This document shows, one piece after another, positions 1 through 64,000 of a stretch of 64,000 nucleotides of DNA. The stretch is from positions 1 to 64,000 of the forward strand of contig CAMLLD010000014.1 of assembly GCA_946480785.1 (NCBI GenBank), written 5' to 3'. Under the pieces are notes generated by a model. That model made no database searches. It was not told the DNA's origin and saw only the letters and a program-made list of their open reading frames with translations. The translations under genes were made by a program, and so were the position numbers. Source of the DNA: an uncultured Blastocatellia bacterium (GTDB lineage: Bacteria > Acidobacteriota > Blastocatellia > Pyrinomonadales > Pyrinomonadaceae). Every line of letters begins with the position of its first letter. Within the stretch, counting starts at the first letter, position 1.

Positions 1-749
1 GTAATCGTGATCGACACGATCAATTGCCGGCCGTCCAGCATCATGAAGTTCGGTCCACCTGAGTCGCCGAAACACGTCCCGCCATTGCCCGTCGAGGGAT
101 TTTGCGAAAGACGCAGATAACCACCGTTGAGCGAGTTGAAACTCGAAAACGAAAACATGCGCGGCACCGGATTCAGGTCCTGAAAGAACGGCACGCCACC
201 GCCACCAACAACGCGATTCTGCAAACCATAACCGGCGTTCGTAAACGTAGCATCCTTCAATCCGTTTTGCGCTGCCAGTTGGTCCAACAAGCCACAAGCC
301 GGCAGCGTCGCCGGCGTTACGCCTTTCACACTCTTGGCGAGAATCAACACGGCGATATCCCCGGAGTCACTCTGGCTCTGGTTGTAATTCGGATTCGTTA
401 CGACGTGCGCTACCGGAAGCAAGTTGGTCTTGCTGCTGGTCGCCGCGCCGAAGGGTATCGACCCGTCCAGACTAACGTACGCGACATAACCCTGCGGCAC
501 GAGCTCCTGCTGGAAATAAGCGGTGCAATGACTCGCCGTCAGAAACACGTTGGACGTGATCATCGTGCCCGAGCAAATGGGAAAGATTTGGCCGGTCGAA
601 GTATCCTTCACGATAAACGCACCCGTGTTAGCGAAGGTGTTGCTGGAATCGATAAAGCCGTAAGTGATCGCCGCCGCGCGCGGCGACAGAAACAGCGAAC
701 CAAACACCAGCCCGAGGATTACGATAAAGGAACAGATGGCACGTCTCAT
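1..749 (-). CDS. Trypsin-like (S1) serine protease, 3' end outside the window
   Basis: Translation of the minus strand from the ATG at 749 gives an N-terminal signal peptide (MRRAICSF... to about residue 27, ending SPRAAA), then an S1 chymotrypsin-fold protease. The histidine motif TASHC is near residue 71, an acidic SGDIAVLIL strand carries the candidate catalytic Asp, and GDSGGP holds the catalytic Ser near residue 233. An AAGGAG ribosome site lies 8 bases upstream of the ATG. About 249 codons are visible and the reading frame runs off the left edge, so the C-terminus is missing. It should be a secreted or periplasmic endopeptidase; substrate unknown. Nothing else is visible of its operon. 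Confidence 0.9.
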   Translation of the reverse strand, partial: MRRAICSFIVILGLVFGSLFLSPRAAAITYGFIDSSNTFANTGAFIVKDTSTGQIFPICSGTMITSNVFLTASHCTAYFQQELVPQGYVAYVSLDGSIPFGAATSSKTNLLPVAHVVTNPNYNQSQSDSGDIAVLILAKSVKGVTPATLPACGLLDQLAAQNGLKDATFTNAGYGLQNRVVGGGGVPFFQDLNPVPRMFSFSSFNSLNGGYLRLSQNPSTGNGGTCFGDSGGPNFMMLDGRQLIVSITI

Positions 750-837
750 GGAGATCTCCTTGTTCAGTGAAGATTTGATCGGGGATACTGAAACGCCGTG
801 ATTCTACCTTCCGCGCAGGAGTGTCTCAAGGAAACCC

Positions 838-1028
838 ATGCAGATTAACCGCCGCGACTTCAACCACGGCCTGGCGCTGAGCCTCGGCTTCTTGTCATTC
901 CGCCGCTTCGCAACGCAAAAACAGGTTCCCTCATCAACGACGCCGCCCGCGAGCTCGGTCTCTCGACAAAGTTAATGCCCTCCGGCGCCGGTCACGACGC
1001 CCAGCACATGGCGCAGCTTGGTTACTAA
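838..1028 (+). pseudogene. Relic of a Tat-exported M20-family Zn-dependent hydrolase (amidohydrolase/carbamoylase)
   Basis: The ATG at 838 starts a Tat-like leader (MQINRRDFNHGLALSLGF) that ends at a TAA at 973-975 after 45 codons. In another frame, 921-1028 encodes TGSLINDAARELGLSTKL followed by MPSGAGHDAQHMAQLGY and a stop. GAGHDAQ is the C-terminal signature of allantoate amidohydrolase/N-carbamoyl amino acid hydrolases in the M20 superfamily. The start and part of the end of such a gene therefore survive, while roughly 300 central codons and the last 50-60 codons are gone. This is a deletion-frameshift remnant with no plausible activity. Confidence 0.7.
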
Positions 1029-1054
1029 AACTCGATAACGAACGACTCGCGTAA

Positions 1055-2361
1055 TCAAGTCTGCTTCGCCCAACGGAACGCCTCGGGCAGCGACGCGCGC
1101 TTCCCGTACATCAACATGCCCACGCGGTAGATCCGCGAAGCGAGCCACATAATCAAAACCACCGTCCCGAATCCAATGACCAACGACAACGCGATCTGCC
1201 AGAACGGCGGCGTCTGCGTCACGATGCGCACCAGCATCGCTACCGGCGCCGAGAACGGAATCATCGACACCCAAAACGAAAACGACGAATCAGGACTGCG
1301 GCTCACCGGCAGAAACAGATAAAAACTCACGACGAGCAGCAGAATGATCGGCATCGCAAGCTGTCCGCCTTCCTGCGGCGTCGTCACCATCGATCCCACC
1401 AGCGCGTAGAACGTCGCGTAGATGAAATAACCGAGCAGAAAGAACAGCGCGAAGTAGATGTAATGCGAAAACGGAACCGACGGAATAGTCGTGTGTACAC
1501 CGCGCGACGCCAGCAAGTTGACCCCATACAACGCAAACGCGGCGAACGCAGTGCCCCAGATCGCAAGCTGCGTCAACGCAACCAGCGAGACACCAACCAG
1601 CTTGCCCATCATCAACGTAAACGGCTTCACCGAGGAAAACAGGATCTCCGCGATGCGCGTCTCTTTCTCCTCAATCACCGCGCCGAGAATCACCTGACCG
1701 TACATCAGTATTGCGATGTACATAACAAACCCCACCGCAAACACGAGCACAAACCGGCTGCTGTCGGAACCGTGCTTCTCACCCGGCGCACCTACCTGCA
1801 CCGATTCGACGTCAACAGGTTGAAAGACAGCTTGCCTCGTTCCCGTATCGACCTTTGCTTCAATCAGTCGCTGCTCGCGAACGGCCCGATTCAACGCCGA
1901 GTCCAACGGCCGGTCGCTGAGAAAATCGCCGGGACTGTTGTTGAAAAACTCAGCCTTGCCCGTTTGCAGAAAATCCGCCGGCAAAATCAGATAGCCGTCG
2001 ATCTCCTTCGCACGCACACGCGCCTCGAGATTGGCTCGCGCGGCATTCGCGTCTGGTCCAATCGACGGCACCTGTTCCAACTTAAACGTGCGCGCTGTTA
2101 TGTCCGGACCGGGCCGGCTTCGCTCGGTTTCTTTCGCGCTTTCTTCGTCGCTGGCCAGCGCCTCTTCCAAACGGTCATACAGCTTGCCCGTTTGATCGAC
2201 CACGGCGATGCGCATTGGACCACCCGCATTGATGCTCAAGATCAGCGCCGGCACGATGCCGAACAGCGACATCACCACCGGCAACAGAATCGTGGAGACG
2301 ATGAACATCTTCGCGCGCACGCGTTGAATGTATTCGCGTTTGAGTACGGCAAGAAACTTTC

Positions 2362-2365
<4 letters not shown>
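1055..2365 (-). CDS. ABC-2 type exporter permease (NatB-like)
   Basis: 436-residue membrane protein. The N-terminus MRKFLAVLKREYIQRVRAK followed by a hydrophobic helix is typical of ABC-2/NatB permeases. A large extracytoplasmic domain (about residues 50-200) precedes five to six membrane segments between 205 and 420. The EEKETRIAEILFSSVKPF motif near residue 232 is characteristic of the Na+-efflux/ABC-2 permease family. Its start codon overlaps the 3' end of the ATPase gene by 4 bases (ATGA), so the two are translationally coupled and form one transporter. Family members export sodium, drugs or peptides; the substrate cannot be read from sequence. Confidence 0.9.
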
Positions 2366-3273
<908 letters not shown>

Positions 3274-3391
3274 GTATTGGGTTCCTTGCTGCGCAGCCTA
3301 TCAAACTTGAGTTTTCGATTGCCACAAACCGCACACTTGAGACATAGTTACTCCTACGTCACCCCGGTCGTTTGTAGCTCGGAACCTGTTT

Positions 3392-5584
3392 ATGTTCGCC
3401 CACCTCAAACAGTCCGTAATCACCAGACTGACACTCGCGCTGTGTGCCGCTTTGTTTGCGTGTGCCGCGGTCGCCGCCCAGACGAGCCAGCCCACGCCGC
3501 CACCGGCTAAACCGTCGGACGACGTTGTACGCGTTTACACCGAGCTCGTCCAGACCGACGTGATGGTTTTCGACAAGCAGGGCCATTTCGTCAACAACCT
3601 GACGCGAGAAAACTTCGAGCTGCGCATCGACGGCAAGCCACGACCGATCGAGGGCTTCGAGATGATCACGGCCGGCAGTAATGAAGAGAGCCAGCTCGCC
3701 GCCGCGCGCGGCGCGTCTACGATCAACTTGAAACGTCCGGCGCCACTCGATCGCGGCCGCATCATCTTCTTCTACATCGACGACTTCCACATGGACCTGC
3801 CCGGCATGCAGGCGGCGCGGAAAGTGATCTCGGCGTTCATCGAGAAACAGATGGGCCAAAACGATCAGGTGGCGATTGCTTCCGCTACCGGCCAGATCGG
3901 TTTTCTGCAACAACTCACGAACGATCGCATGGTGTTGCACAAAGCGCTGGAACGTCTTTCCCCACGGAACTACTCCGCGAAAGATTCCGACCATCCGCCG
4001 ATGGGCGAGTACGACGCCATCCTGATCAATGAAGGCGACCGCAGCACCTTCGATTTTTTTCTGACCGAAACACTGCGCCAAAATCCGGGCATGTCGCGCG
4101 ACACGGCCGCCTCGATCGTGCGTGGTCGGGCGAGCGCGATTGAGTCGCAAGCCGGGTACTTCAACACTAACACACTGGCGGGCCTCGAATCGCTCGTTAA
4201 GTCGGCGCAGCCGCTTCCCGGGCGTAAGGTTGTGTTTCTTCTTTCCGGTGGATTTTTTATCGAGAACAATCGCGGCGACACGCGCACGCGTTTGCGCAGC
4301 ATCACCAATGCCGCGGCGAAGAGCGGCGTTGTGATCTACTCGATGGACACGCGCGGTCTCATCGCGACGCTGCAAGACGCGAGCTACGAAGGCGCTTTCG
4401 ATGTGAATGGTCAACTCGCGCGCGCGACCCATGGCGAGATCAGCGCTTCGCAGGACGGTATGAACGCGCTCGCCGTCGACACCGGCGGCAAAGCGTTATT
4501 CAACACCAACGACCTGGTCCAGGGACTCGCGCCCGCCATCAAGGAGACCTCGACTTATTATCTGCTGGCGTGGAAGCCGGACGCCGAGGCGCAAAAGCAA
4601 AAACGTTTTCGCCAGCTCGAAGTGAAACTCGTCGGCCGGCCCGATCTGACGGTTCGAGTTCGCAAGGGTTTCTTCGACATCGATCCGCCGACGCCAAACG
4701 CGTCCGCTGAGAAGGATAAAAAGGCCGCGGAACAGGCTGGTCCAAACAAGACCGTACCCGCGAAGTTGCGCCAGACAATCGGCGCCGCGTATCCGCAACG
4801 CGAGTTGCCGATTCTGATGAGTGTCGATTATTACGACGTGCCGGAGAAAGGACCGACTGTTTCAACGGCGGTCCAACTTCCGGGTGAGTTTCTTACCTTC
4901 GCCGAACAACCCAACGGAAAGATCCAGGCCACCGTCGATCTCACGGGCGTCTACTTCGACGAAAAAGGAAATCCGAAAGCGAGTTTCCTCGAACGCATCG
5001 TAACCACCGCGCCTTCAGCCGAGGCGGCGCAGGGCTACCACACCGACATCACCTACACCTATCCGGCGACACTGCCGCCGGGGCTTTACCAGGTGAGAGC
5101 GGCCGCGCGCGATGACAAAAGCGGCCGCGTTGGCAGCGCGCACTCGTGGATCGAGATACCCGATCTCGCGAAGAAGCAGTTGTCGATGAGCAGCATTCTT
5201 TTGGGTGAGCGCACGCAGGCGCAAGTGGCAAACGTGTCCGATTCGGGGCAGGTCAATCCGGTGTCGTTGAGCGCGAGTCATCGTTTCAAACGCGCGTCGA
5301 CGCTGCGGTTTCTGATCTTTGCTTACAACACGACGCTCGCGCCCGCCGATCACAAGCCGGACATCGCCGTGCAGGTGCAAGTGATTCGCGACGATCAGCC
5401 GGTGCTCACGACTGCTTTGCGCAAGATCACGACCGAAGGCGTGGCGGATATCACGCGCATTCCTTACGCCGCGGAGATCCCGATGAGCGACTTGCAGCCC
5501 GGACGTTATCTGCTCCAGATTTCAGTTATCGATCGCGTCGCCAAGCAAAGCACCAGGCAACAAACTCACTTCGACGTTTACTGA
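3392..5584 (+). CDS. Secreted VWA-domain protein (VWFA-related acidobacterial family)
   Basis: 730 residues with an N-terminal signal peptide (LTLALCAALFACAAVAAQ). A segment around residues 45-95 (VQTDVMVFDKQGHFVNNLT) followed by a vWA fold (about 120-350, including IIFFYIDDFHMD as the metal-site region) matches the VWFA-related domain that is very common in Acidobacteriota. The C-terminal half (from about 460) is beta-rich without a recognised family. The protein is presumably anchored at or exported across the inner membrane; its partner is unknown. It is divergent from the ABC operon, with mug directly downstream. Confidence 0.85.
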   Translation: MFAHLKQSVITRLTLALCAALFACAAVAAQTSQPTPPPAKPSDDVVRVYTELVQTDVMVFDKQGHFVNNLTRENFELRIDGKPRPIEGFEMITAGSNEESQLAAARGASTINLKRPAPLDRGRIIFFYIDDFHMDLPGMQAARKVISAFIEKQMGQNDQVAIASATGQIGFLQQLTNDRMVLHKALERLSPRNYSAKDSDHPPMGEYDAILINEGDRSTFDFFLTETLRQNPGMSRDTAASIVRGRASAIESQAGYFNTNTLAGLESLVKSAQPLPGRKVVFLLSGGFFIENNRGDTRTRLRSITNAAAKSGVVIYSMDTRGLIATLQDASYEGAFDVNGQLARATHGEISASQDGMNALAVDTGGKALFNTNDLVQGLAPAIKETSTYYLLAWKPDAEAQKQKRFRQLEVKLVGRPDLTVRVRKGFFDIDPPTPNASAEKDKKAAEQAGPNKTVPAKLRQTIGAAYPQRELPILMSVDYYDVPEKGPTVSTAVQLPGEFLTFAEQPNGKIQATVDLTGVYFDEKGNPKASFLERIVTTAPSAEAAQGYHTDITYTYPATLPPGLYQVRAAARDDKSGRVGSAHSWIEIPDLAKKQLSMSSILLGERTQAQVANVSDSGQVNPVSLSASHRFKRASTLRFLIFAYNTTLAPADHKPDIAVQVQVIRDDQPVLTTALRKITTEGVADITRIPYAAEIPMSDLQPGRYLLQISVIDRVAKQSTRQQTHFDVY

Positions 5585-5592
5585 CCTCACGT

Positions 5593-6156
5593 GTGACCAA
5601 ACCGTGGAAACCCACTCGCGAACAGCTTCTCGCCGCGACTGAAAAGACAGTCGAAGACGTGATTGCGCCGAACCTGCGCGTTCTCTTTTGCGGTATCAAT
5701 CCGGGGCTCTACACGGCGGCCGTGGGCCATCACTTCGCGCGGCCCGGGAATCGTTTCTGGCCCGCGCTTTATGCCGGTGGTTTTACTGAAAGACTGTTAT
5801 CGCCGTTTGATGAACGTGAGTTGTTGCAGAGCGGCTACGGCATCACGAACGTTGTCATGCGCACAACGAATTCAGCGGATCAACTGTCCCGTGAAGAGAT
5901 CATCGCCGGTGGTGAGCAGTTGCGTGCGAAGGTGCTGCGTTACCGGCCGCGCGTACTCGCGGTGCTCGGAGTGGGCGCGTATCGCACCGCGTTCAATCGA
6001 TCGAAGGCGACGATTGGCCGCCAGCAAGAAACAATCGGCGACACTGTGTTGTGGGTCTTACCCAACCCGAGCGGCCTCAACGCCAATTACCAACCCCGCG
6101 ACCTCGCGCGACTCTTTCGTGAGCTGAAGGAGTTTTCGGAATCACAAATAAGATAA
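5593..6156 (+). CDS. mug: G:T/U mismatch-specific DNA glycosylase
   Basis: 187 residues of the uracil-DNA glycosylase superfamily, Mug/TDG branch. Motif 1 is LFCGINPGLY (about residues 31-40), including the catalytic Asn of the GINPG motif. The later motif is NPSGLNANY (about 158-166). It removes uracil or thymine mispaired with guanine in base excision repair in the cytoplasm. GTG at 5593 is taken as the start, only 8 bases after the VWA stop, with no clear Shine-Dalgarno; translation may be coupled. Its 3' end overlaps the convergent membrane gene by 15 bases. Confidence 0.92.
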   Translation: MTKPWKPTREQLLAATEKTVEDVIAPNLRVLFCGINPGLYTAAVGHHFARPGNRFWPALYAGGFTERLLSPFDERELLQSGYGITNVVMRTTNSADQLSREEIIAGGEQLRAKVLRYRPRVLAVLGVGAYRTAFNRSKATIGRQQETIGDTVLWVLPNPSGLNANYQPRDLARLFRELKEFSESQIR

Positions 6157-7395
6157 CCACCAATCTTTTCGTCGCTGCTTCACGCCGGCGAACCACTTGC
6201 AGAGTGGGTAAAGCAATAAGACGCCGGCGATCCAACTGAGATACACCACGCCGAGATTGAAGCCCGAATTCGGTCGCGTGCCGACCCAGTCGATCGGCGT
6301 TTGAAACAGCCAGCGGACTGACTTGCCGAATGCGAAGTTGAGCAGGACGGCGATCAGGTGCGCGGTGAACCACTGAAGTAAATAAAAGAAGAGCGGCACG
6401 CGCCCGAACGTAACGAAGAACTCGCGCACGCGGCCGAGGAACCCGTGCACGCCGGCTCGCGATTCAAAAGCCGCCAGCGCGAGAATCGCCGGGCCAAGCG
6501 TCATCAACAGAAACAGTAACGACGGCGGATACTTCGTCGTGTTCACAAACGAAAGCACTGTGAACACGAGGCTCTTCTGCGTGGACCACGGCGCCGGATC
6601 GCCGTAGATGTTGAGCGCGCGCAAAGCTATAAAAAGTGCGGTTGCCGTGCCGCCGATCGCTAATAACATGCGCCGCCGGCGGTACGCGTCCATCTGATAG
6701 AGCGTGCCGAACGCGTAGCCCGCAGCCATCACTCCGATCCACGGCACGAGCGGATAAATCACGATCACCACCGGACTCGGAAAGCTCACGATCGGAAACG
6801 GCTCGAACGCCTGATGCAACACGATCCACAGCTTGCCTAAGTAACTCGGCACAGCGGTTCCTGGTCCACGCCAGCCGGCGACACGATACTTGTCGAACAG
6901 GTTGTGCAAGGCGATCATCGCGAGACCAAAACCACCAACCACTTTCACCGGCAAATAGATGAGCGCGCCCAGCACGATCATCGACACACCGATCACCCAG
7001 ATCACTTGCAAAAACCCAAACATCCTGATGTCGAGACTGAACCACATCCCGAGTCGCACCAGCGTCAGTTCCAGCACGATCAACCAGATTCCGCGCGTGA
7101 CGAGAAACCGCGACAGCTCCGACTTGCTCTTGCCGCGCGCGAGTTGCAGATACGCGCCGGTGCCGGCGAGAAACACAAACACCGGCGCGCAGTAGTGCGT
7201 GATCCAGCGCGTCAGGAAAAGGGCGACGTTGGTTCGGGAAAGGTCGGTGGCGTCGAATTGCAGCGCCGCGTTATGAACAAAGTCCCGCGTATGGTCGAGC
7301 ATCATTACGACCATCACGATCCCACGCAACAGATCTAGCGAGTCGATGCGACGCCGGCTTTGCATCACTTCAGGCTGGTGGCGATCGATCTTCAT
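6142..7395 (-). CDS. DUF1624/heparan-alpha-glucosaminide acetyltransferase-like membrane protein
   Basis: 417-residue integral membrane protein with about ten hydrophobic segments. The N-terminal RIDSLDLLRGIVMVVMMLDHTRDF is the family motif (R-D-LRG, DH) of DUF1624 and related membrane acyltransferases. WITHYCAPVFVFLAGTGAYL follows as helix 2. Members are thought to transfer acyl groups across the membrane to sugars; the acceptor here is unknown. It stands alone on the minus strand and its 3' end overlaps mug convergently. Confidence 0.82.
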   Translation of the reverse strand: MKIDRHQPEVMQSRRRIDSLDLLRGIVMVVMMLDHTRDFVHNAALQFDATDLSRTNVALFLTRWITHYCAPVFVFLAGTGAYLQLARGKSKSELSRFLVTRGIWLIVLELTLVRLGMWFSLDIRMFGFLQVIWVIGVSMIVLGALIYLPVKVVGGFGLAMIALHNLFDKYRVAGWRGPGTAVPSYLGKLWIVLHQAFEPFPIVSFPSPVVIVIYPLVPWIGVMAAGYAFGTLYQMDAYRRRRMLLAIGGTATALFIALRALNIYGDPAPWSTQKSLVFTVLSFVNTTKYPPSLLFLLMTLGPAILALAAFESRAGVHGFLGRVREFFVTFGRVPLFFYLLQWFTAHLIAVLLNFAFGKSVRWLFQTPIDWVGTRPNSGFNLGVVYLSWIAGVLLLYPLCKWFAGVKQRRKDWWLSYL

Positions 7396-7467
7396 GGGGC
7401 TCCTTGAACAGGAAGGCGAGGTGAACTTGCGCCGTCCAGTTTACCGAAGCCCCGTGATTACTGGAAA

Positions 7468-8538
7468 CTACTTTTGTGCGCCCGCCGTCGAGTACTTCTC
7501 AAAGCGCGGCTCCGTTGGTCCAAGACGGTCGATACCCTGGAAGTCAACCATCCAACCCGGATACTCCGGCGGCAGCGCGCTCACTTCGTCGAGCACTTTG
7601 ATCTCCTCCGCTGACAACTTCAGGTCGACAGCCGCGAGATTGTCCTGTAGTTGGTCCATGCGCTTCGCGCCGATGATCACGGAGGTCACAAATGGCCGCG
7701 TCAACAACCACGCCAGCGAGATACGCGCGGCGCTGCAGTTGTGCACCTTCGCGATCGGCGCGATCGCGTCGAGGATGTTCCAGGTGCGTTCCTTGTCGAC
7801 GAGCGGAAAATCAAACTCCGAACGCCGCGAGTTCTCCGGACGCTGGTTCTCACGGCTGAACTTTCCGGAAAGCAGACCGCCCGCGAGCGGACTCCAAACC
7901 AGCAGTGCGGTCCCTTCCTCCGTCAACAGCGGCACGATGTCGCGCTCGAGATCGCGGCCGGCAATCGAGTAGTACGCTTGCAGCGAATCGAAGCGCGCGT
8001 AGTTCTTCAGTTCCGAGATGCCGAGCGCCTTCGCGATCTTCCACGCGTGCCAGTTCGAACAACCGACGTAGCGCACTTTGCCGTGACGCACGAGAATATC
8101 GAGCGCCTGCACCGTCTCTTCCACCGGCGTCAATGGATCGTTGGCGTGAATCTGATAAAGGTCGATGTAGTCCGTCTGCAGACGCCGCAGACTTCCCTCC
8201 ACCGAATCGAGTATGTGAGCGCGCGACGCGCCGACCGAATTGCGTCCTGGTCCAACACGGCCGGCGACCTTCGTGGCGATCACCACGTCCGCACGTTGCA
8301 ACCCGAGGTTCTTGAGCGATTGTCCGAGCAGCGTTTCGCTTCTGCCTTCGGAATAAATGTCGGCGGTGTCTATGAAATTTATGCCCGCATCTATCGAACC
8401 CTTGACCAGCTCGTCCACGCCGGCTTGATCGACGTTGCCGATCGCTTCCCACATTCCGCCGTTGCCGCCGAATGTCATCGTCCCGAGACAGAGTTGTGAA
8501 ACGATCAGGCCAGTGTTCCCTAACGTCTTGTATTCCAT
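7468..8538 (-). CDS. Aldo/keto reductase
   Basis: 356 residues starting MEYKTLGNTGLIVSQLCLGTM. The ATG at 8538 has AAAGGGGA just upstream; a longer frame exists but lacks a site. AKR hallmarks are the catalytic Asp/Tyr region DTADIYSEGRSETLLG, the Lys in VVIATKVAGRVG and the NADPH-binding GAKRMDQLQDN near the C-terminus. It is an NADPH-dependent carbonyl reductase of the YajO/Gre3-like group, cytosolic, substrate undefined. The gene is divergent from the AI-2E family gene. Confidence 0.93.
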   Translation of the reverse strand: MEYKTLGNTGLIVSQLCLGTMTFGGNGGMWEAIGNVDQAGVDELVKGSIDAGINFIDTADIYSEGRSETLLGQSLKNLGLQRADVVIATKVAGRVGPGRNSVGASRAHILDSVEGSLRRLQTDYIDLYQIHANDPLTPVEETVQALDILVRHGKVRYVGCSNWHAWKIAKALGISELKNYARFDSLQAYYSIAGRDLERDIVPLLTEEGTALLVWSPLAGGLLSGKFSRENQRPENSRRSEFDFPLVDKERTWNILDAIAPIAKVHNCSAARISLAWLLTRPFVTSVIIGAKRMDQLQDNLAAVDLKLSAEEIKVLDEVSALPPEYPGWMVDFQGIDRLGPTEPRFEKYSTAGAQK

Positions 8539-8592
8539 GTAAGTCCCCTTTCGAATTTGGGTGATTATAGGCAACCGAGAGGCGAAGACTAA

Positions 8593-9630
8593 ATGAAGGA
8601 ACAGATCGACCAGGTTCGTTGGCTCGGCGTGCTGGCGGTGACCGCGATCGCGCTCTACCTGTGCTGGCTGATGCTGCGGCCGTTCATCGGCGTGCTCGCG
8701 TGGGCGGTGGTGCTCGTGATCGTGTTTTATCCGGTTCACCAACGGCTGACGCGCCGAATCAAAGGCCGCAGCTTGAGCGCGCTCGTGTCGTGTCTGCTGG
8801 TCGTGCTTATCGTCCTTGTGCCGCTGACGGTGCTCACGTTTACGCTCGCACAGGAGTTGGCGGGCGTGATTCCCAACATTCCGGCGCAGATCTCACAACT
8901 GATGAACCCCGAAACGTCGCTGCTCGGCAAAGCGTCGGAATGGGTCCAGCAGCGCTTCGGCATCGACACGTTTCGCACGCAGGAGTTCATGGTCGACCAA
9001 CTAAAACGCACGAGCGAATTCGTCGTGGGTTTCTCCTTGAGCCTCGCGAGCAACATCGTGAGCGCGATCATCAAAGCGTTCTTTGTGATCTTCACGATGT
9101 ATTACCTGTTTCGCGACGGCGACAAGATCGTGGCGCGGCTTCCGTCGGCGCTGCCGCTCAACCGCGATCAAAGCGAAACGATCATTGCGCGCACGAAGGA
9201 GGTCGTCAGCGCGAGCGTTTACGGCGTGGTGGTCATCGCGGGACTGCAAGGCTTCCTCGGCGGCGTGATGTTCTGGATCCTCGGCATACCTTCGGCACTG
9301 CTCTGGGCGGTGCTGATGGCGTTTGTCTGCATGATCCCGGTGCTCGGTTCGTTTCTCGTTTGGTTGCCGCTGTCGATCTACCTGATGGTGACCGGCCACT
9401 GGACGAAAGCGGTGGTGCTGCTCGTCTGGGGCGCACTCGCGATCAGCACGATCGACAACTTCCTGCGCCCGCGGCTGATCAGAAACCACACCCGTTTGCA
9501 CGAGCTGTTCGTCTTCTTCTCCGTGCTCGGCGGCATCAGTGTTTTCGGGCTGCTCGGCATCGTGCTCGGCCCGGTCGTGCTCGCGATCACGCTTGGCCTG
9601 CTACAAACCTTCAGCGCCCGGCACAGTTGA
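8593..9630 (+). CDS. AI-2E family transporter (PerM/DUF20)
   Basis: 345-residue inner-membrane protein with paired N-terminal helices (residues 10-45), a helix at 65-85, an amphipathic soluble stretch (95-150) and four to five C-terminal helices from 150 onward. The late VWGALAISTIDNFLRPRLI motif is the diagnostic PerM/YdiK/TqsA block. Family members have been linked to autoinducer-2 export, sodium/proton antiport and permeation; the actual cargo here is unknown. It is followed 42 bases later by the HtrA-like protease gene, possibly cotranscribed. Confidence 0.9.
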   Translation: MKEQIDQVRWLGVLAVTAIALYLCWLMLRPFIGVLAWAVVLVIVFYPVHQRLTRRIKGRSLSALVSCLLVVLIVLVPLTVLTFTLAQELAGVIPNIPAQISQLMNPETSLLGKASEWVQQRFGIDTFRTQEFMVDQLKRTSEFVVGFSLSLASNIVSAIIKAFFVIFTMYYLFRDGDKIVARLPSALPLNRDQSETIIARTKEVVSASVYGVVVIAGLQGFLGGVMFWILGIPSALLWAVLMAFVCMIPVLGSFLVWLPLSIYLMVTGHWTKAVVLLVWGALAISTIDNFLRPRLIRNHTRLHELFVFFSVLGGISVFGLLGIVLGPVVLAITLGLLQTFSARHS

Positions 9631-9672
9631 CGCACTTTGCTAAAATTGATCCCGTAGAAAGAGGTTTAGAAC

Positions 9673-10731
9673 ATGCGGGAAGCAATCGAATTTTTAACAG
9701 ACGAACAATTCACAACCGACCCATTAACAACTGGAAAACACGAATCGACGCAGCCGGCAAACGACGACGAGCTGCTGGACGCGTATTCAAAAGCCGTGAT
9801 TTCGGCAGCGGAAAAAGTGAGCCCTTCCGTCGTCTACATCGAAGTACAACAAGCGACAAATAACCGCCGGGGAAACGATCCGCGTGTCCCACGCGAAGCG
9901 CGCGGCAGCGGCTCGGGTTTCATCTTCACGCCGGACGGCTTCATTCTCACGAACAGTCACGTCGTCCACGGCGCGACGAAAATTGAAGTCACTATTACCG
10001 ACGGCACTAAGTATGGCGCGGAGTTGATCGGCGACGACCCGGACACGGATCTCGCCGTGATCAGGATCAACGCGCCGAACCTCGTGCCCGCGCATCTCGG
10101 TGAATCGGGCCACGTGCGCGTCGGACAATTGGTCCTGGCGATCGGTAATCCTTACGGCTTTCAGTACAGCGTCACGGCGGGTGTCGTGAGCGCGCTCGGA
10201 CGTTCGTTACGCGCGCGCTCGGGACGCTTGATGGACGCGGTGATTCAAACAGACGCCGCGCTCAATCCCGGTAACTCCGGTGGACCACTCGTCAACTCGC
10301 GCGGTGAAGTGATCGGCGTCAACACGGCGATGATCCTGCCGGCGCAGGGCATCTGCTTCGCGACGTCGATCGATACGGCGAAGTTTGTAGCGAGCCGCTT
10401 GATACGCGACGGCAAAGTTAGTCGCAGTTATATCGGACTAGCCGGACAGAACGTGCCGCTGCCGCGACGCATCGTGCGCTACTACAATCTCGCGGTTGAG
10501 AGTGGCATCCTCGTGGTGTCGTTTGAAGAGCAGAGCCCGGGCCAGAAAGCGGGACTGCGCGAAGGCGACATCATCGTTGGCTTCGATGATCGGCCCATCA
10601 CCGGCATCGACGATCTGCACAAGCTGCTGACCGAAGAACGTATTGGGCACAAATCAGCGCTCGTAGTGATTCGCGGCACACAGAAGCTGGAACTCGCAGT
10701 GACGCCCGAGGAATCGAAGTCGCGCGAGTAA
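9673..10731 (+). CDS. HtrA/Deg-type serine protease with one PDZ domain, no signal peptide
   Basis: 352 residues. Catalytic triad motifs are TNSHVVHG (His, about residue 98), DPDTDLAVIRI (Asp, about 129) and NPGNSGGPLVNS (Ser, about 202). One PDZ domain spans about 255-345, including GLREGDIIVGFDDRPI. Unlike most DegP/HtrA proteins, the N-terminus (MREAIEFLTDEQF) has neither signal peptide nor membrane anchor, so a cytoplasmic location is inferred unless the true start is elsewhere. A ribosome site GAAAGAGG lies about 10 bases upstream of the ATG. Role: protein quality control. Confidence 0.92.
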   Translation: MREAIEFLTDEQFTTDPLTTGKHESTQPANDDELLDAYSKAVISAAEKVSPSVVYIEVQQATNNRRGNDPRVPREARGSGSGFIFTPDGFILTNSHVVHGATKIEVTITDGTKYGAELIGDDPDTDLAVIRINAPNLVPAHLGESGHVRVGQLVLAIGNPYGFQYSVTAGVVSALGRSLRARSGRLMDAVIQTDAALNPGNSGGPLVNSRGEVIGVNTAMILPAQGICFATSIDTAKFVASRLIRDGKVSRSYIGLAGQNVPLPRRIVRYYNLAVESGILVVSFEEQSPGQKAGLREGDIIVGFDDRPITGIDDLHKLLTEERIGHKSALVVIRGTQKLELAVTPEESKSRE

Positions 10732-10764
10732 CTAAAATTTCACTAAAGGATCGTTCCGCTGACA

Positions 10765-10816
10765 CATAGTCCTGCGACTCTCCGCGACAAATCCCGCGGA
10801 GGTAAACAGGACTATG
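10765..10816 (+). promoter_or_regulatory. Leader hairpin sequestering ribosome site and start codon
   Basis: CATAGTCCTG (10765-10774) is perfectly complementary to CAGGACTATG (10807-10816), which contains the ATG of the downstream peptidase. Inside it, CTCCGCG (10780-10786) pairs with CGCGGAG (10795-10801), covering most of the GGAGG ribosome site (10798-10802). Both initiation signals are therefore in stems. This predicts translational control; the mechanism (temperature, protein or coupling) is inference. Confidence 0.6.
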
Positions 10817-11662
10817 CGTTGGCGAGGCGAACGAGAAAGCTCAAATATCGAGGACCGTCGTGGTCTATCCGGAGGGAAGATCGCGGTCGGCGGCGGACTG
10901 GGCACTGTGGTGATCATGATCATCGCGCTGCTCTTCGGCGCGGACCCGCGGCAACTGCTGCAGCAGGTTCCCGACAATCAACCGAGTCAGGTCCAAACCT
11001 CACGGCCGCAAAACCCGCAAGAGGAAGAAGAGAAACAATTCGTGGGCGTCGTGCTTGGGAAAACGGAAGACGTTTGGCACGACATCTTTCGTCAGAACGG
11101 GCGCGAGTATCGCGAACCGCACCTCGTTCTGTTTACGGACCAGGTGCGTTCGGCGTGTGGCATTACGGGTTCGGCGGTTGGACCGTTTTATTGTCCCGGC
11201 GATGAGAAGGTGTATATCGATTTGTCGTTCTACGACGAGTTGCGGCAACGTTTCAACGCGCCCGGCGATTTCGCGCAGGCGTATGTGGTGGCGCATGAAG
11301 TTGGTCATCACGTGCAGAAGCTGTTGGGCATTTCGGAGCGCGTGGAGCGGTTGCAGAGTCGTGCGAGTGAGGTCGAGGCGAACCAGTTGTCGGTGCGTTT
11401 GGAGTTGCAGGCCGATTTCTTTGCGGGCGTGTTTGCGCGGTACGTGCAGAACCAGGGTGTATTGGAAGAGGGTGATATTGAAGAGGCGTTGCGCGCGGCG
11501 AGTGCGGTTGGTGACGATCAGATTCAACGGCGCGAGACGGGATACGTCGTGCCCGATTCATTCACGCACGGTACGTCCGCGCAGCGGTTGAAGTGGTTCA
11601 AGAAAGGGTACGACACCGGCGACATCCGCCAGGGCGACACCTTCAACGCAAGTGATTTGTGA
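10814..11662 (+). CDS. Neutral zinc metallopeptidase (YpfJ/KPN_00273 family)
   Basis: 282 residues. The N-terminal signature RWRGERESSNIEDRRG is followed by one membrane helix (about residues 31-47) and a Pro/Gln-rich linker. The peptidase domain has the HEVGHHVQ zinc motif near residue 162 and a downstream ELQADFFAGVFA segment supplying the third ligand. The family is membrane-anchored with an external catalytic domain. Translation starts inside a strong leader hairpin. An alternative later start is unlikely because the family signature begins here. Confidence 0.92.
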   Translation: MRWRGERESSNIEDRRGLSGGKIAVGGGLGTVVIMIIALLFGADPRQLLQQVPDNQPSQVQTSRPQNPQEEEEKQFVGVVLGKTEDVWHDIFRQNGREYREPHLVLFTDQVRSACGITGSAVGPFYCPGDEKVYIDLSFYDELRQRFNAPGDFAQAYVVAHEVGHHVQKLLGISERVERLQSRASEVEANQLSVRLELQADFFAGVFARYVQNQGVLEEGDIEEALRAASAVGDDQIQRRETGYVVPDSFTHGTSAQRLKWFKKGYDTGDIRQGDTFNASDL

Positions 11663-11729
11663 GGTTGACGTCCGAAAATTTAGGCTGTAACAACGGAACA
11701 AAGTAGAGATGCGGGGAGTATAGTCCCGC

Positions 11730-13514
11730 ATGACTATCACTGAGACTCCCCCCAAGCCACTCAGGCTGTGGCCCGCAATCGTCGCGGTCGCGTTGCAATG
11801 GTTCTTTCGCATCGCAGTCAAAGCGTTCGTGCCCGGCATCACGGGTTTCGGTTATGCGGTGATGGGCTCACTCGCGTTCGCGCTCGTGCTGGTCATCTGG
11901 TGGCTGTTCTTCAGCCGCGCGCGTTGGCGCGAACGCCTCGGCGCACTCGCGCTGATCGTCGCTGCAATGGGTGTCACGTGGCTGCTCAAGCACGACTCGA
12001 TGTGGCTGCCGTGGCTCTTTGCTTACGCGATTCCGATCCTGTCGCTCGCGTTCGTCGCGTGGGCAGTAGCGACGAGTCGACTGTCGAACAGAGTGCGACA
12101 CGCGACGATGATCGCGACGATCCTGATCGCGTGCTTTGGTTGGTTGTTAGTCAGACAAGATGGCATCAACGGAGATCACGTAGCGACCTTCGGTTGGCGC
12201 TGGCGTGCGAGTTCGGAAGAACGTCTTCTCGCTCAAACCGGTGAAGAGCAAACGAGCACGCCAGCGTCTGCAACCGCAACTCCCATCACACCCGCAACCG
12301 CAGCATCACCTTCTCCTTCCGCAACTCCCGGGAAACAAACCGCGACAACGACTGCGCCCGCAACTGAGAAACGCGCTGAGTGGCCCGGCTTTCGTGGTCC
12401 AAGACGCGACGGCGTCGTGCGCGGCGTGAAGATCAAAACCGACTGGACCGCTGCGCCGCCGGTGCAACTGTGGAAACGCTCGATCGGTCCGGGCTGGTCG
12501 TCGTTCGCCGTGAGCGGCGACGTTTTCTACACGCAGGAACAACGCGGCGAAAACGAAGAAGTGGTCTGTTACAAGTTGAGCACGGGCCAACCGGTGTGGT
12601 CGCATCGCGACAACGTGCGCTTCTTCGAGTCGAACGGGGGCGCCGGCCCGCGTGCGACACCGACGCTGAGCGGCGATCGTGTCTACACCTTCGGCGCGAC
12701 CGGAATCCTGAACGCACTCGACGCCGGAACTGGCGCAGTTGTCTGGACGCACAACGTTTCGACCGACACGGGCACGCAGATTCCATTCTGGGGGTTTGCG
12801 AGTTCGCCGCTCGTGATCGGTGATGAAGTGATCGTGGCGGCCGCCGGACAGCTCGTCGCATACGACGCTGCAAAAGGAAACAAACGCTGGGTTGGACCAG
12901 CGGGCAGCGACAGTTATAGCTCGCCACAGCTTGTCACGCTCGGCGGCGTCGCGCAGGTTTTACTGATGAGCTCGAACAATGCGACGAGCGTTTCGCCGGC
13001 TGACGGTAAACAACTCTGGTCGTACCCGTGGTCCGTGAACGTGATTGTGCAGCCTGCGGTGACGCCCGACGGCGATGTGCTGATCACGAGTCAGGAAAAC
13101 GGCGCGCGCCGGCTTGCGGTAGCGCACAACGGCGCAAACTGGAGCGTCTCCGAGCGTTGGACCTCAAACGGGCTGAAGCCTTACTTCAACGACTTCGTGA
13201 TTCACAAAGGCTACGCGTTTGGCTTCGACGGTCGCATTCTTTCGTGCATTGATTTAAAGGACGGGCAGCGCAAGTGGAAAGGCGGTCGTTACGGCAACGG
13301 TCAACTCGTGCTGCTGCCGGATCAGGATCTGTTGCTGGTGCTTTCGGAAGAAGGCGAGCTCGCGCTCGTGCAAGCGACACCGGACCAGTTCACTGAGATC
13401 GCGAAGCTGCCGGCGATCGAAGGCAAGACGTGGAACCATCCGGTGCTTGTCGGCGACACGCTGCTGGTTCGTAACGGCGAACAGATGGCCGCGTTCAAAT
13501 TAGCCACAGACTGA
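11730..13514 (+). CDS. Membrane-anchored PQQ-like beta-propeller protein
   Basis: 594 residues. Four hydrophobic helices (about residues 10-135) are followed by a low-complexity Thr/Ala/Pro linker (about 170-210), then a WPGFRGPRRDGVV motif and repeated PQQ-type blades (for example VYTFGATGILNALDAGTGAVVW). Such proteins lack the dehydrogenase active site and are usually assembly or binding propellers outside the membrane. The final codons (..ATD, stop) are encoded by the left arm of an inverted repeat that also ends the convergent copper ATPase gene. Confidence 0.85.
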   Translation: MTITETPPKPLRLWPAIVAVALQWFFRIAVKAFVPGITGFGYAVMGSLAFALVLVIWWLFFSRARWRERLGALALIVAAMGVTWLLKHDSMWLPWLFAYAIPILSLAFVAWAVATSRLSNRVRHATMIATILIACFGWLLVRQDGINGDHVATFGWRWRASSEERLLAQTGEEQTSTPASATATPITPATAASPSPSATPGKQTATTTAPATEKRAEWPGFRGPRRDGVVRGVKIKTDWTAAPPVQLWKRSIGPGWSSFAVSGDVFYTQEQRGENEEVVCYKLSTGQPVWSHRDNVRFFESNGGAGPRATPTLSGDRVYTFGATGILNALDAGTGAVVWTHNVSTDTGTQIPFWGFASSPLVIGDEVIVAAAGQLVAYDAAKGNKRWVGPAGSDSYSSPQLVTLGGVAQVLLMSSNNATSVSPADGKQLWSYPWSVNVIVQPAVTPDGDVLITSQENGARRLAVAHNGANWSVSERWTSNGLKPYFNDFVIHKGYAFGFDGRILSCIDLKDGQRKWKGGRYGNGQLVLLPDQDLLLVLSEEGELALVQATPDQFTEIAKLPAIEGKTWNHPVLVGDTLLVRNGEQMAAFKLATD

Positions 13515-13627
13515 CACGGACAGACACAGACCGATGCCCTCATCGAGAACGTCCGTCTGGGCTCGAGCGCCTGACCATGCTCAACGCTTGTCCGTGTTCG
13601 TCCGTGTCAATCCGTGGCTGTTCTTAG
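13502..13627. repeat. Inverted repeat between convergent genes, copy 1 of a dispersed family
   Basis: The left arm reads GCCACAGACTGACACGGACA and the right arm, read on the other strand, GCCACGGATTGACACGGACG. Both arms supply the terminal Ala-Thr-Asp and TGA of the gene they end (11730-13514 and 13607-15940). A related element is at 55421-55499. It is probably a MITE-like or REP-like intergenic element; no transposase is visible. Confidence 0.65.
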
Positions 13628-15940
13628 CCGGAGCGCGTTTGCGATTACCGACACTGAGCTGAAGCTCATCGCCGCCGCAGCGATCATCGGGCTTAGCAGC
13701 AGACCAAAGAACGGATACAACACACCCGCGGCGATCGGCACGCCGAGCGTGTTGTAGACGAACGCAAAGAACAGGTTTTGTTTGATGTTCTGCATCGTCG
13801 CGCGGCTCAGACGCAGCGCGCGTACGATCCCGCGTAAGTCGCCTTTGACGAGCGTCACGCCCGCGCTTTCCATCGCGACGTCAGTGCCCGTTCCCATCGC
13901 AATGCCGACGTCTGCCTGCGCGAGTGCAGGCGCGTCGTTGATCCCGTCGCCAGCCATCGCGACCTTTCGTCCTTCGTTCTGAAAACGCTTCACTACGTCA
14001 GCTTTCTGAGTGGGCAAAACTTCGGGTACGACTTCGTCGATACCGAGCCGGCGCGCAACCGCTTCCGCTGTGGTGCGGCTGTCACCGGTGAGCATAACTA
14101 CCCGGATGCGTTGATCGTGCAGTTGCCGGATCGCTTCCGGCGTTGTGTCCTTGATCGGATCCGCGACACCGAGAATTCCCGCCGCCTTGCCATCGACGAC
14201 GACGAACATCACTGTCTGACCTTCACGGCGCTGCTCTTCGGCGCGAGTGCTAAGCGCATCAGCGCCGGCGCCGAGTTCTTCGAGCAGTGCGCGGTTGCCG
14301 AGCGCGACCGCGCGACCGTTGACACTTCCCTTCACGCCTTTGCCCGTCAACGACTCAAACGACTCCGCTTTCAGCAACGCGACACCGCGTTCCTCCGCAC
14401 CCGCAACAATCGCCGCCGCGAGCGGATGCTCACTGCCGCGTTCGAGACTCGCCGCGAGTTGCAGCAATTCCCTTTCGTCAAAACCTGCCGCAGACGCGAC
14501 CGTGACAAGCTTCGGTTTGCCTTCCGTCAACGTGCCCGTCTTATCGACCACCAGCGTGTCGATCTCACGCAACACCTCGATCGCCTCAGCATTTCTAAAC
14601 AAGATTCCCGCGTGCGCGCCTTTGCCGGTTGCGACCATGATCGACATCGGTGTCGCGAGTCCGAGCGCGCACGGACACGCGATGATCAGCACCGCAACTG
14701 CGTTGATGATCGCGTAAGCCATGCGCGGCTCCGGCCCAACCAACGCCCAAACAAAGAACGTGACGATCGCTATCAGAATCACCGTCGGCACGAAGTAACC
14801 CGCGACGACATCAGCCAGTCGCTGAATCGGCGCGCGGCTGCGTTGTGCGTCAGCCACCATCTGCACGATCTGCGACAACAGCGTTTCCGATCCCACGCGC
14901 TCCGCACGCATCACGAGCGATCCGGTGCCGTTCACGGTCGCGCCGATCACGCGATCTCCCGCATGTTTCTCAACCGGGATCGACTCGCCCGTGACCATCG
15001 ACTCATCGACGGCGCTACTCCCTTCCAACACGACACCGTCAACCGGAATCTTCTCACCGGGCCGCACGCGCAACACATCGCCTTTCATCACGTGCTCTAG
15101 CGGCACGTCTGCTTCGCTGCCATCGGGCGCGATGCGTCGTGCAGTCTTCGGCGCGAGTCCGAGCAACGCGCGCAACGCGGCGCTCGTCGAGCTGCGTGCT
15201 TTCAGTTCCAACACCTGGCCCAGCAATACGAGCGTCGTGATCACGGCGGCCGCTTCGAAGTAAACGGGCACGTTGCCCATGTGATCGCGAAACGACGCGG
15301 GAAAGATCTGCGGCACTACGGTGGCGATCAGGCTATAGACGTACGCCACCGCAACGCCGAGCCCGATCAACGTGAACATGTTGAGACTGCGATTGACGAT
15401 CGAGAACCACGCGCGAACGAAGAACGGCCACCCGCCCCACAGCACGACCGGCGTCGCAAGCACGAGCGAGATCCAGTTGCTGAACTGTGGTCCAATCGCG
15501 GTGCGCACCGGATCGCCCGGCAGCATTTCGCTCATGCTCAGCAACAACAACGGCAGCGACAACGCGAGACTCACCCAGAAACGCCGCTTCATATCGACGA
15601 GCTCGGAGTTGTCTTCTTCGAGCGTCGCGGTGCGCGGCTCGAGCGCCATACCACAGATCGGACAAAAGCCCGGCGCATCACGAACGATCTCGGGATGCAT
15701 CGGACACGTGTACTCGATCTTCTCTCCCGTTCGCGCCGCAACAAGTTCCGACTCTTTCTTGCGCGTGAGTTGAATCGTTGCCGGAGCCGAAGCCTTAATC
15801 AGAAACCGTTCAGGATCTTCCCGAAACTTGTGCAAGCAGTGCGTGCCGCAAAAGTAGTAAGTCTCGCCTTTGTACTCATACTCTCCCGCCGCGTGCTGCG
15901 GGTTGACGGTCATAGCACAAACAGGATCAATACGCGTCAT
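13607..15940 (-). CDS. Copper-translocating P1B-type ATPase with YHS and HMBD domains
   Basis: 777 residues. An N-terminal YHS domain ([14 protein letters not shown]...YYFCGTHC) is followed by a heavy-metal-binding motif ([16 protein letters not shown], about residues 74-100) instead of the usual CxxC HMA domain. Then come eight predicted membrane helices with the [10 protein letters not shown] transport motif, [11 protein letters not shown] phosphorylation site, and [16 protein letters not shown] hinge. It pumps Cu+ (possibly Ag+) from the cytoplasm. Its start overlaps the multicopper oxidase stop by 4 bases in a copper-resistance operon. The C-terminal Ala-Thr-Asp is encoded by an inverted repeat. 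Confidence 0.95.
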
Positions 15941-17202
15941 ACAATTCCCTCGCGGATGCGCCGCTGCACTTCATCATATTCCTCGGGTGGCAACACGCGC
16001 ACGAGCGTCATCATGCCCATCATCGACGCGGTCCAGCCCGGCGGCAATCCGTACGTCTGCGGCTTCGCCACTTCCTTGTCCACGATCATGATCATCTCCT
16101 GCGGATAACCGGGTACCTGCTTCCTCTGCGCTTCATCGGCGCCGCCCATGTTTTGCCCAACCATCGAGATCATATTGTTCATCATGTGATGCGGCAGGTG
16201 ACAATGGACCATCCAGTTGCCGGCGCGCACCGCCTCAAACTCCACGTCGCGCGCCTGCGCTACGCCGACGAGCACAGTGTTGCCCGGGTACCACGCGGTT
16301 TCGGGAACGCGCCCGCCCTCGGTTCCGGTGACGTAGAACTGATGACCGTGCATGTGCATCGGGTGATGGTCCATGCCGAGGTTCACCATGCGCAGGCGCA
16401 CGCGTTCGCCTTGCCGCACGATCATCGGCGTTGTGGCCGGCCCGGCTTTGCCGTTGATCGTGAGCCAGTTGAACTCCATCTTGAGCGTGTTCGGTACCGG
16501 ATTGTTCGGCAGCAGCGCAAACTCCTGCAGGATGAGACCGAAGTCTTTGTCGCAGTGCGGCGTGTGTGCCGTCTGCGGGTGAATGATGAACAGCCCGATC
16601 GTGCCCATCATCTGCTGCATCGCGCCATGCGAGTGATAAAAGAACGTGCCGTGTTGATGCAGCGTGAATTCGTAAGTGAAACTCGCGCCGGGCTCGATCA
16701 GCGGCTGACTGATGAACGGAACCCCATCCATCGCGGGCGGCGTTTCGATGCCGTGCCAATGAATGCTCGTCGGCTCCGGTAGTTGGTTGTGCAATGTGAT
16801 TCGGACGCGATCGCCTTCGTTCACTTCGATCGTTGGACCAGGCACGCTGCCGTTGTAGCCCCAGCCGATCATCTCGCGCATACCTAGAAGGAGAGTCGTC
16901 TTCACGACTTCCGCCGAGAGATGAAACACCTTCACGCCGTTGTCGAGTGTGAACGGCAGCTTCGCCACGTCCGGCGTTTCGACGGGAACGTTCGCCGAGC
17001 TCTGACTCGGCGTTGACACTCTCGGCGCGGATGTTTCCTTCTTCGCAGGCGCCTCTTTCTTCTCAGGTTCTGGTTTCGGCGGCTCGGACGGCTGCGGATG
17101 CATGTGGCCCTGATGCTGCGCCGCAGCGATTCCACCGCCCGCCAACACACTCGCGCCCAGCAACCCCGACTTCTTCAAAAACTCTCGTCGACTGTCACTC
17201 AT
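15937..17202 (-). CDS. Tat-exported multicopper oxidase
   Basis: 421 residues with a twin-arginine leader ([21 protein letters not shown]) and a Pro/Glu/Lys-rich linker to about residue 70. Copper-ligand motifs are [23 protein letters not shown] and the C-terminal [12 protein letters not shown] cluster. The last is the T1/T3 region, and its methionines suggest a cuprous oxidase that turns Cu+ into less toxic Cu2+ in the periplasm. Four-base overlaps with both neighbours place it in a tight copper operon with the ATPase and TolC-like gene. Confidence 0.93.
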
Positions 17203-18527
17203 CTCTCATTACTCCTCATGATCGGCTCCAAACCGTCCTGCAGCAAAAACCCACGCAACCCGACTGCCTGCTCGCGCAGTTGGACCAGCGCCTTCGCATA
17301 CTCGACTTCCACCTGGAAAAGCGTTCGCTGCGCCGTCAGCACCTGCGGATAGGGCGCGGCCATCGCGCGGAAGTTCTGCAGCTGCAGCTCGTATGCTTCA
17401 CGTGCCCGCGGAATGATCTGCGTGCGATAACGCTCGACTACTTGCTGCGCATTGCGATACTCGCGAAAAACGGCGGCGAAGCGAGTGCGCAACAACAACT
17501 GCACGCGCTCGAGATCGCGTTCGGCAATCGCGACCTCCGCGTCCGCAGCCGCGATGCCGCCCTGGTTGCGATTGAACAGCGGCACGTTGACGCCAACTTG
17601 CAGTTGTCCTTCGAGACCTTTGCGTTGGCCCACGAGCGAAAACGGCGGCGCTTCGAAGCGGTCATAGCTGTAGCCGAGTCCACCACGCACAAACAGATCG
17701 GGAACGCGTTCGGCACGCGCCCGCGCGAGCACCGCGCGCGCACGTTCGACACTCGCTCGCGCAACGCGCACGTCGGGACTCTGTTGCAGCAGCGCATCCA
17801 GCAACTGCGCTTCATTCAACGGCGTGAGATCGTCGTCGGGATTGCCGGCGAGAGTCGCCGGCGGCAGCGATGGATTGCCGACCGTCGCCGCGAGTATTTG
17901 CCACGCGCGCAACCAATCGTTCTGCGCGTTGAGAAAATCGATCTCCGCACGCTGTGCTTCGATCTCGCTCTGCAACTGATCGGAACGATCGGCCTGGCCC
18001 ACGTTGTAAAGCTCTTTCGTAGTGGCAACCGTCTCGCTCGCCAGTTGCGACAAATCGGCACGCAACTGGACCAGACGCTGCGCGCCGAGAGTCTCGTAGT
18101 ACAGCACGCGAATCGAATTCGTGATCCGCAGACGCTGTGCTTCGGCGTTGATGACGGCTTGATCTCTTTCGCGTGCGAACACGTTGCGCGCCTTGCTCAG
18201 CTTTCCACCGAGGGGGATCGTCTGCTCGATGAACGCGCCGTGTTCGGCCGTCTCACCCGGCGAACGAAACGCAAATTCGTCGACGAAATAACCCGCAACA
18301 GGATTCGGAAATAGACCGGCCTGGCGTTGCCGGCCTTCAGCAGCCCGAACAGCAGCCTCGGCTTGCGCGAGTGTCGGATTGCGCTGGAGCGCCATCGCCT
18401 CGAGATCTTCCAGCTTCAGCGACGGCCCACTCGGCAAGACATCGCGCCGCGCCTGTTGTTGGGCCAACACAGCGGCGCTCAACATGCACAGCAGCACCGG
18501 CGCGCAGATGAACAGTTTCAAACTCAT
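17199..18527 (-). CDS. TolC/CusC-type outer membrane efflux protein
   Basis: 442 residues from the ATG at 18527, preceded by GGGGGA 5-6 bases upstream; a TTG four codons earlier is less likely because it overlaps this site. A signal peptide (KLFICAPVLLCMLSAAVLAQ) precedes a long alpha-helical, Ala/Gln/Arg-rich body with two OEP repeats (about residues 45-235 and 250-430). It should form the outer-membrane duct of a metal-efflux system. No periplasmic adaptor or RND pump gene is present in this operon, so those partners are elsewhere or the protein acts differently. Confidence 0.9.
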   Translation of the reverse strand: MSLKLFICAPVLLCMLSAAVLAQQQARRDVLPSGPSLKLEDLEAMALQRNPTLAQAEAAVRAAEGRQRQAGLFPNPVAGYFVDEFAFRSPGETAEHGAFIEQTIPLGGKLSKARNVFARERDQAVINAEAQRLRITNSIRVLYYETLGAQRLVQLRADLSQLASETVATTKELYNVGQADRSDQLQSEIEAQRAEIDFLNAQNDWLRAWQILAATVGNPSLPPATLAGNPDDDLTPLNEAQLLDALLQQSPDVRVARASVERARAVLARARAERVPDLFVRGGLGYSYDRFEAPPFSLVGQRKGLEGQLQVGVNVPLFNRNQGGIAAADAEVAIAERDLERVQLLLRTRFAAVFREYRNAQQVVERYRTQIIPRAREAYELQLQNFRAMAAPYPQVLTAQRTLFQVEVEYAKALVQLREQAVGLRGFLLQDGLEPIMRSNER

Positions 18528-18610
18528 TATTTCCCCCAAGGTGAATGACGGTAAGACTCACGCAGACCAGAGCCTGCGCGCACTTATGACGCGTGGATAT
18601 TCAGGAGGGA

Positions 18611-19030
18611 CTAAATACGGAAGACGTTGATGAGGACGTACAAGGCGCCGGCGTCGCGTGGTGGTCCATGCGCTTTCGCAACCCACGCAACTGTCTTCAG
18701 TACCGCTGTTGGATCAGCCGTCACAGAAGCAACTGAAACTGTCAGATCGCTCGCGCGTTGAGCGCTGTTCGCCTCCTGTAGCGCGGTATCGTCGCGTTTG
18801 TAAGAGGCGTAAATGACGCAGTGATTGCAAGCCGCGCCGCTGTCGCTTGTCTGAAAAGCATCAGCGTTCGCGTGTTGCATCTCGGGCGATTCATCCGCCG
18901 CAACCATGCCGTGACAGCTCTCGTGCGGCGCGCGTAAATGCGGGCAGATCGCAGCCAGCACAACTCCACCGCTCTGGCAGAACAACACTGCCCAGACCAC
19001 GATGCTCACTGCTACAAACCGCCGCTTCAT
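18611..19030 (-). CDS. Small exported Cys/His protein heading the copper operon
   Basis: 139 residues. A signal peptide (about residues 1-27) is followed by CPHLRAPHESCHG, a CNHC motif near residue 73 and a C-terminal HGPPRDAGALYVLINVFRI block. Short proteins of this build often precede cus/cop genes in Acidobacteriota and Bacteroidota; metal binding in the periplasm is inferred. It lies 83 bases upstream of the TolC-like gene on the same strand and is probably the first gene of the copper transcript. A TATAGT hexamer about 30 bases upstream could be its -10 element. Confidence 0.7.
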   Translation of the reverse strand: MKRRFVAVSIVVWAVLFCQSGGVVLAAICPHLRAPHESCHGMVAADESPEMQHANADAFQTSDSGAACNHCVIYASYKRDDTALQEANSAQRASDLTVSVASVTADPTAVLKTVAWVAKAHGPPRDAGALYVLINVFRI

Positions 19031-19121
19031 AATCGCAGGGCATCACTATAACATATCGTCCGACGACCTTAATCTCGGGTGGTAGACCTTTGGGGGAGTA
19101 TCACAAACTGGAGGAACGAAA

Positions 19122-19688
19122 ATGAAAGTTAACTGGCTGAAAGACGCCGACGCGGCGCTCGCGGAGGCGAAGACGAACAAGAAACCGCTGCTGATCGATT
19201 TCAGCGCTGCTCCTGCTTGAGGCGCCTGCGCTCGGCTGGAGGCCGAATCGTACGACAACGACGCCACCGCGGCATTCATCAACGAAAACTTTGTGCCGCT
19301 TGCAGCACACATCAAAGAACATCCCGCTTACTTCCACCGCTTCGACGCGCTCTGGACACCATCCGTGCTGATACTCGGCTCAAACGGAGAAGAACGTTAT
19401 CGCATCGAGGGCTATCTTCCGGTCGATGAGTTTCGCGCACAACTGGAGATGGGTCTCGCGCGTGTCGCGTTCATGAGTAAAAACTTTGCTGACGCGGAAC
19501 GGCGTTATGCGGCGGTGCTCGATCGTTACGGCAACACGAAAGCAGCGCCCGAAGCGCTCTACTGGAAAGGCGTCAGTCACTACAAGTCCACCAACGATCA
19601 CACGGTGCTGAGTGAACTGCCGGGAATGTTTCGGCAGCGATATCCTGACAGCATCTGGGCGATGAAGACCGTGGCCTGGGAGCATTGA
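19122..19688 (+). CDS. Thioredoxin-like selenoprotein candidate, UGA-encoded Sec in a UxxC motif
   Basis: The ATG at 19122 (GGAGG 8 bases upstream) opens a frame that meets TGA at codon 33 and then stays open to 19688. Across the TGA it reads LLIDFSAAPA-U-GACARLEAESYDN, so the TGA sits exactly where the first cysteine of a thioredoxin CxxC would be. The following NENFVPLAAHIKEHP and TPSVLILGSNGEERYRIEGYLP are thioredoxin-fold strands, and a TPR-like stretch (ADAERRYAAVLDRYG) ends the 188-residue protein. A hairpin directly after the TGA fits a bacterial SECIS. If decoded it is a redox enzyme; otherwise it is a pseudogene. Frame preservation strongly favours decoding. Confidence 0.82.
19218..19265 (+). 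promoter_or_regulatory. Putative bacterial SECIS element
   Basis: After TGA (19218-19220), TCGGC (19232-19236) pairs with GCCGA (19242-19246) around the loop TGGAG. TGCG (19227-19230) pairs with CGTA (19249-19252) after a small internal loop, and GGCG (19221-19224) can pair with CGCC (19262-19265). The loop begins 16 bases after the TGA and has G as its second base. As I recall the published bacterial SECIS model, both properties fit. Confidence 0.7.
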
Positions 19689-19691
19689 TAA

Positions 19692-20483
19692 GTGAGTACG
19701 AACATGGCCCAACCGATGCCGGCAATCTTCTTCGGACACGGCAATCCGATGAACGCGTTACAGCAGAACGACTGGACCAGCGGTTGGGCCACGATCGGCA
19801 AATCGATTCCGCGTCCGCGCGCGATTGTTTGTGTGTCGGCGCATTGGTATCTGCCGGCAACTCTCGTGAGCGCGATGGCACAGCCGCGCACGATTCACGA
19901 CTTCGGTGGCTTTCCGCGTGAGTTGTATCAGGTGCAGTACGGTGCGCCGGGCGCGCCCGAACTGGCGCGGCGCGTTAGCGAATTGCTCGCGCCGTTGAAT
20001 GTGGAGTTGGACCAGTCGTGGGGACTCGATCACGGAACGTGGTCCGTGCTCGTGCACGTCTTTCCGGAAGCTGACGTGCCGGTGATTCAACTCAGCATCG
20101 ACGAGACGCAGCCGGCTGCTTTTCATTTCGAGCTCGGTAAACGTTTGGCGCCTTTGCGCGACGAAGGAGTCTTGATCATGGGCAGCGGGAATCTCGTGCA
20201 CAACTTGCACACGTATGCGTGGGGCCGGCAGATACCCGAACCGTACGACTGGGCCGTGCGCTTTGAAGCAGCCGCGAAGCAGTTGATGACGGATGGTGAG
20301 TTTGCGCCTTTGATCGATTACGAGAGTCTCGGACGCGATGCGGTGCTGTCGATTCCCACGCCCGATCATTATCTGCCGTTGCTTTACGTGCTGGGCACAA
20401 AGCGCGACGACGAGGCCGTCAGCTTTCCGGTTGCAGGCGTCGATGGCGGATCGGTCTCGATGCTTACTGTGCAGCTTGGATAA
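19692..20483 (+). CDS. 4,5-DOPA dioxygenase extradiol-like protein (LigB superfamily)
   Basis: 263 residues. GTG at 19692 or ATG at 19704 can start it; the core begins MPAIFFGHGNPMNAL. Metal-site motifs of the YgiD/DODA family are FFGHGNP (His), SAHWYLP (His), WGLDHGTWSVL and GSGNLVHNL (His). It cleaves catechol-like rings with Fe2+ or Zn2+ in the cytoplasm. The gene lies 3 bases after the thioredoxin-like gene, so the two are probably one operon. Its last 20 bases overlap the convergent GH20-like gene. Confidence 0.9.
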   Translation: MSTNMAQPMPAIFFGHGNPMNALQQNDWTSGWATIGKSIPRPRAIVCVSAHWYLPATLVSAMAQPRTIHDFGGFPRELYQVQYGAPGAPELARRVSELLAPLNVELDQSWGLDHGTWSVLVHVFPEADVPVIQLSIDETQPAAFHFELGKRLAPLRDEGVLIMGSGNLVHNLHTYAWGRQIPEPYDWAVRFEAAAKQLMTDGEFAPLIDYESLGRDAVLSIPTPDHYLPLLYVLGTKRDDEAVSFPVAGVDGGSVSMLTVQLG

Positions 20484-21483
20484 GCGGTAAGCCCTCGACG
20501 AGCGGTGGAAACTGCAACAGTTCCTCTTTCTTCACGCCCCACGTCGTGAACATGTGGCCGAGCAGTTTTGGATCGGCGTGGGCGCGGTTGAATTGAATCA
20601 ACGCCCTCGTCGCGTCGACGTCTTTCCAACCAGCCGGTAACACGCGAAAACCTTTTTCGAGGAACATCGGAATCGAGAGATAACTCTCGCGCTGCTCGTA
20701 ATGCCATGGGCAGATGATGATGTCTTTCGGAATCATGTCGACGGCCGCGGCGGTGCCGTTTACGGACGCTTCCCACTCGCCGAGTTCAAACTTCTTACCA
20801 TCGATCAGTCGGTCACCCCACATCAGCATTTCCACTTTTCGTTTGTCGACGAGGTGTTTGTGCAGCTCGTTGACGGCCTTGGCAAATAGCGCTCCCGGAT
20901 CCTGGCCTTTGGTTGTTGGCGATTGTTCGGAGCCGAGTAGAAACACTTCGTCCATGCCGACGTGCAGCGCGTCGGCGTGAAACGCGTCGATGATCTCGTC
21001 CATCAGCTCGAACACGACGCGCCACACTTCGGGGTTTGTTGGATCCCACTCGCGACAGTAGATACCGTCGTTGTTGGGAAACGCTCCTGGTGTGAGATCA
21101 AACTTCGGATAGACGGTGAGTAGCGGGAACGTTTCCGCCTTCCACGATTGATGGCCCAGCGACTGAAACTCCGGAATCAAGCGGATGTTCTGTTTGCGGC
21201 ACGCAGCAGCGAATCGTCGTGCGCCGTCGCGTGTGATCGGGTTCGTACCGCGTCGCAGTTCGGGATGTGATTTGAAGGCGAAGTTGTAATCAACCTCGAG
21301 GATGATGACGTTGATTCCCTGCTTCGCGAGCGGCTCGAGATTATTCGCTAGAGCATCCAGATCCGCATCGGTGTCATAGTTCAGCAAATGCAACGCCCGC
21401 CACGTTGGTTTAGGTTTGGCATCGGCCATGGTCGTGCAGATTAATAGTAGGAGTAGAGTGCTTAGGTATTGAGCAGGTCTCAT
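20464..21483 (-). CDS. Exported GH20-like (beta-N-acetylhexosaminidase family) protein
   Basis: 339 residues with a signal peptide (YLSTLLLLLICTTMADA). A TIM-barrel follows with family-20-like features: RLIPEFQSLGHQSWK, an Asp-Glu pair in ALHVGMDEVFLLGSE (about residue 175) and a C-terminal WHYEQRESY segment. GH20 enzymes release terminal GlcNAc/GalNAc by substrate-assisted catalysis using such an Asp-Glu pair. The protein is shorter than classical hexosaminidases and lacks the N-terminal GH20b domain, so the exact substrate is uncertain. Convergent with the dioxygenase gene. Confidence 0.8.
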   Translation of the reverse strand: MRPAQYLSTLLLLLICTTMADAKPKPTWRALHLLNYDTDADLDALANNLEPLAKQGINVIILEVDYNFAFKSHPELRRGTNPITRDGARRFAAACRKQNIRLIPEFQSLGHQSWKAETFPLLTVYPKFDLTPGAFPNNDGIYCREWDPTNPEVWRVVFELMDEIIDAFHADALHVGMDEVFLLGSEQSPTTKGQDPGALFAKAVNELHKHLVDKRKVEMLMWGDRLIDGKKFELGEWEASVNGTAAAVDMIPKDIIICPWHYEQRESYLSIPMFLEKGFRVLPAGWKDVDATRALIQFNRAHADPKLLGHMFTTWGVKKEELLQFPPLVEGLPLIQAAQ

Positions 21484-21585
21484 TGATCGGCGGACTCACT
21501 GTCGCGTTGACTATACCATTTCCTTCTTCTCCACCTGACGGCTATAGTAACTGACAGACAGTATCCGCCTGAGTCCGCGTGCAAC

Positions 21586-21626
21586 GGCGATCCCGGTCTG
21601 TTCAAAACGATCAGACAGGGATCGCC
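21586..21626. other. Long intergenic hairpin
   Basis: GGCGATCCCGGTCTG (21586-21600) pairs with CAGACAGGGATCGCC (21612-21626) across an 11-base loop, 14 of 15 positions matching. There is no T-run on either side, so it is not a canonical intrinsic terminator. It sits 27 bases past the stop of the gene at 21653-22219 and could still protect or end that transcript. Confidence 0.5.
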
Positions 21627-21652
21627 TAAAACACTTCTAGGCTTCGACAAGA

Positions 21653-22219
21653 TTATTCTTTCGTTGGTCGGTCGGCGCGGTAGAAGTAATACTCAGCCGT
21701 GTAGGGAATTTCCTGCTGTTCGCCGTGAGTGGCGCCCGGTGTCGACGGCGCCAGGCCGCCGCTCGTGTTCACGCGCTGAATGTAGGTGACGGAATTGAAA
21801 ACTCCGGGGCCTTCCACGCGATTCTGCGCCAGTAATATCCAGTCAATCGCCGTTGTATCGACCGTGCAGCCCGTGCCCGGCACGCGACTACCCTGGACCT
21901 TGCTGCCGCTCTTGCTCTCCCATGTTGGCCCAACGTAATGCATTCCAACCTCACCGAAATAATTCTCCTCTGCAAACAGCGTCGCGACCGGCGCAACGAA
22001 ATCCCACTTGAACGTGATCGCGTTCCAGCGGTAGACCTGAACGCCACGCGCGTAAGCATGAAACGCGAGCTTGTTTCCTTCGGGCACGCGAATGCTGCCG
22101 CATTGCGCCGGCAACTCCGGACCACTTCGATCGAACGCCAGCGCCGAGCTGGTCGTGAGGCTCGTCGCCGTGATTAGCAGCAGAAGTTGAACGGCGAACT
22201 TGATTTGTGTGCGGTACAT
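21653..22219 (-). CDS. Exported protein of unknown function
   Basis: 188 residues from the ATG at 22219, which has GAAGGAG 6-7 bases upstream. The signal peptide ends near SSALA (residue 28). The mature part is short and beta-rich (CGSIRVPEGNKLAFHAYARG, YRWNAITFKWDF), containing two cysteines that may form a disulfide (CGSI.. and GCTVDT). I recognise no family. It looks like a DUF3455-type surface protein, because that family has the same 'GVQVYRW' and 'ATLFA' pattern followed by HYVGPTWES; that assignment is moderate. Confidence 0.72.
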   Translation of the reverse strand: MYRTQIKFAVQLLLLITATSLTTSSALAFDRSGPELPAQCGSIRVPEGNKLAFHAYARGVQVYRWNAITFKWDFVAPVATLFAEENYFGEVGMHYVGPTWESKSGSKVQGSRVPGTGCTVDTTAIDWILLAQNRVEGPGVFNSVTYIQRVNTSGGLAPSTPGATHGEQQEIPYTAEYYFYRADRPTKE

Positions 22220-22376
22220 AGTTTCTCCTTCAAACGTTGTAGACACGACCACTGCAAGTTGCTGACAGGCGCAACTCATCGGTGTCCGTTAGCTGTATAA
22301 CGCGCAAAAGATCCGCGGAAGGATCAGCAGGCGGAACGTAATGGCAGAATTCGTCTTCAATTGAAGGCGCGCAGGG

Positions 22377-23360
22377 TCAGGCTTCTTTTGTGACTTCTTC
22401 AGCCTTCTTGTCATCGCGCAGGCCAACGAAGCGCGCGTGGCGCAGGTGATTGCCGCTCGTCCATTCGGTGTATTCGATTTGGGCCACGAGCTTTGGGCGC
22501 AGCCATTGAAGCTGTTTCATCACTTCCGCCGTGACTGCTTCGCCGCGGCGCGCGCTTGCGAGTTCGGGAAGGTTCGCGAAAGGACAACGTGAGGTTTTGA
22601 GTCTCGCGAACTTGGCCGCGATCTCGCGACGCAACGCAGGCGTGAAGCCGTTGCGAATCTTGGCGATGAAGATCAGATCTCGTTCCTCGTAGTAACCGAC
22701 CAGCAGATACTCGAAACCGTGTGTGCCGGGTTTATAGCCGCCGATGACGAGCTCCTGGCCCTGGTTGGTCTTGTACTTCACCCACGCGCCGCTGCGCTCG
22801 CCGCTTTCGTAACGACTGTCCGCGCGCTTTCCGACAACGCCCTCGAGACCGGCTTTCTTCGCCGCCGCGATCAGCTCATGCGGAGACGCCTCGAACACAG
22901 CAGACAAACGCACCGGATCGCGCATGCCTTTCAACACGCGCGTCTCCAACAAACTGCGTCTCTCAACGAGCGTCAGCTTACGCAGATCGCGTCCTTGATA
23001 GGCCAACAGATCGAACGCGTAGAAGTAGAGCGTGTCAGGCGTGAAGCGTGAGTGCTGCAACGCGGTGAACGACGGATTGCCGCGCTCGTCGAGCACGACC
23101 AGCTCGCCGTCGACCATCGTCTTATCAGGCAGAAACTTGAACGCCCGTACGATGCTCGGAAACGGCGCGTTCATGATGTTGCCGCGGCGCGAGAACAACG
23201 TCACCACACCTCGTTCCTTCAACACGAGCGTGCGATAACCATCGAGCTTCAATTCGTAAACCCAATTCGCGCCCGCCGGCAAAGTATTCACCAGTCGCGC
23301 GAGCATGGGCTTTACGAAGTCGAGTCGCGCGGGAGGTAGTTGTCGCAAATCGAGTTTCAT
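22377..23360 (-). CDS. ATP-dependent DNA ligase (NHEJ LigD-ligase type)
   Basis: 327 residues from the ATG at 23360; a longer frame lacks support. Nucleotidyltransferase motifs are I (YELKLDGYRTLV, adenylated Lys at about residue 34), III (TLYFYAFDLLAYQ), IV (GLEGVVGKR) and V (AWVKYKTNQGQELVIGGY). These are followed by an OB-fold (about 210-310). The protein seals nicks, probably in Ku-dependent end joining, since it matches the ligase part of LigD without polymerase or nuclease domains. No ku gene is visible in this window. Confidence 0.92.
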   Translation of the reverse strand: MKLDLRQLPPARLDFVKPMLARLVNTLPAGANWVYELKLDGYRTLVLKERGVVTLFSRRGNIMNAPFPSIVRAFKFLPDKTMVDGELVVLDERGNPSFTALQHSRFTPDTLYFYAFDLLAYQGRDLRKLTLVERRSLLETRVLKGMRDPVRLSAVFEASPHELIAAAKKAGLEGVVGKRADSRYESGERSGAWVKYKTNQGQELVIGGYKPGTHGFEYLLVGYYEERDLIFIAKIRNGFTPALRREIAAKFARLKTSRCPFANLPELASARRGEAVTAEVMKQLQWLRPKLVAQIEYTEWTSGNHLRHARFVGLRDDKKAEEVTKEA

Positions 23361-23536
23361 TTCAATCAAAATACCTGTTGACAAGGGACTAGCGCGAGAG
23401 TACATTGCGCCCCACTCCCCCGACACTCAATCAGTACTGGCTCCCCGACAGTCGCAGTCAATACAACATCAAGCAGGGTGAATATCGTAAGGGCCAGGTC
23501 TGGGTAAACTCATTTAGCCGAAAGGACCACAAATAA

Positions 23537-24346
23537 ATGTCGCCGAAGATCCTCCTGTCAGTAGTAGTAGTGTGCGTGGCGGTGAGCGTCGCCGTCTTCA
23601 TCGCCCACGCGCGTCCAACCTCACACATTCTGACGACGCAGCAGTTGCCGCCGCAAAGCACGACACAGAACGTTGCTGACGTGGAAGCAGGAAACCTGTC
23701 GCTTCAGCCCGAAGCCGTCAAGCTGAGCCGGCGCGTTCGTGGCGAACACTTCGATCCGAAGAAGCCGCGCAGCGTGGTAATGCATGGTGTGCTTACCACC
23801 GCAAACGACAAACGTAACGTTCAGATCAGGCGCAACCAAAGCGGCAGCGGCGAACAGGTGGAAGTGTCGTTGGCCGGCTCACAGGCTTCGCTGTTGTGGG
23901 ATGCGGCTGCTGGCGCGCACAGCTCCTCCGGACCGCTTGATCTGAATGACCGCACACTCCTCGAACGCTTCACCTTTGACGGCGCCGACGAATTTATCTT
24001 CGCTCAGCTCAGAGGCGCGAGCTACTACACCGTGGCTCACAACGTGCGGCCCGACGGCGCGCCGGACAATTACTCCGGTCCTATTTGGGATGTAGTTCGC
24101 ATCGACGATCTCGAAAAAGACGAACAACAGCAGCCGTTGAGCAGATGGCGGCTTTTCTACCTCAATACCGCAACCGGCTTGATCGACAAGATCGCCTACG
24201 ACTCTCAAGGCGATCGCATTGAGGTGAACTTTGCCGACTGGACCGATCAACATGGTGAGAAGTTTCCCTCAACTATCACCTGGACCAGCCACGGACAAAC
24301 GCTGCTGACCTTCAACCTGACCACAGTAACTTTCGTCGCCCAGTAA
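23537..24346 (+). CDS. Exported protein of unknown function preceding the Rhs gene
   Basis: 269 residues with an N-terminal membrane segment or signal (ILLSVVVVCVAVSVAVFIAHA). The rest is soluble and beta-rich, with FVFARLRG-like and TGLIDKIAYDSQGDRIEVNFADW stretches resembling lipoprotein-carrier/DUF-type folds, but no family is assigned. It ends 13 bases before the Rhs start on the same strand, so cotranscription is likely and a role in export or surface display of the Rhs protein is possible. Confidence 0.75.
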   Translation: MSPKILLSVVVVCVAVSVAVFIAHARPTSHILTTQQLPPQSTTQNVADVEAGNLSLQPEAVKLSRRVRGEHFDPKKPRSVVMHGVLTTANDKRNVQIRRNQSGSGEQVEVSLAGSQASLLWDAAAGAHSSSGPLDLNDRTLLERFTFDGADEFIFAQLRGASYYTVAHNVRPDGAPDNYSGPIWDVVRIDDLEKDEQQQPLSRWRLFYLNTATGLIDKIAYDSQGDRIEVNFADWTDQHGEKFPSTITWTSHGQTLLTFNLTTVTFVAQ

Positions 24347-24359
24347 AAAGGAACTCATC

Positions 24360-27300
24360 ATGACCTCCCGCTCTCGCCTTTGCGCAAACCTCAGTTTTCT
24401 ATTGGCTCTACTGCTGTTGACCGCGGCTTCCGTGTTTGGCCAAACAACTGCTGCCCGCCCAGACCGCGGCACCCGACCGAACGGTTCCTACTCCATCTCC
24501 GACATCGAGAACATCAGTCTCCAGAACGGCAATGTAAGCCTGAACATTCCCCTCGCAGCGTTGCCGCCGATGGCCGGCGGCAAACTGTCATGGAGCTTGA
24601 ACGCTTACTACAACAGCAAGGTCTGGGACGTGTCGCGCACGCAGCAGATCGGCCAGGGTTTTGACGGATCACCACAGTACTACGTCGTTGATAACGTGCA
24701 ACAGAGTGATCGCGGCGGCTGGCGCATCACGGGCCAGTACGGCCTCGACATTCGCGATGCGCACAATGATTTCGATTATCAACTGCCGCCGGTAGGCCAG
24801 GAGCCTGATTACTCGTTGATGGTGAATCATAACTGGTACAAGGTCGTGCTCATTATGCCCGACGGCTCCGAGCATGAGTTGCGGCCGGTTGATTACACGC
24901 CGTTTCCCGGGAGCATGGAATTCCTGTTCGGCTATTACTACCAGACGCCTTACAACACCGGCACCATGCGCTACTACTCGTACGACGGCAGCTTTATTTA
25001 CGCCACCGTCGCCGCGTCGGGTGATTGGACCGCATACCTGCCTGACGGAACGCGCGTCATGCAAACGTCCGGTATTCAGCGCATCCAGGACACCAACGGT
25101 AACAAGATCAAAATCTTCAGCGACAGCCTGGGCACTCATTACCAGGACGAGTTAACGGGACGAGAGATTCGTTACTTCTACGATCCCGCCGGCAACAACA
25201 ATCACGGGCAGGGCCAGGTCTGGTATCAGACGGCGGGCGGCGCCTGGATGCATGTCGACATCAACTTCAGTCTCCACTCCGTCCAGGGGAAACTCTACAC
25301 CGTGAACGGCTGGACCTCGGGCCAACTCAATCCGCGGCCCTGCACTTATCAAAGACTGCTATCACAAAGTATTCAAGTCGTAGACGAAATCGTTCTACCC
25401 CAGAGCGAACCAGGGCAAACTCGCCACTTCAGTTTCAACTACAACTCCGATGAGACCGAGTCGGCCACGAATAACGTGCGCTTCAGTTGTAGCGGCAGCG
25501 GGCAGGCGTATACGAGGCAGGCTTCAAAGGGGTGGGGCTCGATCAACAAAGTCGTCACTCCGGCAGGCGCGGAAATCCATTATGCGTATGCGCTGGATTC
25601 CGGCGCCGCTGACTCTAACTTCGTTTTCTCACCGGATGAGATTCCGGGCGAAACCATCACCAAAAAGATCCTCATTCATGATGGCGGCGCGTCTGATGAG
25701 TGGGATTATCAGATCTGGCCAGACATGGGATCGGCGTCCCAGACCTACAAGAATGACGGCAGCGTGGTCAGTGAAAACAGTTACCCGCAGATGGCGACGC
25801 TGGGCAGTGGTTACGGCGGCGGCTACTACGCAGTCAGCGGGTTGGTTTACCGAACAACAAAGCCTTTTCAGAAAGTGGAGCGCCATTGGACCAACCTGGT
25901 CTTCAGCGGCGCACAGTTGAATTCACCCGGCGGTACGGTTGTGTTCAATCCGGTGGTCGATGCCGAATACACGACGCTCACCGATGTCAATGGTAATGGG
26001 TTGAAGATGTCGGCGAAGACGTTCCAGTACGACTACAACGGCAACGTCACGCAAACGACGGATTACGACTGGTTCGATCCGAATTCGGTGTCGCGCGACA
26101 GCAATGGTGTGCCGACGGCTGTTCCGCTCGGCACGACTGTCTTGCGGGTGACAAACAATAGTTATTACAACGGGGCGAGTAGTGCCTCGTCGGCGAACGT
26201 CTACGCGAAGCGACCTATCGCGACCGGCGCGCCGTTGATTCTCAATGCGCTGCAGCAAAGCACCGCTGGTCCCGCAATCGCGCAGTTGAGTTACGACTAT
26301 CAAAGCTATGGCGTGGCGCCGACCGTGGGGAATTTAACGACGAAGAAGGTGTGGGACGATCTCGATGCGAAGTGGATCACTACGAGCATTGGTTACGATA
26401 TTTATGGGAACGTCAATACGACCACTGACGGTCGCGGCAAGGTGACGCAGATATTCTATGAAGACTCCACTCATGCGTTGCCGACCAAAGTCATCGTGGA
26501 TCCCCAAAACGGCACTGGCGCCCAAACAACGCTCACTTCCTACGATACGTCCACCGGCTTAGTGACGAGTCAAACGGATGCGAACGGGCAAGTCTCAACT
26601 ATCGACTACACGAATCAACGGCTCGGATCTGTTGATCCGTTTGGACGGCCGGGCATTACAAGAGCGCCGGTAATTAATGGCCAGCAGCGACGCGTGACCA
26701 CGACCTACATGGACTCGGCACGCCAAGTGATCGTCGCCAGTGATCTGAACGCCCAGAATGACCAGCTACTAAAGACCCGCACCACTACGGACCAGTTGGG
26801 CCGTCCGACCCTAACCGAACAAACAGAAGACGGCACGAACTACACGATCTCCGTGCAGAATGCTTATCGCAACGCCATGGGTAGCGTCACGCTTACCTCG
26901 AGTGCGAAGCGCAGCACCGAGGCTCATACCGATAGCTGGACTCGTGTCACCAAAGATACGGCCGGACGCGTTACGGAAGTCGCCACCTTTGGCGGCCCGA
27001 CGCAGCCGGCGTGGACCGACCCGACCGGCGTCCCCACCGGCGCTGTCACTACTACTTACGACGCGCAGTTCACGACTGTAACGGATCAAGCGGGCAAAGT
27101 GCGCCGTAGTATGGTCGATGGTATTGGCCGTCTGGTTCGCGTTGACGAGCCGGATGCGAATGGCAGTCTCGGCTCAACTACTGCTCCCGTCCAGCCCACC
27201 AGCTATGGTTATGACGTCTTCGGCAACCTGACCTCGGTATCGCAGGGTTTACAGACGCGCAGCTTCAATTACGACTCACTCTCACGCTTGCGCACCGCGA

Positions 27301-30300
27301 TCAATCCCGAGAGCGGCACGGTCGGTTACCAGTACGATGACAATAACAATCTGGTGGTGAAGACGGACGCGCGCGGCGTCTCAACCCACTTTGAATACGA
27401 TGCGATAAATCGCGTAACACGCCGCTGGTACAACGGCTCGAGTTCCACCACTTCAACTACCCACAACAGTCCGGCTTTACCCGCGGGCGTGGGTGCGACG
27501 GATGAAGTCCGGTTCTACTACGACACGCAGTCGCTGCCTGCAGGCGCACCTGCCTACACGCGCGGCTCGGCTGTCGGACGTCTAGTGGCCCAGGTCTACG
27601 GTTCCGGCAGTAACGGTGATTACTACGCTTACGACGTGCTCGGCCGCGAGACGCTAAAGTATCAACAAACCGGCGCGATCAACTATCAGGTGAGCGCCAG
27701 CTACAACTTGTCGGGCGCGATCGCTACGCTGACTTATCCGTCGGGTCACACCGTCACGCAAACCTTCGACAACGCCGGCCGGCTGACTGCTCTCAGCGGC
27801 AATCTCGGCGACGGCGCCACCCGCACTTACACCAGCGACATTCTCTATTCACCCCTTGGCGGTTTGGTCAAAGAGAAGTTCGGCACCAACACGCCCGTTT
27901 ACAACAAGCTCTTCTACAACAGCCGTGGTCAGCTCGCAGAGATTCGCGAGAGCAACACCTACACGGCGCCTCAACCTCCGGCGGATCCCGCCAATATCAC
28001 CGACACTTCCTGGAACCGCGGCGCAATCATCAATCATTACAGCAACCAGTGCTGGGGTATGTGCGCCGGCTCGAGCATGACGGACAATAATGGCAATCTG
28101 CAGAAGCAGGACGTCTACATTCCCAACGATGATCTGATTTCCGGCTACACGCAGCGGTGGCAGCAGTTTGACTATGACAGTCTGAACCGGCTGAATTGGG
28201 CGCGCGAGGTCAAAGACAACACGGAACAGTGGAAGCAGCAGTTCACTTACGACCGCTGGGGCAATCGCACCATCAACACCGGTGCCACCTACGGCGTCGC
28301 CATCAACAACAAACCGTTTGCGGTTGCGCCGTGTGCCACTCCATCCGATCCGTGCAGCAATCGCCTTCTGGTTCCCGCCGGTCAGTCAGGCACGATGACT
28401 TACGATGCGGCCGGCAATCTCACCTACGACAGCTACACCGGCGCTGGCAATCGCACCTACGACGGTGAGAACAAGATCACGTCAGCAACCGGAGGCAGTG
28501 GTCAGACGGAGGTCTACGCATACGACGCGTCGGGCCAGCGCATCAAGCGCACCGTTGATGGTGTGCAAACGTGGCAGGTCTACGGCCTCGGCGGTGAACT
28601 CCTCGGCGAGTATCCGGTTAACGGCGTAGCTGCCAGTCCGCAGAAAGAGTACGGCTACCGCAACGGCCAGTTGTTGATCACCGCCGATGGCGCTCCCACT
28701 CAAGCAATCGGGAGCACGCCAAACTCCGCCACTTTTGTTTCGCAGCAAGTACCACAGACGATGGTCGCCGGGCACCGCTACGCCGTCTCCGTTACTTTCC
28801 GCAATTCCGGCAGCAATACCTGGACGACTGCCAGTATGTACAACCTCGGCGTCGCGTTTGACAGCGGCACCTGGGGCTTGTATCGCGTCCCGCTACCGTT
28901 TTCGGTCGCGCCCAATCAGGAAGTCACTTTCAACTTCAGTGTGACTGCGCCCACCACACCGGCGAACTACAATTTCCAGTGGCGCATGGTCCAGGACACG
29001 GTCGAGTGGTTTGGTGATTACTCGTCTAATGTGTCAGTCGCCGTCTCCGGCGCGAGCGGTAATGGCGCGAACGCCGCTCAGTGCACCTGGGAGAACGTAC
29101 CTTCAAAGATGGTGGCGGGACAGAGTTATACGGTGACCGTGAAGATGCTGAACACGGGCACGAATACCTGGACCACGGCCAATATGTACAATCTGGGTTC
29201 GGTCAACGACTACGGCGGGTGGGGCTTGTACCGCGTGCCTTTGGCTGCGTCCATCGCACCGAATCAGGAAGCAACGTTTACGTTCGCGGTGACCGCGCCT
29301 ACGACACCCGGCACTTACGTCTTTCAATGGCGGATGGTGCAGGACACTGTCGAGTGGTTCGGCGATGCTTCGACCAGCGTGTCGGTCACAGTCAGCACGC
29401 AGTCACCTCCCCAAATTCATTGGCTCGTGACGGATCAACTCGGCACCCCGCGCATGGTCCTGGACCAGAGCGGTGCTCTTGAGTACATGAAGCGTCACGA
29501 CTACCTCCCCTTCGGCGAGGAACTCTTCACCCCCACCGGCGGCCGCACCGCGGTGCAGGGATATACCAGCGGCGACGGTATAAGACAACACTTCACGCAA
29601 AAGGAACGGGATGTTGAGACGGGGCTGGATTATTTTAAGGCCCGCTATTACTTCTCCGCGCAAGCCAGATTTACGCGGCCTGATTCATCTTTCGGATCAA
29701 GAACCAATCCACAAAGTCTAAATCGTTATTCCTACGTGGTGGGAAATCCGCTTCGCTTCACGGATCCTACTGGCCACCACGCTGAGGAACTAGACGACTG
29801 GTTCAAACGCTTCAAGCGAGAGGCTTCAGGTGATAAGCGCTTTACGACATCACGACCCAGAGGCCTCTGTGGAAGTGGCTGCGGCGGCAATCAAAACCCT
29901 GGTCAACAAGATCCCAATAAACCGGTTTTGCCTTCCGCTGTGGCGCCAGCCGGCATACCGGATGTTCCGGAGGGAACAGTTGGTACTGCTACGGTCGTTG
30001 ACTGGCAGCCCATCCCCCCGCATCGCAGTTTTTGGCAGAAAATTAAAAGCTTCTTTGGATTTGGCTCTGCGGCTGCTGCCACAGGGGTCTCGATGTGGGG
30101 GAACCCGAACACATTGCAGGAGCATTTTGAAAAACATGGGGCTGATTTTGATTCCCAAACTCCAGAAGAGTACGCTCAAGAAGCACAGGATTTTTACCTG
30201 AGGGCCCAATTGGAGCATCTGCCAACGAAAATTGACGAAAACGGTGTAATTAGAATTTGGGATCCACAGACGAACACGTTCGCGGCGTACAATATGAATG

Positions 30301-30458
30301 GAACAACGCGAACCATCTTTAAACCATTCTGGACGAGGTTTACCCGAGGAAACTACTTCCTGGAGCAGCCGGGCGTCCGAGGACGGTTGACGCCTGAAGG
30401 TGAAGTCGAACCAGAGATCGAACCAGAGATCGAACTCCCCATCGAACCGATTCCTTGA
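24360..30458 (+). CDS. Giant Rhs/YD-repeat polymorphic toxin with two NBR1-Ig-like domains
   Basis: 2032 residues. Signal peptide to about residue 28; beta-rich N-terminal region to about 620; numerous YD repeats (for example YDVFGNLTSVSQGLQTRSFNYDS split over repeats) from about 650 to 1440. Two tandem Ig-like domains of the NBR1 type (about 1450-1553 and 1571-1680; both contain FQWRMVQDTVEWFGD) follow, then the RHS core (RHDYLPFGEELFTPTGGRT, YFKARYYFSAQARF, DPTGH; about 1680-1803). The variable C-terminal tip (about 1804-2032) has LQEHFEKHG and TFAAYNMNGTTRTIFKP motifs, reminiscent of BECR-fold RNase toxins; this is inference. The repeats should form a shell that encloses and delivers the tip. 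Confidence 0.9.
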   Translation: MTSRSRLCANLSFLLALLLLTAASVFGQTTAARPDRGTRPNGSYSISDIENISLQNGNVSLNIPLAALPPMAGGKLSWSLNAYYNSKVWDVSRTQQIGQGFDGSPQYYVVDNVQQSDRGGWRITGQYGLDIRDAHNDFDYQLPPVGQEPDYSLMVNHNWYKVVLIMPDGSEHELRPVDYTPFPGSMEFLFGYYYQTPYNTGTMRYYSYDGSFIYATVAASGDWTAYLPDGTRVMQTSGIQRIQDTNGNKIKIFSDSLGTHYQDELTGREIRYFYDPAGNNNHGQGQVWYQTAGGAWMHVDINFSLHSVQGKLYTVNGWTSGQLNPRPCTYQRLLSQSIQVVDEIVLPQSEPGQTRHFSFNYNSDETESATNNVRFSCSGSGQAYTRQASKGWGSINKVVTPAGAEIHYAYALDSGAADSNFVFSPDEIPGETITKKILIHDGGASDEWDYQIWPDMGSASQTYKNDGSVVSENSYPQMATLGSGYGGGYYAVSGLVYRTTKPFQKVERHWTNLVFSGAQLNSPGGTVVFNPVVDAEYTTLTDVNGNGLKMSAKTFQYDYNGNVTQTTDYDWFDPNSVSRDSNGVPTAVPLGTTVLRVTNNSYYNGASSASSANVYAKRPIATGAPLILNALQQSTAGPAIAQLSYDYQSYGVAPTVGNLTTKKVWDDLDAKWITTSIGYDIYGNVNTTTDGRGKVTQIFYEDSTHALPTKVIVDPQNGTGAQTTLTSYDTSTGLVTSQTDANGQVSTIDYTNQRLGSVDPFGRPGITRAPVINGQQRRVTTTYMDSARQVIVASDLNAQNDQLLKTRTTTDQLGRPTLTEQTEDGTNYTISVQNAYRNAMGSVTLTSSAKRSTEAHTDSWTRVTKDTAGRVTEVATFGGPTQPAWTDPTGVPTGAVTTTYDAQFTTVTDQAGKVRRSMVDGIGRLVRVDEPDANGSLGSTTAPVQPTSYGYDVFGNLTSVSQGLQTRSFNYDSLSRLRTAINPESGTVGYQYDDNNNLVVKTDARGVSTHFEYDAINRVTRRWYNGSSSTTSTTHNSPALPAGVGATDEVRFYYDTQSLPAGAPAYTRGSAVGRLVAQVYGSGSNGDYYAYDVLGRETLKYQQTGAINYQVSASYNLSGAIATLTYPSGHTVTQTFDNAGRLTALSGNLGDGATRTYTSDILYSPLGGLVKEKFGTNTPVYNKLFYNSRGQLAEIRESNTYTAPQPPADPANITDTSWNRGAIINHYSNQCWGMCAGSSMTDNNGNLQKQDVYIPNDDLISGYTQRWQQFDYDSLNRLNWAREVKDNTEQWKQQFTYDRWGNRTINTGATYGVAINNKPFAVAPCATPSDPCSNRLLVPAGQSGTMTYDAAGNLTYDSYTGAGNRTYDGENKITSATGGSGQTEVYAYDASGQRIKRTVDGVQTWQVYGLGGELLGEYPVNGVAASPQKEYGYRNGQLLITADGAPTQAIGSTPNSATFVSQQVPQTMVAGHRYAVSVTFRNSGSNTWTTASMYNLGVAFDSGTWGLYRVPLPFSVAPNQEVTFNFSVTAPTTPANYNFQWRMVQDTVEWFGDYSSNVSVAVSGASGNGANAAQCTWENVPSKMVAGQSYTVTVKMLNTGTNTWTTANMYNLGSVNDYGGWGLYRVPLAASIAPNQEATFTFAVTAPTTPGTYVFQWRMVQDTVEWFGDASTSVSVTVSTQSPPQIHWLVTDQLGTPRMVLDQSGALEYMKRHDYLPFGEELFTPTGGRTAVQGYTSGDGIRQHFTQKERDVETGLDYFKARYYFSAQARFTRPDSSFGSRTNPQSLNRYSYVVGNPLRFTDPTGHHAEELDDWFKRFKREASGDKRFTTSRPRGLCGSGCGGNQNPGQQDPNKPVLPSAVAPAGIPDVPEGTVGTATVVDWQPIPPHRSFWQKIKSFFGFGSAAAATGVSMWGNPNTLQEHFEKHGADFDSQTPEEYAQEAQDFYLRAQLEHLPTKIDENGVIRIWDPQTNTFAAYNMNGTTRTIFKPFWTRFTRGNYFLEQPGVRGRLTPEGEVEPEIEPEIELPIEPIP
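29433..29650 (+). repeat. Rhs core direct repeat, copy 1
   Basis: The DNA encoding DQLGTPRMVLDQSG through the core motif ERDVETGLDYF is repeated at 30795-31012 with high identity. The shared stretch allows recombination that would exchange the toxin tip of the main gene for the downstream cassette. Confidence 0.85.
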
Positions 30459-30462
30459 TTGC

Positions 30463-30756
30463 ATGAGCTACTTTTGTCCCGTTTGTGGTTTTGATGGGTT
30501 GTACGAGCCGGCGTACTCACGTTGTGGTGCAGGGTCGTATGAAATCTGCCCGAGCTGTGACTTCGAATTCGGAGTAACTGATGACAATGAGGGCATTGCA
30601 TTTCACGAGTGGCGTGAGGCTTGGATTGACCGCGGAATGCCCTGGTCGAGTAAGGGACGACCAGCTCCGAAGGGTTGGGATCCCAAAGTGCAGCTAAACA
30701 ACCTGACCGGACGCGTGTTTAATACCGCGAACGACAAGCTCGTGAATTTTGAGTAG
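30463..30756 (+). CDS. Small zinc-ribbon protein, candidate immunity or accessory gene of the Rhs toxin
   Basis: 97 residues. Two CxxC pairs (CPVCGF and ICPSCDFEFG) form a likely zinc ribbon, followed by HEWREAWIDRGMPW. The family is a widespread uncharacterised one often found beside polymorphic toxins. It starts 4 bases after the Rhs stop, the classical location of an immunity gene, with no room for its own promoter. The function as immunity protein is inferred from position only. Confidence 0.7.
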   Translation: MSYFCPVCGFDGLYEPAYSRCGAGSYEICPSCDFEFGVTDDNEGIAFHEWREAWIDRGMPWSSKGRPAPKGWDPKVQLNNLTGRVFNTANDKLVNFE

Positions 30757-30794
30757 AGTAGTTCGGTTCCGATGCGCCGCACTGTCTCGGCACC

Positions 30795-31772
30795 GATCAG
30801 CTCGGCACGCCGCGCATGGTCCTGGACCAGACGGGTAGCCTCGCTAACGTAAAGCGTCACGACTACCTTCCCTTCGGCGAGGAACTCTTCACCCCCACCG
30901 GCAACCGCACCGCACTGCAGGGTTATTCCAGCGGCGCTGGCGTAAGGCAGCATTTCACCCAAAAGGAACGAGATGTTGAAACAGCGTTGGATTACTTCTT
31001 GGCTCGATATTACTCCTCCATTCAGGGACGGTTTACCTCTCCAGATGAACCTTTAGCTGGTCAAGATGCGAGCGATCCGCAGACTTGGAATCTCTATTCT
31101 TACACATCCAACAGTCCGCTAAATCGAATAGACGAAGATGGACAGCGATGGTTTTACAAGTGTGGGGATCAGGGGTGTGATGTTCAGTGGGTAAATGCGA
31201 ACAAGGATGGCACGTACACCTCACCAGGGGCAGGTTACAAAGAGTTCGTTCCGAAAAAAGGAGACTGTTGCTTGGTAATTCATGCAAACGGTCATAGCTA
31301 CAGTTTCTCGGAAAGGGAGGACGGTAGTCCGCGGCTTGTAGTTCTATGGACGGGAATGGTCGAGAACCGGCCGGAACATATAATAATGGCTGTTGGCATC
31401 CTTCAAGATGCTTACGCCATAATTCGTGGAGCGGTGAGCTCCTTTGTTGCCTGGCGGGCGGCGAAGGTGGCAGAGGACGCACTAAGATCAGCGGCAGAAC
31501 GACTTCCTAATTTAACAGGCAAAACTCGAGCGGAAGCGAGGCAAGCATTGGAAAATGTTGGCTTCGAAAACAAAGGAACAACCCCCGGCGGCTATGAAAA
31601 GTGGTACCACCCGGACGGAAGCAGAGTTCAAATCAGACCTGATGGAGAAATTGTTCGCTCAGCTCCTAATACAAGTCCAGCAGGTGGAGGACCCAAATAC
31701 CGTCCCAGGATTGGCCCGGATGGGAAGCGGACGACATCACATAACACAGGAGAGAAGTTAAGTGGCCATTGA
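30795..31772 (+). pseudogene. Displaced (orphan) Rhs core plus C-terminal toxin cassette
   Basis: From 30795 the DNA repeats the RHS core of the main gene, without any YD repeats before it. An internal ATG at 30816 gives a 318-residue frame. After the junction motif NRIDEDGQRW comes a different tip, ending in GGYEKWYHPDGSRVQIRPDG and TSHNTGEKLSGH. Such ends occur in putative nuclease-type Rhs tips. It is best read as a silent CT module; independent expression from the internal ATG is possible but lacks an obvious ribosome site. Confidence 0.8.
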
Positions 31773-32166
31773 TCTATCACCAACACAACAGGCGCTTCTA
31801 AAGCAAGTTGAAGCTTCTTCCGTGAGTGCAATTTTTATTGAGCCTTCTGGTCAGTGGTTGAGTATTGACTTCACTTCTAGCGTTGGTGATGTGAACGTTC
31901 TCCTCAAGCTTTTCAATCCGACTCTTTTCAGGCTTTCAAGAACGCTTGATGATGAAGGTCTATTTGTTGTTGGCGAGGTTTCACTTACTCCTTTCCATGA
32001 CGGTGGCAGAGATATTCTGGATTCGTTGGGATATGACTTCAGGAATGAGAGCGGGTACACCGTTTCGTTTCCCAATAGGGTGCTGTGGCATTTTCATCTC
32101 GAAGGCGATATTTGCATTGACGTGGTTTGTGAAAAATTTGAGTTACTGAAAACGGTGAGAAATTGA
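31762..32166 (+). CDS. Candidate immunity protein for the displaced Rhs tip
   Basis: 134 residues, GTG start at 31762 overlapping the end of the toxin cassette by 11 bases, the tight coupling expected of a toxin-immunity pair. The protein is acidic to neutral, soluble, with no recognised family. Composition is more AT-rich than the surrounding housekeeping genes, as usual for exchanged CT/immunity modules. Function rests on context. Confidence 0.65.
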   Translation: MAIDLSPTQQALLKQVEASSVSAIFIEPSGQWLSIDFTSSVGDVNVLLKLFNPTLFRLSRTLDDEGLFVVGEVSLTPFHDGGRDILDSLGYDFRNESGYTVSFPNRVLWHFHLEGDICIDVVCEKFELLKTVRN

Positions 32167-32452
32167 CTTACCGCTCAGCACGTTGAATGACGACAGCCCT
32201 GGACGACAGCGAGTTCCTGTTGTTCTTTGCGCGGGAGCGAAGCAATCACCGCAAGTTGTCTTCGAGTTGGCGTTGTTTCTTCTGGCTTGACGATCAGTTG
32301 GACAAAACTCAAATTAAAGGTCACGGCAGCGTACACCCAGTTGGCCAAGAACAAAGAATTCCAGCACCAAGGATTGGCCAAAGTACGAACCGTGGCCCGA
32401 AGCCTTTGCCAAAGACACAACAACCCTCAGTGCCCAAACCACCGTCTGGGTT
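32167..32452. other. Gap after the Rhs cassette; no supported gene
   Basis: Several short frames exist on both strands but none has a ribosome site or family signature. The phase of the next gene is also open back to about 32318 without a start codon, which may mean that gene has lost its original 5' end. I see no transposase motif or inverted repeat. Confidence 0.4.
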
Positions 32453-33061
32453 GTGAGGACTATATCGAGGAACCGCGTGACGGTCGGACATAAGAATTCG
32501 TCTACAGTAGGGCAGGAATTCTTCTATGGCATTTCTCGTCAAAAGAATTATCGAAAGGCATTTCCCTATCTGCTGGATGCTGCCGCGAACGGTTATGTTC
32601 ACGCTCAAAACCTCGTTGGCTATTGCTACAGCCGGGGCTTGGGAGTGAGAAAAAACAAACGTGCGGCCGCTTTTTGGTACAAGCAAGCTGCTAGTGCCGG
32701 ACATCGCGAAGCGTTATCGAATCTTGCCCTTCTGTATGAAACAGGAGCGGGAGTGCCGAGGAACGCGAAGAAAGCGTTTGCTTTGTATAAGCGGGCAGCC
32801 AAACTCGGTGATCCAGTTGCTCAGCGAAAACTCGCAATCAGCTACCTTGAAGGGTCAACCCTAAAGCCGAATTCAAAGATAGGGCTAGGGTGGCTCCGTA
32901 AGGCCGCACACAAAGGTGATGCAGAGGCTCAATATCAATTGGGCTTACTATATCGTGCTGGTGAAGGTGCTGGTAGGAATCGCAGATTTGCACAGCTCTG
33001 GTTAACGAGGGCAGCCAAACAAGGTCACAAGCGAGCTTTAGCTTCATTGAAAGCTCTCTGA
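32453..33061 (+). CDS. Sel1-like repeat protein
   Basis: 202 residues, GTG start. About four Sel1/SLR units (for example AQNLVGYCYSRGLGVRKNKR, ALSNLALLYETGAGVPRNAK, AQYQLGLLYRAGEGAGRNRR) form an alpha-solenoid for protein binding. No signal peptide is visible; the unusual N-terminus (RTISRNRVTVGHKNSS) suggests a 5' truncation. It closes the Rhs locus and shares its lower GC. Sel1 proteins occur as immunity or effector partners, but that is not shown here. Confidence 0.75.
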   Translation: MRTISRNRVTVGHKNSSTVGQEFFYGISRQKNYRKAFPYLLDAAANGYVHAQNLVGYCYSRGLGVRKNKRAAAFWYKQAASAGHREALSNLALLYETGAGVPRNAKKAFALYKRAAKLGDPVAQRKLAISYLEGSTLKPNSKIGLGWLRKAAHKGDAEAQYQLGLLYRAGEGAGRNRRFAQLWLTRAAKQGHKRALASLKAL

Positions 33062-33129
33062 CTCAATTCGGACACTGTCATGTCTCGTGGGAGCTACTTC
33101 GCACTAGAGTGATGATATGTGTTTCTTTG

Positions 33130-33519
33130 TTAATTCTTCAACTCCACGAGCTCCAACCGAATCGTAGTCTTCCCGATGTTCTCGGCCCAGTGCGTGACGG
33201 GGTCGCGATAGATTACGTCGCCGGTTTTGAACTCGGCTTCGACTGCGGTGCCGTCGAGACCATGCGTGCGGACCTTCCCGCCTTCAATCACGTAAATCAC
33301 ATAAGCGGGATGTGAGTGAAGCTGTTCTTTGGCACCCGGTTTGAGCGTAGCTTCGAGCACGCGCACACGGTCGTTCTCGAGTTTCAAGGCGATGGTCTTC
33401 GAGTTTACGACGAGCGGGTCTTGCGAGCGCGCAGTGGCGCTTCGCATGAGTCCAGTTGCGAGCAATGGTGTGAATCCAGTTGCGAGTAGTGCAGCTATCA
33501 AGATATACATTCGCTTCAT
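33130..33519 (-). CDS. Exported cupin-domain protein
   Basis: 129 residues from the ATG at 33519 (AGGAG 6 bases upstream); a longer frame is ignored. The signal peptide is MKRMYILIAALLATGF.... One cupin barrel has LKPGAKEQLHSHPAYVIYVIEGG, with the two His and Glu-type metal positions of cupin motif 1. A second motif near TGDVIYRDPVTHWAEN follows. Small periplasmic cupins of this type have undefined substrates. Divergent from the MBL hydrolase gene. Confidence 0.85.
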   Translation of the reverse strand: MKRMYILIAALLATGFTPLLATGLMRSATARSQDPLVVNSKTIALKLENDRVRVLEATLKPGAKEQLHSHPAYVIYVIEGGKVRTHGLDGTAVEAEFKTGDVIYRDPVTHWAENIGKTTIRLELVELKN

Positions 33520-33555
33520 CTTCTTGCTCCTTTTCCGGGAACACAGATTACACGT

Positions 33556-34497
33556 ATGCAACAGACGCGTCGACAATTCTTACGCACCGCCGGCAGTTTT
33601 GCGCTTTCGTGCTCGCTGCTGCCGCAAATCGGCTTCGGCCAGCAGAAGACAAAGACGCGCCTGATTCTGCTCGGCACGAAAGGTGGACCACGAGTCGGCG
33701 AAGCAGGCCGCAGCAATCCCTCGACGCTGATCCTGATCAACGACGTTCCGTATCTTGTCGACTGCGGCTACGGCACGTCGCGGCAACTGCTGAGCGCCAA
33801 CGTGCCGTTGAACCGCCTGCGCTACATCTTCATCACACATCATCACTCGGATCACAATCTCGAGTTTGGACCACTCGTTTACAACGCGTGGATCACCGGC
33901 ATTCCCGCGCACATCGACGCTTATGGCCCACCAGGCTTAGCAAAGATGTCAGCCGATTTCTTCAACTATGAAAAATTTGATATCGACACGCGCATGGTTG
34001 ACGAAGGCCGTCCCGATCCGCGCAAGCTGGTAACGGTCCATGAGTTTGATAAACAAGGCGTGGTACTGATGAATGATGAAGTGAAAGTGGGTTCGTGTCG
34101 CGTGCGTCACCCGCCGATCACGCAAGCTTACGCTTATCGCTTCGACGCCGCCGATCGTTCTATCGTGATTTCAGGCGACACCGCTTACTCACCGGAGCTC
34201 GCTGAATTTGCCAAAGGCGCGGACGTGCTGGTCCATGAAATCATGTACCTGCCCGGCATTGAGGCACTCATCAGCCGTCTACCAAATGCAAAGCGACTGC
34301 GCGAACACTTGATGGCCGCGCACACGCTGCCGGAAGACGTCGGCAAAGTCGCGGCGCAAGCAGAAGTCAAAACACTCGTGCTGTCACACTTCGTGCCCGG
34401 TGACGATGCTTCGATCACCGACGATCAGTGGTCCGAAGGCGTGCGCAAGCACTTCAAAGGACGCGTGATCGTCGGCAAAGATTTGCTGGAGATTTAG
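33556..34497 (+). CDS. Tat-exported metallo-beta-lactamase-fold hydrolase
   Basis: 313 residues with a twin-arginine leader (TRRQFLRTAGSFALSCSLLP). The MBL motif HHHSDHNLE (about residues 94-102) provides zinc ligands; further ligands are Asp in VISGDTAYS and His in LSHFVPGDD. Related to RNase Z/arylsulfatase-like exported hydrolases. The substrate is unknown. Its last 4 bases overlap the convergent transglycosylase gene. Confidence 0.9.
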   Translation: MQQTRRQFLRTAGSFALSCSLLPQIGFGQQKTKTRLILLGTKGGPRVGEAGRSNPSTLILINDVPYLVDCGYGTSRQLLSANVPLNRLRYIFITHHHSDHNLEFGPLVYNAWITGIPAHIDAYGPPGLAKMSADFFNYEKFDIDTRMVDEGRPDPRKLVTVHEFDKQGVVLMNDEVKVGSCRVRHPPITQAYAYRFDAADRSIVISGDTAYSPELAEFAKGADVLVHEIMYLPGIEALISRLPNAKRLREHLMAAHTLPEDVGKVAAQAEVKTLVLSHFVPGDDASITDDQWSEGVRKHFKGRVIVGKDLLEI

Positions 34498-35339
34498 GAA
34501 GCGGGCTTTTTGGTGTAGCGCTTCAGGATTAGCTTCACGTAGTTGCGCGTCTCGTCGTACGGCGGAATCGAATTGCCATACTTCATCACCGCGCCCTCAC
34601 CGGCATTGTAACCGGCCAGCGCAAGATCGACGCGGCCATTGAACATCAGCAGCAGGTCCTTCAGATAACGCGTGCCGCCCTTGATGTTCTGCGCGACGTC
34701 GTAAGGATTCGTCACGCCATAGCGAGCGGCAGTGTCAGGCATGAGTTGCATCAGCCCCTGCGCGCCTTTCGGGCTGACCGCGCCAGACATGAAGCTCGAC
34801 TCCTGCGACATCAGACAATAAATAAGATAAGGATCGACGCCGTACTGCCCGCCGTAAAGCTTGATCAGACCATCCACGCGGCTGTTGCCGGTCGACCAGG
34901 CGAGACTCGAGGAACTACCCATCAACGTCGACTCGGCGCCCGCGATCATCAACGGCACGGGCTGATTCGCAACCGCGATTTCTTTCGCCACCGACTCAAC
35001 CTTGGCGCGCGCCTCTTCGAGAGCCTTCTGGCCCCGCTCAAACTCGACCCGCGAGATAATCCCGTCGTTATAAAGTTGCTGTGACTGTTGCTGCTGTTTT
35101 TCGAGCCTCTGCACTTCGTTCTCATAAAGCGTGGAGAGCTCGGTCAGGCTCGACTTCAGTGCGGCTTTGGGATCCGCAGGAGACGGGGTGGCAGCCGATG
35201 ACTGCGGGGGAACGGCGGCTTGCGTGGAAAGAGCAGCCTGCGGCGTCTGGGCCGAGGCAACTGCAACAAACCCGAACATAACAAAGCCGAGCAAGAGCAC
35301 GGCTTTTGAAAAACGGCGTGCAATGTGATCAAAAACCAA
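34494..35339 (-). CDS. Lytic transglycosylase, SLT domain
   Basis: A longer frame begins at 35375, but a clear GGAGGA (35354-35349) lies inside it, 9 bases before a TTG at 35339. I therefore choose that TTG, giving 281 residues and a clean signal peptide (AVLLLGFVMFGFVAVASAQ). A coiled-coil (about 60-120) leads to the SLT domain (about 150-275): YLIYCLMSQESSF holds the catalytic Glu, with GLMQLMPDTAARYGV and LALAGYNAGEGAV downstream. It cleaves peptidoglycan in the periplasm. Confidence 0.88.
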   Translation of the reverse strand: MVFDHIARRFSKAVLLLGFVMFGFVAVASAQTPQAALSTQAAVPPQSSAATPSPADPKAALKSSLTELSTLYENEVQRLEKQQQQSQQLYNDGIISRVEFERGQKALEEARAKVESVAKEIAVANQPVPLMIAGAESTLMGSSSSLAWSTGNSRVDGLIKLYGGQYGVDPYLIYCLMSQESSFMSGAVSPKGAQGLMQLMPDTAARYGVTNPYDVAQNIKGGTRYLKDLLLMFNGRVDLALAGYNAGEGAVMKYGNSIPPYDETRNYVKLILKRYTKKPAS

Positions 35340-35409
35340 ACAGTAAGTTCCTCCTCGCAGAGTTAGACACCCCAAACGACCATGTGGTTGCGAGAGTTTC
35401 GTGAAAATT

Positions 35410-36414
35410 TTAACCGCCTGTGCGATTCAATTTGAAGATGCGAAACAGGTAGTAATAGGACGGAAACAGCACGATCGCGCCGAGCACGAGCGCGCCCAGG
35501 AGCAACTCAAGGGTGAGCGGCGGCGCAGCGGCTGAGCTGATCGTGAGATCGGGTTCGACGACGTTGGGAAACTGTGCGAAGGCCCAGCCCAGCAGGATCA
35601 TCGTGACCTGCGCGGCGGCGCAAAATCGCGCGATGCGGTAGCGCCGGGTCCAAAGCGCAACGAATGCGCTCGTCGCAAAGATCGCGGTAAGAATGTGCAG
35701 ACCGAGGGCCCACCACGTCCGGCTGATACCCGCGCGAACGGTCGGCGCGCCTGTCTTCGCCAGCATGAAAACCGTGAGCGCCAAAAGTCCGACAACGACA
35801 CCCGACAAGAGGGCGCGCCAGCGAAAGTCTTCCTGCAATTCGCGCTCGGGCGCTTCCACCGTTAAATAAACTGCCGCGAGGAACGCAAACAACGCGAGCG
35901 CAAAAAAGCCGACGGAGAGCGGAAAAGGCGCGAGCCACGAACGCAAGAAACCACTCGTAACAACGCCGTCGGAGACGCGGATCGTGCCCGAAGCGATCGC
36001 ACCGAGAATCGTTCCCAAAAGAATCGGCGTGATGATGCTCGCGATCGAAAAGACGAGACTCCAACGACGTTGCACGTCATCACGCTGCACGTCGTAAGTA
36101 CGAAACGTGAACGCGGTGCCGCGCAGCACGATGCCGATCAGCATAAGGGTGAGCGGGATGTGCAACGCCGTCGCGATCGTCGCAAACGCCGGTGGAAACG
36201 CCGTGAAGAGCATCACGACGACCAGGATCAACCAAACGTGGTTCGCTTCCCACACCGGACTGATCGCTTCCGCGATGAGCGCACGCTGCCGCCGCGCGCG
36301 TGGTCCAAACGCGAAGAGGTCCCAAACGCCGCCGCCATAATCCGCGCCACCCAAAAGCGCGTAGAGCACGAGCGACGCGACCATCACGCCCGCGACGATC
36401 ACTTCAAGCGACAA
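35410..36414 (-). CDS. cydB: Cytochrome bd-type quinol oxidase subunit II
   Basis: 334 residues, about eight to nine membrane helices. The N-terminal GGADYGGGVWDLFAFGPR and EANHVWLILVVVMLFTAFP blocks are diagnostic of CydB. It pairs with CydA in a terminal oxidase that reduces O2 to water with quinol electrons. Its start overlaps the end of cydA by 11 bases. No short CydX-like frame is evident between this gene and the next. Confidence 0.94.
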   Translation of the reverse strand: MSLEVIVAGVMVASLVLYALLGGADYGGGVWDLFAFGPRARRQRALIAEAISPVWEANHVWLILVVVMLFTAFPPAFATIATALHIPLTLMLIGIVLRGTAFTFRTYDVQRDDVQRRWSLVFSIASIITPILLGTILGAIASGTIRVSDGVVTSGFLRSWLAPFPLSVGFFALALFAFLAAVYLTVEAPERELQEDFRWRALLSGVVVGLLALTVFMLAKTGAPTVRAGISRTWWALGLHILTAIFATSAFVALWTRRYRIARFCAAAQVTMILLGWAFAQFPNVVEPDLTISSAAAPPLTLELLLGALVLGAIVLFPSYYYLFRIFKLNRTGG

Positions 36415-37747
36415 CGCGCGCCTCCCTGACTTTCGGTTCGGGAACTTTCGGACTCGCCGCCACCTGTCGCAGCAGCAGGAACACGGTGATGATCGCGAGA
36501 AAGATGTAGAGCACGGTGAACGTTACGAACGGCACGACGAGGCCGGGCATCGGCGTTACCGCTTCGGCGGTGCGCATCACGCCGTAGATGATCCACGGTT
36601 GCCGTCCGACTTCGGTGACGGTCCAACCAGTTTCGATGGCGACAAAACCGAGCGGCGCGGCAACCACGATCGCGCGCAGGAACCACTTCGAATCAGCCCA
36701 CTTCCGATCGCGCCGGCCGCGCAGAAAACGCCACGCGGCCCAAAGCGCAACCAGCATCATCGCCACGCCGCACGCGACCATGATCTGAAAACTAACGTGC
36801 ACGATCGCGACCGGCGGGTGTACGTCGGCCGGGAAATCATTCAAGCCTTTTACGACTGATTGCGGATCACCGTACGCAAGCAGGCTCAACCCGTACGGAA
36901 TCTCGATAGCGTGGCGTGTCTCGCGTGCCGCTTCATCAGGTAAACCACCGATACGCAACGGCGCGCCTTTCTCTGTTTGGAATTGCCCTTCAAAGGCAGC
37001 GAGTTTAACGGGTTGAGTTTTCGCGACAGACTTCGCGATCAGATCGCCACTGAATGGTTGCAGGATCGCCGCCACGCCACCGACGACGAGTGCGATACCT
37101 AGCGCGGCTTTGTGAAAGTGATTGTGCGGATCGCGTCGCAGCATGAACGCGTGAATGCCCGCGACGACAAAACCCGTCGCCGCATACGCCGCGAGCGTCA
37201 TGTGCAGCGTTTGTCCGAACGCCGCCGGGTTCAGCATTCCCGCGATAGGATCGATGTCGACGAGCTTGCCGTCGACGAGTCGAAAACCAGTCGGCGCGTT
37301 CATCCATGCGTTCGCGATCACGACGAAGATGCCGGAGAGTGTGCCGCTCACCGCTACCATCACGCCGGCAAACAGATGCGCGCGCGGCGGCACGCGCTTC
37401 CAGCCGTAAAGATAGATGCCGAGAAAAATGCCTTCCGTGAAGAACGCGAAGCCTTCGAGCGAGAACGGCATGCCGATGATCGCGCCCGCGTAGCCCATGA
37501 ACGCCGGCCACAACAAGCCGAGCTCAAACGAAAGCACCGTTCCCGAAACCGCGCCGACGGCGAAGAGTATCGCCGTGCCCTTGGCCCAACGTTGGGCCAA
37601 CGTCAGATAAACGTCCTCTTCCGTGCGCAGCCATTTCCACTCGGCGATCACCATCAACGCGGGCATCGCAATACCGATCGCCGCGAAGATGATGTGGAAA
37701 GCGAGCGACATCGCCATCTGGGAACGCGCCGCTAGTAGATCGTCCAT
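36404..37747 (-). CDS. cydA: Cytochrome bd-type quinol oxidase subunit I
   Basis: 447 residues, nine helices. Heme ligands are expected at His near residue 18 (SLAFHIIFAAIG), His near 186 and Met near 330-340. The GRQPWIIYGVMRT block is the family signature. The periplasmic Q-loop is short, as in CIO/CydA-type enzymes from many non-enteric bacteria. This bears on quinone type and inhibitor response. First gene of the cydAB operon. Confidence 0.94.
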   Translation of the reverse strand: MDDLLAARSQMAMSLAFHIIFAAIGIAMPALMVIAEWKWLRTEEDVYLTLAQRWAKGTAILFAVGAVSGTVLSFELGLLWPAFMGYAGAIIGMPFSLEGFAFFTEGIFLGIYLYGWKRVPPRAHLFAGVMVAVSGTLSGIFVVIANAWMNAPTGFRLVDGKLVDIDPIAGMLNPAAFGQTLHMTLAAYAATGFVVAGIHAFMLRRDPHNHFHKAALGIALVVGGVAAILQPFSGDLIAKSVAKTQPVKLAAFEGQFQTEKGAPLRIGGLPDEAARETRHAIEIPYGLSLLAYGDPQSVVKGLNDFPADVHPPVAIVHVSFQIMVACGVAMMLVALWAAWRFLRGRRDRKWADSKWFLRAIVVAAPLGFVAIETGWTVTEVGRQPWIIYGVMRTAEAVTPMPGLVVPFVTFTVLYIFLAIITVFLLLRQVAASPKVPEPKVREARVVA

Positions 37748-37849
37748 GATTGTTTACAGTATCGCCGAGAAAAGTGAGGAAGGAAAACGAGGATTCAGGT
37801 ATTGATCATCGCTCCAGGCACTCAGTAAGATTTCGCCCGCTTAACACGA

Positions 37850-38629
37850 ATGGATCGTCACCCGAACATCAACCGGCGTGAGTTCTGTTGTCTTGCCGGT
37901 ACTTCGCTCGCGTCAGTTGCGATCGGCAGCGCTTGCAGTCGCATCGGCGGCGTGAGCCTCGCGAGTGACGGCAGAATTACCGCGCGTCCGCGCAGCAATA
38001 TAAAGACGACCGCGACCGGCCAAATCACACTCAACCTGGACCAGAACCGTAAAGCGATTCTGCAAATCCCGGCGAGCGCCAGTTCGACTCCTCTTCCCTT
38101 CTTATTGATGCTGCACGGCGCGACGCAAAGCGCTGACGATATGTTCTGGTATCTCGGCGCAACGCCGGATGAAGCGGGCGTTGTCGTATTGGCCCCAAAC
38201 GCGCGCGACACGACGTGGGATGCCATCGGCGGCAGTTTCGGTGAGGACGTTCTTTATCTAAACAACGCGCTCGAACGCGTCTTCGAGACGGTCGCGATCG
38301 ATCCAGCACGCATCGCGATCGGCGGGTTCTCCGACGGCGCTTCATATGGTCTTTCGCTCGGACTAATCAACGGCGATCTCTTCAGCCGCGTCGCGGCGTT
38401 CTCGCCGGGCTTCCTGATCGGTGGCACTCCGCACGGCAAGCCGCAGATCTTCATCTCACACGGCACGCACGATCATATTCTGCCGATCGATCGCTGCGGA
38501 CGCCGCATAGCCGCGGGTCTGATTGCGAATGGTTATGACGTGACGTTTCGGGAGTTTGACGGCGACCACGAGATTCCCGCTGCCGTCGCGCATGAAGGCA
38601 TGACGTGGATCGCTGCCTCAAGGTCTTGA
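37850..38629 (+). CDS. Alpha/beta hydrolase, PHB depolymerase/phospholipase-like, exported
   Basis: 259 residues. A Tat-like leader with a lipobox-like Cys (NRREFCCLAGTSLASVAIGSAC) is followed by a hydrolase domain. The oxyanion region is LPFLLMLHGATQS, the nucleophile elbow GGFSDGASYG (Ser near residue 165), the acid DHILPID and the His in FDGDHEIP. The domain matches poly(3-hydroxybutyrate) depolymerase/feruloyl esterase-type hydrolases, while an alternative is a carboxylesterase. Its last 12 bases overlap the convergent gene. Confidence 0.87.
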   Translation: MDRHPNINRREFCCLAGTSLASVAIGSACSRIGGVSLASDGRITARPRSNIKTTATGQITLNLDQNRKAILQIPASASSTPLPFLLMLHGATQSADDMFWYLGATPDEAGVVVLAPNARDTTWDAIGGSFGEDVLYLNNALERVFETVAIDPARIAIGGFSDGASYGLSLGLINGDLFSRVAAFSPGFLIGGTPHGKPQIFISHGTHDHILPIDRCGRRIAAGLIANGYDVTFREFDGDHEIPAAVAHEGMTWIAASRS

Positions 38630-39073
38630 AGAACGTTCGGGTGACGGCCGCGGAAACGTGACGGACTTGAAGATCTCTTCTGCTACGGGAAGCATCGCCG
38701 CATCGTCGCTCTCCAGCCGCATGTAAAGCTGGACCTCGCCCTTCTCCCAGTTGCCGACATTCAACTCTGCTGTGTAGAGGCGCTCGTGTGAATAGGTGCG
38801 AATGTTTGCACGCAGACCACGAAGTCTCGTCGTGGTCTCGTGATAATCGTGCATCCAGTCTTGCTGTCGATCGTTGTAAGCGACGGATTCCGATTGGCCC
38901 CAGACGATGATGAGTTTCGTTTGGTCTTTGTCATATTCGGCGCGCACGTCGTCTGGTCCGCTCCCAGCGCGTTGCGTGAACCCGTCGGGCAGTCGGAAAG
39001 TAAACAGCCCGTGGAAGTCGATCGTCTGCCATCCCGCTGCGCTCAGTATCAGAAATAAAGCGATCGTTTTCAT
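38618..39073 (-). CDS. Exported protein of unknown function
   Basis: 151 residues from the ATG at 39073 (MKTIALFLILSAAG signal peptide); the longer frame starting at 39124 is not supported by a ribosome site. The mature part (FHGLFTFRLPDGFTQRAGSG, DKTKLIIVWG-like) resembles small secreted proteins that share an alpha/beta PsbP-like or DUF1795-like fold. Confidence in any family is low. It is divergent from the giant propeller gene. Confidence 0.7.
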   Translation of the reverse strand: MKTIALFLILSAAGWQTIDFHGLFTFRLPDGFTQRAGSGPDDVRAEYDKDQTKLIIVWGQSESVAYNDRQQDWMHDYHETTTRLRGLRANIRTYSHERLYTAELNVGNWEKGEVQLYMRLESDDAAMLPVAEEIFKSVTFPRPSPERSSRP

Positions 39074-39196
39074 GCTTTGCGTCTTGTTGACCAGCTTGAC
39101 TTCAACTATAATGCCGCGCCTCAAGTCGGTCTAGTCGCAGTAACCCAACTCCCTGGCATTAACCATCGCCCTTCACTGAAAGGAAAATTGCAAGCA

Positions 39197-42100
39197 ATGC
39201 GTCGCCTTATTACATCTCTGACCCTGATCTGCATGCTGCTCGCGAACGGCGTGACTTCGCAGGCACGCAAAAACCCCCTGAAACAAACGAAATCACGCAC
39301 CGAAGCAAAAACCCCAAAATCTTCGGCCCCCCAAAAGCAGGTCGCCCGTCGCGAGCGTGAATCAGCCAAAGACAAGGCGACGCGACGTGAACTCATCAAA
39401 CGCAATCCCCGTCTCAAATCACTTTTCAAGCCCGAGGTCGATGCCGATAACGATCGCACCGACCAACCACAGGAAGCAATGGAGTGGTATTTGAAAAAGC
39501 GTCTGCCTAAAGGCGAGAAGGTGTTGCCCGTGGAGCGCTACTTCGAAGCGAAAGAGAAGATCAAAAAGATGAAGCGCTTCTCGACTCGCGGCAACAAGAA
39601 CCTCCCGCCGGCACAGGACACGGAAGAGCTTCTCGGCGATGGCGGTGAAGATCCTGAGTTTCCAAACGGAACGGGCGGCGGTGGCGCGGGTGACGGTAGC
39701 GCCTCCACCAGCGGCGCACTCGGCACGTGGCAATCGATTGGACCAGGCAACGTCGGCGGCCGCACGCGCGCGTTGGTGATCGATCCCGTCGATCCCAACA
39801 CTATGTATTCGGCCGGAGTTGCCGGTGGCGTGTGGAAAACTACGAATGCCGGTAGTTCGTGGGCGCCTTTGAACGACTTTCTCGCCAACATCGCAGTCAC
39901 GGTTTTGGCGATGGATCCCAACGATCACAACACGCTCTACGCCGGCACCGGTGAGGGTTTCTTCAACGCTGACGGCGTTCGCGGCGCGGGTATCTTCAAG
40001 ACTAACGACGCTGGCGCACACTGGACGCGTCTCGCTTCGACCGCGTCGAATACAAACTTCTTCTTCATCGCCGACATCGTCGTCAGTCCGGCGAACAGTC
40101 AACACGTCTACGCGGCGACGCGCACTGGTGTGTGGCGCAGTCTCGACGGCGGCGCAAACTGGACGCAGGTGATCGTTTCGAATGCCGCTAACGGCGCGAA
40201 CGGCGCGATGGACCTCGTGATGCGCACCGATCAGGCGACTGATTACATCTACGCCGCAGTCGGCACGTTCGCGCGTTCACACATCTTCCGTAACACAGAC
40301 GCGGGCGGTTCCGGCACGTGGGTCGACGTTTTCTCCGATCCGGTCGGCGGCCGCACTTCTTTAGCGATCGCGCCCTCGAATCAGAACACGATCTATGCGA
40401 TGGTCGCTTGCATCTCCTGCGGCGCGGGTACGAATCCGAACTTCCCGACTGCCAACTACACCGATGGTCTGCTCGGAGTTTTCCGTTCGCAGTCAGCCGG
40501 TGATGCCGGTTCATGGACCACGCAGGTGCGCAACAACAGTGCGAACCTGCAAGACACGCTGTTGCTCACAAACCCGGTCAACGGCGCATTTTTGCAGTGC
40601 GGTTTCGGATCGAGTCAGTTTATTAATCAAGGCTGGTACGACAACGTGCTGGCGGTCGATCCGACGGATGAAAACAAGGTTTGGGCCGGCGGCATCGACG
40701 TGTTCCGTTCCGATAACGGCGGTGTCAACTGGGCCGTTGCATCGTATTGGTGGTTCCAGGGAAACGGCACACCGCCTAACAACGGCGATCCGCAACTGGT
40801 CCACGCCGACAATCACGTTCTCGTTTTTCACCCGCAGTACAACGGCACTACAAATCAAACGCTCATCGTCGGCGACGACGGCGGTATCTACAAAACCGAC
40901 AACGCGAAGACCGGAAACGTTGGTTATGTGAACGGCATCAATCCGAGCGGCGGAACGATCACTAACGCGAGTCCGATCTGCGGCAACGAGTTCACGCCAG
41001 GCGGCTTCTTTACAGTTCCCTCGCCGGTGATTTGGGCTCCTTTAAATAATGGCTACGCGGTGACGCAGTTCTATCACGGCCTGCCTTATCCGAACGGACA
41101 AACCTATTTCGGCGGCGCGCAGGACAACGGCACCAATCGCGGCACGGACGCGGCTGGTCCAAATGCGTGGGCGCGCATCAACGGCGGTGACGGTGGTTAC
41201 GTGGCTGTCAATCCGCAGAACACGAACACCATCTTTTTCGAGACGACGGGTCTTTCATTGCGTCGTTCGACGAATGGCGGCGCGAGTTCCGCGTCGGTGA
41301 TCACGGGCATTGCCGGAGACGCGTTCCCGTTCATCACCGTCTTCAGAATGGATCCGAACGTTCCGACGCGTTTGTGGATCGGCGGCCAGTTCATGTGGCG
41401 CAGCGATAACAACGCGACGAACTGGACCAGGACGAGCAATGCGGCGCAAACGGGCGGTTCGATTACAGCGATGGCGATCGCGCCCGGTAATTCCAACGTC
41501 GTCATTGACGGCGCGGCTTCCGGTCAGCTCCGCCGGACCACGATCGGCACCACGGCGAACGCTGCGAGTGTGTTGAATACCGTATGGCTGCAATCGTTCA
41601 CGCCGCGCGGCAACGGCAACGGCACGATCTCGTGGGTTGAATATGACCCGTCGAACAGCAATAACGTCTGGGCCACTATTTCAACCTTCAACGTTGCTCC
41701 AAACGCACAGGGTACGGGCGCTGGTCACGTGTTCAAGAGCACCAACGGCGGCGCGACCTGGACTCTCGCCGACGGCACGCAGACGCCGGGTAACGTCAAC
41801 GCGATTCCCGACATTCCGGCGCACTCGGTGGTTATCGATCCGAACGACAATCAACGCATCTACGTCGGCACCGATCTCGGTGTGTTTGTTTCGCTCGACG
41901 GCGGCGCGAACTGGGCGCGTGAGACGACGGGCTTCTCGAACACCGTGGTCGAATCGATGTCGGCTGTGAACAATAACGGCGTCACGACGCTGTTTGCTTT
42001 CACGCACGGTCGCGGTACTTTCAAGGTCACGATTCCCACTTCGTGCGCGACTGTTTCGCCGACGACGCAAGCCTTCTTCTCGCCCGGAAATACCGGCAAC

Positions 42101-43687
42101 GTCACGGTGACGAAGAACCTGTCAGCGACCGCGCCCTGCGATTGGAACGCGGTGAGCAACAGCTCGTTCATCACGATCGATTCCGGCGCGAGTGGCAGCA
42201 ACAACGGCACGGTCAACTTCACGGTTGCGCCGAATACGACTGGCGCTGCGCGCGTCGGCACGTTAACTGTTGCCGGGCGCAACGTCACCATCACGCAGGA
42301 TGCAGCGCCGACCGCCAACAACGACACGGCGACTACGGATGAAGACACGCCAGTCGACATCAACGTGCTTGCCAATGACGTCGAGCCGGACGGCGACACG
42401 CTCAACATCACTGCTACCACGCAAGGCGCGAATGGGACCGTCTCGGTCAATGCCAACAAGACGATCCATTACGCACCCGCGCTGAACTTCTTCGGCAACG
42501 ATTCTTTCACTTACACGATTGACGACGGACACGGCGCGACGTCGACGGCGACCGTCAACGTCACCGTCAACGCAGTGAACGACGCCCCCGTGTTCGCGAT
42601 CAATGTGCTGTCGCAAACGGTTCAGTACAGCGATCCGATCACGCCGGTGACCGTTTCGGTTTCTGACGTTGACGATCCGACGTCGTCACTGACGTTGTCG
42701 GTGCTCTCGTCGTTGCCCGCGGGAATCACGGTCACTCCGACGGGTGTTGGCTCGTTGACGATCTCCGGCAATCCGCTCGTCGTTGCCGGGGTTTACAACA
42801 TCAACCTGCAAGTCAGTGATCCGCACGGCGCGACGACCAATGCAACCGTGACGATCACCGTGAACAAGGAAACGGCGGAGACGGCCTATACCGGTGATAT
42901 GGGCGTCATCACTGCTGGTCCAACCATCACGACCGCAACGGTTCGGCTTGCGGCGCACCTGACGCAGGATCCCGACGGCGCTCCCGGCGACATCACACTC
43001 GCTCGAGTGACGTTTGAGATCTTCAAGGCCACCAACATGACGAACACGCCGGACATGACGGTGACGAACGTTCCGGTCGACAGCAACGGCGATGCGCTCG
43101 TACTGCTGCCGGGCGTCGCCGCCGACACGTACGTCGTGAAAGTGAAGATCGACGCGACAAACGGATACTGGACGGCGGACCCGGTCGGCCTCGGCACGAT
43201 CAACGTGGCGGTGGGTACCAACGATCAGCGTGCGGCAGGTGGCGGCTGGATCGCGGATGCCGGCAGCGCGAACGGCAAAGGCAACTTTGGTTTCACCGTT
43301 CGTATTGACAAGGGCAATCCGAAGGGTAACTCGATCTACATCTTCCGCGGCACTGATGGCTTCAACTACATCGTGAAGGGCACGAGTTGGCAGGGTGGAT
43401 TCCTGAACTTCTCGACCGAACCGAGCACGAGTACGTTGAATCGGGCTTCGTTTGCGGGCAAGTGCACGGTGCAGAAGGTCGATCGGGCGACAGGCGCGGT
43501 AGTCGCTTCCTTCGGCAACTACTCGTTCACCGTCGACGCCCGGGACGGCGATCTGTTGACGCCACCGCAAGGCGATGCCTACGCGATCACCATCCTGGAC
43601 AGCAACGGCGTCATCTGGCGCCGCGTCGGCACGAACACCTCCCTCATCCCCCTCGGCGGCGGCAACGTCAACGTGAAGGCGAGGTAG
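39197..43687 (+). CDS. Giant secreted beta-propeller / BACON / cadherin-like adhesin-type protein
   Basis: 1496 residues from the ATG at 39197 (signal MRRLITSLTLICMLLANGVTSQA); an upstream ATG at 39077 would add 40 residues ahead of the signal. A basic, charged N-terminal segment (to about 130) is followed by VPS10/sialidase-like propeller repeats with Asp-Gly-Gly motifs (WRSLDGGANWTQ, VFKSTNGGATWT; about 180-930). A BACON-like domain (CATVSPTTQAFF; about 930-1030), a tandem-95/Ig-like domain (NNDTATTDEDTPVDINVLAND; about 1035-1130), a putative-Ig domain and a C-terminal domain found in other acidobacterial surface proteins (from about 1235) follow. A long terminator ends it. Function: surface binding, by inference. 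Confidence 0.85.
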   Translation: MRRLITSLTLICMLLANGVTSQARKNPLKQTKSRTEAKTPKSSAPQKQVARRERESAKDKATRRELIKRNPRLKSLFKPEVDADNDRTDQPQEAMEWYLKKRLPKGEKVLPVERYFEAKEKIKKMKRFSTRGNKNLPPAQDTEELLGDGGEDPEFPNGTGGGGAGDGSASTSGALGTWQSIGPGNVGGRTRALVIDPVDPNTMYSAGVAGGVWKTTNAGSSWAPLNDFLANIAVTVLAMDPNDHNTLYAGTGEGFFNADGVRGAGIFKTNDAGAHWTRLASTASNTNFFFIADIVVSPANSQHVYAATRTGVWRSLDGGANWTQVIVSNAANGANGAMDLVMRTDQATDYIYAAVGTFARSHIFRNTDAGGSGTWVDVFSDPVGGRTSLAIAPSNQNTIYAMVACISCGAGTNPNFPTANYTDGLLGVFRSQSAGDAGSWTTQVRNNSANLQDTLLLTNPVNGAFLQCGFGSSQFINQGWYDNVLAVDPTDENKVWAGGIDVFRSDNGGVNWAVASYWWFQGNGTPPNNGDPQLVHADNHVLVFHPQYNGTTNQTLIVGDDGGIYKTDNAKTGNVGYVNGINPSGGTITNASPICGNEFTPGGFFTVPSPVIWAPLNNGYAVTQFYHGLPYPNGQTYFGGAQDNGTNRGTDAAGPNAWARINGGDGGYVAVNPQNTNTIFFETTGLSLRRSTNGGASSASVITGIAGDAFPFITVFRMDPNVPTRLWIGGQFMWRSDNNATNWTRTSNAAQTGGSITAMAIAPGNSNVVIDGAASGQLRRTTIGTTANAASVLNTVWLQSFTPRGNGNGTISWVEYDPSNSNNVWATISTFNVAPNAQGTGAGHVFKSTNGGATWTLADGTQTPGNVNAIPDIPAHSVVIDPNDNQRIYVGTDLGVFVSLDGGANWARETTGFSNTVVESMSAVNNNGVTTLFAFTHGRGTFKVTIPTSCATVSPTTQAFFSPGNTGNVTVTKNLSATAPCDWNAVSNSSFITIDSGASGSNNGTVNFTVAPNTTGAARVGTLTVAGRNVTITQDAAPTANNDTATTDEDTPVDINVLANDVEPDGDTLNITATTQGANGTVSVNANKTIHYAPALNFFGNDSFTYTIDDGHGATSTATVNVTVNAVNDAPVFAINVLSQTVQYSDPITPVTVSVSDVDDPTSSLTLSVLSSLPAGITVTPTGVGSLTISGNPLVVAGVYNINLQVSDPHGATTNATVTITVNKETAETAYTGDMGVITAGPTITTATVRLAAHLTQDPDGAPGDITLARVTFEIFKATNMTNTPDMTVTNVPVDSNGDALVLLPGVAADTYVVKVKIDATNGYWTADPVGLGTINVAVGTNDQRAAGGGWIADAGSANGKGNFGFTVRIDKGNPKGNSIYIFRGTDGFNYIVKGTSWQGGFLNFSTEPSTSTLNRASFAGKCTVQKVDRATGAVVASFGNYSFTVDARDGDLLTPPQGDAYAITILDSNGVIWRRVGTNTSLIPLGGGNVNVKAR

Positions 43688-43708
43688 GTTCGTAGTTCAA
43701 CAACTTAC

Positions 43709-43746
43709 GGGTTGGAGATGAGAGATCATCTCCAACCCTTTTTTTG
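43709..43746 (+). terminator. Intrinsic terminator of the giant propeller gene
   Basis: GGGTTGGAGATGA (43709-43721) pairs over 13 bases with TCATCTCCAACCC (43726-43738) around the loop GAGA, followed by a run of eight T. Confidence 0.93.
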
Positions 43747-43752
43747 TTTGCG

Positions 43753-44043
43753 TTATGCGCGCGACTTCCAGAGTTCAGGATCGCGACGCGAGTGGAAAAC
43801 CGCAGTTACCTCAATCTCACTCGTTAACACTTCATAGAAGATCGCAAACGGGAACCGGCGGACCACAGCGCGCCGCAAGGTTCGGTAGACGATCGGAAAT
43901 GCATACGGGTTTTCGAGGATTCGCGATAATGCGTCGTGAATACACTGCATGAACTCGAGGTCCAGATCGGCGCGCTGGTGAGAGTACCACTCGCGGGCCT
44001 CGGTGAGTTCGGCCTCCGCTTCGGGACTGATGCGGATGAGCAT
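43753..44043 (-). CDS. RelE/ParE-family toxin
   Basis: 96 residues with the ParE pattern ISPEAEAELTEAREWYSHQRADL at the N-terminus, RILENPYAFPIVY in the middle and a conserved basic strand RRFPFAIFYEV. Related toxins inhibit DNA gyrase (ParE) or cleave mRNA on ribosomes (RelE); the lack of the RelE catalytic set favours ParE-like. Its ATG overlaps the antitoxin stop in TAATG, so translation is coupled. Confidence 0.9.
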   Translation of the reverse strand: MLIRISPEAEAELTEAREWYSHQRADLDLEFMQCIHDALSRILENPYAFPIVYRTLRRAVVRRFPFAIFYEVLTSEIEVTAVFHSRRDPELWKSRA

Positions 44044-44270
44044 TACTGCTGGCGCGACTTCATGAATTCAGATCTGATCTCGTCCCAAGTGCGTCCTCGA
44101 CCGGGATTGTTTCTGGCAAGCTGCAATCGCCGGTCGAGTTCCAGCTTTTGAGTCTCAGTTAACGCGAAAGCCTCATTCTCTTCCGCAATCGTGTCCCAGA
44201 TCTCTTCGACCAGGCGAATTCGTTCAGGGATGCTGAGGTTCTTGGCTTGTTTGGTTAACTCCATTGCCAT
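44043..44270 (-). CDS. Addiction-module antitoxin (TIGR02574 family)
   Basis: 75 residues. The helical LSIPERIRLVEEIWDTIAEE block and the ELDRRLQLARNNPGRGRTWDEI C-terminus are typical of the TIGR02574 addiction-module component. It neutralises the adjacent ParE-like toxin by binding and probably autoregulates the operon. First gene of the two-gene module, with its promoter in the 44271-44400 gap. Confidence 0.9.
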   Translation of the reverse strand: MAMELTKQAKNLSIPERIRLVEEIWDTIAEENEAFALTETQKLELDRRLQLARNNPGRGRTWDEIRSEFMKSRQQ

Positions 44271-44282
44271 GGTCGCAGATTA

Positions 44283-44320
44283 TAGCAAAGCCTTCAGCGG
44301 CTGCGGGGCCGCCGAATTGG
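44283..44320. repeat. 38-bp direct repeat, copy A
   Basis: Begins TAGCAAAGCC and ends GGCCGCCGAATTGG. It matches copy B at 44614-44651 at about 34 of 39 aligned positions. Both copies are rich in GGC/GCC and can form hairpins. Confidence 0.7.
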
Positions 44321-44406
44321 CAATCGTTGAGCTTCGGAACAAACATCGCCTCAAGGTGTCTAAGCAGAGTCGCCCCAAGTGAACAGATGGAGAAAGGTTG
44401 TGAGCG

Positions 44407-44616
44407 ATGCTCTTGCTAGTGACTCTGTTAGTAACTCTGCTCCAGGAAACAGCAACCGATTTTAGTGACCTCGGAAAACTGATGCTCGGCGGTTTGGTGG
44501 CAGCAATTCTGATCGCTGCTGCTTTGACGTTCGTCAGGTTGAAACTACGAGGCAAGAAGCCGCCGCCGAGTTTCATTAGCATCACGGCGACCGAAAAGGA
44601 TCGAGGCGAGTTGTAG
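44407..44616 (+). CDS. Small single-pass membrane protein
   Basis: 69 residues: hydrophobic N-terminus (MLLLVTLLVTLL), a short acidic stretch, a membrane helix (GGLVAAILIAAALTFV) and a basic tail (KLRGKKPPPS). GAGCG upstream is a poor ribosome site. Its stop codon lies in direct repeat copy B, and the gene is bracketed by copies A and B. No family recognised. Confidence 0.55.
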   Translation: MLLLVTLLVTLLQETATDFSDLGKLMLGGLVAAILIAAALTFVRLKLRGKKPPPSFISITATEKDRGEL

Positions 44617-44651
44617 CAAAGCCTCAACGGCTGCGGCGGCCGCCGAGTTGG
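44614..44651. repeat. 38-bp direct repeat, copy B
   Basis: Second copy of the repeat at 44283-44320. It provides the TAG stop of the small membrane protein on the plus strand and, on the minus strand, the C-terminal codons (QLGGRRSR, stop) of the IclR gene. Confidence 0.7.
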
Positions 44652-45445
44652 GCTGAGAGTTTTAGGGCGGTGGTTTGGACGATCTTGCCGAACGAGTGCA
44701 GATGGTCGTCGTTCATTTGACTCACCGTGCCGCTCACGCCGATAGCAGCAACCACTTCACCCGTCGCAGCAAACACCGGCGCGGCGACACAACGCACACC
44801 GACAGCGTGTTCCTCGTCGTCGATCGCATAACCACGCCGGCGAATCGCCGCGAGATCTTCGAGCAGATGCGGCAGCGTAACGATCGTTCGCGCCGATACC
44901 GGACGCACCGGATGCAGCCCCGCAATCTCCTGCACCTCTTCACGACTCAACTGACAAATCAACGCCTTGCCAACTGCCGTCACTTGCGGCGCGACACGGC
45001 GACCGTTCCAAATATCCATCTTGATAAAACCCGGCGACTCGATCCGTTCGATATAGACCGCCTCGCCGTGATCGAGTATGGCAAGGTGCGAACCCAAACG
45101 CGTCGTCTCGACGATCTGTCGCAAGTGAGGCATCGCGAGCTCGCGCAGCGCCATGCCCTGCATCGCCTGACCGCCAAGACTCAACACGCGAATCCCGAGT
45201 GTGTGCTGTCCGGTCTCGCCGTCGCGATGCACGTAGCCGCGACCCACGAGCGTTCTCAACAAATAACTGGTCGAACTCTTCGGCACTTTCGCCGCGCGGC
45301 TGATCTCCGAAGTGCTCAGTCCCTGATTCCGGCTCGCGAGCAATTCAAGGATCGATAGCGCGCGCTCAACCGAAGTTACCTGCTCCCGGCTGCCGTTTCG
45401 TTTTACGAACTCCTGACTCTTCGCCACCCCTGCTCGACTCATCAT
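44624..45445 (-). CDS. iclR: IclR-family regulator of the glyoxylate bypass
   Basis: 273 residues from the ATG at 45445 (GGAGGGG 5 bases upstream); a longer frame to 45640 would run through the regulatory region. An N-terminal winged helix-turn-helix (SVERALSILELLASRN, LSTSEISRAAKVPKSSTSYLLRTL) precedes the effector domain (LRELAMPHLRQIVETTRLG, GRRVAPQVTAVGKAL, GIGVSGTVSQ-like). It is divergent from aceB-aceA, as expected for a dedicated bypass regulator responding to glyoxylate or pyruvate-type effectors. The gene symbol rests on this context. Confidence 0.88.
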   Translation of the reverse strand: MMSRAGVAKSQEFVKRNGSREQVTSVERALSILELLASRNQGLSTSEISRAAKVPKSSTSYLLRTLVGRGYVHRDGETGQHTLGIRVLSLGGQAMQGMALRELAMPHLRQIVETTRLGSHLAILDHGEAVYIERIESPGFIKMDIWNGRRVAPQVTAVGKALICQLSREEVQEIAGLHPVRPVSARTIVTLPHLLEDLAAIRRRGYAIDDEEHAVGVRCVAAPVFAATGEVVAAIGVSGTVSQMNDDHLHSFGKIVQTTALKLSAQLGGRRSR

Positions 45446-45471
45446 CACTACCCCTCCAACAGCAAAACCGT

Positions 45472-45487
45472 GTTCACAATTCCGAAC
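45472..45487. promoter_or_regulatory. IclR-type operator candidate, site 1
   Basis: GTTCACAATTCCGAAC, an imperfect palindrome (GTTC-8-GAAC), 27 bases before the iclR start. Repeated with variations at 45580 and 45657. Confidence 0.55.
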
Positions 45488-45579
45488 GCACTCAATCAAG
45501 GCACAACTCAAACACGGGGGCTTTTCCAGCGAAAGACCGTAAACACTGGCTGACTCCACAGAATCGTGAAGAAATTTCC

Positions 45580-45595
45580 GTTCACGATTGCGATC
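45580..45595. promoter_or_regulatory. IclR-type operator candidate, site 2
   Basis: GTTCACGATTGCGATC, matching site 1 at 13 of 16 positions, in the iclR-aceB intergenic region 49 bases before the aceB ATG. Confidence 0.45.
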
Positions 45596-45643
45596 GCCGT
45601 ATTGCGGGGGTTGAGAAGGGCATGCTAAACCTCCCGGCACTTT

Positions 45644-47179
45644 ATGTCGAGCACTCGTTCACAATACGGAACACGTTTCAATACGGCGCCGCCGGGATTC
45701 AATGCCGAGAGCGATCTGCCGAAGGGATTCAGCGAGTTTTTGCGGAGCCTGCATAACGAACTCACCCCACGCCAACAATCGCTGGCACGCCAGCGCACTG
45801 AAGTTCTCGCGGCCGCTCACAACGGTCGCAAACCAAACTATCTCGCACCTTCAGCGGCCACGACGACAGAGTGGACGATTCCACTTCCCGACTGGTGCGC
45901 CGACCAGCGCAACCAGATGACGGGACCGGCCGACGACGCCGAACTCGTCGTGAAGATGCTCAACTCCGGCGCGCCCGGCGTGATGTTGGACCTTGAAGAC
46001 TCGATGGCGAACACGTGGTCCAACTTGACGATCGGCATTACAAACATCGACAAAGCACTGAGGGGCGAGCTCACCTACCACGACGCGAAACGAGATCGCA
46101 ACGTCAGCATCAACGAGAGCAAGACCGTAATCTGGATCAGACCGCGCGGCCTGCACATCAGCCAGGCCGGAGTGCTGCGCGACGAACTGATGTCGGCGTC
46201 GCTGTTCGATGTGGCGCTGGTCGCGTACCAGGCAGACGCCGATCGTCTGAAGCATCCGCTTAGTTTCTATATTCCGAAATCGGAGTCAGCCGAAGAGGCG
46301 TTGTGGTGGCGCGATCTCTTCCGCGCGATCGAGAATGCGAAGGGCTGGCCGCGCGGTTACATCAAGTGCATGGCGCTCGTGGAGTCGCATCCGATCGCGT
46401 ATCAGATGGAGGAGTTCATCTACAACCTGCGCGACCATCTCGTCGGTTTGAATCTCGGCCGCTGGGACTACATGGCGAGCCTCATCCATTTCAATCTCAA
46501 CGATCCAGCGTGGATCCTGCCGGACCGAAACACGATTCCGCACAACGTTCCGTTCTTTCAGAACCTGCGCGAGCTGTTGGCGGAGACGTGTCACAAGCAC
46601 GGCATTCTCGCGATCGGCGGCATGACGGCGTTGTATCCGAGCCGCACCGATCGCGAACTCAACGAACGCGCGCTGCGCGTGCTCGCCGAAGACAAGAAGA
46701 ACGAAGCAAACTGCTTGATGGACGGCGCATGGACCGGACATCCCGATCAAAACGAGATCGCCGTGCAGCAGTTTCCGTTTCCCAATCAAGTCACAAAGCG
46801 TAAGGCCGACGAGCCCCCGTATCCCGATTTGCGTCCCGTACCGCAGGGCGTCGGCAAGATCACGGAAGACGGCACACGCACCGCGGTGCGCACCGTCATT
46901 CGTTATCGCAACGGCGTGCTCAACGGCAAAGGCGCGAGTCTCCTCGACGGCTACATGGAAGATCTGGCCACCGATCGCATCTATCGCCTGATGATCGCGC
47001 AACGCCTTCGTCATCGACTGCACGACGCGGCCGAGATCAACCAGATGTTTGATGAAGAGCTCAGCCGTATTTTGCACGACCTTCCCCTCGACACCGATCA
47101 ATCCCTCAGCGAAACCTACCGCACCGCACGAAACATCAGCGAATCGCTGATCCGCGATCAGGAATTTGATCCGGTCTGA
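45644..47179 (+). CDS. aceB: Malate synthase A
   Basis: 511 residues. Family blocks are NSGAPGVMLDLEDSMANTW, VIWIRPRGLHI, GLNLGRWDYMASLIHF and DGAWTGHPDQNEIA. It condenses glyoxylate with acetyl-CoA to malate using Mg2+ in the cytoplasm. The start at 45644 has a poor ribosome site, but no other in-frame start precedes the conserved FNAESDLPKGFSEFL. An operator-like site lies at codons 5-10. Followed 27 bases later by aceA; together the two genes bypass the decarboxylating TCA steps on acetate or fatty acids. Confidence 0.96.
   Translation: MSSTRSQYGTRFNTAPPGFNAESDLPKGFSEFLRSLHNELTPRQQSLARQRTEVLAAAHNGRKPNYLAPSAATTTEWTIPLPDWCADQRNQMTGPADDAELVVKMLNSGAPGVMLDLEDSMANTWSNLTIGITNIDKALRGELTYHDAKRDRNVSINESKTVIWIRPRGLHISQAGVLRDELMSASLFDVALVAYQADADRLKHPLSFYIPKSESAEEALWWRDLFRAIENAKGWPRGYIKCMALVESHPIAYQMEEFIYNLRDHLVGLNLGRWDYMASLIHFNLNDPAWILPDRNTIPHNVPFFQNLRELLAETCHKHGILAIGGMTALYPSRTDRELNERALRVLAEDKKNEANCLMDGAWTGHPDQNEIAVQQFPFPNQVTKRKADEPPYPDLRPVPQGVGKITEDGTRTAVRTVIRYRNGVLNGKGASLLDGYMEDLATDRIYRLMIAQRLRHRLHDAAEINQMFDEELSRILHDLPLDTDQSLSETYRTARNISESLIRDQEFDPV
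45657..45672. promoter_or_regulatory. IclR-type operator candidate, site 3 (inside aceB)
   Basis: GTTCACAATACGGAAC, matching site 1 at 14 of 16 positions, begins 14 bases after the first base of the aceB ATG. A repressor here would block early elongation or initiation. Confidence 0.5.
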
Positions 47180-47206
47180 CACTCAAACAAAGCAGGGGGA
47201 AGAGCG

Positions 47207-48526
47207 ATGAACACTTACGATCACGTTGCACTGGAAAACGAATGGGCCACCAACAAACGCTGGCAGGGAATCACACGCGGCTACACGGCGGAAGACGTTT
47301 TGAAACTGCGCGGCTCGGTCGAGATCAAATACACGCTCGCCGAGCGGGGCGCGAAACGTCTTTGGGAACTGCTACATCACGAGCCGTATATAGCGGCGCT
47401 CGGCGCGATGACGGGTTGTCAGGCAGTGCAGCAGGTGCAGGCCGGACTGAAAGCGATTTATCTCAGCGGTTGGCAGGTGGCGGCGGATGCAAACCTCGCG
47501 GGACACATGTATCCCGATCAGAGTTTGTATCCGGCGAACAGCGTTCCCGACGTAGTGCGCAAGATCAACCAGGCTTTGCAGCGCGCCGATCAGATCGATC
47601 ATGCGGAAGGACGCAACGGGATCGATTGGTTCGTGCCGATCGTCGCGGATGCGGAAGCCGGGTTCGGCGGCAACCTGAATGCGTTTGAGTTGATGAAAGG
47701 GATGATTGAAGCAGGCGCGGCGGGCGTGCACTTCGAAGATCAGCTCGCTTCGTGCAAGAAGTGCGGCCACATGGGCGGCAAGGTGCTCGTGCCGACGCAG
47801 GAGTTCATTCAAAAACTGATCGCAGCGCGGCTCGCCGCCGACGTGCTCGGCGTCGACACGATTCTCGTCGCGCGCACTGACGCGGACGGCGCGGGTCTGC
47901 TCACGAGCGATATCGACGAACGCGATCATGCGTTCTTAACTGGCGAACGCACGACTGAAGGTTTCTTCGGCGTCAAAGCCGGGTTGGACCAGGCAATCGC
48001 GCGCGCACTCGCTTACGCGCCTTACGCCGACATCGTTTGGTGTGAGACGTCGGAACCGAACCTCGAAGACGCGAGCCGTTTTGCGCACGCGATTCACGAG
48101 CAGTTTCCCGGCAAGTTGCTGGCTTACAATTGCTCGCCTTCGTTCAACTGGAAGAAGAAGCTCGACGAGCGCACGATTGCGAAGTTTCAAAAAGAACTCG
48201 GGCTGATGGGTTACAAGTTTCAGTTCATCACGCTCGCGGGTTTCCACGCGCTCAACCTCGCGATGTTTGAACTCGCGAGCGAGTATCGCGAAACGGGCAT
48301 GAGCGCCTACGCGAAGCTTCAGGCGACGGAGTTTGAGCGCGAAGCTGACAGCAATTATCGCGCGGTGAAGCATCAGGCGTTCGTCGGCACGGGCTATTTC
48401 GATCGCGTGGCGCAGGTGATCGCGGGCGGCACTTCGTCGACGACGGCTTTGAACGGGTCGACAGAGCAGGCGCAGTTTACGCAACCGCCGATCGCGCAAA
48501 CAGCGACTGCGATCAGCGCCAGTTAG
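47207..48526 (+). CDS. aceA: Isocitrate lyase
   Basis: 439 residues. The catalytic motif [14 protein letters not shown] (about residues 185-198) and the metal/substrate site [15 protein letters not shown] are intact, as are the [11 protein letters not shown] and [13 protein letters not shown] blocks. It splits isocitrate to glyoxylate and succinate. AGGGGGAAGAG lies upstream of the ATG. It forms the aceBA operon; no aceK kinase follows. Its last bases overlap the convergent ankyrin gene by 4. Confidence 0.97.
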
Positions 48527-49329
48527 CGTAAGAGTTCGAGGAGTTCGGGATGACCGCCGTGTTCGGCCCAGCCGGCGGCGGTCGTTCCGACTTTCGTGTC
48601 CTTGAGATTTCGATCGGCGCCGTGCGCGAGGAGAAACTCAACCATCGCGCGATGCCCGTTTAATGCGGCGTAGTGCAAGCCGGTGCCTGCGTAGTCGAAG
48701 CCGTCTGGAATGGCATTGATCTCCGCGCCTTTTTCCATTAAGAGATTCGCCGCATCGATGTGGCCGTGCATGCACGCGTAGACGAAAGCGTTGTTGACGA
48801 TCGACTGACGATCCTGCGACCACGAGCTTCTATCTTTGCCGAACGGCCAGCTAATCTTACCCGCCTCAGGTTTTAAGTTCTCATGGCCCGTGAAGTAAGT
48901 CTTAATTAGATCAACGCGGCCGAGAGCAGCGGCAGTGCGCAGGTTTTGGATCTTCGCGCCGCGTTCGAGCAGCAGCGCGATCGTGTCGCGACTGTTCCAG
49001 TACAACGCTTCTTCGAGCGGCGACCAGCCGCCTGTGCCGTCAATCGCCGCGCCGCGATCGATCAGGAACTCGGTAAGCTCGCGATTGTTGATGCTGGCCG
49101 CGGCGACGAGTGGTCCATCAATCTCAGCGCCCGCATCGATCAAGACCAACGCCATCTCGCGCGCATGCGGTTTGTCTTTCCCGTCCAGCACGAGGCACTG
49201 GAGCAACGTCGGATGACCGACCGAAGAGCGCGACGTGGCGAGCGAAGGATCTGCCGCGACGAGTTCTTTGAACTTTTCGAAGTCGTCGGCATTGATCGCC
49301 GCCATTGCCGGTTGAAACTTAGCGTCCAT
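48523..49329 (-). CDS. Ankyrin-repeat protein
   Basis: 268 residues, no signal peptide. About six ankyrin units (for example [68 protein letters not shown]). A protein-protein interaction scaffold with unknown partner. The DinB gene starts upstream on the same strand with only 9 bases between them, so it is likely the second gene of that operon. Confidence 0.9.
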
Positions 49330-49338
49330 AGTCCACTT

Positions 49339-49857
49339 CTACTTCGGCGAGATTTCGCGGCGCAAGTAGAACAACAGATCGGTCGCCGGCGGATCGATGC
49401 CGAACTGCCTGATCATGCCGACGATCTGTCCGCGGTGCATCGTTGCGTGATTCACGACGTGTTGCATCTGATCGACGAGCTTCATCGCGCTCGGATCGCC
49501 GCTGAGTAGTTTGAAACCCATGTCACCGGCAAAGCGCTCCTCGTCAAGATCGGAAAGAAAGCGCGCGCGTTTGTCCACGACTGCGCCCCAACGATCCTGC
49601 AGCCCGGGCAAGTCCGCACATACTTCCGGGGACCACAAGGACCATGCTTCTTCTTTTCGCGGCGAGTGTCCGTGCCAGCGTTCGACCCAAATCCATTCCG
49701 CGCCTGCCATGTGCACGAGCGTGCCGAAAATCGATCCGTGACTGATGGCGACGTCGCGACGAAGTTGTTCGTCGGGCAACTGCGCTGCTGCCTGCAACGC
49801 CAGTCCGTTGGCCCACTCGGTGTAATCGAATAAACGTTTGATGTCTGCCAGGTTCAT
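49339..49857 (-). CDS. DinB-family protein
   Basis: 172 residues from the ATG at 49857 (GGAGG 6 bases upstream). A four-helix bundle has metal-ligand histidines in the DinB pattern: SHGSIFGTLVHMAGAEWIW and MQHVVNHATMHRGQIVGM. Related proteins act as thiol-dependent transferases or have no known substrate. Cotranscribed with the ankyrin gene. Confidence 0.9.
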   Translation of the reverse strand: MNLADIKRLFDYTEWANGLALQAAAQLPDEQLRRDVAISHGSIFGTLVHMAGAEWIWVERWHGHSPRKEEAWSLWSPEVCADLPGLQDRWGAVVDKRARFLSDLDEERFAGDMGFKLLSGDPSAMKLVDQMQHVVNHATMHRGQIVGMIRQFGIDPPATDLLFYLRREISPK

Positions 49858-49960
49858 GATTGCCTCCACGCGAAACGTACCGCAAGTTTATAACAACAAC
49901 TGGTCCAGTTTAGAATGACGCGCGTTCGTGATTGAGATTGCGCGAGAGGAGTGTTACGAC

Positions 49961-50347
49961 GTGAAATTCGCTAAGCTCACTTTCCTGATCGCCGGTATCT
50001 ACGGATTGCTTGCGCTCGTGCCGCTTTATTTTATGGAGCAGCAGACCGGGCGCGATTACCCGCCACCCATCACTCATCCGGAGTACTACTACGGTTTCAT
50101 CGGCGTCGCTGTTGCATGGCAACTCGCTTTTATCGTGATGTCGCGCGACCCAGTGCGGTATCGCCAGTTGATGCCGGTCGCGGTGGTTGAGAAAGCGAGC
50201 TTCTTCATTCCCGCGGTTTTGCTTTACGCGCAACACCGCTTGTCGCCGTTCATGCTCGCGGCAGGAACCATCGACGGCGTTTTAGGCGTACTATTCCTCA
50301 TCTCTTACCTGAAAACTGGAGGTACTAATGGAAAACGGTTTGCGTAA
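49961..50347 (+). CDS. Small four-helix membrane protein
   Basis: 128 residues from the GTG at 49961, preceded by GAGAGGAG; an upstream start at 49928 would place that site inside the gene. Four hydrophobic segments follow (about residues 5-25, 46-64, 78-96, 101-118). Family unknown. Its end overlaps the next DinB gene by 20 bases, indicating coupling. Confidence 0.75.
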   Translation: MKFAKLTFLIAGIYGLLALVPLYFMEQQTGRDYPPPITHPEYYYGFIGVAVAWQLAFIVMSRDPVRYRQLMPVAVVEKASFFIPAVLLYAQHRLSPFMLAAGTIDGVLGVLFLISYLKTGGTNGKRFA

Positions 50348-50810
50348 TGTTGCGAGTATATTCAAGGCCAACACCGACATCATCAACAAAGCGATCGCTG
50401 ATGTGGCGCCGGACGATTGGTTTCGTCAGCCTGGCGATGACTCGAACCACCTGCTGTGGCTCATGGGACATGTGATCGTGCATCGCGGACGCACGCTGAG
50501 TTTTCTCGGCCAGGATTGGGACGTTGCGTGGCGGCCGCTTTTCGCACGCGGCGCGGAGCGCATCGACGACGCGGAATACCCGTCAGTCGAGGAGATGCGT
50601 AATGCGTGGTCGCAGGTGAGCACGGATCTGGCTGAGGTGCTGCGGAGTAAGTCGGCGGAGGAGTTGGCACAAGACGCGCCTGCCGGTGTTCCTTCGTTCG
50701 ACGGAAAAATCAGCGGCACGGTCGCTTTCTTCGCTTTTCACGACGCGTATCACACGGGACAGGTGAGCTACGTGCGCAAGTGGCTCGGTTATGGTCAAAC
50801 CATCGGTTAA
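50328..50810 (+). CDS. DinB-family protein
   Basis: 160 residues, GGAGG 5 bases before the ATG. Histidine pattern HLLWLMGHVIVHRGRTLSFLG and AFHDAYHTGQVSYVRKWLG fits a DinB_2-type metal site. A second DinB protein 0.5 kb from the first but on the other strand; the two are only distantly alike. Coupled to the small membrane protein upstream. Confidence 0.9.
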   Translation: MENGLRNVASIFKANTDIINKAIADVAPDDWFRQPGDDSNHLLWLMGHVIVHRGRTLSFLGQDWDVAWRPLFARGAERIDDAEYPSVEEMRNAWSQVSTDLAEVLRSKSAEELAQDAPAGVPSFDGKISGTVAFFAFHDAYHTGQVSYVRKWLGYGQTIG

Positions 50811-50896
50811 AAAAATTTCGCCGGCGGGTGTCGATTTCGCGAAGTTCGTCCGTCGTTAGGTTGGAAGGTTAACGAACTTAATAAAGGAGCACCGCG

Positions 50897-51262
50897 ATGA
50901 AATACATGTTGCTGATTTACCAGGACGAACCGAGTTGGAACGCGATCCCCGAAGCCGAGCGCCAGCAGATTTTTCTTGAATTTCGGAAACTGCGAGGCGA
51001 ACTCGAGGCGAGCGGAAAGTTTGTCACCGGCTCGCAGTTGCAACCGATCGCGACGGCCACGAGCGTGCGCGTGCGCGACGGCAAGGAGTTGATTACCGAC
51101 GGGCCGTTTGCGGAAACGCACGAACAGCTCGGCGGTTACTTTCTGATCGAAGCCAAAGACCTCGACGAAGCCACGAGTATCGCGGCGCGCATTCCCTCCG
51201 CACGAATGGGCACGATTGAAGTGCGGCCACTCGTGGAGATGGCTGCGCCCGTCACTGCCTAA
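50897..51262 (+). CDS. YCII-related (DGPF) domain protein
   Basis: 121 residues: MKYMLLIYQDEPSW at the N-terminus and LITDGPFAETHEQLGGYFLIEA as the DGPF signature. A small alpha/beta ferredoxin-like protein. The gene directly precedes the ECF sigma factor, the conserved neighbour arrangement of the ECF42 group. Role in sensing or small-molecule turnover is inferred from that link. Confidence 0.92.
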   Translation: MKYMLLIYQDEPSWNAIPEAERQQIFLEFRKLRGELEASGKFVTGSQLQPIATATSVRVRDGKELITDGPFAETHEQLGGYFLIEAKDLDEATSIAARIPSARMGTIEVRPLVEMAAPVTA

Positions 51263-51325
51263 ACCGCGTTCGCTTCATGCAGGCGGCGTTGCACGCGCGG
51301 GGGCGATTGTGCAACGCTCGCCTTC

Positions 51326-52582
51326 ATGACCCCGTCGCGCGACACGCTCGAACAAGTTTTTCGCGAAGAGTACGGACGCATCATCGCGACGCTGATTCGC
51401 CAGTCGGGATCGTTCGATCTCGCGGAGGAAGCGTTGCACGAGGCGTTTGTCGCGGCCGCTGAGACCTGGGAACGCGATGGTCCACCACGTAATCCCGGCG
51501 CGTGGTTGACGACAGTGGCGCATCGCAGACTGCTCGACGCAATACGCCGCGACCGGACGCGCACCGACAAGCAAGCAGAGATCGAATATGAAGCCACACG
51601 CTTGCAGCCGTTTGTCGAGCCGGCGCTCGATGAGGATACGGTGGAATATCCTGATGACAGATTGCGTCTGATCTTTACCTGTTGCCATCCGTCGCTCAGT
51701 CGCGATGCGCAGGTGGCGCTGACGCTGCGCACGTTGGGTGGTCTCACGACGACAGAGATCGCGCATGCGTTTCTCCTGCCGGAAGCGACGCTCGCCCAAC
51801 GTCTCGTACGCGCGAAGCAGAAGATTCGTCTCGCGCGCATTCCTTACGAGGTTCCCTCGCTTGAACGTCTGAGTGAGCGTCTGGCCGCGGTCCAGGCTGT
51901 CATTTATCTCATCTTCAACGAAGGTTATGCGGCGAGTGCGGGCGAGAGTCTCGTGCGCAACGATCTCTGCGCGGAAGCGATTCGACTCGGGCGCGTGTTG
52001 TGTGAGTTATTGCCGGACGAACCCGAAAACCTCGGACTGCTCGCGTTGATGTTGTTGCAGGACTCGCGACGCAAAGCGCGCGTCAACGATCGTGGTGAAC
52101 TGGTCACGCTCGAAGAGCAGGATCGTTCGCTGTGGGATCGTAAAGAGATTGAGGAAGGCGTTCGGCTGGTTGAACGTGCGCTCGCGCTCGGCGCCGCCGG
52201 GAAGTATCAGATTCAAGCTGCGATCGCCGCCGTGCATTGCGAAGCTGACAGCGGCGCGCAAACGGATTGGCGCCAGATCGTCGCGCTGTATGAAGAACTG
52301 ATGCGCTTGTCTGCTTCGCCCGTCATCGCTTTGAACCATGCGGCGGCAGTGGCGATGGCTGACGGAGCCGCAACGGGCCTGAAACTGATCGACGAGCTCG
52401 GCGCGGCCAACAAGCTCGACAACTACTACCTCTATCACGCCGCTCGCGCCGATCTCCTGCGCCGCCTCAATCGTCGCGACGCCGCGCGCGACGCTTATCT
52501 GCGCGCGCATGCCCTCACGACGAACCAGGTCGAACAGAACTACATCCGCCGCCGCGTCCAGGAAACACTCGTCTCTAATTAA
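51326..52582 (+). CDS. ECF-type RNA polymerase sigma factor, ECF42-like
   Basis: 418 residues. Sigma region 2 (LIRQSGSFDLAEEALHEAFVAA) and region 4 (LTLRTLGGLTTTEIAHAFLLPEATLAQRLVRAKQKI) occupy residues 10-180. A long C-terminal TPR-like extension (about 190-410, ALNHAAAVAMADGAATGL) is the mark of ECF42 proteins. There is no anti-sigma gene; the extension is thought to control these factors, and the DGPF neighbour is a typical target. Confidence 0.9.
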   Translation: MTPSRDTLEQVFREEYGRIIATLIRQSGSFDLAEEALHEAFVAAAETWERDGPPRNPGAWLTTVAHRRLLDAIRRDRTRTDKQAEIEYEATRLQPFVEPALDEDTVEYPDDRLRLIFTCCHPSLSRDAQVALTLRTLGGLTTTEIAHAFLLPEATLAQRLVRAKQKIRLARIPYEVPSLERLSERLAAVQAVIYLIFNEGYAASAGESLVRNDLCAEAIRLGRVLCELLPDEPENLGLLALMLLQDSRRKARVNDRGELVTLEEQDRSLWDRKEIEEGVRLVERALALGAAGKYQIQAAIAAVHCEADSGAQTDWRQIVALYEELMRLSASPVIALNHAAAVAMADGAATGLKLIDELGAANKLDNYYLYHAARADLLRRLNRRDAARDAYLRAHALTTNQVEQNYIRRRVQETLVSN

Positions 52583-52672
52583 CTCCGCTTCGCCGCTCGC
52601 CGTGTGAACCAAAACTCGCCGGAAGTTCGCGTTATCAGGTTGGAGAAACGAGAACTCCAGAAGGAACCCCTT

Positions 52673-53350
52673 ATGAAACTCAGAGCCAAATACGTCGTCT
52701 TTTCGATGATTTCGCTGGCGAGCCTCTACGTGCTCTATCACAACGAGCGCTTCCTGGTTGACTCAAACCATCCGGCCTGGCAGCACTACGGTCCGTTCAA
52801 ATGGTGGTTGTTGCCGCACGGCATCTTCGGCGCGATCGTGCTTTTGTTTGCGCCGCTGCAGTTTTCGGAACGGCTGCGACAGCGCTACACCAAAGCGCAT
52901 CGCGTGATGGGCCGGCTCTACGTCGTGGGCGCGATCGGGCTCGCGCCACTCGGTGCGTACATTCAGTATTACCAGGAACGCATGGGCGCGCCGCGTTCGT
53001 TTACGGTCCTTGCGATTGTTGATGCGGCAATGTTGATGGGCACGACGATTCTCGCGCTTGTCTTTGCCATCAGGCGCAAAATCGCTGTACACCGGCAGTG
53101 GGCCACGCGGAGTTATGCGGTAGCGTTGGTATTCATTGCGGCGCGGTTTGTGATGGGAACTACGGGTTGGGAAACGATGGGAGTCGAGATCGTGCAGGCG
53201 ATTATCTGGTCGTGCCTGGCGCTATCAGTTCCTTTGGCCGACGTCGCGATTCATTGGCGGGAACTGCGTTCGAGTGGTGCGGTGCGCGTCCGACCGACGG
53301 CGGTGCCGAACAAACAGGGCGTGGTCCAGGGCACAGCGCGCGCAGCCTGA
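52673..53350 (+). CDS. DUF2306-type membrane protein
   Basis: 225 residues from the ATG at 52673 (GAAGGAA upstream). Six hydrophobic segments, with HGIFGAIVLLFAPLQF, HRVMGRLYVVGAIG and HRQWATRSYAVAL, each placing His at the membrane boundary as in DUF2306 (cytochrome b561-like topology). Function unknown. A strong terminator follows 27 bases after the stop. Confidence 0.85.
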   Translation: MKLRAKYVVFSMISLASLYVLYHNERFLVDSNHPAWQHYGPFKWWLLPHGIFGAIVLLFAPLQFSERLRQRYTKAHRVMGRLYVVGAIGLAPLGAYIQYYQERMGAPRSFTVLAIVDAAMLMGTTILALVFAIRRKIAVHRQWATRSYAVALVFIAARFVMGTTGWETMGVEIVQAIIWSCLALSVPLADVAIHWRELRSSGAVRVRPTAVPNKQGVVQGTARAA

Positions 53351-53377
53351 GATTCGGATTTCAAGGTAGCCCTGCGG

Positions 53378-53408
53378 GGGCCGCTCATTGCGAGCGGCCC
53401 TTTTGTTT
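53378..53408 (+). terminator. Intrinsic terminator
   Basis: GGGCCGCTC (53378-53386) pairs with GAGCGGCCC (53392-53400) around ATTGC, followed by TTTTGTTTT. Confidence 0.9.
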
Positions 53409-53480
53409 TGTGGCTTGCCACAGCGACTCGTGAGGCCGTTCCCGTTTCCTCTTTTCTCGGCGGGCGATAAGTTGGAGCGT

Positions 53481-54077
53481 ATGAGGAGCAAGCTCCTGAA
53501 ACATCTCGCAATCAAGCTTACGGTTTTATCGGCGGCGTTTTTGATCGGGGTTCTGAGCTCGACGGTTCTGACCAGCAAGCAACCGTCTGTTCTGCCCAGC
53601 AAACAGCCGCCTGCTCAGACTGCAGTGTTGAAAGAAGTCGCCGAACCAAAGAGCGTTCTGGATTATTACCGGCTGCTACCCGACAAGTATTTTGAAGCTA
53701 ATGAAGAGGAACGAGTGAAGTTCATGCTGAATGAGCGACGGGCCGCAGTGGTTGATGTGGAGCACGGTTATCTTCACGCGGTGGGCGATGGGGCACAAAC
53801 GGATATTTACGTGCGTCTGTTTGACAGGCCGGGTCAACTGCCGGTGATGGCGGTTAAGTACTACGCCAGCGATTCGCAGGACTACACCTATCTCGATTTC
53901 TTTGAGTACAAAGACGGCGGCCTGGTCCAGGTAAGCTTGAGTCCGGTCGAGATCAATGAAAACTTAGTTTACGAGTTGCCGCGGTACGGAAACACCATAC
54001 AGGTTTTCAACAAACACGGCGCACCTCTCTATAATTTCGTCTGGTCGCAAACAGGATTTTTGTTGAGACGACGTTAG
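53481..54077 (+). CDS. Membrane-anchored protein of unknown function
   Basis: 198 residues from the ATG at 53481; an earlier frame start lies in the terminator hairpin of the preceding gene. An N-terminal membrane anchor (IKLTVLSAAFLIGVLSSTVL) is followed by a linker and a soluble domain (YYRLLPDKYFEANEEERVKF, VVDVEHGYLHAVGDGAQTDIYVRLFD). I recognise no family; similar small domains occur as periplasmic DUFs. Confidence 0.72.
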   Translation: MRSKLLKHLAIKLTVLSAAFLIGVLSSTVLTSKQPSVLPSKQPPAQTAVLKEVAEPKSVLDYYRLLPDKYFEANEEERVKFMLNERRAAVVDVEHGYLHAVGDGAQTDIYVRLFDRPGQLPVMAVKYYASDSQDYTYLDFFEYKDGGLVQVSLSPVEINENLVYELPRYGNTIQVFNKHGAPLYNFVWSQTGFLLRRR

Positions 54078-54199
54078 ACGATACGTTTGTTGAATAGCCG
54101 ATGAAGGCCCCTAACCCACCCTCGCCGGTAGAAACAGATCAGCACGTCGGTAGTTACGGTTACATTGCCACGTACGCTTGTGACTTTGCTGGGCGTTAC

Positions 54200-54290
54200 T
54201 TGTAATACGGGAGTCGAACCCGAACGCGGCCCCTCGCGTTACCCAGAAGGCGTTTCCGCCTGTCCAACTTAACCCAGTTGGCGGGTTCTG
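54200..54290 (-). other. tRNA-like sequence, not resolvable as an intact tRNA
   Basis: On the minus strand a T-arm-like element (TCGGG-TTCGACT-CCCGT, 54223-54207) is preceded by a GC hairpin (ACGCG..CGCGT) resembling a long variable arm and by a D-arm-like CCAAC-TGGGTTAA-GTTGG. I could not find a matching acceptor stem, a 7-base anticodon loop or an encoded CCA. Possibly a decayed class II tRNA at the downstream end of the array. The rest of 54078-54346 holds nothing recognisable. Confidence 0.25.
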
Positions 54291-54346
54291 TGCTCGCCTC
54301 TGTTCCTCTCCGACTACCAGCTTCATCGACTATTCAACCAGCTCCG

Positions 54347-54808
54347 TTATTCAACCAACTCAGTTTGCCAGTTCAGTTCCTGAATGCGCGCGTCCAGCTC
54401 GCGATAGTTCTTTGCGAGTTCGTCCGCACGCTTTTGCAGGTCGGCAACGCTGACTGTGGCCACGTACTTCACTTCGGAACGTGTGTAGCGACCTTGTGTG
54501 ATGGAAGCAGCTTGCGCCATTTCCACGTAAGCCGCACGCTGCAATGCCAGCACATCACGTTCGGCCAGCACATCCGAGAGTGTTTCCCCGCCGGCGCTGA
54601 ACACAGTCACCGAGTTTGTCTTGTTGATACGCTTGATAAATTCGAGCAGCTCGTTCGCTACACGACCAAGTTCAGCGAGCAGGTCCGCCGGAGTTTCTGC
54701 CGGCACATCGCCTTCCTGAACCTTGGCGTTGACGACCAGTCTCGCCTTCAGTTGCTCAAATCGCTTTTGGCAATCAGCGCGTCGAATTAGTGCTTCTGCT
54801 AGTTTCAT
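54347..54808 (-). CDS. DIP1984-family protein in the tRNA array
   Basis: 153 residues, GGAGG about 9 bases before the ATG. Helical N-terminus MKLAEALIRRADCQKRFEQL, NAKVQEGD, INKTNSVT, LAERDVLALQRAAYVEMAQA and the C-terminal ELDARIQELNWQTELVE match the DIP1984 (septicolysin-like) family, predicted coiled-coil, of unknown function. It lies 56 bases downstream of tRNA-Gln on the array strand and appears to be its last protein gene. Confidence 0.85.
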   Translation of the reverse strand: MKLAEALIRRADCQKRFEQLKARLVVNAKVQEGDVPAETPADLLAELGRVANELLEFIKRINKTNSVTVFSAGGETLSDVLAERDVLALQRAAYVEMAQAASITQGRYTRSEVKYVATVSVADLQKRADELAKNYRELDARIQELNWQTELVE

Positions 54809-54864
54809 CGTAAATTCACCTCCACTTGTTTCATCGAAGTACCTTTTCGTTTGCGATTGGAGTG

Positions 54865-54939
54865 TGGCTCCGGGAGAAGGAGTCGAACCTTCATCTTCGA
54901 GTTCAAAGCCCGACGTGCTGCCAGTTGCACCATCCCGAA
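54865..54939 (-). tRNA. tRNA-Gln(TTG)
   Basis: Acceptor TTCGGGA pairs with TCCCGGA (one G-T). D-stem GTGC/GCAC, anticodon arm TCGGG-CTTTGAA-CTCGA (anticodon TTG), T-arm GAAGG-TTCGACT-CCTTC. Discriminator G and CCA are encoded. Confidence 0.93.
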
Positions 54940-54946
54940 AAGAGAG

Positions 54947-55022
54947 TGGTTGACCCGGCGGGGCTCAAACCCGCACGTCGCGACTTAAAAGGTCGCTGCT
55001 CTGTCACTCGAGCTCCGGGTCA
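54947..55022 (-). tRNA. tRNA-Lys(TTT)
   Basis: Acceptor TGACCCG/CGGGTCA, D-stem GCTC/GAGC, anticodon arm GCGAC-CTTTTAA-GTCGC, T-arm GCGGG-TTTGAGC-CCCGC. T instead of C at position 56 is unusual. Discriminator A, CCA encoded. Confidence 0.92.
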
Positions 55023-55028
55023 AAAGAT

Positions 55029-55104
55029 TGGCTGTGGCGGAAGGACTCGAACCTTCGATAGCCGCATTAACGGTGCGGTGCCTTACCAACTTGGCTACGC
55101 CACA
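55029..55104 (-). tRNA. tRNA-Asn(GTT) with C33
   Basis: Acceptor TGTGGCG/CGCCACA, D-stem GCC/GGC, anticodon arm CCGCA-CCGTTAA-TGCGG, T-arm GAAGG-TTCGAGT-CCTTC. The anticodon loop has C where U33 is expected. Discriminator G, CCA encoded. Confidence 0.92.
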
Positions 55105-55143
55105 AGAAACTTGGACCATCAACCGCGACGCGTTTGCGATGAC

Positions 55144-55223
55144 TGGCTGCGGCGGCGAGAGTCGAACTCGCATCAACTCGATTACAAGTCGAGCGCTCTG
55201 GTTTCCAATTGAGCTACGCCGCA
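55144..55223 (-). tRNA. tRNA-Thr(TGT)
   Basis: Acceptor TGCGGCG/CGCCGCA, D-stem GCTC/GAGC with a 12-base loop, anticodon arm CTCGA-CTTGTAA-TCGAG, T-arm GCGAG-TTCGACT-CTCGC. Discriminator G, CCA encoded. Confidence 0.93.
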
Positions 55224-55229
55224 AAATTT

Positions 55230-55304
55230 TGGTGGACCGGAAGGGAGTCAAACCCTCACAAGAAGTTTGCAGGACTTCTATGCTGTCAGTTACATCACCA
55301 GCCC
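55230..55304 (-). tRNA. tRNA-Ala(TGC) with C33
   Basis: Acceptor GGGCTGG/CCGGTCC includes G3-T70, the alanine identity pair. D-stem ATGT/GCAT, anticodon arm GAAGT-CCTGCAA-ACTTC with C at position 33, T-arm GAGGG-TTTGACT-CCCTT. Discriminator A, CCA encoded. Confidence 0.9.
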
Positions 55305-55310
55305 GAAACC

Positions 55311-55387
55311 TGGTAGCTGTGGGTGGATTCGAACCACCAACCTCGCGCTTATGAGACGCTTGCTCTGTCCCTTTGAGCTACACAGCC
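55311..55387 (-). tRNA. tRNA-Met(CAT), elongator-like
   Basis: Acceptor GGCTGTG/CACAGCT (G1-T72), D-stem GCTC/GAGC, anticodon arm AGCGT-CTCATAA-GCGCG with an A27-G43 mismatch, T-arm GGTGG-TTCGAAT-CCACC. Discriminator A, CCA encoded. A lysidine-modified Ile tRNA is a possible alternative. Confidence 0.88.
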
Positions 55388-55420
55388 ATTGTCTTTTGGG
55401 AGCCCGCGGAGGAAAGTTGG

Positions 55421-55499
55421 GCCACAGATGACACGGATGGACACGGATCAGAGACCTCGGTTGTCTGGATCCGTGTTTTATCTGTGTTCATCTGTGGTG
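55421..55499. repeat. Inverted repeat, copy 2 of the dispersed family
   Basis: The left arm GCCACAGATGACACGGATGG and the right arm (ATCTGTGTTCATCTGTGG) face each other, related to the element at 13502-13627. It sits between tRNA-Met and the HNH gene, so it has entered the array. Confidence 0.6.
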
Positions 55500-56081
55500 C
55501 TAAGCGCCTCGCTGCTCGCGGCGGACGCGGTCCATCACGTCACGATCGTCGTGCACGTCCATGAAGAGGTACTTGCGCCACTCGGCGCGCGCCTCTGCAT
55601 AGTGACAAAGCACAACGCGTTCGAGCTTCACGCGCAGCGCCGTCTGCGAAGTAAGCAGCGGCATTCGTGCTTCCGCCGGCGTGCGATCGCGCTTGCGGTT
55701 GTTGCACTGCAGACAAGCCGTGACGATGTTCACGGGCGAGTTATCACCACCGCGCGAACGCGGCAGAATGTGATCGAGCGTCAACTCGGCCGCAGTCTTC
55801 TTGTCGCCGCAGTACTGGCAACGAAACTTGTCGCGCATGTAAATGCGCAGACGCTTCATGCCCGACTGCTCGCGGCGGCGGCGCACGTTGATGTAAATGC
55901 GACGGCGAATCACCGAAGGCACGGGAAACGCATCGTGCGCCGAGCGCAGCACGCGAACGCCGTCATACTCTTCGACGAACACCGTGTTCTTGAACGTCAT
56001 GACGATTGCGCGCGCGACACTGACGGTGCCGAGCGGTTCGTACGTTTGGTTGAGTAGTAGAACTCGGTCAGTGAGTGCCAT
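55500..56081 (-). CDS. HNH endonuclease within the tRNA array
   Basis: 193 residues. The N-terminal half (LLLNQTYEPLGTVSVARAI) is that of the common bacterial HNH family. The nuclease core has zinc-binding CQYCG and CLQCNN pairs flanking LTLDHILPRSRGGDNSPVNIV, with the catalytic His. The start has AAAGGAGGT, like rtcB. It lies between tRNA-Met and tRNA-Cys on the array strand. The family is usually solitary; here a role in homing of the array or in RNA/DNA cleavage is open. Confidence 0.9.
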   Translation of the reverse strand: MALTDRVLLLNQTYEPLGTVSVARAIVMTFKNTVFVEEYDGVRVLRSAHDAFPVPSVIRRRIYINVRRRREQSGMKRLRIYMRDKFRCQYCGDKKTAAELTLDHILPRSRGGDNSPVNIVTACLQCNNRKRDRTPAEARMPLLTSQTALRVKLERVVLCHYAEARAEWRKYLFMDVHDDRDVMDRVRREQRGA

Positions 56082-56136
56082 TACCCGGCACCTCCTTTCT
56101 TCGTGTTTGGACCACGCGTTGGTGGCCGCGGTAGTT

Positions 56137-56212
56137 TGGAGCGCGCGGTGAGACTCGAACTCACGAATACCGGATTTGCAATCCGGCGCCTTGGCCGCTT
56201 GGCGACGCGCGC
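56137..56212 (-). tRNA. tRNA-Cys(GCA)
   Basis: Acceptor GCGCGCG/CGCGCGC, D-stem GCC/GGC, anticodon arm CCGGA-TTGCAAA-TCCGG, T-arm GTGAG-TTCGAGT-CTCAC. Discriminator T (cysteine identity), CCA encoded. Confidence 0.95.
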
Positions 56213-56216
56213 TAAG

Positions 56217-56291
56217 TGGAACGGAAGGAGAGATTCGAACTCTCGAGTCGAGTTTGGAAGACTCGCATGTTTCCAGCTACATCACTTCCGC
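56217..56291 (-). tRNA. tRNA-Gly(TCC)
   Basis: Acceptor GCGGAAG/CTTCCGT, D-stem ATG/CAT, anticodon arm CGAGT-CTTCCAA-ACTCG, T-arm GAGAG-TTCGAAT-CTCTC. Discriminator T, CCA encoded. Confidence 0.93.
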
Positions 56292-56297
56292 GGAAGG

Positions 56298-56325
56298 GGC
56301 GCAGGTCAAAGGGATCACCTGCGCC
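56298..56325. other. Hairpin between tRNA-Pro and tRNA-Gly
   Basis: GGCGCAGGT and ACCTGCGCC pair perfectly (9 bases, 10-base loop) in the 75-base spacer. It could be a processing site of the array transcript; there is no T-run. Confidence 0.5.
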
Positions 56326-56366
56326 GTTGGTTGTGGGGTGAGATCGTTTGTAACAGGGAGATGCTT

Positions 56367-56440
56367 TGGTCGGGGAGGACAGAGTCGAACTGTCACCACG
56401 AGTTCCCAAGACTCGGATGCTTGCGTTACACCACACCCCG
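56367..56440 (-). tRNA. tRNA-Pro(TGG)
   Basis: Acceptor CGGGGTG/CTCCCCG has a T-T mismatch at the sixth pair. D-stem GTGT/GCAT, anticodon arm CGAGT-CTTGGGA-ACTCG with G37, T-arm GACAG-TTCGACT-CTGTC. Discriminator A, CCA encoded. Confidence 0.9.
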
Positions 56441-56491
56441 AATTGTTTCTGGAATTGAAAAGCGCGGGAGCGTGCGCGAAGGACCGAAGCT

Positions 56492-57670
56492 TCAGCCCTT
56501 CACGCAAACTACTTGCTTGATCTCGGCGACGACTTCAACCAGATCTTCCTGGTTCTTCATCACCGCTTCGATCGATTTGTAAGCGCCGGGAATTTCATCC
56601 AGTACGCCCACGTCTTTGCGACATTCAACACCCGACGTTTGGCGCGCCAGATCATCCTTCGTAAACGCGCGCTTGGCCGCGCCGCGCGACATCTTGCGAC
56701 CCGCGCCGTGCGAGCACGAATTGAAACTCTCCGCCAATCCGCGTCCGCGAACGATGAACGACTTCGCGCCCATCGATCCGGGAATGATGCCAAACGCGCC
56801 CTGCTCAGCGTTGATTGCGCCCTTGCGCGTGACGAAAACTTTCTCGCCATAGTGCTCTTCGAGCGCAACGTAGTTGTGATGACAGTTGACCTGAATTTCA
56901 GGCTTGAACGGCTGGCGATGATTGAACATCTTGTTGAAGACCTTCAACAGACGCGCCATCATGATCTCGCGGTTCTTCATCGCATACCCTTGCGCCCACT
57001 TCAAGTCTTTCCAGTAAGCCGCAAATTCAGGTGTGCCCTGAATGAAGTATGCGAGGTCCGGCGCCGGCAGCTCTGTTAGCGTCCACAACGACTTCGCTGT
57101 CGAGATGTGACGATCGGCGAGTTCCTTACCGATGTTGCGCGAACCCGAGTGAAGCATCAACCAAACGAAGTTTTCCGTGTCGAGACAAACTTCGATGAAG
57201 TGGTTACCGCCACCGAGCGAGCCGAGCTGCTTCATCGCTTTCGCTTTGCGATCGCGAACGCCTTTATGCAGATCGTCGAAGTCTCGCCAACCTTCCCAGT
57301 CTGAAGCTTCGTCGACCGTCTCTTTGTTCTCGCTAAACCCGGTGGGAATCGCTTCTTCGATCGCAAGTCGCAGGTCTTTCAACTTGCCGTCGAGAATGTG
57401 GCTTTTGAAAGGCGTCTTCACCGCCATCATGCCGCAACCGATATCGACGCCGACCGTCGCCGGGATCACCGCTTCCTTTGTCGCGACCACCGAACCGACC
57501 ATGCTGCCTTTGCCGAGGTGTGCGTCCGGCATCAGCGCGACGTGCTTGAACAGGCACGGCAAGCGCGCAACGTTGCGCAGCATCGCTTGCTCTTCCAGCG
57601 AGAACTCGTGATTGGCCCACGAGAGTATTTCGTATTGTTCGCTACCGATGGGTAGCTTTTCGTAAGGCAT
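56492..57670 (-). CDS. rtcB: RNA-splicing ligase RtcB inside the tRNA array
   Basis: 392 residues. Metal/GMP-site motifs are PDAHLGKGSMVGSVVAT, GVDIGCGM (Cys ligand), GSLGGGNHFIEVC, HSGSRNIGK, NCHHNYV and the guanylylated-His region SCSHGAGRKMSRGAA. It joins 2',3'-cyclic phosphate (or 3'-phosphate) and 5'-OH RNA ends using Mn2+ and GTP, and so can reseal tRNAs cut in the anticodon loop. AGGAGG lies upstream of the ATG, 30 bases after tRNA-Lys(CTT). It is cotranscribed with tRNA genes by position, an arrangement that points to tRNA repair. Confidence 0.95.
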   Translation of the reverse strand: MPYEKLPIGSEQYEILSWANHEFSLEEQAMLRNVARLPCLFKHVALMPDAHLGKGSMVGSVVATKEAVIPATVGVDIGCGMMAVKTPFKSHILDGKLKDLRLAIEEAIPTGFSENKETVDEASDWEGWRDFDDLHKGVRDRKAKAMKQLGSLGGGNHFIEVCLDTENFVWLMLHSGSRNIGKELADRHISTAKSLWTLTELPAPDLAYFIQGTPEFAAYWKDLKWAQGYAMKNREIMMARLLKVFNKMFNHRQPFKPEIQVNCHHNYVALEEHYGEKVFVTRKGAINAEQGAFGIIPGSMGAKSFIVRGRGLAESFNSCSHGAGRKMSRGAAKRAFTKDDLARQTSGVECRKDVGVLDEIPGAYKSIEAVMKNQEDLVEVVAEIKQVVCVKG

Positions 57671-57700
57671 TATCGACCTCCTTTCTAAGTGTAGTTGAAT

Positions 57701-57778
57701 TGGTGCGCCAGGTGAGACTCTAACTCACAGTCCCCTGCTTAAGAGGCAGGTGCCTTGATCCGATTTGGCTACTGACGC
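57701..57778 (-). tRNA. tRNA-Lys(CTT)
   Basis: Acceptor GCGTCAG/CTGGCGC, D-stem GCC/GGC, anticodon arm CCTGC-CTCTTAA-GCAGG, T-arm GTGAG-TTAGAGT-CTCAC with A at position 56 instead of C. Discriminator A, CCA encoded. Confidence 0.92.
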
Positions 57779-57779
57779 A

Positions 57780-57799
57780 TGGCGGAACTGAACGGACTC
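57780..57799 (-). repeat. Duplicated tRNA-Asp 3' end, left boundary of a 2.6 kb insert
   Basis: TGGCGGAACTGAACGGACTC is identical to the 3' end of tRNA-Asp (60424-60443); similarity decays in the next bases. It directly follows tRNA-Lys(CTT), where the next array tRNA is expected. It behaves as an att-like direct repeat with 60424-60443. Confidence 0.7.
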
Positions 57800-58022
57800 A
57801 ATCCTTGATATCTTTGTGTTCTCGGCGTAAATCATAGCTAGCCGAATTTGGTAGCATTGAGAAAAGTTTGTGGAACTTCAGCAATGGCTTCTATTCGTTA
57901 AGGAAAACGCTTTGTCATCCGAAGCAGTTGCCGATGACTGACCATTCAGTCGCGGCATCTGCAAGTAAGAACCTAACAGCGCTTGCCGCAGTGCAACAGA
58001 CTTATCTGTGCCAAGGGACATA

Positions 58023-58889
58023 ATGAGTGACATATATGATTTCAATGATGTACCTCACCGAATCCGCTCTGCCAGCGCAGCTTTTCAGAAGGGCATCTAT
58101 CACCTATACGTTCAGAGATTCCATGGGGCGGAAGATCTCTTCACATCTGTAATTCGCAGTTATCAGTGTTTGTTTCAATTATGCCTAACTTACCTTCTCT
58201 TGGATTCAACATTTTCCATAAGGTCCGACGATATTCGGTTAAGACGACTGACGAAGCTGTGTGCCGATCCGAAGCGTCCAACTCGTCGTGAAATCGATCC
58301 GGCCGCTGTGATAAACCATTCAATTTTTGAGAAGCATGGTAAATGGCACGGTCTTCCTTCAAGCCATCCGTTGCACTCCGGGAGCGTCAAAGCACTTAGA
58401 TTTCTTCAAACCATTGTTGACGCACGGCATAACCTGGTCTACCGCCCATTCATGCTTGATCGGCTCTGGGAAGATTGCACTTTGATGGATCTGCTGAAGA
58501 ACAGACCGACCACAGAGGAAATTGAAGATGCGTATCGCCAGTTTATGTCCGAAGTCTTCAATTGGCACAGCGAATACGAGCCAAAAAGACAAGACGCAGT
58601 TAAGAAATACCTGGCAACACTAACGTTGCAAGATTTGCCGGATCATCCGCGGCGTGATGTACCACCGGTTGGCCCAGCATACTTCTTAGATCATGTCTTC
58701 ATGATTTATGAGGACATCAGAGACTCACGTCCAACAGAAACCTTGCTATTAACCTACGCGCGAATGCTAAACGGCGACAACGAGGCCTTACTAGAGGATT
58801 TAAAAACCTATCGGAATGATCTGCTGCAAGTGGATAGAGTGAAAGCCTTAGTCGAATTCCCAGCCGAATGGCGAATGGGCGATGTATAG
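58023..58889 (+). CDS. Unknown protein in the insert, possibly HEPN-like
   Basis: 288 residues from the ATG at 58023 (AAGGGA 5 bases before); a GTG at 58008 is less likely. Entirely helical, soluble. The DARHNLVYRPFM stretch near residue 140 faintly resembles HEPN RNase/nucleotide-binding motifs, but the Rx4-6H spacing is not exact. Codon use is more AT-rich than the flanking genes, as in acquired DNA. It runs against the array strand and lies alone in the insert with the SGNH gene. Confidence 0.7.
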   Translation: MSDIYDFNDVPHRIRSASAAFQKGIYHLYVQRFHGAEDLFTSVIRSYQCLFQLCLTYLLLDSTFSIRSDDIRLRRLTKLCADPKRPTRREIDPAAVINHSIFEKHGKWHGLPSSHPLHSGSVKALRFLQTIVDARHNLVYRPFMLDRLWEDCTLMDLLKNRPTTEEIEDAYRQFMSEVFNWHSEYEPKRQDAVKKYLATLTLQDLPDHPRRDVPPVGPAYFLDHVFMIYEDIRDSRPTETLLLTYARMLNGDNEALLEDLKTYRNDLLQVDRVKALVEFPAEWRMGDV

Positions 58890-58942
58890 GGCCGCGCAGC
58901 CGAACTGGCGAGACGAAGGACGGGAGATCGCGCCCAGCTCAT

Positions 58943-60352
58943 TTAAGAGCCTGATGGAGCTATGAGTCCTGCTTGCCGTAAAGCATCGATCAGCGATAAG
59001 GAGTACGCCCGATGCCCCTCCTCAGTGGGATGAAACGTACCTAAAGAGATAATGCAGTCTTTCAGTGAATTGTGTGACATAAAGGCAGAGAAATTACATT
59101 TTCCCGCGGCTCCTTGTATTTCCCTGGACTCCCGGTAGGTTCGAACCCAATGGTTAATTTGCCCGTCAGTGTCGCGGGCGCAATATCCGTGGGTTTTGAA
59201 CTTGTCAGAGATGCCGGTAACAAAAACCCAGCCGAATTGATTTGCCGCCTTTTCGATCTTCTGATTGAGTCCTGAAATCACAACTGTAGATGCCCATGTT
59301 GCTTCGTCGTGCGATATCAAACCCAGGGGATCATTAACAGGCTTGCGATCACATAGCTTTCCACGTTCATCATGAACAACGTCGGGATATTCGGTAATGA
59401 AAACCTTCTTTACAGCCGGCAGGGCTGCGATCCTGTTACTCAACGCGAGATAACGCGCGTCAAGTCCGTCCATGCCTGAAGAGAACTTGTTGAGAGTATT
59501 CAGATCACGGCTGCAATCATGATGAAGAATGCAGCTCGTAACGAGATCTGCAAACCCAATGTCATTGCCTCCTCCAGAGATTATCAGGGCATCAATAGGG
59601 CGCCCTTTTAGGGCATCTTTAAGTCGATCTATTTGTGCTGGTAGTACGGTTTGCCCGATTTGTTGCTCACCAAGAATGCCCCAGAGAACTTGGGCTCCCG
59701 TGCAGGCGAATGAAATGAACGTGACCGAGGTATGTGGATCGTCGTCCTCAATTTGGCGGGCGGCCTGAGCTGGACCAGCCGCCGCAGAACGGGCACAGAT
59801 CTCATCAACCCATTTCGCCCGAATTGAGCCGTGCTTCGGTATATCAGGATTTCCCTGGCCCGACGCAAACGAATCACCGAGTGAAACTATCAACAAATCC
59901 TTGATTGTTACCGGAGACTCGAGGATGGCTTGCGTGCCGTCGGACGTCGTATATGTGAGCCTGACGAGGTACGTTCCTTGAGCGGCAAATTCATGTGAAA
60001 AGTTGCATGAAGTGGGATTAGGATTTTGAATGGCGACCCCATCAATCTCCCAAAGAAAGGGGCTGGTCGCCGAACTGGGTAACGAACAAGCGTTGAACTC
60101 AACCGTCCACCCTTTTGGGTTAACGTAGTCCTTTTCATAAACGGTTCCATCCCAATGATAATCCACGATTCCGTCGGCGCGTCTGGCGCCAAAACGTTTC
60201 TGCATACTCCAGGTAAACGTAGGGGTTTGAACGACACTGGTTGCATAGACTTTCCGCTCAAGTGGATGCGCAGCGTGGAGCAGAACGAGCAGGCACACAG
60301 TGCTAATAGTTACTCCGCAAATAGCTAATAAAGTCGTAGAAATTCTCTTCAT
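58943..60352 (-). CDS. Exported SGNH/GDSL hydrolase in the insert
   Basis: 469 residues from the ATG at 60352; the frame extends into tRNA genes upstream and those codons are not real. Signal peptide (TTLLAICGVTISTVCLLVLL), an N-terminal Ig/PKD-like domain (about 30-150), then the SGNH core: block I LLIVSLGDSFASGQGNP, block III SGGGNDIGF, and block V GTFHPTEEGHRAYS with catalytic Asp/His. It is probably an extracellular esterase or lipase. No ribosome site is obvious. Confidence 0.85.
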   Translation of the reverse strand: MKRISTTLLAICGVTISTVCLLVLLHAAHPLERKVYATSVVQTPTFTWSMQKRFGARRADGIVDYHWDGTVYEKDYVNPKGWTVEFNACSLPSSATSPFLWEIDGVAIQNPNPTSCNFSHEFAAQGTYLVRLTYTTSDGTQAILESPVTIKDLLIVSLGDSFASGQGNPDIPKHGSIRAKWVDEICARSAAAGPAQAARQIEDDDPHTSVTFISFACTGAQVLWGILGEQQIGQTVLPAQIDRLKDALKGRPIDALIISGGGNDIGFADLVTSCILHHDCSRDLNTLNKFSSGMDGLDARYLALSNRIAALPAVKKVFITEYPDVVHDERGKLCDRKPVNDPLGLISHDEATWASTVVISGLNQKIEKAANQFGWVFVTGISDKFKTHGYCARDTDGQINHWVRTYRESREIQGAAGKCNFSAFMSHNSLKDCIISLGTFHPTEEGHRAYSLSLIDALRQAGLIAPSGS

Positions 60353-60423
60353 AAGTTCAAGCCGACCACAATATGTCTTCACCTGAATATGAGTTTGAGT
60401 TGAAAAACGTTTCAAACGGAGAT

Positions 60424-60498
60424 TGGCGGAACTGAACGGACTCGAACCGTCATCGACTTGGTTGACAACCAAGTGCCTCACCTCTCGGCCACAGTTCC
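60424..60498 (-). tRNA. tRNA-Asp(GTC)
   Basis: Acceptor GGAACTG/CAGTTCC, D-stem GCC/GGC, anticodon arm CTTGG-TTGTCAA-CCAAG, T-arm GACGG-TTCGAGT-CCGTT. Discriminator G, CCA encoded. Its 3' 20 bases are duplicated at 57780-57799. Confidence 0.94.
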
Positions 60499-60506
60499 GT
60501 TGGTAT

Positions 60507-60583
60507 TGGTAGCGCGTGCCGGATTTGAACCGGCGTTCTCCTGATTGAAGGTCAGGCGGCTTTATCCACTTGCCTAACGCGCC
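60507..60583 (-). tRNA. tRNA-Glu(TTC) with C33
   Basis: Acceptor GGCGCGT/ACGCGCT, D-stem GGC/GCC, anticodon arm CCTGA-CCTTCAA-TCAGG with C at position 33, T-arm GCCGG-TTCAAAT-CCGGC. Discriminator A, CCA encoded. Confidence 0.92.
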
Positions 60584-60591
60584 GCGTGAGT

Positions 60592-60667
60592 TGGGTGGGT
60601 CGAAGGGAGTTGAACCCTCACCTGGCGCAGTCACAGTGCGCTGCTCTGCGATTAAGCTACGACCCAC
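60592..60667 (-). tRNA. tRNA-His(GTG)
   Basis: Encoded G-1, acceptor TGGGTCG/CGACCCA and C73 (histidine identity). D-stem GCTT/GAGC, anticodon arm GCGCA-CTGTGAC-TGCGC, T-arm GAGGG-TTCAACT-CCCTT. CCA encoded. Confidence 0.95.
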
Positions 60668-60679
60668 ATAAACGAGAGT

Positions 60680-60756
60680 TGGTACCGGCCGAGGGATTCG
60701 AACCCCCACTGACTAGTTTCTAAAACTAGTGCCTCTCCCAATTGGGCTACGCCGGC
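60680..60756 (-). tRNA. Class I tRNA with leucine anticodon TAG
   Basis: Acceptor GCCGGCG/GGCCGGT (G7-G66 mismatch), D-stem GCC/GGC, anticodon arm CTAGT-TTTAGAA-ACTAG, variable loop of only 5 bases, T-arm GGGGG-TTCGAAT-CCCTC. Bacterial Leu tRNAs are class II; this body is not. Discriminator A, CCA encoded. Confidence 0.88.
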
Positions 60757-60770
60757 AGAAATTTCATATT

Positions 60771-60848
60771 TGGTGGACCTGACACGATTTGAACGTGTGA
60801 CCTCGACCTTCGCAGAGTCGCGCTCTGATTCCACTGAGCTACAGGTCC
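60771..60848 (-). tRNA. tRNA-Arg(GCG)
   Basis: Acceptor GGACCTG/CAGGTCC, D-stem GCTC/GAGC, anticodon arm CGACT-CTGCGAA-GGTCG, T-arm ACACG-TTCAAAT-CGTGT. Discriminator A, CCA encoded. Bacteria normally read CGN with ACG (inosine); GCG is rare. First tRNA of the array. Confidence 0.93.
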
Positions 60849-61060
60849 GAAAATTTTGCTGGTCCAATATGCAAATGAAAACTCGTTATGCTAAAAAACA
60901 GATGAAGGCAGCGAGAACAATGTCGCGAACACACTTCGAGACACACTTCTCCCGAGGATGGCGATCTCTCGGACTCTCGCAAAGCACCGAGATCGTCATC
61001 CGGCTGAAGGCTCCTGCCTTCATCTCTCGCAAAAAAGGTACTTCGATTGTCAAAAAACAA
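60849..61060 (-). other. Upstream spacer of the tRNA array
   Basis: No convincing frame. A TTGACA on the minus strand (61053-61048) could be a -35 element but has no good -10 partner 16-18 bases on. The array promoter must lie here unless readthrough of the terminator at 61051-61103 feeds it. Confidence 0.35.
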
Positions 61061-61103
61061 AAGGAGCGGGCATTTAGCCTCCCAGGGAAGCTGCCCGCTC
61101 CTT
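61051..61103 (-). terminator. Intrinsic terminator upstream of the tRNA array
   Basis: AAGGAGCGGGCA and TGCCCGCTCCTT form a perfect 12-bp stem (61061-61072/61092-61103). On the minus strand the stem is followed by TTTTGTTTTTT. Confidence 0.85.
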
Positions 61104-61133
61104 ACAATCCTCGCGAATTTGTTCGTTGGAATT

Positions 61134-61153
61134 GGGAGCGGGAGTCCGCTCCC
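61134..61153. other. Short perfect hairpin behind the small ORF
   Basis: GGGAGCGG-GAGT-CCGCTCCC (8 bp, 4-base loop). It shares the GGAGCGGG core with the terminator stem 40 bases away, so the two could form alternative pairings. Confidence 0.6.
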
Positions 61154-61158
61154 GCTGA

Positions 61159-61329
61159 CTAAAACCTATTAGGCCGACGATCTAAGAACGTCTGTTGTCC
61201 GAGTCTACCGACATAACTGGCGGACGCGGTCAGGCGTGACGCACACATCTGCCGGTGTATGGCGGCGCTCGGCGTCGTGCCGTTCGGCTGCCATTTGGCG
61301 ATGTGTTCGACTGTGGGTTTAATCGTCAT
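61159..61329 (-). CDS. Small ORF (56 residues) between a promoter and a terminator
   Basis: On the minus strand an ATG at 61329 opens MTIKPTVEHIAKWQPNG..., ending SYVGRLGQQTFLDRRPNRF. A GAGG lies about 11 bases upstream, a sigma70-like promoter at 61371-61400 and an intrinsic terminator at 61051-61103. The product is basic, with no family recognised. Expression is plausible but unproven; it could be a leader peptide or DNA-binding fragment. Confidence 0.4.
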   Translation of the reverse strand: MTIKPTVEHIAKWQPNGTTPSAAIHRQMCASRLTASASYVGRLGQQTFLDRRPNRF

Positions 61330-61370
61330 CAAAAATTTTTCCTCACACTGCGCTCACACGCAGGGGGTCT

Positions 61371-61400
61371 TGTATAAGACAGGACCACCAATCGTGTCAA
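61371..61400 (-). promoter_or_regulatory. Sigma70-like promoter pointing toward the tRNA array
   Basis: TTGACA (61400-61395), an 18-base spacer and TATACA (61376-61371) on the minus strand. It would start transcription near 61363, in front of the small ORF. Confidence 0.6.
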
Positions 61401-61541
61401 GATCTTTTTCGCGTACTAACAACAACCATCGAACAAGTTCGCATTCTGCGCATGACGAAGTGGGGTTCATGGTGTAAATTGCAGCCAGGTACATCGTCTC
61501 CAACGCTCAGTCTGACCAGTCCACCAAGGTTAGGTTTCAAA

Positions 61542-64000
61542 ATGAATTTCAAAACTATCCCTCAACTCTCACTCGTGCGGGTGCGAAAGCCACTGGCGCT
61601 GGTTGTCCTCAGCCTCGCGCTACTGAGCGCCGGCATGTTTTTTATTTCCTTTGCGTCCGCAGCCCACGACTCGCCCGCCGAAGCAGCCAAAAGCGATTTC
61701 CCGATCGCGAATGCCCTGCAGACGAATATGGGCGGCCTTAACAACGATGTCGGCAATGGGATCGCAGTCGACAGCGCCGGCAATGCGTTCGTGGTCGGTA
61801 ATACATCGTCAACCGACTTTCCGACAGCACATGCTTTCCAGGGCACGTTGGAGATCACCGATGCCTTCGTTACCAAAATCGGAGAGTCGATGGACTTGTC
61901 GCTGTCGATGACTGACACGCCGGATCCGGTCGCGCTCGGAAGTAATCTGACGTACAACATAACCGTCTCCAACATCGGCACTCTTCCGGCAACGAACATC
62001 ACGCTTACCGATCCACTTCCGGCAGGAGCCACATTCGTTTCCGCAAATTCCGCTCAGGGATCCTGCTCGGGAACGCAAACAGTCACCTGTAATCTCGGCA
62101 CATTAAATGGCGGCGCACAAACCGCAGTTACGATCGTTATCAAGCCGACGGCAGCGACGAACATCAGCAACAGCGCTTCTGTGACGGCAACCGAAACTGA
62201 TCCTACGCCCGCGAACAACACGGCAACTCAGGATACGCAGGTTGCTTTCACCGATCTTTCGATCAGTGCGAGCACGGGTTTCGGAAACGTCGTTCCCGGA
62301 GCGAAAGTTAATTACCTGCTCAAAGTAACGAACCTCAACGGCAGTGCCGCGCCGGTGACGTTAACCGACAACCTTCCTGCTGAAACGACGTTTGTTTCGT
62401 GTGCGGCAACGATTGGAACGTGCGGCGGCTCTGCTAACGCGAGGACCGTCACGATTCCCTCGCTCGCCGTGGGCCAATCAGCTTCGGTAACTATCGTAAC
62501 CTCGCTTAACCTGGCAGTTGCGGAAGGCAGTGTGGTGACCAATACGGTCACCATTGACTCAGCTACGCCCGATGCGGATCCGTCGAACAACTCCGCCTCG
62601 ATAGCCGTAACCGCAACCGCTACCCCCTTGCGCAAAAAGAGCAATGGAAAGATCGCCTTTGACTTTAGCACGCTCTTCACCGTGAAAGCAGATGCGAGTG
62701 AAGTTCCGGTCACAGTCTCAGGCAACGCTGCGTGGTTCCCGCGCTGGTCTCCCGATGGCTCACGCATCGCATACGAGATTATTAGGCAGTCTGGTAGAGC
62801 GACCATCGAGATGGTTAATGCTGATGGTTCGGGACTGGTGACAGTATCGGACCACGCACTCACGGTGGCATTACACGACCACAGTACCTTTTCGTGGTCG
62901 CCCGACGGGAGTCGCATCGCCTATGTCGGAGATGACAACTTCATCTATCTCGCCCAAACCGATGGCTCAGGTTCAGTGAAGTTACCAAACGCACCTGAGG
63001 GAATTCGGGACTTGGATTGGTCGCCGGATGGTGCTCGCTTTGTGTTCGCGAAGAACAGGGAAATATTCACCATGGACGTCGACGGTAGCAACCTGGTGAA
63101 ACTCATATCCGTAGCAGCCGGTTCGGAGATCGCTTATTCCCGTCCACTTTGGTCGCCGGACATGACGAAGATCATGCTGGTGCAAAATAGCGTGTTTGGT
63201 CATGTCTTCGCGATTTTTGTCATGAATAGCGATGGCACGCATCTGCGCAAGCTAATCAACTCGCAAAGCTTCGGACATTCATGGTCACCTGACGCGACGA
63301 AGGTAAGCTTCATAGAGGGCACCGAAGTTCACGTCATAAATTTTGATGGCACTAATGAGCTTACCTTAAGGACGAGTACGGGTAATACCCAGCCGGGGTT
63401 TCAATCAACCAGCTGGCAGCCGATCCCGACCAGTATTCCCCTGGTGCCGTCGAGTTCAGAGCCAGAGCCGCAAGGATTGACGATTTCCGGCACCCTAACT
63501 TTTGATTTTTTCGATTTAGCTGGGTCGATTAAATTATCCGGAACTCGAGGCGCCACCACTACATTGGACGAGAGGGGACACTTTGAATTCGTTAACCTGC
63601 CGAAAGGCGGAACGTATACGGTTACTCCGGTTAGTGTCTTCGGATCGTTTAGTCCGACGAGTCGCACGATTGACAACCTGCAACAAGATGTCAGCGGTTT
63701 CGATTTCGTCTTCACACAGCAGCTTCACACAGTTCGTGGCGTTGTGACCGATACCACGGGTAACCCTTTGCCAAACACAACCGTTTCTCTTATCAGTTTC
63801 GGATTTAGAAGGGATGTAGTGAGTGACCATCAGGGCAACTATGTCTTTACGGATGTCTCTACGGACGTCTTCCCTGGTGACCATTATTCTGTTTTGTCAA
63901 CGTGCGATCCCGTGGTGGCAGCACTGCCTGCATTCTTTGATGAGTACACAGTCGATGTGGTATGCGATGCTTCAGGCTCGACGCGAAGCATTTCGGGAAA
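61542..64000 (+). CDS. Long exported SBBP / DUF11 / TolB-like propeller protein, 3' end outside the window
   Basis: The frame from the ATG at 61542 is open to the right edge (819 codons). Signal or anchor (LALVVLSLALLSAGMFF) and an SBBP-type segment (GNGIAVDSAGNAFVVGNTSSTDFP split across blades; about residues 45-110) precede two DUF11 repeats (LTYNITVSNIGTLPATNITL and VNYLLKVTNLNGSAAPVTL; about 125-360). WD40/TolB-like blades follow (FPRWSPDGSRIAYE, FSWSPDGSRIAYV; about 370-610), then carboxypeptidase-regulatory-like domains (HTVRGVVTDTTGNPLPNTTV). It is probably a surface or extracellular binding protein, as is common in Acidobacteriota. Confidence 0.85.
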   Translation, partial: MNFKTIPQLSLVRVRKPLALVVLSLALLSAGMFFISFASAAHDSPAEAAKSDFPIANALQTNMGGLNNDVGNGIAVDSAGNAFVVGNTSSTDFPTAHAFQGTLEITDAFVTKIGESMDLSLSMTDTPDPVALGSNLTYNITVSNIGTLPATNITLTDPLPAGATFVSANSAQGSCSGTQTVTCNLGTLNGGAQTAVTIVIKPTAATNISNSASVTATETDPTPANNTATQDTQVAFTDLSISASTGFGNVVPGAKVNYLLKVTNLNGSAAPVTLTDNLPAETTFVSCAATIGTCGGSANARTVTIPSLAVGQSASVTIVTSLNLAVAEGSVVTNTVTIDSATPDADPSNNSASIAVTATATPLRKKSNGKIAFDFSTLFTVKADASEVPVTVSGNAAWFPRWSPDGSRIAYEIIRQSGRATIEMVNADGSGLVTVSDHALTVALHDHSTFSWSPDGSRIAYVGDDNFIYLAQTDGSGSVKLPNAPEGIRDLDWSPDGARFVFAKNREIFTMDVDGSNLVKLISVAAGSEIAYSRPLWSPDMTKIMLVQNSVFGHVFAIFVMNSDGTHLRKLINSQSFGHSWSPDATKVSFIEGTEVHVINFDGTNELTLRTSTGNTQPGFQSTSWQPIPTSIPLVPSSSEPEPQGLTISGTLTFDFFDLAGSIKLSGTRGATTTLDERGHFEFVNLPKGGTYTVTPVSVFGSFSPTSRTIDNLQQDVSGFDFVFTQQLHTVRGVVTDTTGNPLPNTTVSLISFGFRRDVVSDHQGNYVFTDVSTDVFPGDHYSVLSTCDPVVAALPAFFDEYTVDVVCDASGSTRSISG

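What the first reader, a model, noticed from the sequence alone, without database searches (positions are those of the whole stretch)
54347..60848. Minus-strand tRNA array with interleaved rtcB, HNH nuclease and DIP1984 genes
Fifteen intact tRNA genes for 14 anticodon-assigned amino acids, all with encoded CCA, run on one strand with mostly 5-80 base spacers. Protein genes lie between them on the same strand: rtcB after Lys(CTT), HNH after Cys, DIP1984 after Gln, each with a strong ribosome site (AAAGGAGGT for rtcB and HNH). An RNA ligase embedded in its own tRNA supply suggests a repair-and-replacement cassette against tRNA-cleaving nucleases. tRNA arrays on phages and mobile elements are known; I do not recall this gene set being described.
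Basis: partly seen in the sequence, partly recalled or inferred. Interest (0 to 1): 0.88.

Follow-up and report, generated by a model that had tools for sequence, protein, structure and literature searches.

The report
Spare tRNA set with RNA-repair genes
A soil-type acidobacterium carries a reserve set of unusual transfer RNAs together with an RNA-mending enzyme, behind a leader sequence that looks like an RNA on/off switch, which could let the cell keep making protein when its normal tRNAs are damaged.

Summary
The array is real: 15 tRNA genes (14 amino acids, all with CCA) on one strand, with rtcB, HNH and DIP1984/DUF6847 genes between or after them. It is a shortened, interrupted copy of a locus that recurs in this acidobacterial family; one relative has 28 tRNAs for all 20 amino acids with rtcB and HNH in the same slots. 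(1) A conserved leader precedes the array: segments that can pair 1:2, 2:3 (antiterminator) or 3:4 (terminator plus U-run). Its pattern is in 47 of 119 family genomes (reversed control 0); of 32 places examined (of 52), 32 complete the terminator and 27 have tRNAs downstream. No Rfam match. (2) Most leucine-anticodon tRNAs of such arrays (73 of 115 over two sets) lack the long variable arm, yet 68 of these 73 keep the leucine identity pair A15-U48; housekeeping tRNA-Leu of two relatives all have the arm. (3) DIP1984 also lies between rtcB and rtcA in Acinetobacter. The known kind is the horizontally spread tRNA 'L-array'; in-operon RtcB/DIP1984 and the attenuator make this a new variant. The signal, and any link to tRNA-cleaving nucleases, are inferred.

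The parts
60889..61176 (-). Conserved leader upstream of the array
   Evidence: nhmmer match to a profile built from four genomes including this one; 86% nt identity to G005 and 75.6% to G001, where rtcB is 81.6% to both; no Rfam family at E<=1
61134..61153 (-). Leader hairpin 1:2 (segment 1 GGGAGCGG 61146-61153, segment 2 CCGCTCCC 61134-61141)
   Evidence: 8/8 pairs in 6 of 6 genomes; pattern hit 61095-61153, none in 100 shuffles
61052..61101 (-). Terminator-like 3:4 (segment 3 GGAGCGG 61095-61101, segment 4 CCGCTCC 61063-61069, then U-run); segment 3 can pair with segment 2 instead
   Evidence: 32 of 32 fetched pattern places complete it; inner pairs 1-3 covary
60893..61026 (-). Second leader module: predicted three-way junction closed by a 12-bp stem and followed by a U-run
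   Evidence: closing stem, chosen by eye, pairs 12/12 to 14/14 in 5 genomes with three unrelated stem sequences
60771..60848 (-). tRNA-Arg(GCG)
60680..60756 (-). tRNA-Leu(TAG), short variable loop, keeps A14, A15-U48, A73
60592..60666 (-). tRNA-His(GTG)
60507..60583 (-). tRNA-Glu(TTC)
60424..60498 (-). tRNA-Asp(GTC)
57780..60423 (.). Insertion with 20-bp copy of the tRNA-Asp 3' end at its far side (57780-57799)
58943..60352 (-). GDSL/SGNH hydrolase gene inside the insertion
58008..58889 (+). Unknown 293-aa ORF inside the insertion
   Evidence: no Pfam, PADLOC or PHROG match
57701..57778 (-). tRNA-Lys(CTT)
56492..57670 (-). rtcB, RNA ligase
   Evidence: PF01139 E 5.1e-123
56367..56440 (-). tRNA-Pro(TGG)
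56217..56291 (-). tRNA-Gly(TCC)
56137..56212 (-). tRNA-Cys(GCA)
55500..56081 (-). HNH endonuclease gene
   Evidence: PF14279; phrog_16726
55311..55387 (-). tRNA-Met(CAT)
55230..55304 (-). tRNA-Ala(TGC)
55144..55223 (-). tRNA-Thr(TGT)
55029..55104 (-). tRNA-Asn(GTT)
54947..55022 (-). tRNA-Lys(TTT)
54865..54939 (-). tRNA-Gln(TTG)
54347..54808 (-). DIP1984 family gene (DUF6847)
   Evidence: PF20935 E 6e-55; PDB relative 3kdq, uncharacterised

Best explanation
A chromosomal reserve-tRNA and RNA-repair operon controlled by transcription attenuation. Proposed working: the leader normally folds 1:2, so 3:4 forms a terminator and the array stays silent. When something occupies or blocks segment 1 under translational stress, segment 2 pairs with 3, the terminator cannot form, and polymerase reads into the array. 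The transcript is cut into a spare elongator tRNA set, divergent from the housekeeping set but still chargeable, and makes RtcB, which reseals RNA with 2',3'-cyclic phosphate or 3'-phosphate and 5'-OH ends. DIP1984 is a repair accessory of unknown activity. HNH is an array-associated, probably homing-type nuclease that helps the array spread or recombine. Shown here: gene order and recurrence, the leader's mutually exclusive pairings and their co-variation, structural conservation of the tRNAs, retained leucine identity elements, and the DIP1984-repair gene linkage. Inferred: default-off state, the signal, read-through, charging, and the roles of HNH and DIP1984. This copy is a reduced one (15 tRNAs, and a 2.6-kb insertion between the first five tRNAs and rtcB), so it may work poorly in this strain.
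For: Nearly the same order in G001 (Glu/His swapped, extra tRNAs, on two contigs) and G095 (28 tRNAs for all 20 amino acids, rtcB after Lys(CTT), HNH after Cys). Leader pattern in 47 of 119 family genomes, reversed control 0 of 119. In 31 of those 47 a listed HNH match is on the same contig; in the 30 that I tabulated the pattern is upstream on the same strand, 1.2-23.2 kb away, median 4.8 kb, and so it is in G104, left out of that table by oversight; the other 16 are on different contigs. 32 of 32 fetched places (of 52) have segment 4 plus a T-run and a 7/7 antiterminator; 27 of 32 have tRNAs downstream within the fetched stretch. Inner terminator pairs 1 and 2 are canonical in 32 of 33 with 5 pair types each and pair 3 in 25 of 33, 0 of 2000 shuffles reaching any of the three. 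In G002 segments 1-4 all carry the matching G-to-A/C-to-T change. Window-G001 tRNA stems: of 39 differing pairs 30 changed on both sides and all 30 still pair. Short-armed array tRNA-Leu: A15-U48 in 41 of 44 and 27 of 29 further ones. Anabaena: L-array, HNH and rtcB rise together under translational stress or loss of TrcR (PMC10272220, PMC9938897, passages).
Against: No expression, termination or aminoacylation data. No sigma-70-type promoter was called in the leader (that scan's loop limit of 8 could not have found 3:4). Inner terminator pairs 4-6 show no excess over shuffles, and shuffles ignore kinship. Against G001 the leader (75.6%) is less conserved than rtcB (81.6%). 72 of 119 family genomes lack the exact pattern. 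In a phylum sample the reversed control hit 4 of 396 genomes, so outside the family the pattern alone is not specific. The window's array lacks Phe, Val, Ile, Ser, Tyr and Trp tRNAs, Lys(CTT) has A instead of C in its T-loop, and the insertion with an opposite-strand ORF splits the unit. Not seen outside the array: Thr TGT, Ala TGC, Gly TCC, Arg GCG in G001; Asn GTT, Ala TGC, Gly TCC, Arg GCG in G002, so 'supernumerary' is not proven for them; these genomes are MAGs and only 150 of 230 and 150 of 524 tRNA candidates were scored. rtcB beside an array is uncommon elsewhere: clusters of 5 or more tRNAs in 4 of 80 genome loci and 14 of 80 IMG/VR loci found by RtcB.
Confidence: 0.6

Rival explanations
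1. Anti-nuclease cassette in the strict sense (a narrower form of the best explanation): tRNA-cleaving toxins of phage defence or competitors are the selective agent; the array tRNAs are cleavage-resistant replacements and RtcB mends the rest.
For: Phage tRNAs carry anticodon-loop changes that avoid cleavage (PMC10264068, passages). Window Asp, Glu and His loops differ from housekeeping ones of G001 and G002 within positions 32-38. The same HNH family, and in some cases RtcB, sits in phage tRNA arrays (Tunturi_5 of an acidobacterial host; IMG/VR L306/L307). Short-arm tRNA-Leu would escape any nuclease reading that arm (inference).
Against: No nuclease gene was looked for beside the locus and no resistance was tested; loop differences may only reflect foreign ancestry; the Anabaena array responds to ribosome antibiotics.
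Confidence: 0.3
2. Decaying mobile-element cargo: a phage- or plasmid-derived array kept by HNH-driven homing, of no current use to the host.
For: HNH in mobile tRNA arrays; no array at the rtcB-HNH locus of G003, G004 and G005; window copy reduced and interrupted.
Against: 30 of 30 double stem changes compensated; leader conserved and co-varying; recurring gene slots across genomes.
Confidence: 0.12
3. Ordinary housekeeping tRNA operon.
For: Four of 15 anticodons not seen elsewhere in G001 or in G002.
Against: G001 and G002 have 36 and 38 other tRNA genes found, with long-armed tRNA-Leu; G003 and G004 have no array at this locus but 40 and 38 tRNA matches.
Confidence: 0.03
4. Decoys: the tRNAs are bait for nucleases or signalling RNAs and are not used in translation.
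For: Divergent sequences; missing variable arm.
Against: G3-U70 in array tRNA-Ala (read by eye; rule recalled) and A15-U48 with A73 in tRNA-Leu are kept; Ser and Tyr keep the long arm.
Confidence: 0.05

Closest known systems
L-array / trn operon of Anabaena sp. PCC 7120 (plasmid delta)
   Same: One-strand array of extra tRNAs with an adjacent HNH gene; array, HNH and rtcB respond together (PMC10272220, PMC9938897, passages). A Nostoc plasmid relative, pNsp_d, has HNH plus 24 tRNAs and one short-arm tRNA-Leu.
   Different: There rtcB is a separate chromosomal gene and the repressor TrcR acts; here rtcB and DIP1984 are inside the array and an RNA attenuator precedes it.
Mycobacterial tRNA array units
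   Same: Many tRNAs, HNH conserved inside (PMC5966550, PMC12803027, passages); one short-loop tRNA-Leu(TAG) noted (PMC6582537, passage); M. avium pS2b also has a DIP1984 relative, in two aligned pieces, beside its array.
   Different: rtcB does not occur in the text of PMC12803027 or PMC6582537, and no RtcB match was found in the 18-kb pS2b locus; GOLLD RNA occurs there, while no Rfam family but tRNA reaches its cut-off in this window.
RtcB-containing phages with tRNA arrays (Tunturi_5, IMG/VR loci)
   Same: RtcB with tRNA arrays, with or without this HNH family.
   Different: Phage genomes; the one attenuator-pattern hit in IMG/VR is chance.
rsr-rtcBA RNA-repair operons of proteobacteria
   Same: RtcB with RNA partners; Acinetobacter loci hold DIP1984 and rtcA (three) and kptA (two).
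   Different: No rtcA or kptA among the seven proteins scanned between 53388 and 60352; RtcR regulation there is recalled.
Transcription attenuators (trp-type 1-2-3-4)
   Same: Mutually exclusive 1:2, 2:3, 3:4 pairings and a U-run.
   Different: Signal unknown; no leader peptide established; drives tRNA genes.

Membership tests
Horizontally spread tRNA L-array / tRNA array unit | Dense one-strand cluster of many tRNA genes (20 or more in one published definition, recalled) | tested here: not met
   15 in 5,984 bp here; relative G095 has 28
Horizontally spread tRNA L-array / tRNA array unit | tRNAs extra to a housekeeping set | tested here: inconclusive
   Own genome not held; 11 of 15 anticodons also seen outside the array in each of G001 and G002
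Horizontally spread tRNA L-array / tRNA array unit | tRNA sequences clearly different from housekeeping isoacceptors | tested here: met
   compared by eye with G001 and G002; variable arms
Horizontally spread tRNA L-array / tRNA array unit | Embedded HNH nuclease | tested here: met
   17 of the 30 best family HNH loci have 4 or more tRNAs in about 3 kb
Horizontally spread tRNA L-array / tRNA array unit | Silent normally, induced by translational stress | not testable with these tools
   needs RNA data
RtcB RNA ligase | Full-length RtcB domain with its conserved motifs | tested here: met
   PF01139 positions 2-426 of 426; VDIGCG, GGGNH and SHGAGR motifs by eye, motif roles recalled
Transcription attenuator | Conserved mutually exclusive pairings with a terminator U-run | tested here: met
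Transcription attenuator | Regulated termination | not testable with these tools
   needs in vitro transcription
Prophage | Phage structural or replication genes around the array | not tested
   only five locus proteins were scanned against PHROGs; RtcB and HNH matched

The most novel reading that the evidence does not exclude
A new class of riboregulator in Acidobacteriota: a 1-2-3-4 attenuator, mostly followed by tRNA genes, that holds a full spare elongator tRNA set plus RtcB in reserve and releases it when translation fails, with a second three-way-junction module after it. With it, short-arm tRNA-Leu is a recurrent, functional bacterial and phage tRNA type, against the rule that only animal mitochondria lack the arm (PMC9976931, passage), and DIP1984/DUF6847 is a new RNA-repair protein family.
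Probability: 0.55. Interest if true: 0.85.

Novelty: new variant of a known kind. Interest (0 to 1): 0.74.

Why it matters
It puts tRNA replacement and RNA repair, co-regulated but apart in Anabaena, into one operon and adds a candidate switch for the open question of how silent tRNA arrays are turned on. The leader is short and testable in a tube. The short-arm leucine tRNAs are natural, recurrent cases of a tRNA shape that a review of tRNA identity gives only for animal mitochondria, and they keep elements that E. coli leucine-identity work found to matter. DIP1984, an unassigned family in Pfam, gains an RNA-repair context from two distant bacterial groups.

Tried and rejected
Own-genome tRNA census: not possible. 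Simple promoter/terminator scan: fewer sites than in shuffles and none in the leader. Rfam at loose thresholds in window and two relatives: only tRNA plus reverse-strand look-alikes. DIP1984 in viral contigs: none. HNH or DIP1984 is not array-bound everywhere: of six plasmid loci fetched, two have arrays (L185, L186) and four have no tRNA (L187-L190); of 21 IMG/VR loci found by a viral HNH, some of them duplicates, 15 have clusters of 5 or more tRNAs. Attenuator pattern in viral contigs: one hit, L335, in Mu-like structural genes (by eye) without U-run or tRNA; rejected as chance. Anabaena plasmid record not held; a Nostoc relative was used. Claim that all tRNA-Leu in such arrays are short-armed: rejected, 44 short and 34 long in arrays among the first loci, and 22 short to 30 long in viral loci found by HNH only; 29 and 8 among further family tRNAs. 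My notebook entry that five Rctr197k tRNA-Leu are all short-armed is superseded: one has an 11-base variable region. PADLOC: only generic HNH similarity and one weak hit for DIP1984. Phylum scan: 19 of 396 genomes have the pattern, 14 of them among the 119 family genomes by handle; reversed control in 4 of 396; two of the five outside were examined and both have tRNAs downstream, one (G180) with terminator and U-run, the other (G444) with the outer pairs less complete, both by eye.


Full report
OBSERVATION. ARAGORN and Rfam agree on 15 tRNA genes, all on the minus strand at 54865-60848; all encode CCA. Between or after them on the same strand lie rtcB, HNH and DIP1984/DUF6847 genes. Upstream of rtcB the array is split by a 2,644-bp insertion bounded by a 20-bp repeat of the tRNA-Asp 3' end; of its two larger genes one is a GDSL hydrolase and one has no Pfam match. 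In relative G001 Asp and Lys(CTT) are 11 bases apart, so the insertion is probably secondary.

RELATIVES. The window's own genome is not held. RtcB relatives of 73-88% identity are acidobacterial MAGs L001-L004 and L010. L001 and L002 have 13 and 28 tRNAs around rtcB; L003 and L004 have one tRNA-Pro each and L010 none. A second contig of the L001 genome carries 13 more. HNH follows rtcB in 5 of 5 of these. In 119 genomes of the family, 113 have an HNH match at E<=1e-3, a roughly 42%-identical paralogue included; 17 of the 30 best HNH loci have 4 or more tRNAs within about 3 kb. The fullest locus that I read, G095, runs: leader, Tyr, Trp, Ser, Ser, Arg, Leu, Leu, Leu, Glu, His, Asp, Lys, rtcB, Pro, Gly, Arg, Gly, Cys, HNH, Phe, Val, Arg, Met, Ala, Thr, Asn, Lys, Ile, Ile, Gln: 28 tRNAs, 20 amino acids, no DIP1984 match. 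G119 has a similar array with HNH but no rtcB match in the 16 kb read. The window (Arg, Leu, His, Glu, Asp, insertion, Lys, rtcB, Pro, Gly, Cys, HNH, Met, Ala, Thr, Asn, Lys, Gln, DIP1984) is a reduced version of this order with His and Glu swapped.

ARE THE tRNAs FUNCTIONAL? Between window and G001 counterparts (14 of 15 have one), 241 of 280 stem pairs are the same; of the 39 that differ 30 changed on both sides, all still pairing, and 6 of 9 one-sided changes keep a pair. Thr and Asp contribute 17 of the 30 and may be replacements rather than orthologues; the other 13 also all pair.

LEUCINE tRNAs. Housekeeping tRNA-Leu of G001 and G002 are long-armed, 9 of 9; array ones of the window, G001 and G002 are short-armed, 8 of 8; array Ser and Tyr there keep the arm, 6 of 6. 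Over all first-collected arrays (5 or more tRNAs in 3 kb, duplicate sequences removed; loci chosen by RtcB, HNH or DIP1984 similarity) Leu is 44 short and 34 long, Ser 1 and 39, Tyr 0 and 8; outside clusters Leu is 3 short and 5 long. In further family loci Leu is 29 and 8, Ser 0 and 15, Tyr 0 and 17. T4 and T5 tRNA-Leu are long-armed. ARAGORN names amino acids by anticodon, so identity was checked: A15 with U48 in 41 of 44 short-armed array Leu against 136 of 419 other class I array tRNAs (related sequences, so the test's p-value overstates), and 27 of 29 in the second set. A73 was read in 39 of 44; three of the five misses are L002 genes where ARAGORN's frame starts one base early and A73 is present by eye. 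A review (PMC9976931, passages) states that E. [quoted passage not shown] So the arrays drop the arm where the review says charging does not need it and keep it in Ser. One mycobacterial case of a short-loop cluster tRNA-Leu was already noted (PMC6582537, passages).

THE LEADER. A tblastn side-hit showed conservation upstream. An nhmmer profile built from window, G001, G005 and G002 finds these four by construction and, independently, part of the leader in G003 (E 1.1e-10); hairpin and terminator also stand 86 bases before rtcB in G004. It is present in G005, which has rtcB and HNH but no tRNAs at the locus. Identity window-G005 is 86% against 81.6% for rtcB, but window-G001 75.6% against 81.6%. 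Segments 1 GGGAGCGG, 2 CCGCTCCC, 3 GGAGCGG and 4 CCGCTCC plus U-run pair 1:2 (8/8), 2:3 (7/7) and 3:4 (7-bp core, G-U allowed; one inner mismatch in G003) in 6 of 6 genomes, and in G002 all four change together. The pattern for 1-2-3 occurs once in each of G001-G005 and in 47 of 119 family genomes at 52 places, reversed control 0. Of the 32 places fetched, segment 4 and a T-run, which are not in the pattern, complete the terminator in 32 (sought within about 110 bases, G-U allowed); tRNAs follow in 27, rtcB within 1.5 kb in 3, one of them with both; three have neither within reach. Inner stem pairs 1 and 2 are canonical in 32 of 33 and pair 3 in 25 of 33, with changing letters and no shuffle of 2000 reaching that; pairs 4-6 show nothing. 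Where a listed HNH match and the pattern share a contig (31 of 47 genomes) the pattern is upstream on the same strand: 30 of 30 tabulated and G104 by its listed coordinates. A second module, 60893-61026, folds as a three-way junction in window, G001, G005 and G002; its closing stem pairs fully in five genomes with three different sequences, but G003's interior folds differently. No Rfam family matches either part.

DIP1984. In 119 family genomes 8 have it at E<=1e-10; in 7 of the 8 it shares contig and strand with the HNH gene or the leader. In three Acinetobacter loci it lies between rtcB and rtcA; kptA/Tpt1 follows rtcA in two of them, and one (L067) has a transposase-like pair between rtcB and DIP1984 by eye. 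In a Psychrobacter locus it is 4.6 kb after rtcB. Four of the 75 non-acidobacterial rtcB loci have it. Nearest solved structure 3kdq is uncharacterised.

MOBILE RELATIVES. The HNH family sits in tRNA arrays on a Nostoc plasmid, an M. avium plasmid, virus Rctr197k and the acidobacterial phage Tunturi_5, which also has RtcB; IMG/VR contigs L306/L307, near-duplicates, hold RtcB, HNH and a cluster of 29 tRNAs. Four other plasmid loci with HNH or DIP1984 have no tRNA. So the array kind is shared with phages and plasmids. I did not test which way it moved.

MECHANISM. Shown: order, recurrence, exclusive pairings, co-variation, tRNA integrity, retained leucine identity elements, DIP1984 linkage. Inferred: default off (1:2 forms first, then 3:4), on when segment 1 is blocked, spare tRNAs plus RtcB delivered. 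In Anabaena the comparable array is silent and induced by translation inhibitors, with HNH and rtcB in the same response (PMC10272220 and PMC9938897, passages; the latter's authors warn that erythromycin in their strain may be the cause; the original 2021 NAR paper was not held and nothing of it was seen). The signal here is unknown; I did not establish a leader peptide.

VERDICT. In-operon RtcB and DIP1984, the attenuator and the wide occurrence of leucine tRNAs without the long arm are what deserve a specialist's time.

Noticed in passing
57780-60423: Insertion at the 3' end of tRNA-Asp with a 20-bp repeat and no integrase among its two larger genes; carries a PKD/GDSL hydrolase and a 293-aa orphan ORF, neither found by tblastn in the other 255 loci over 3 kb held then.
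   Followed up: partly
60893-61026 and L111, L010, L112, L003: Three-way-junction RNA module with unrelated but fully pairing closing stems and a U-run; could be a second terminator or a free small RNA.
   Followed up: partly
window 61042-61054 and relatives: TTTGACAATCGAA directly after the first U-run is nearly invariant in five genomes; promoter element, protein site or pairing partner unknown.
   Followed up: no
54947-55022, 55230-55304: tRNA-Lys(TTT) and tRNA-Ala have T-loop U56 with GA in place of GG in the D-loop (by eye), a possible A19-U56 swap for G19-C56.
   Followed up: no
L048 (Scleromatobacter): A proteobacterial locus with this HNH family, 8 tRNAs and rtcB about 6 kb apart.
   Followed up: no
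G001:C538:3268-3324 (L315): A partial leader copy (hairpin 1:2 without the terminator) away from the array.
   Followed up: partly
L001 2091-2882 and L002 9260-9952: Unrelated orphan ORFs (263 and 230 aa) between rtcB and HNH in relatives; no Pfam match.
   Followed up: no
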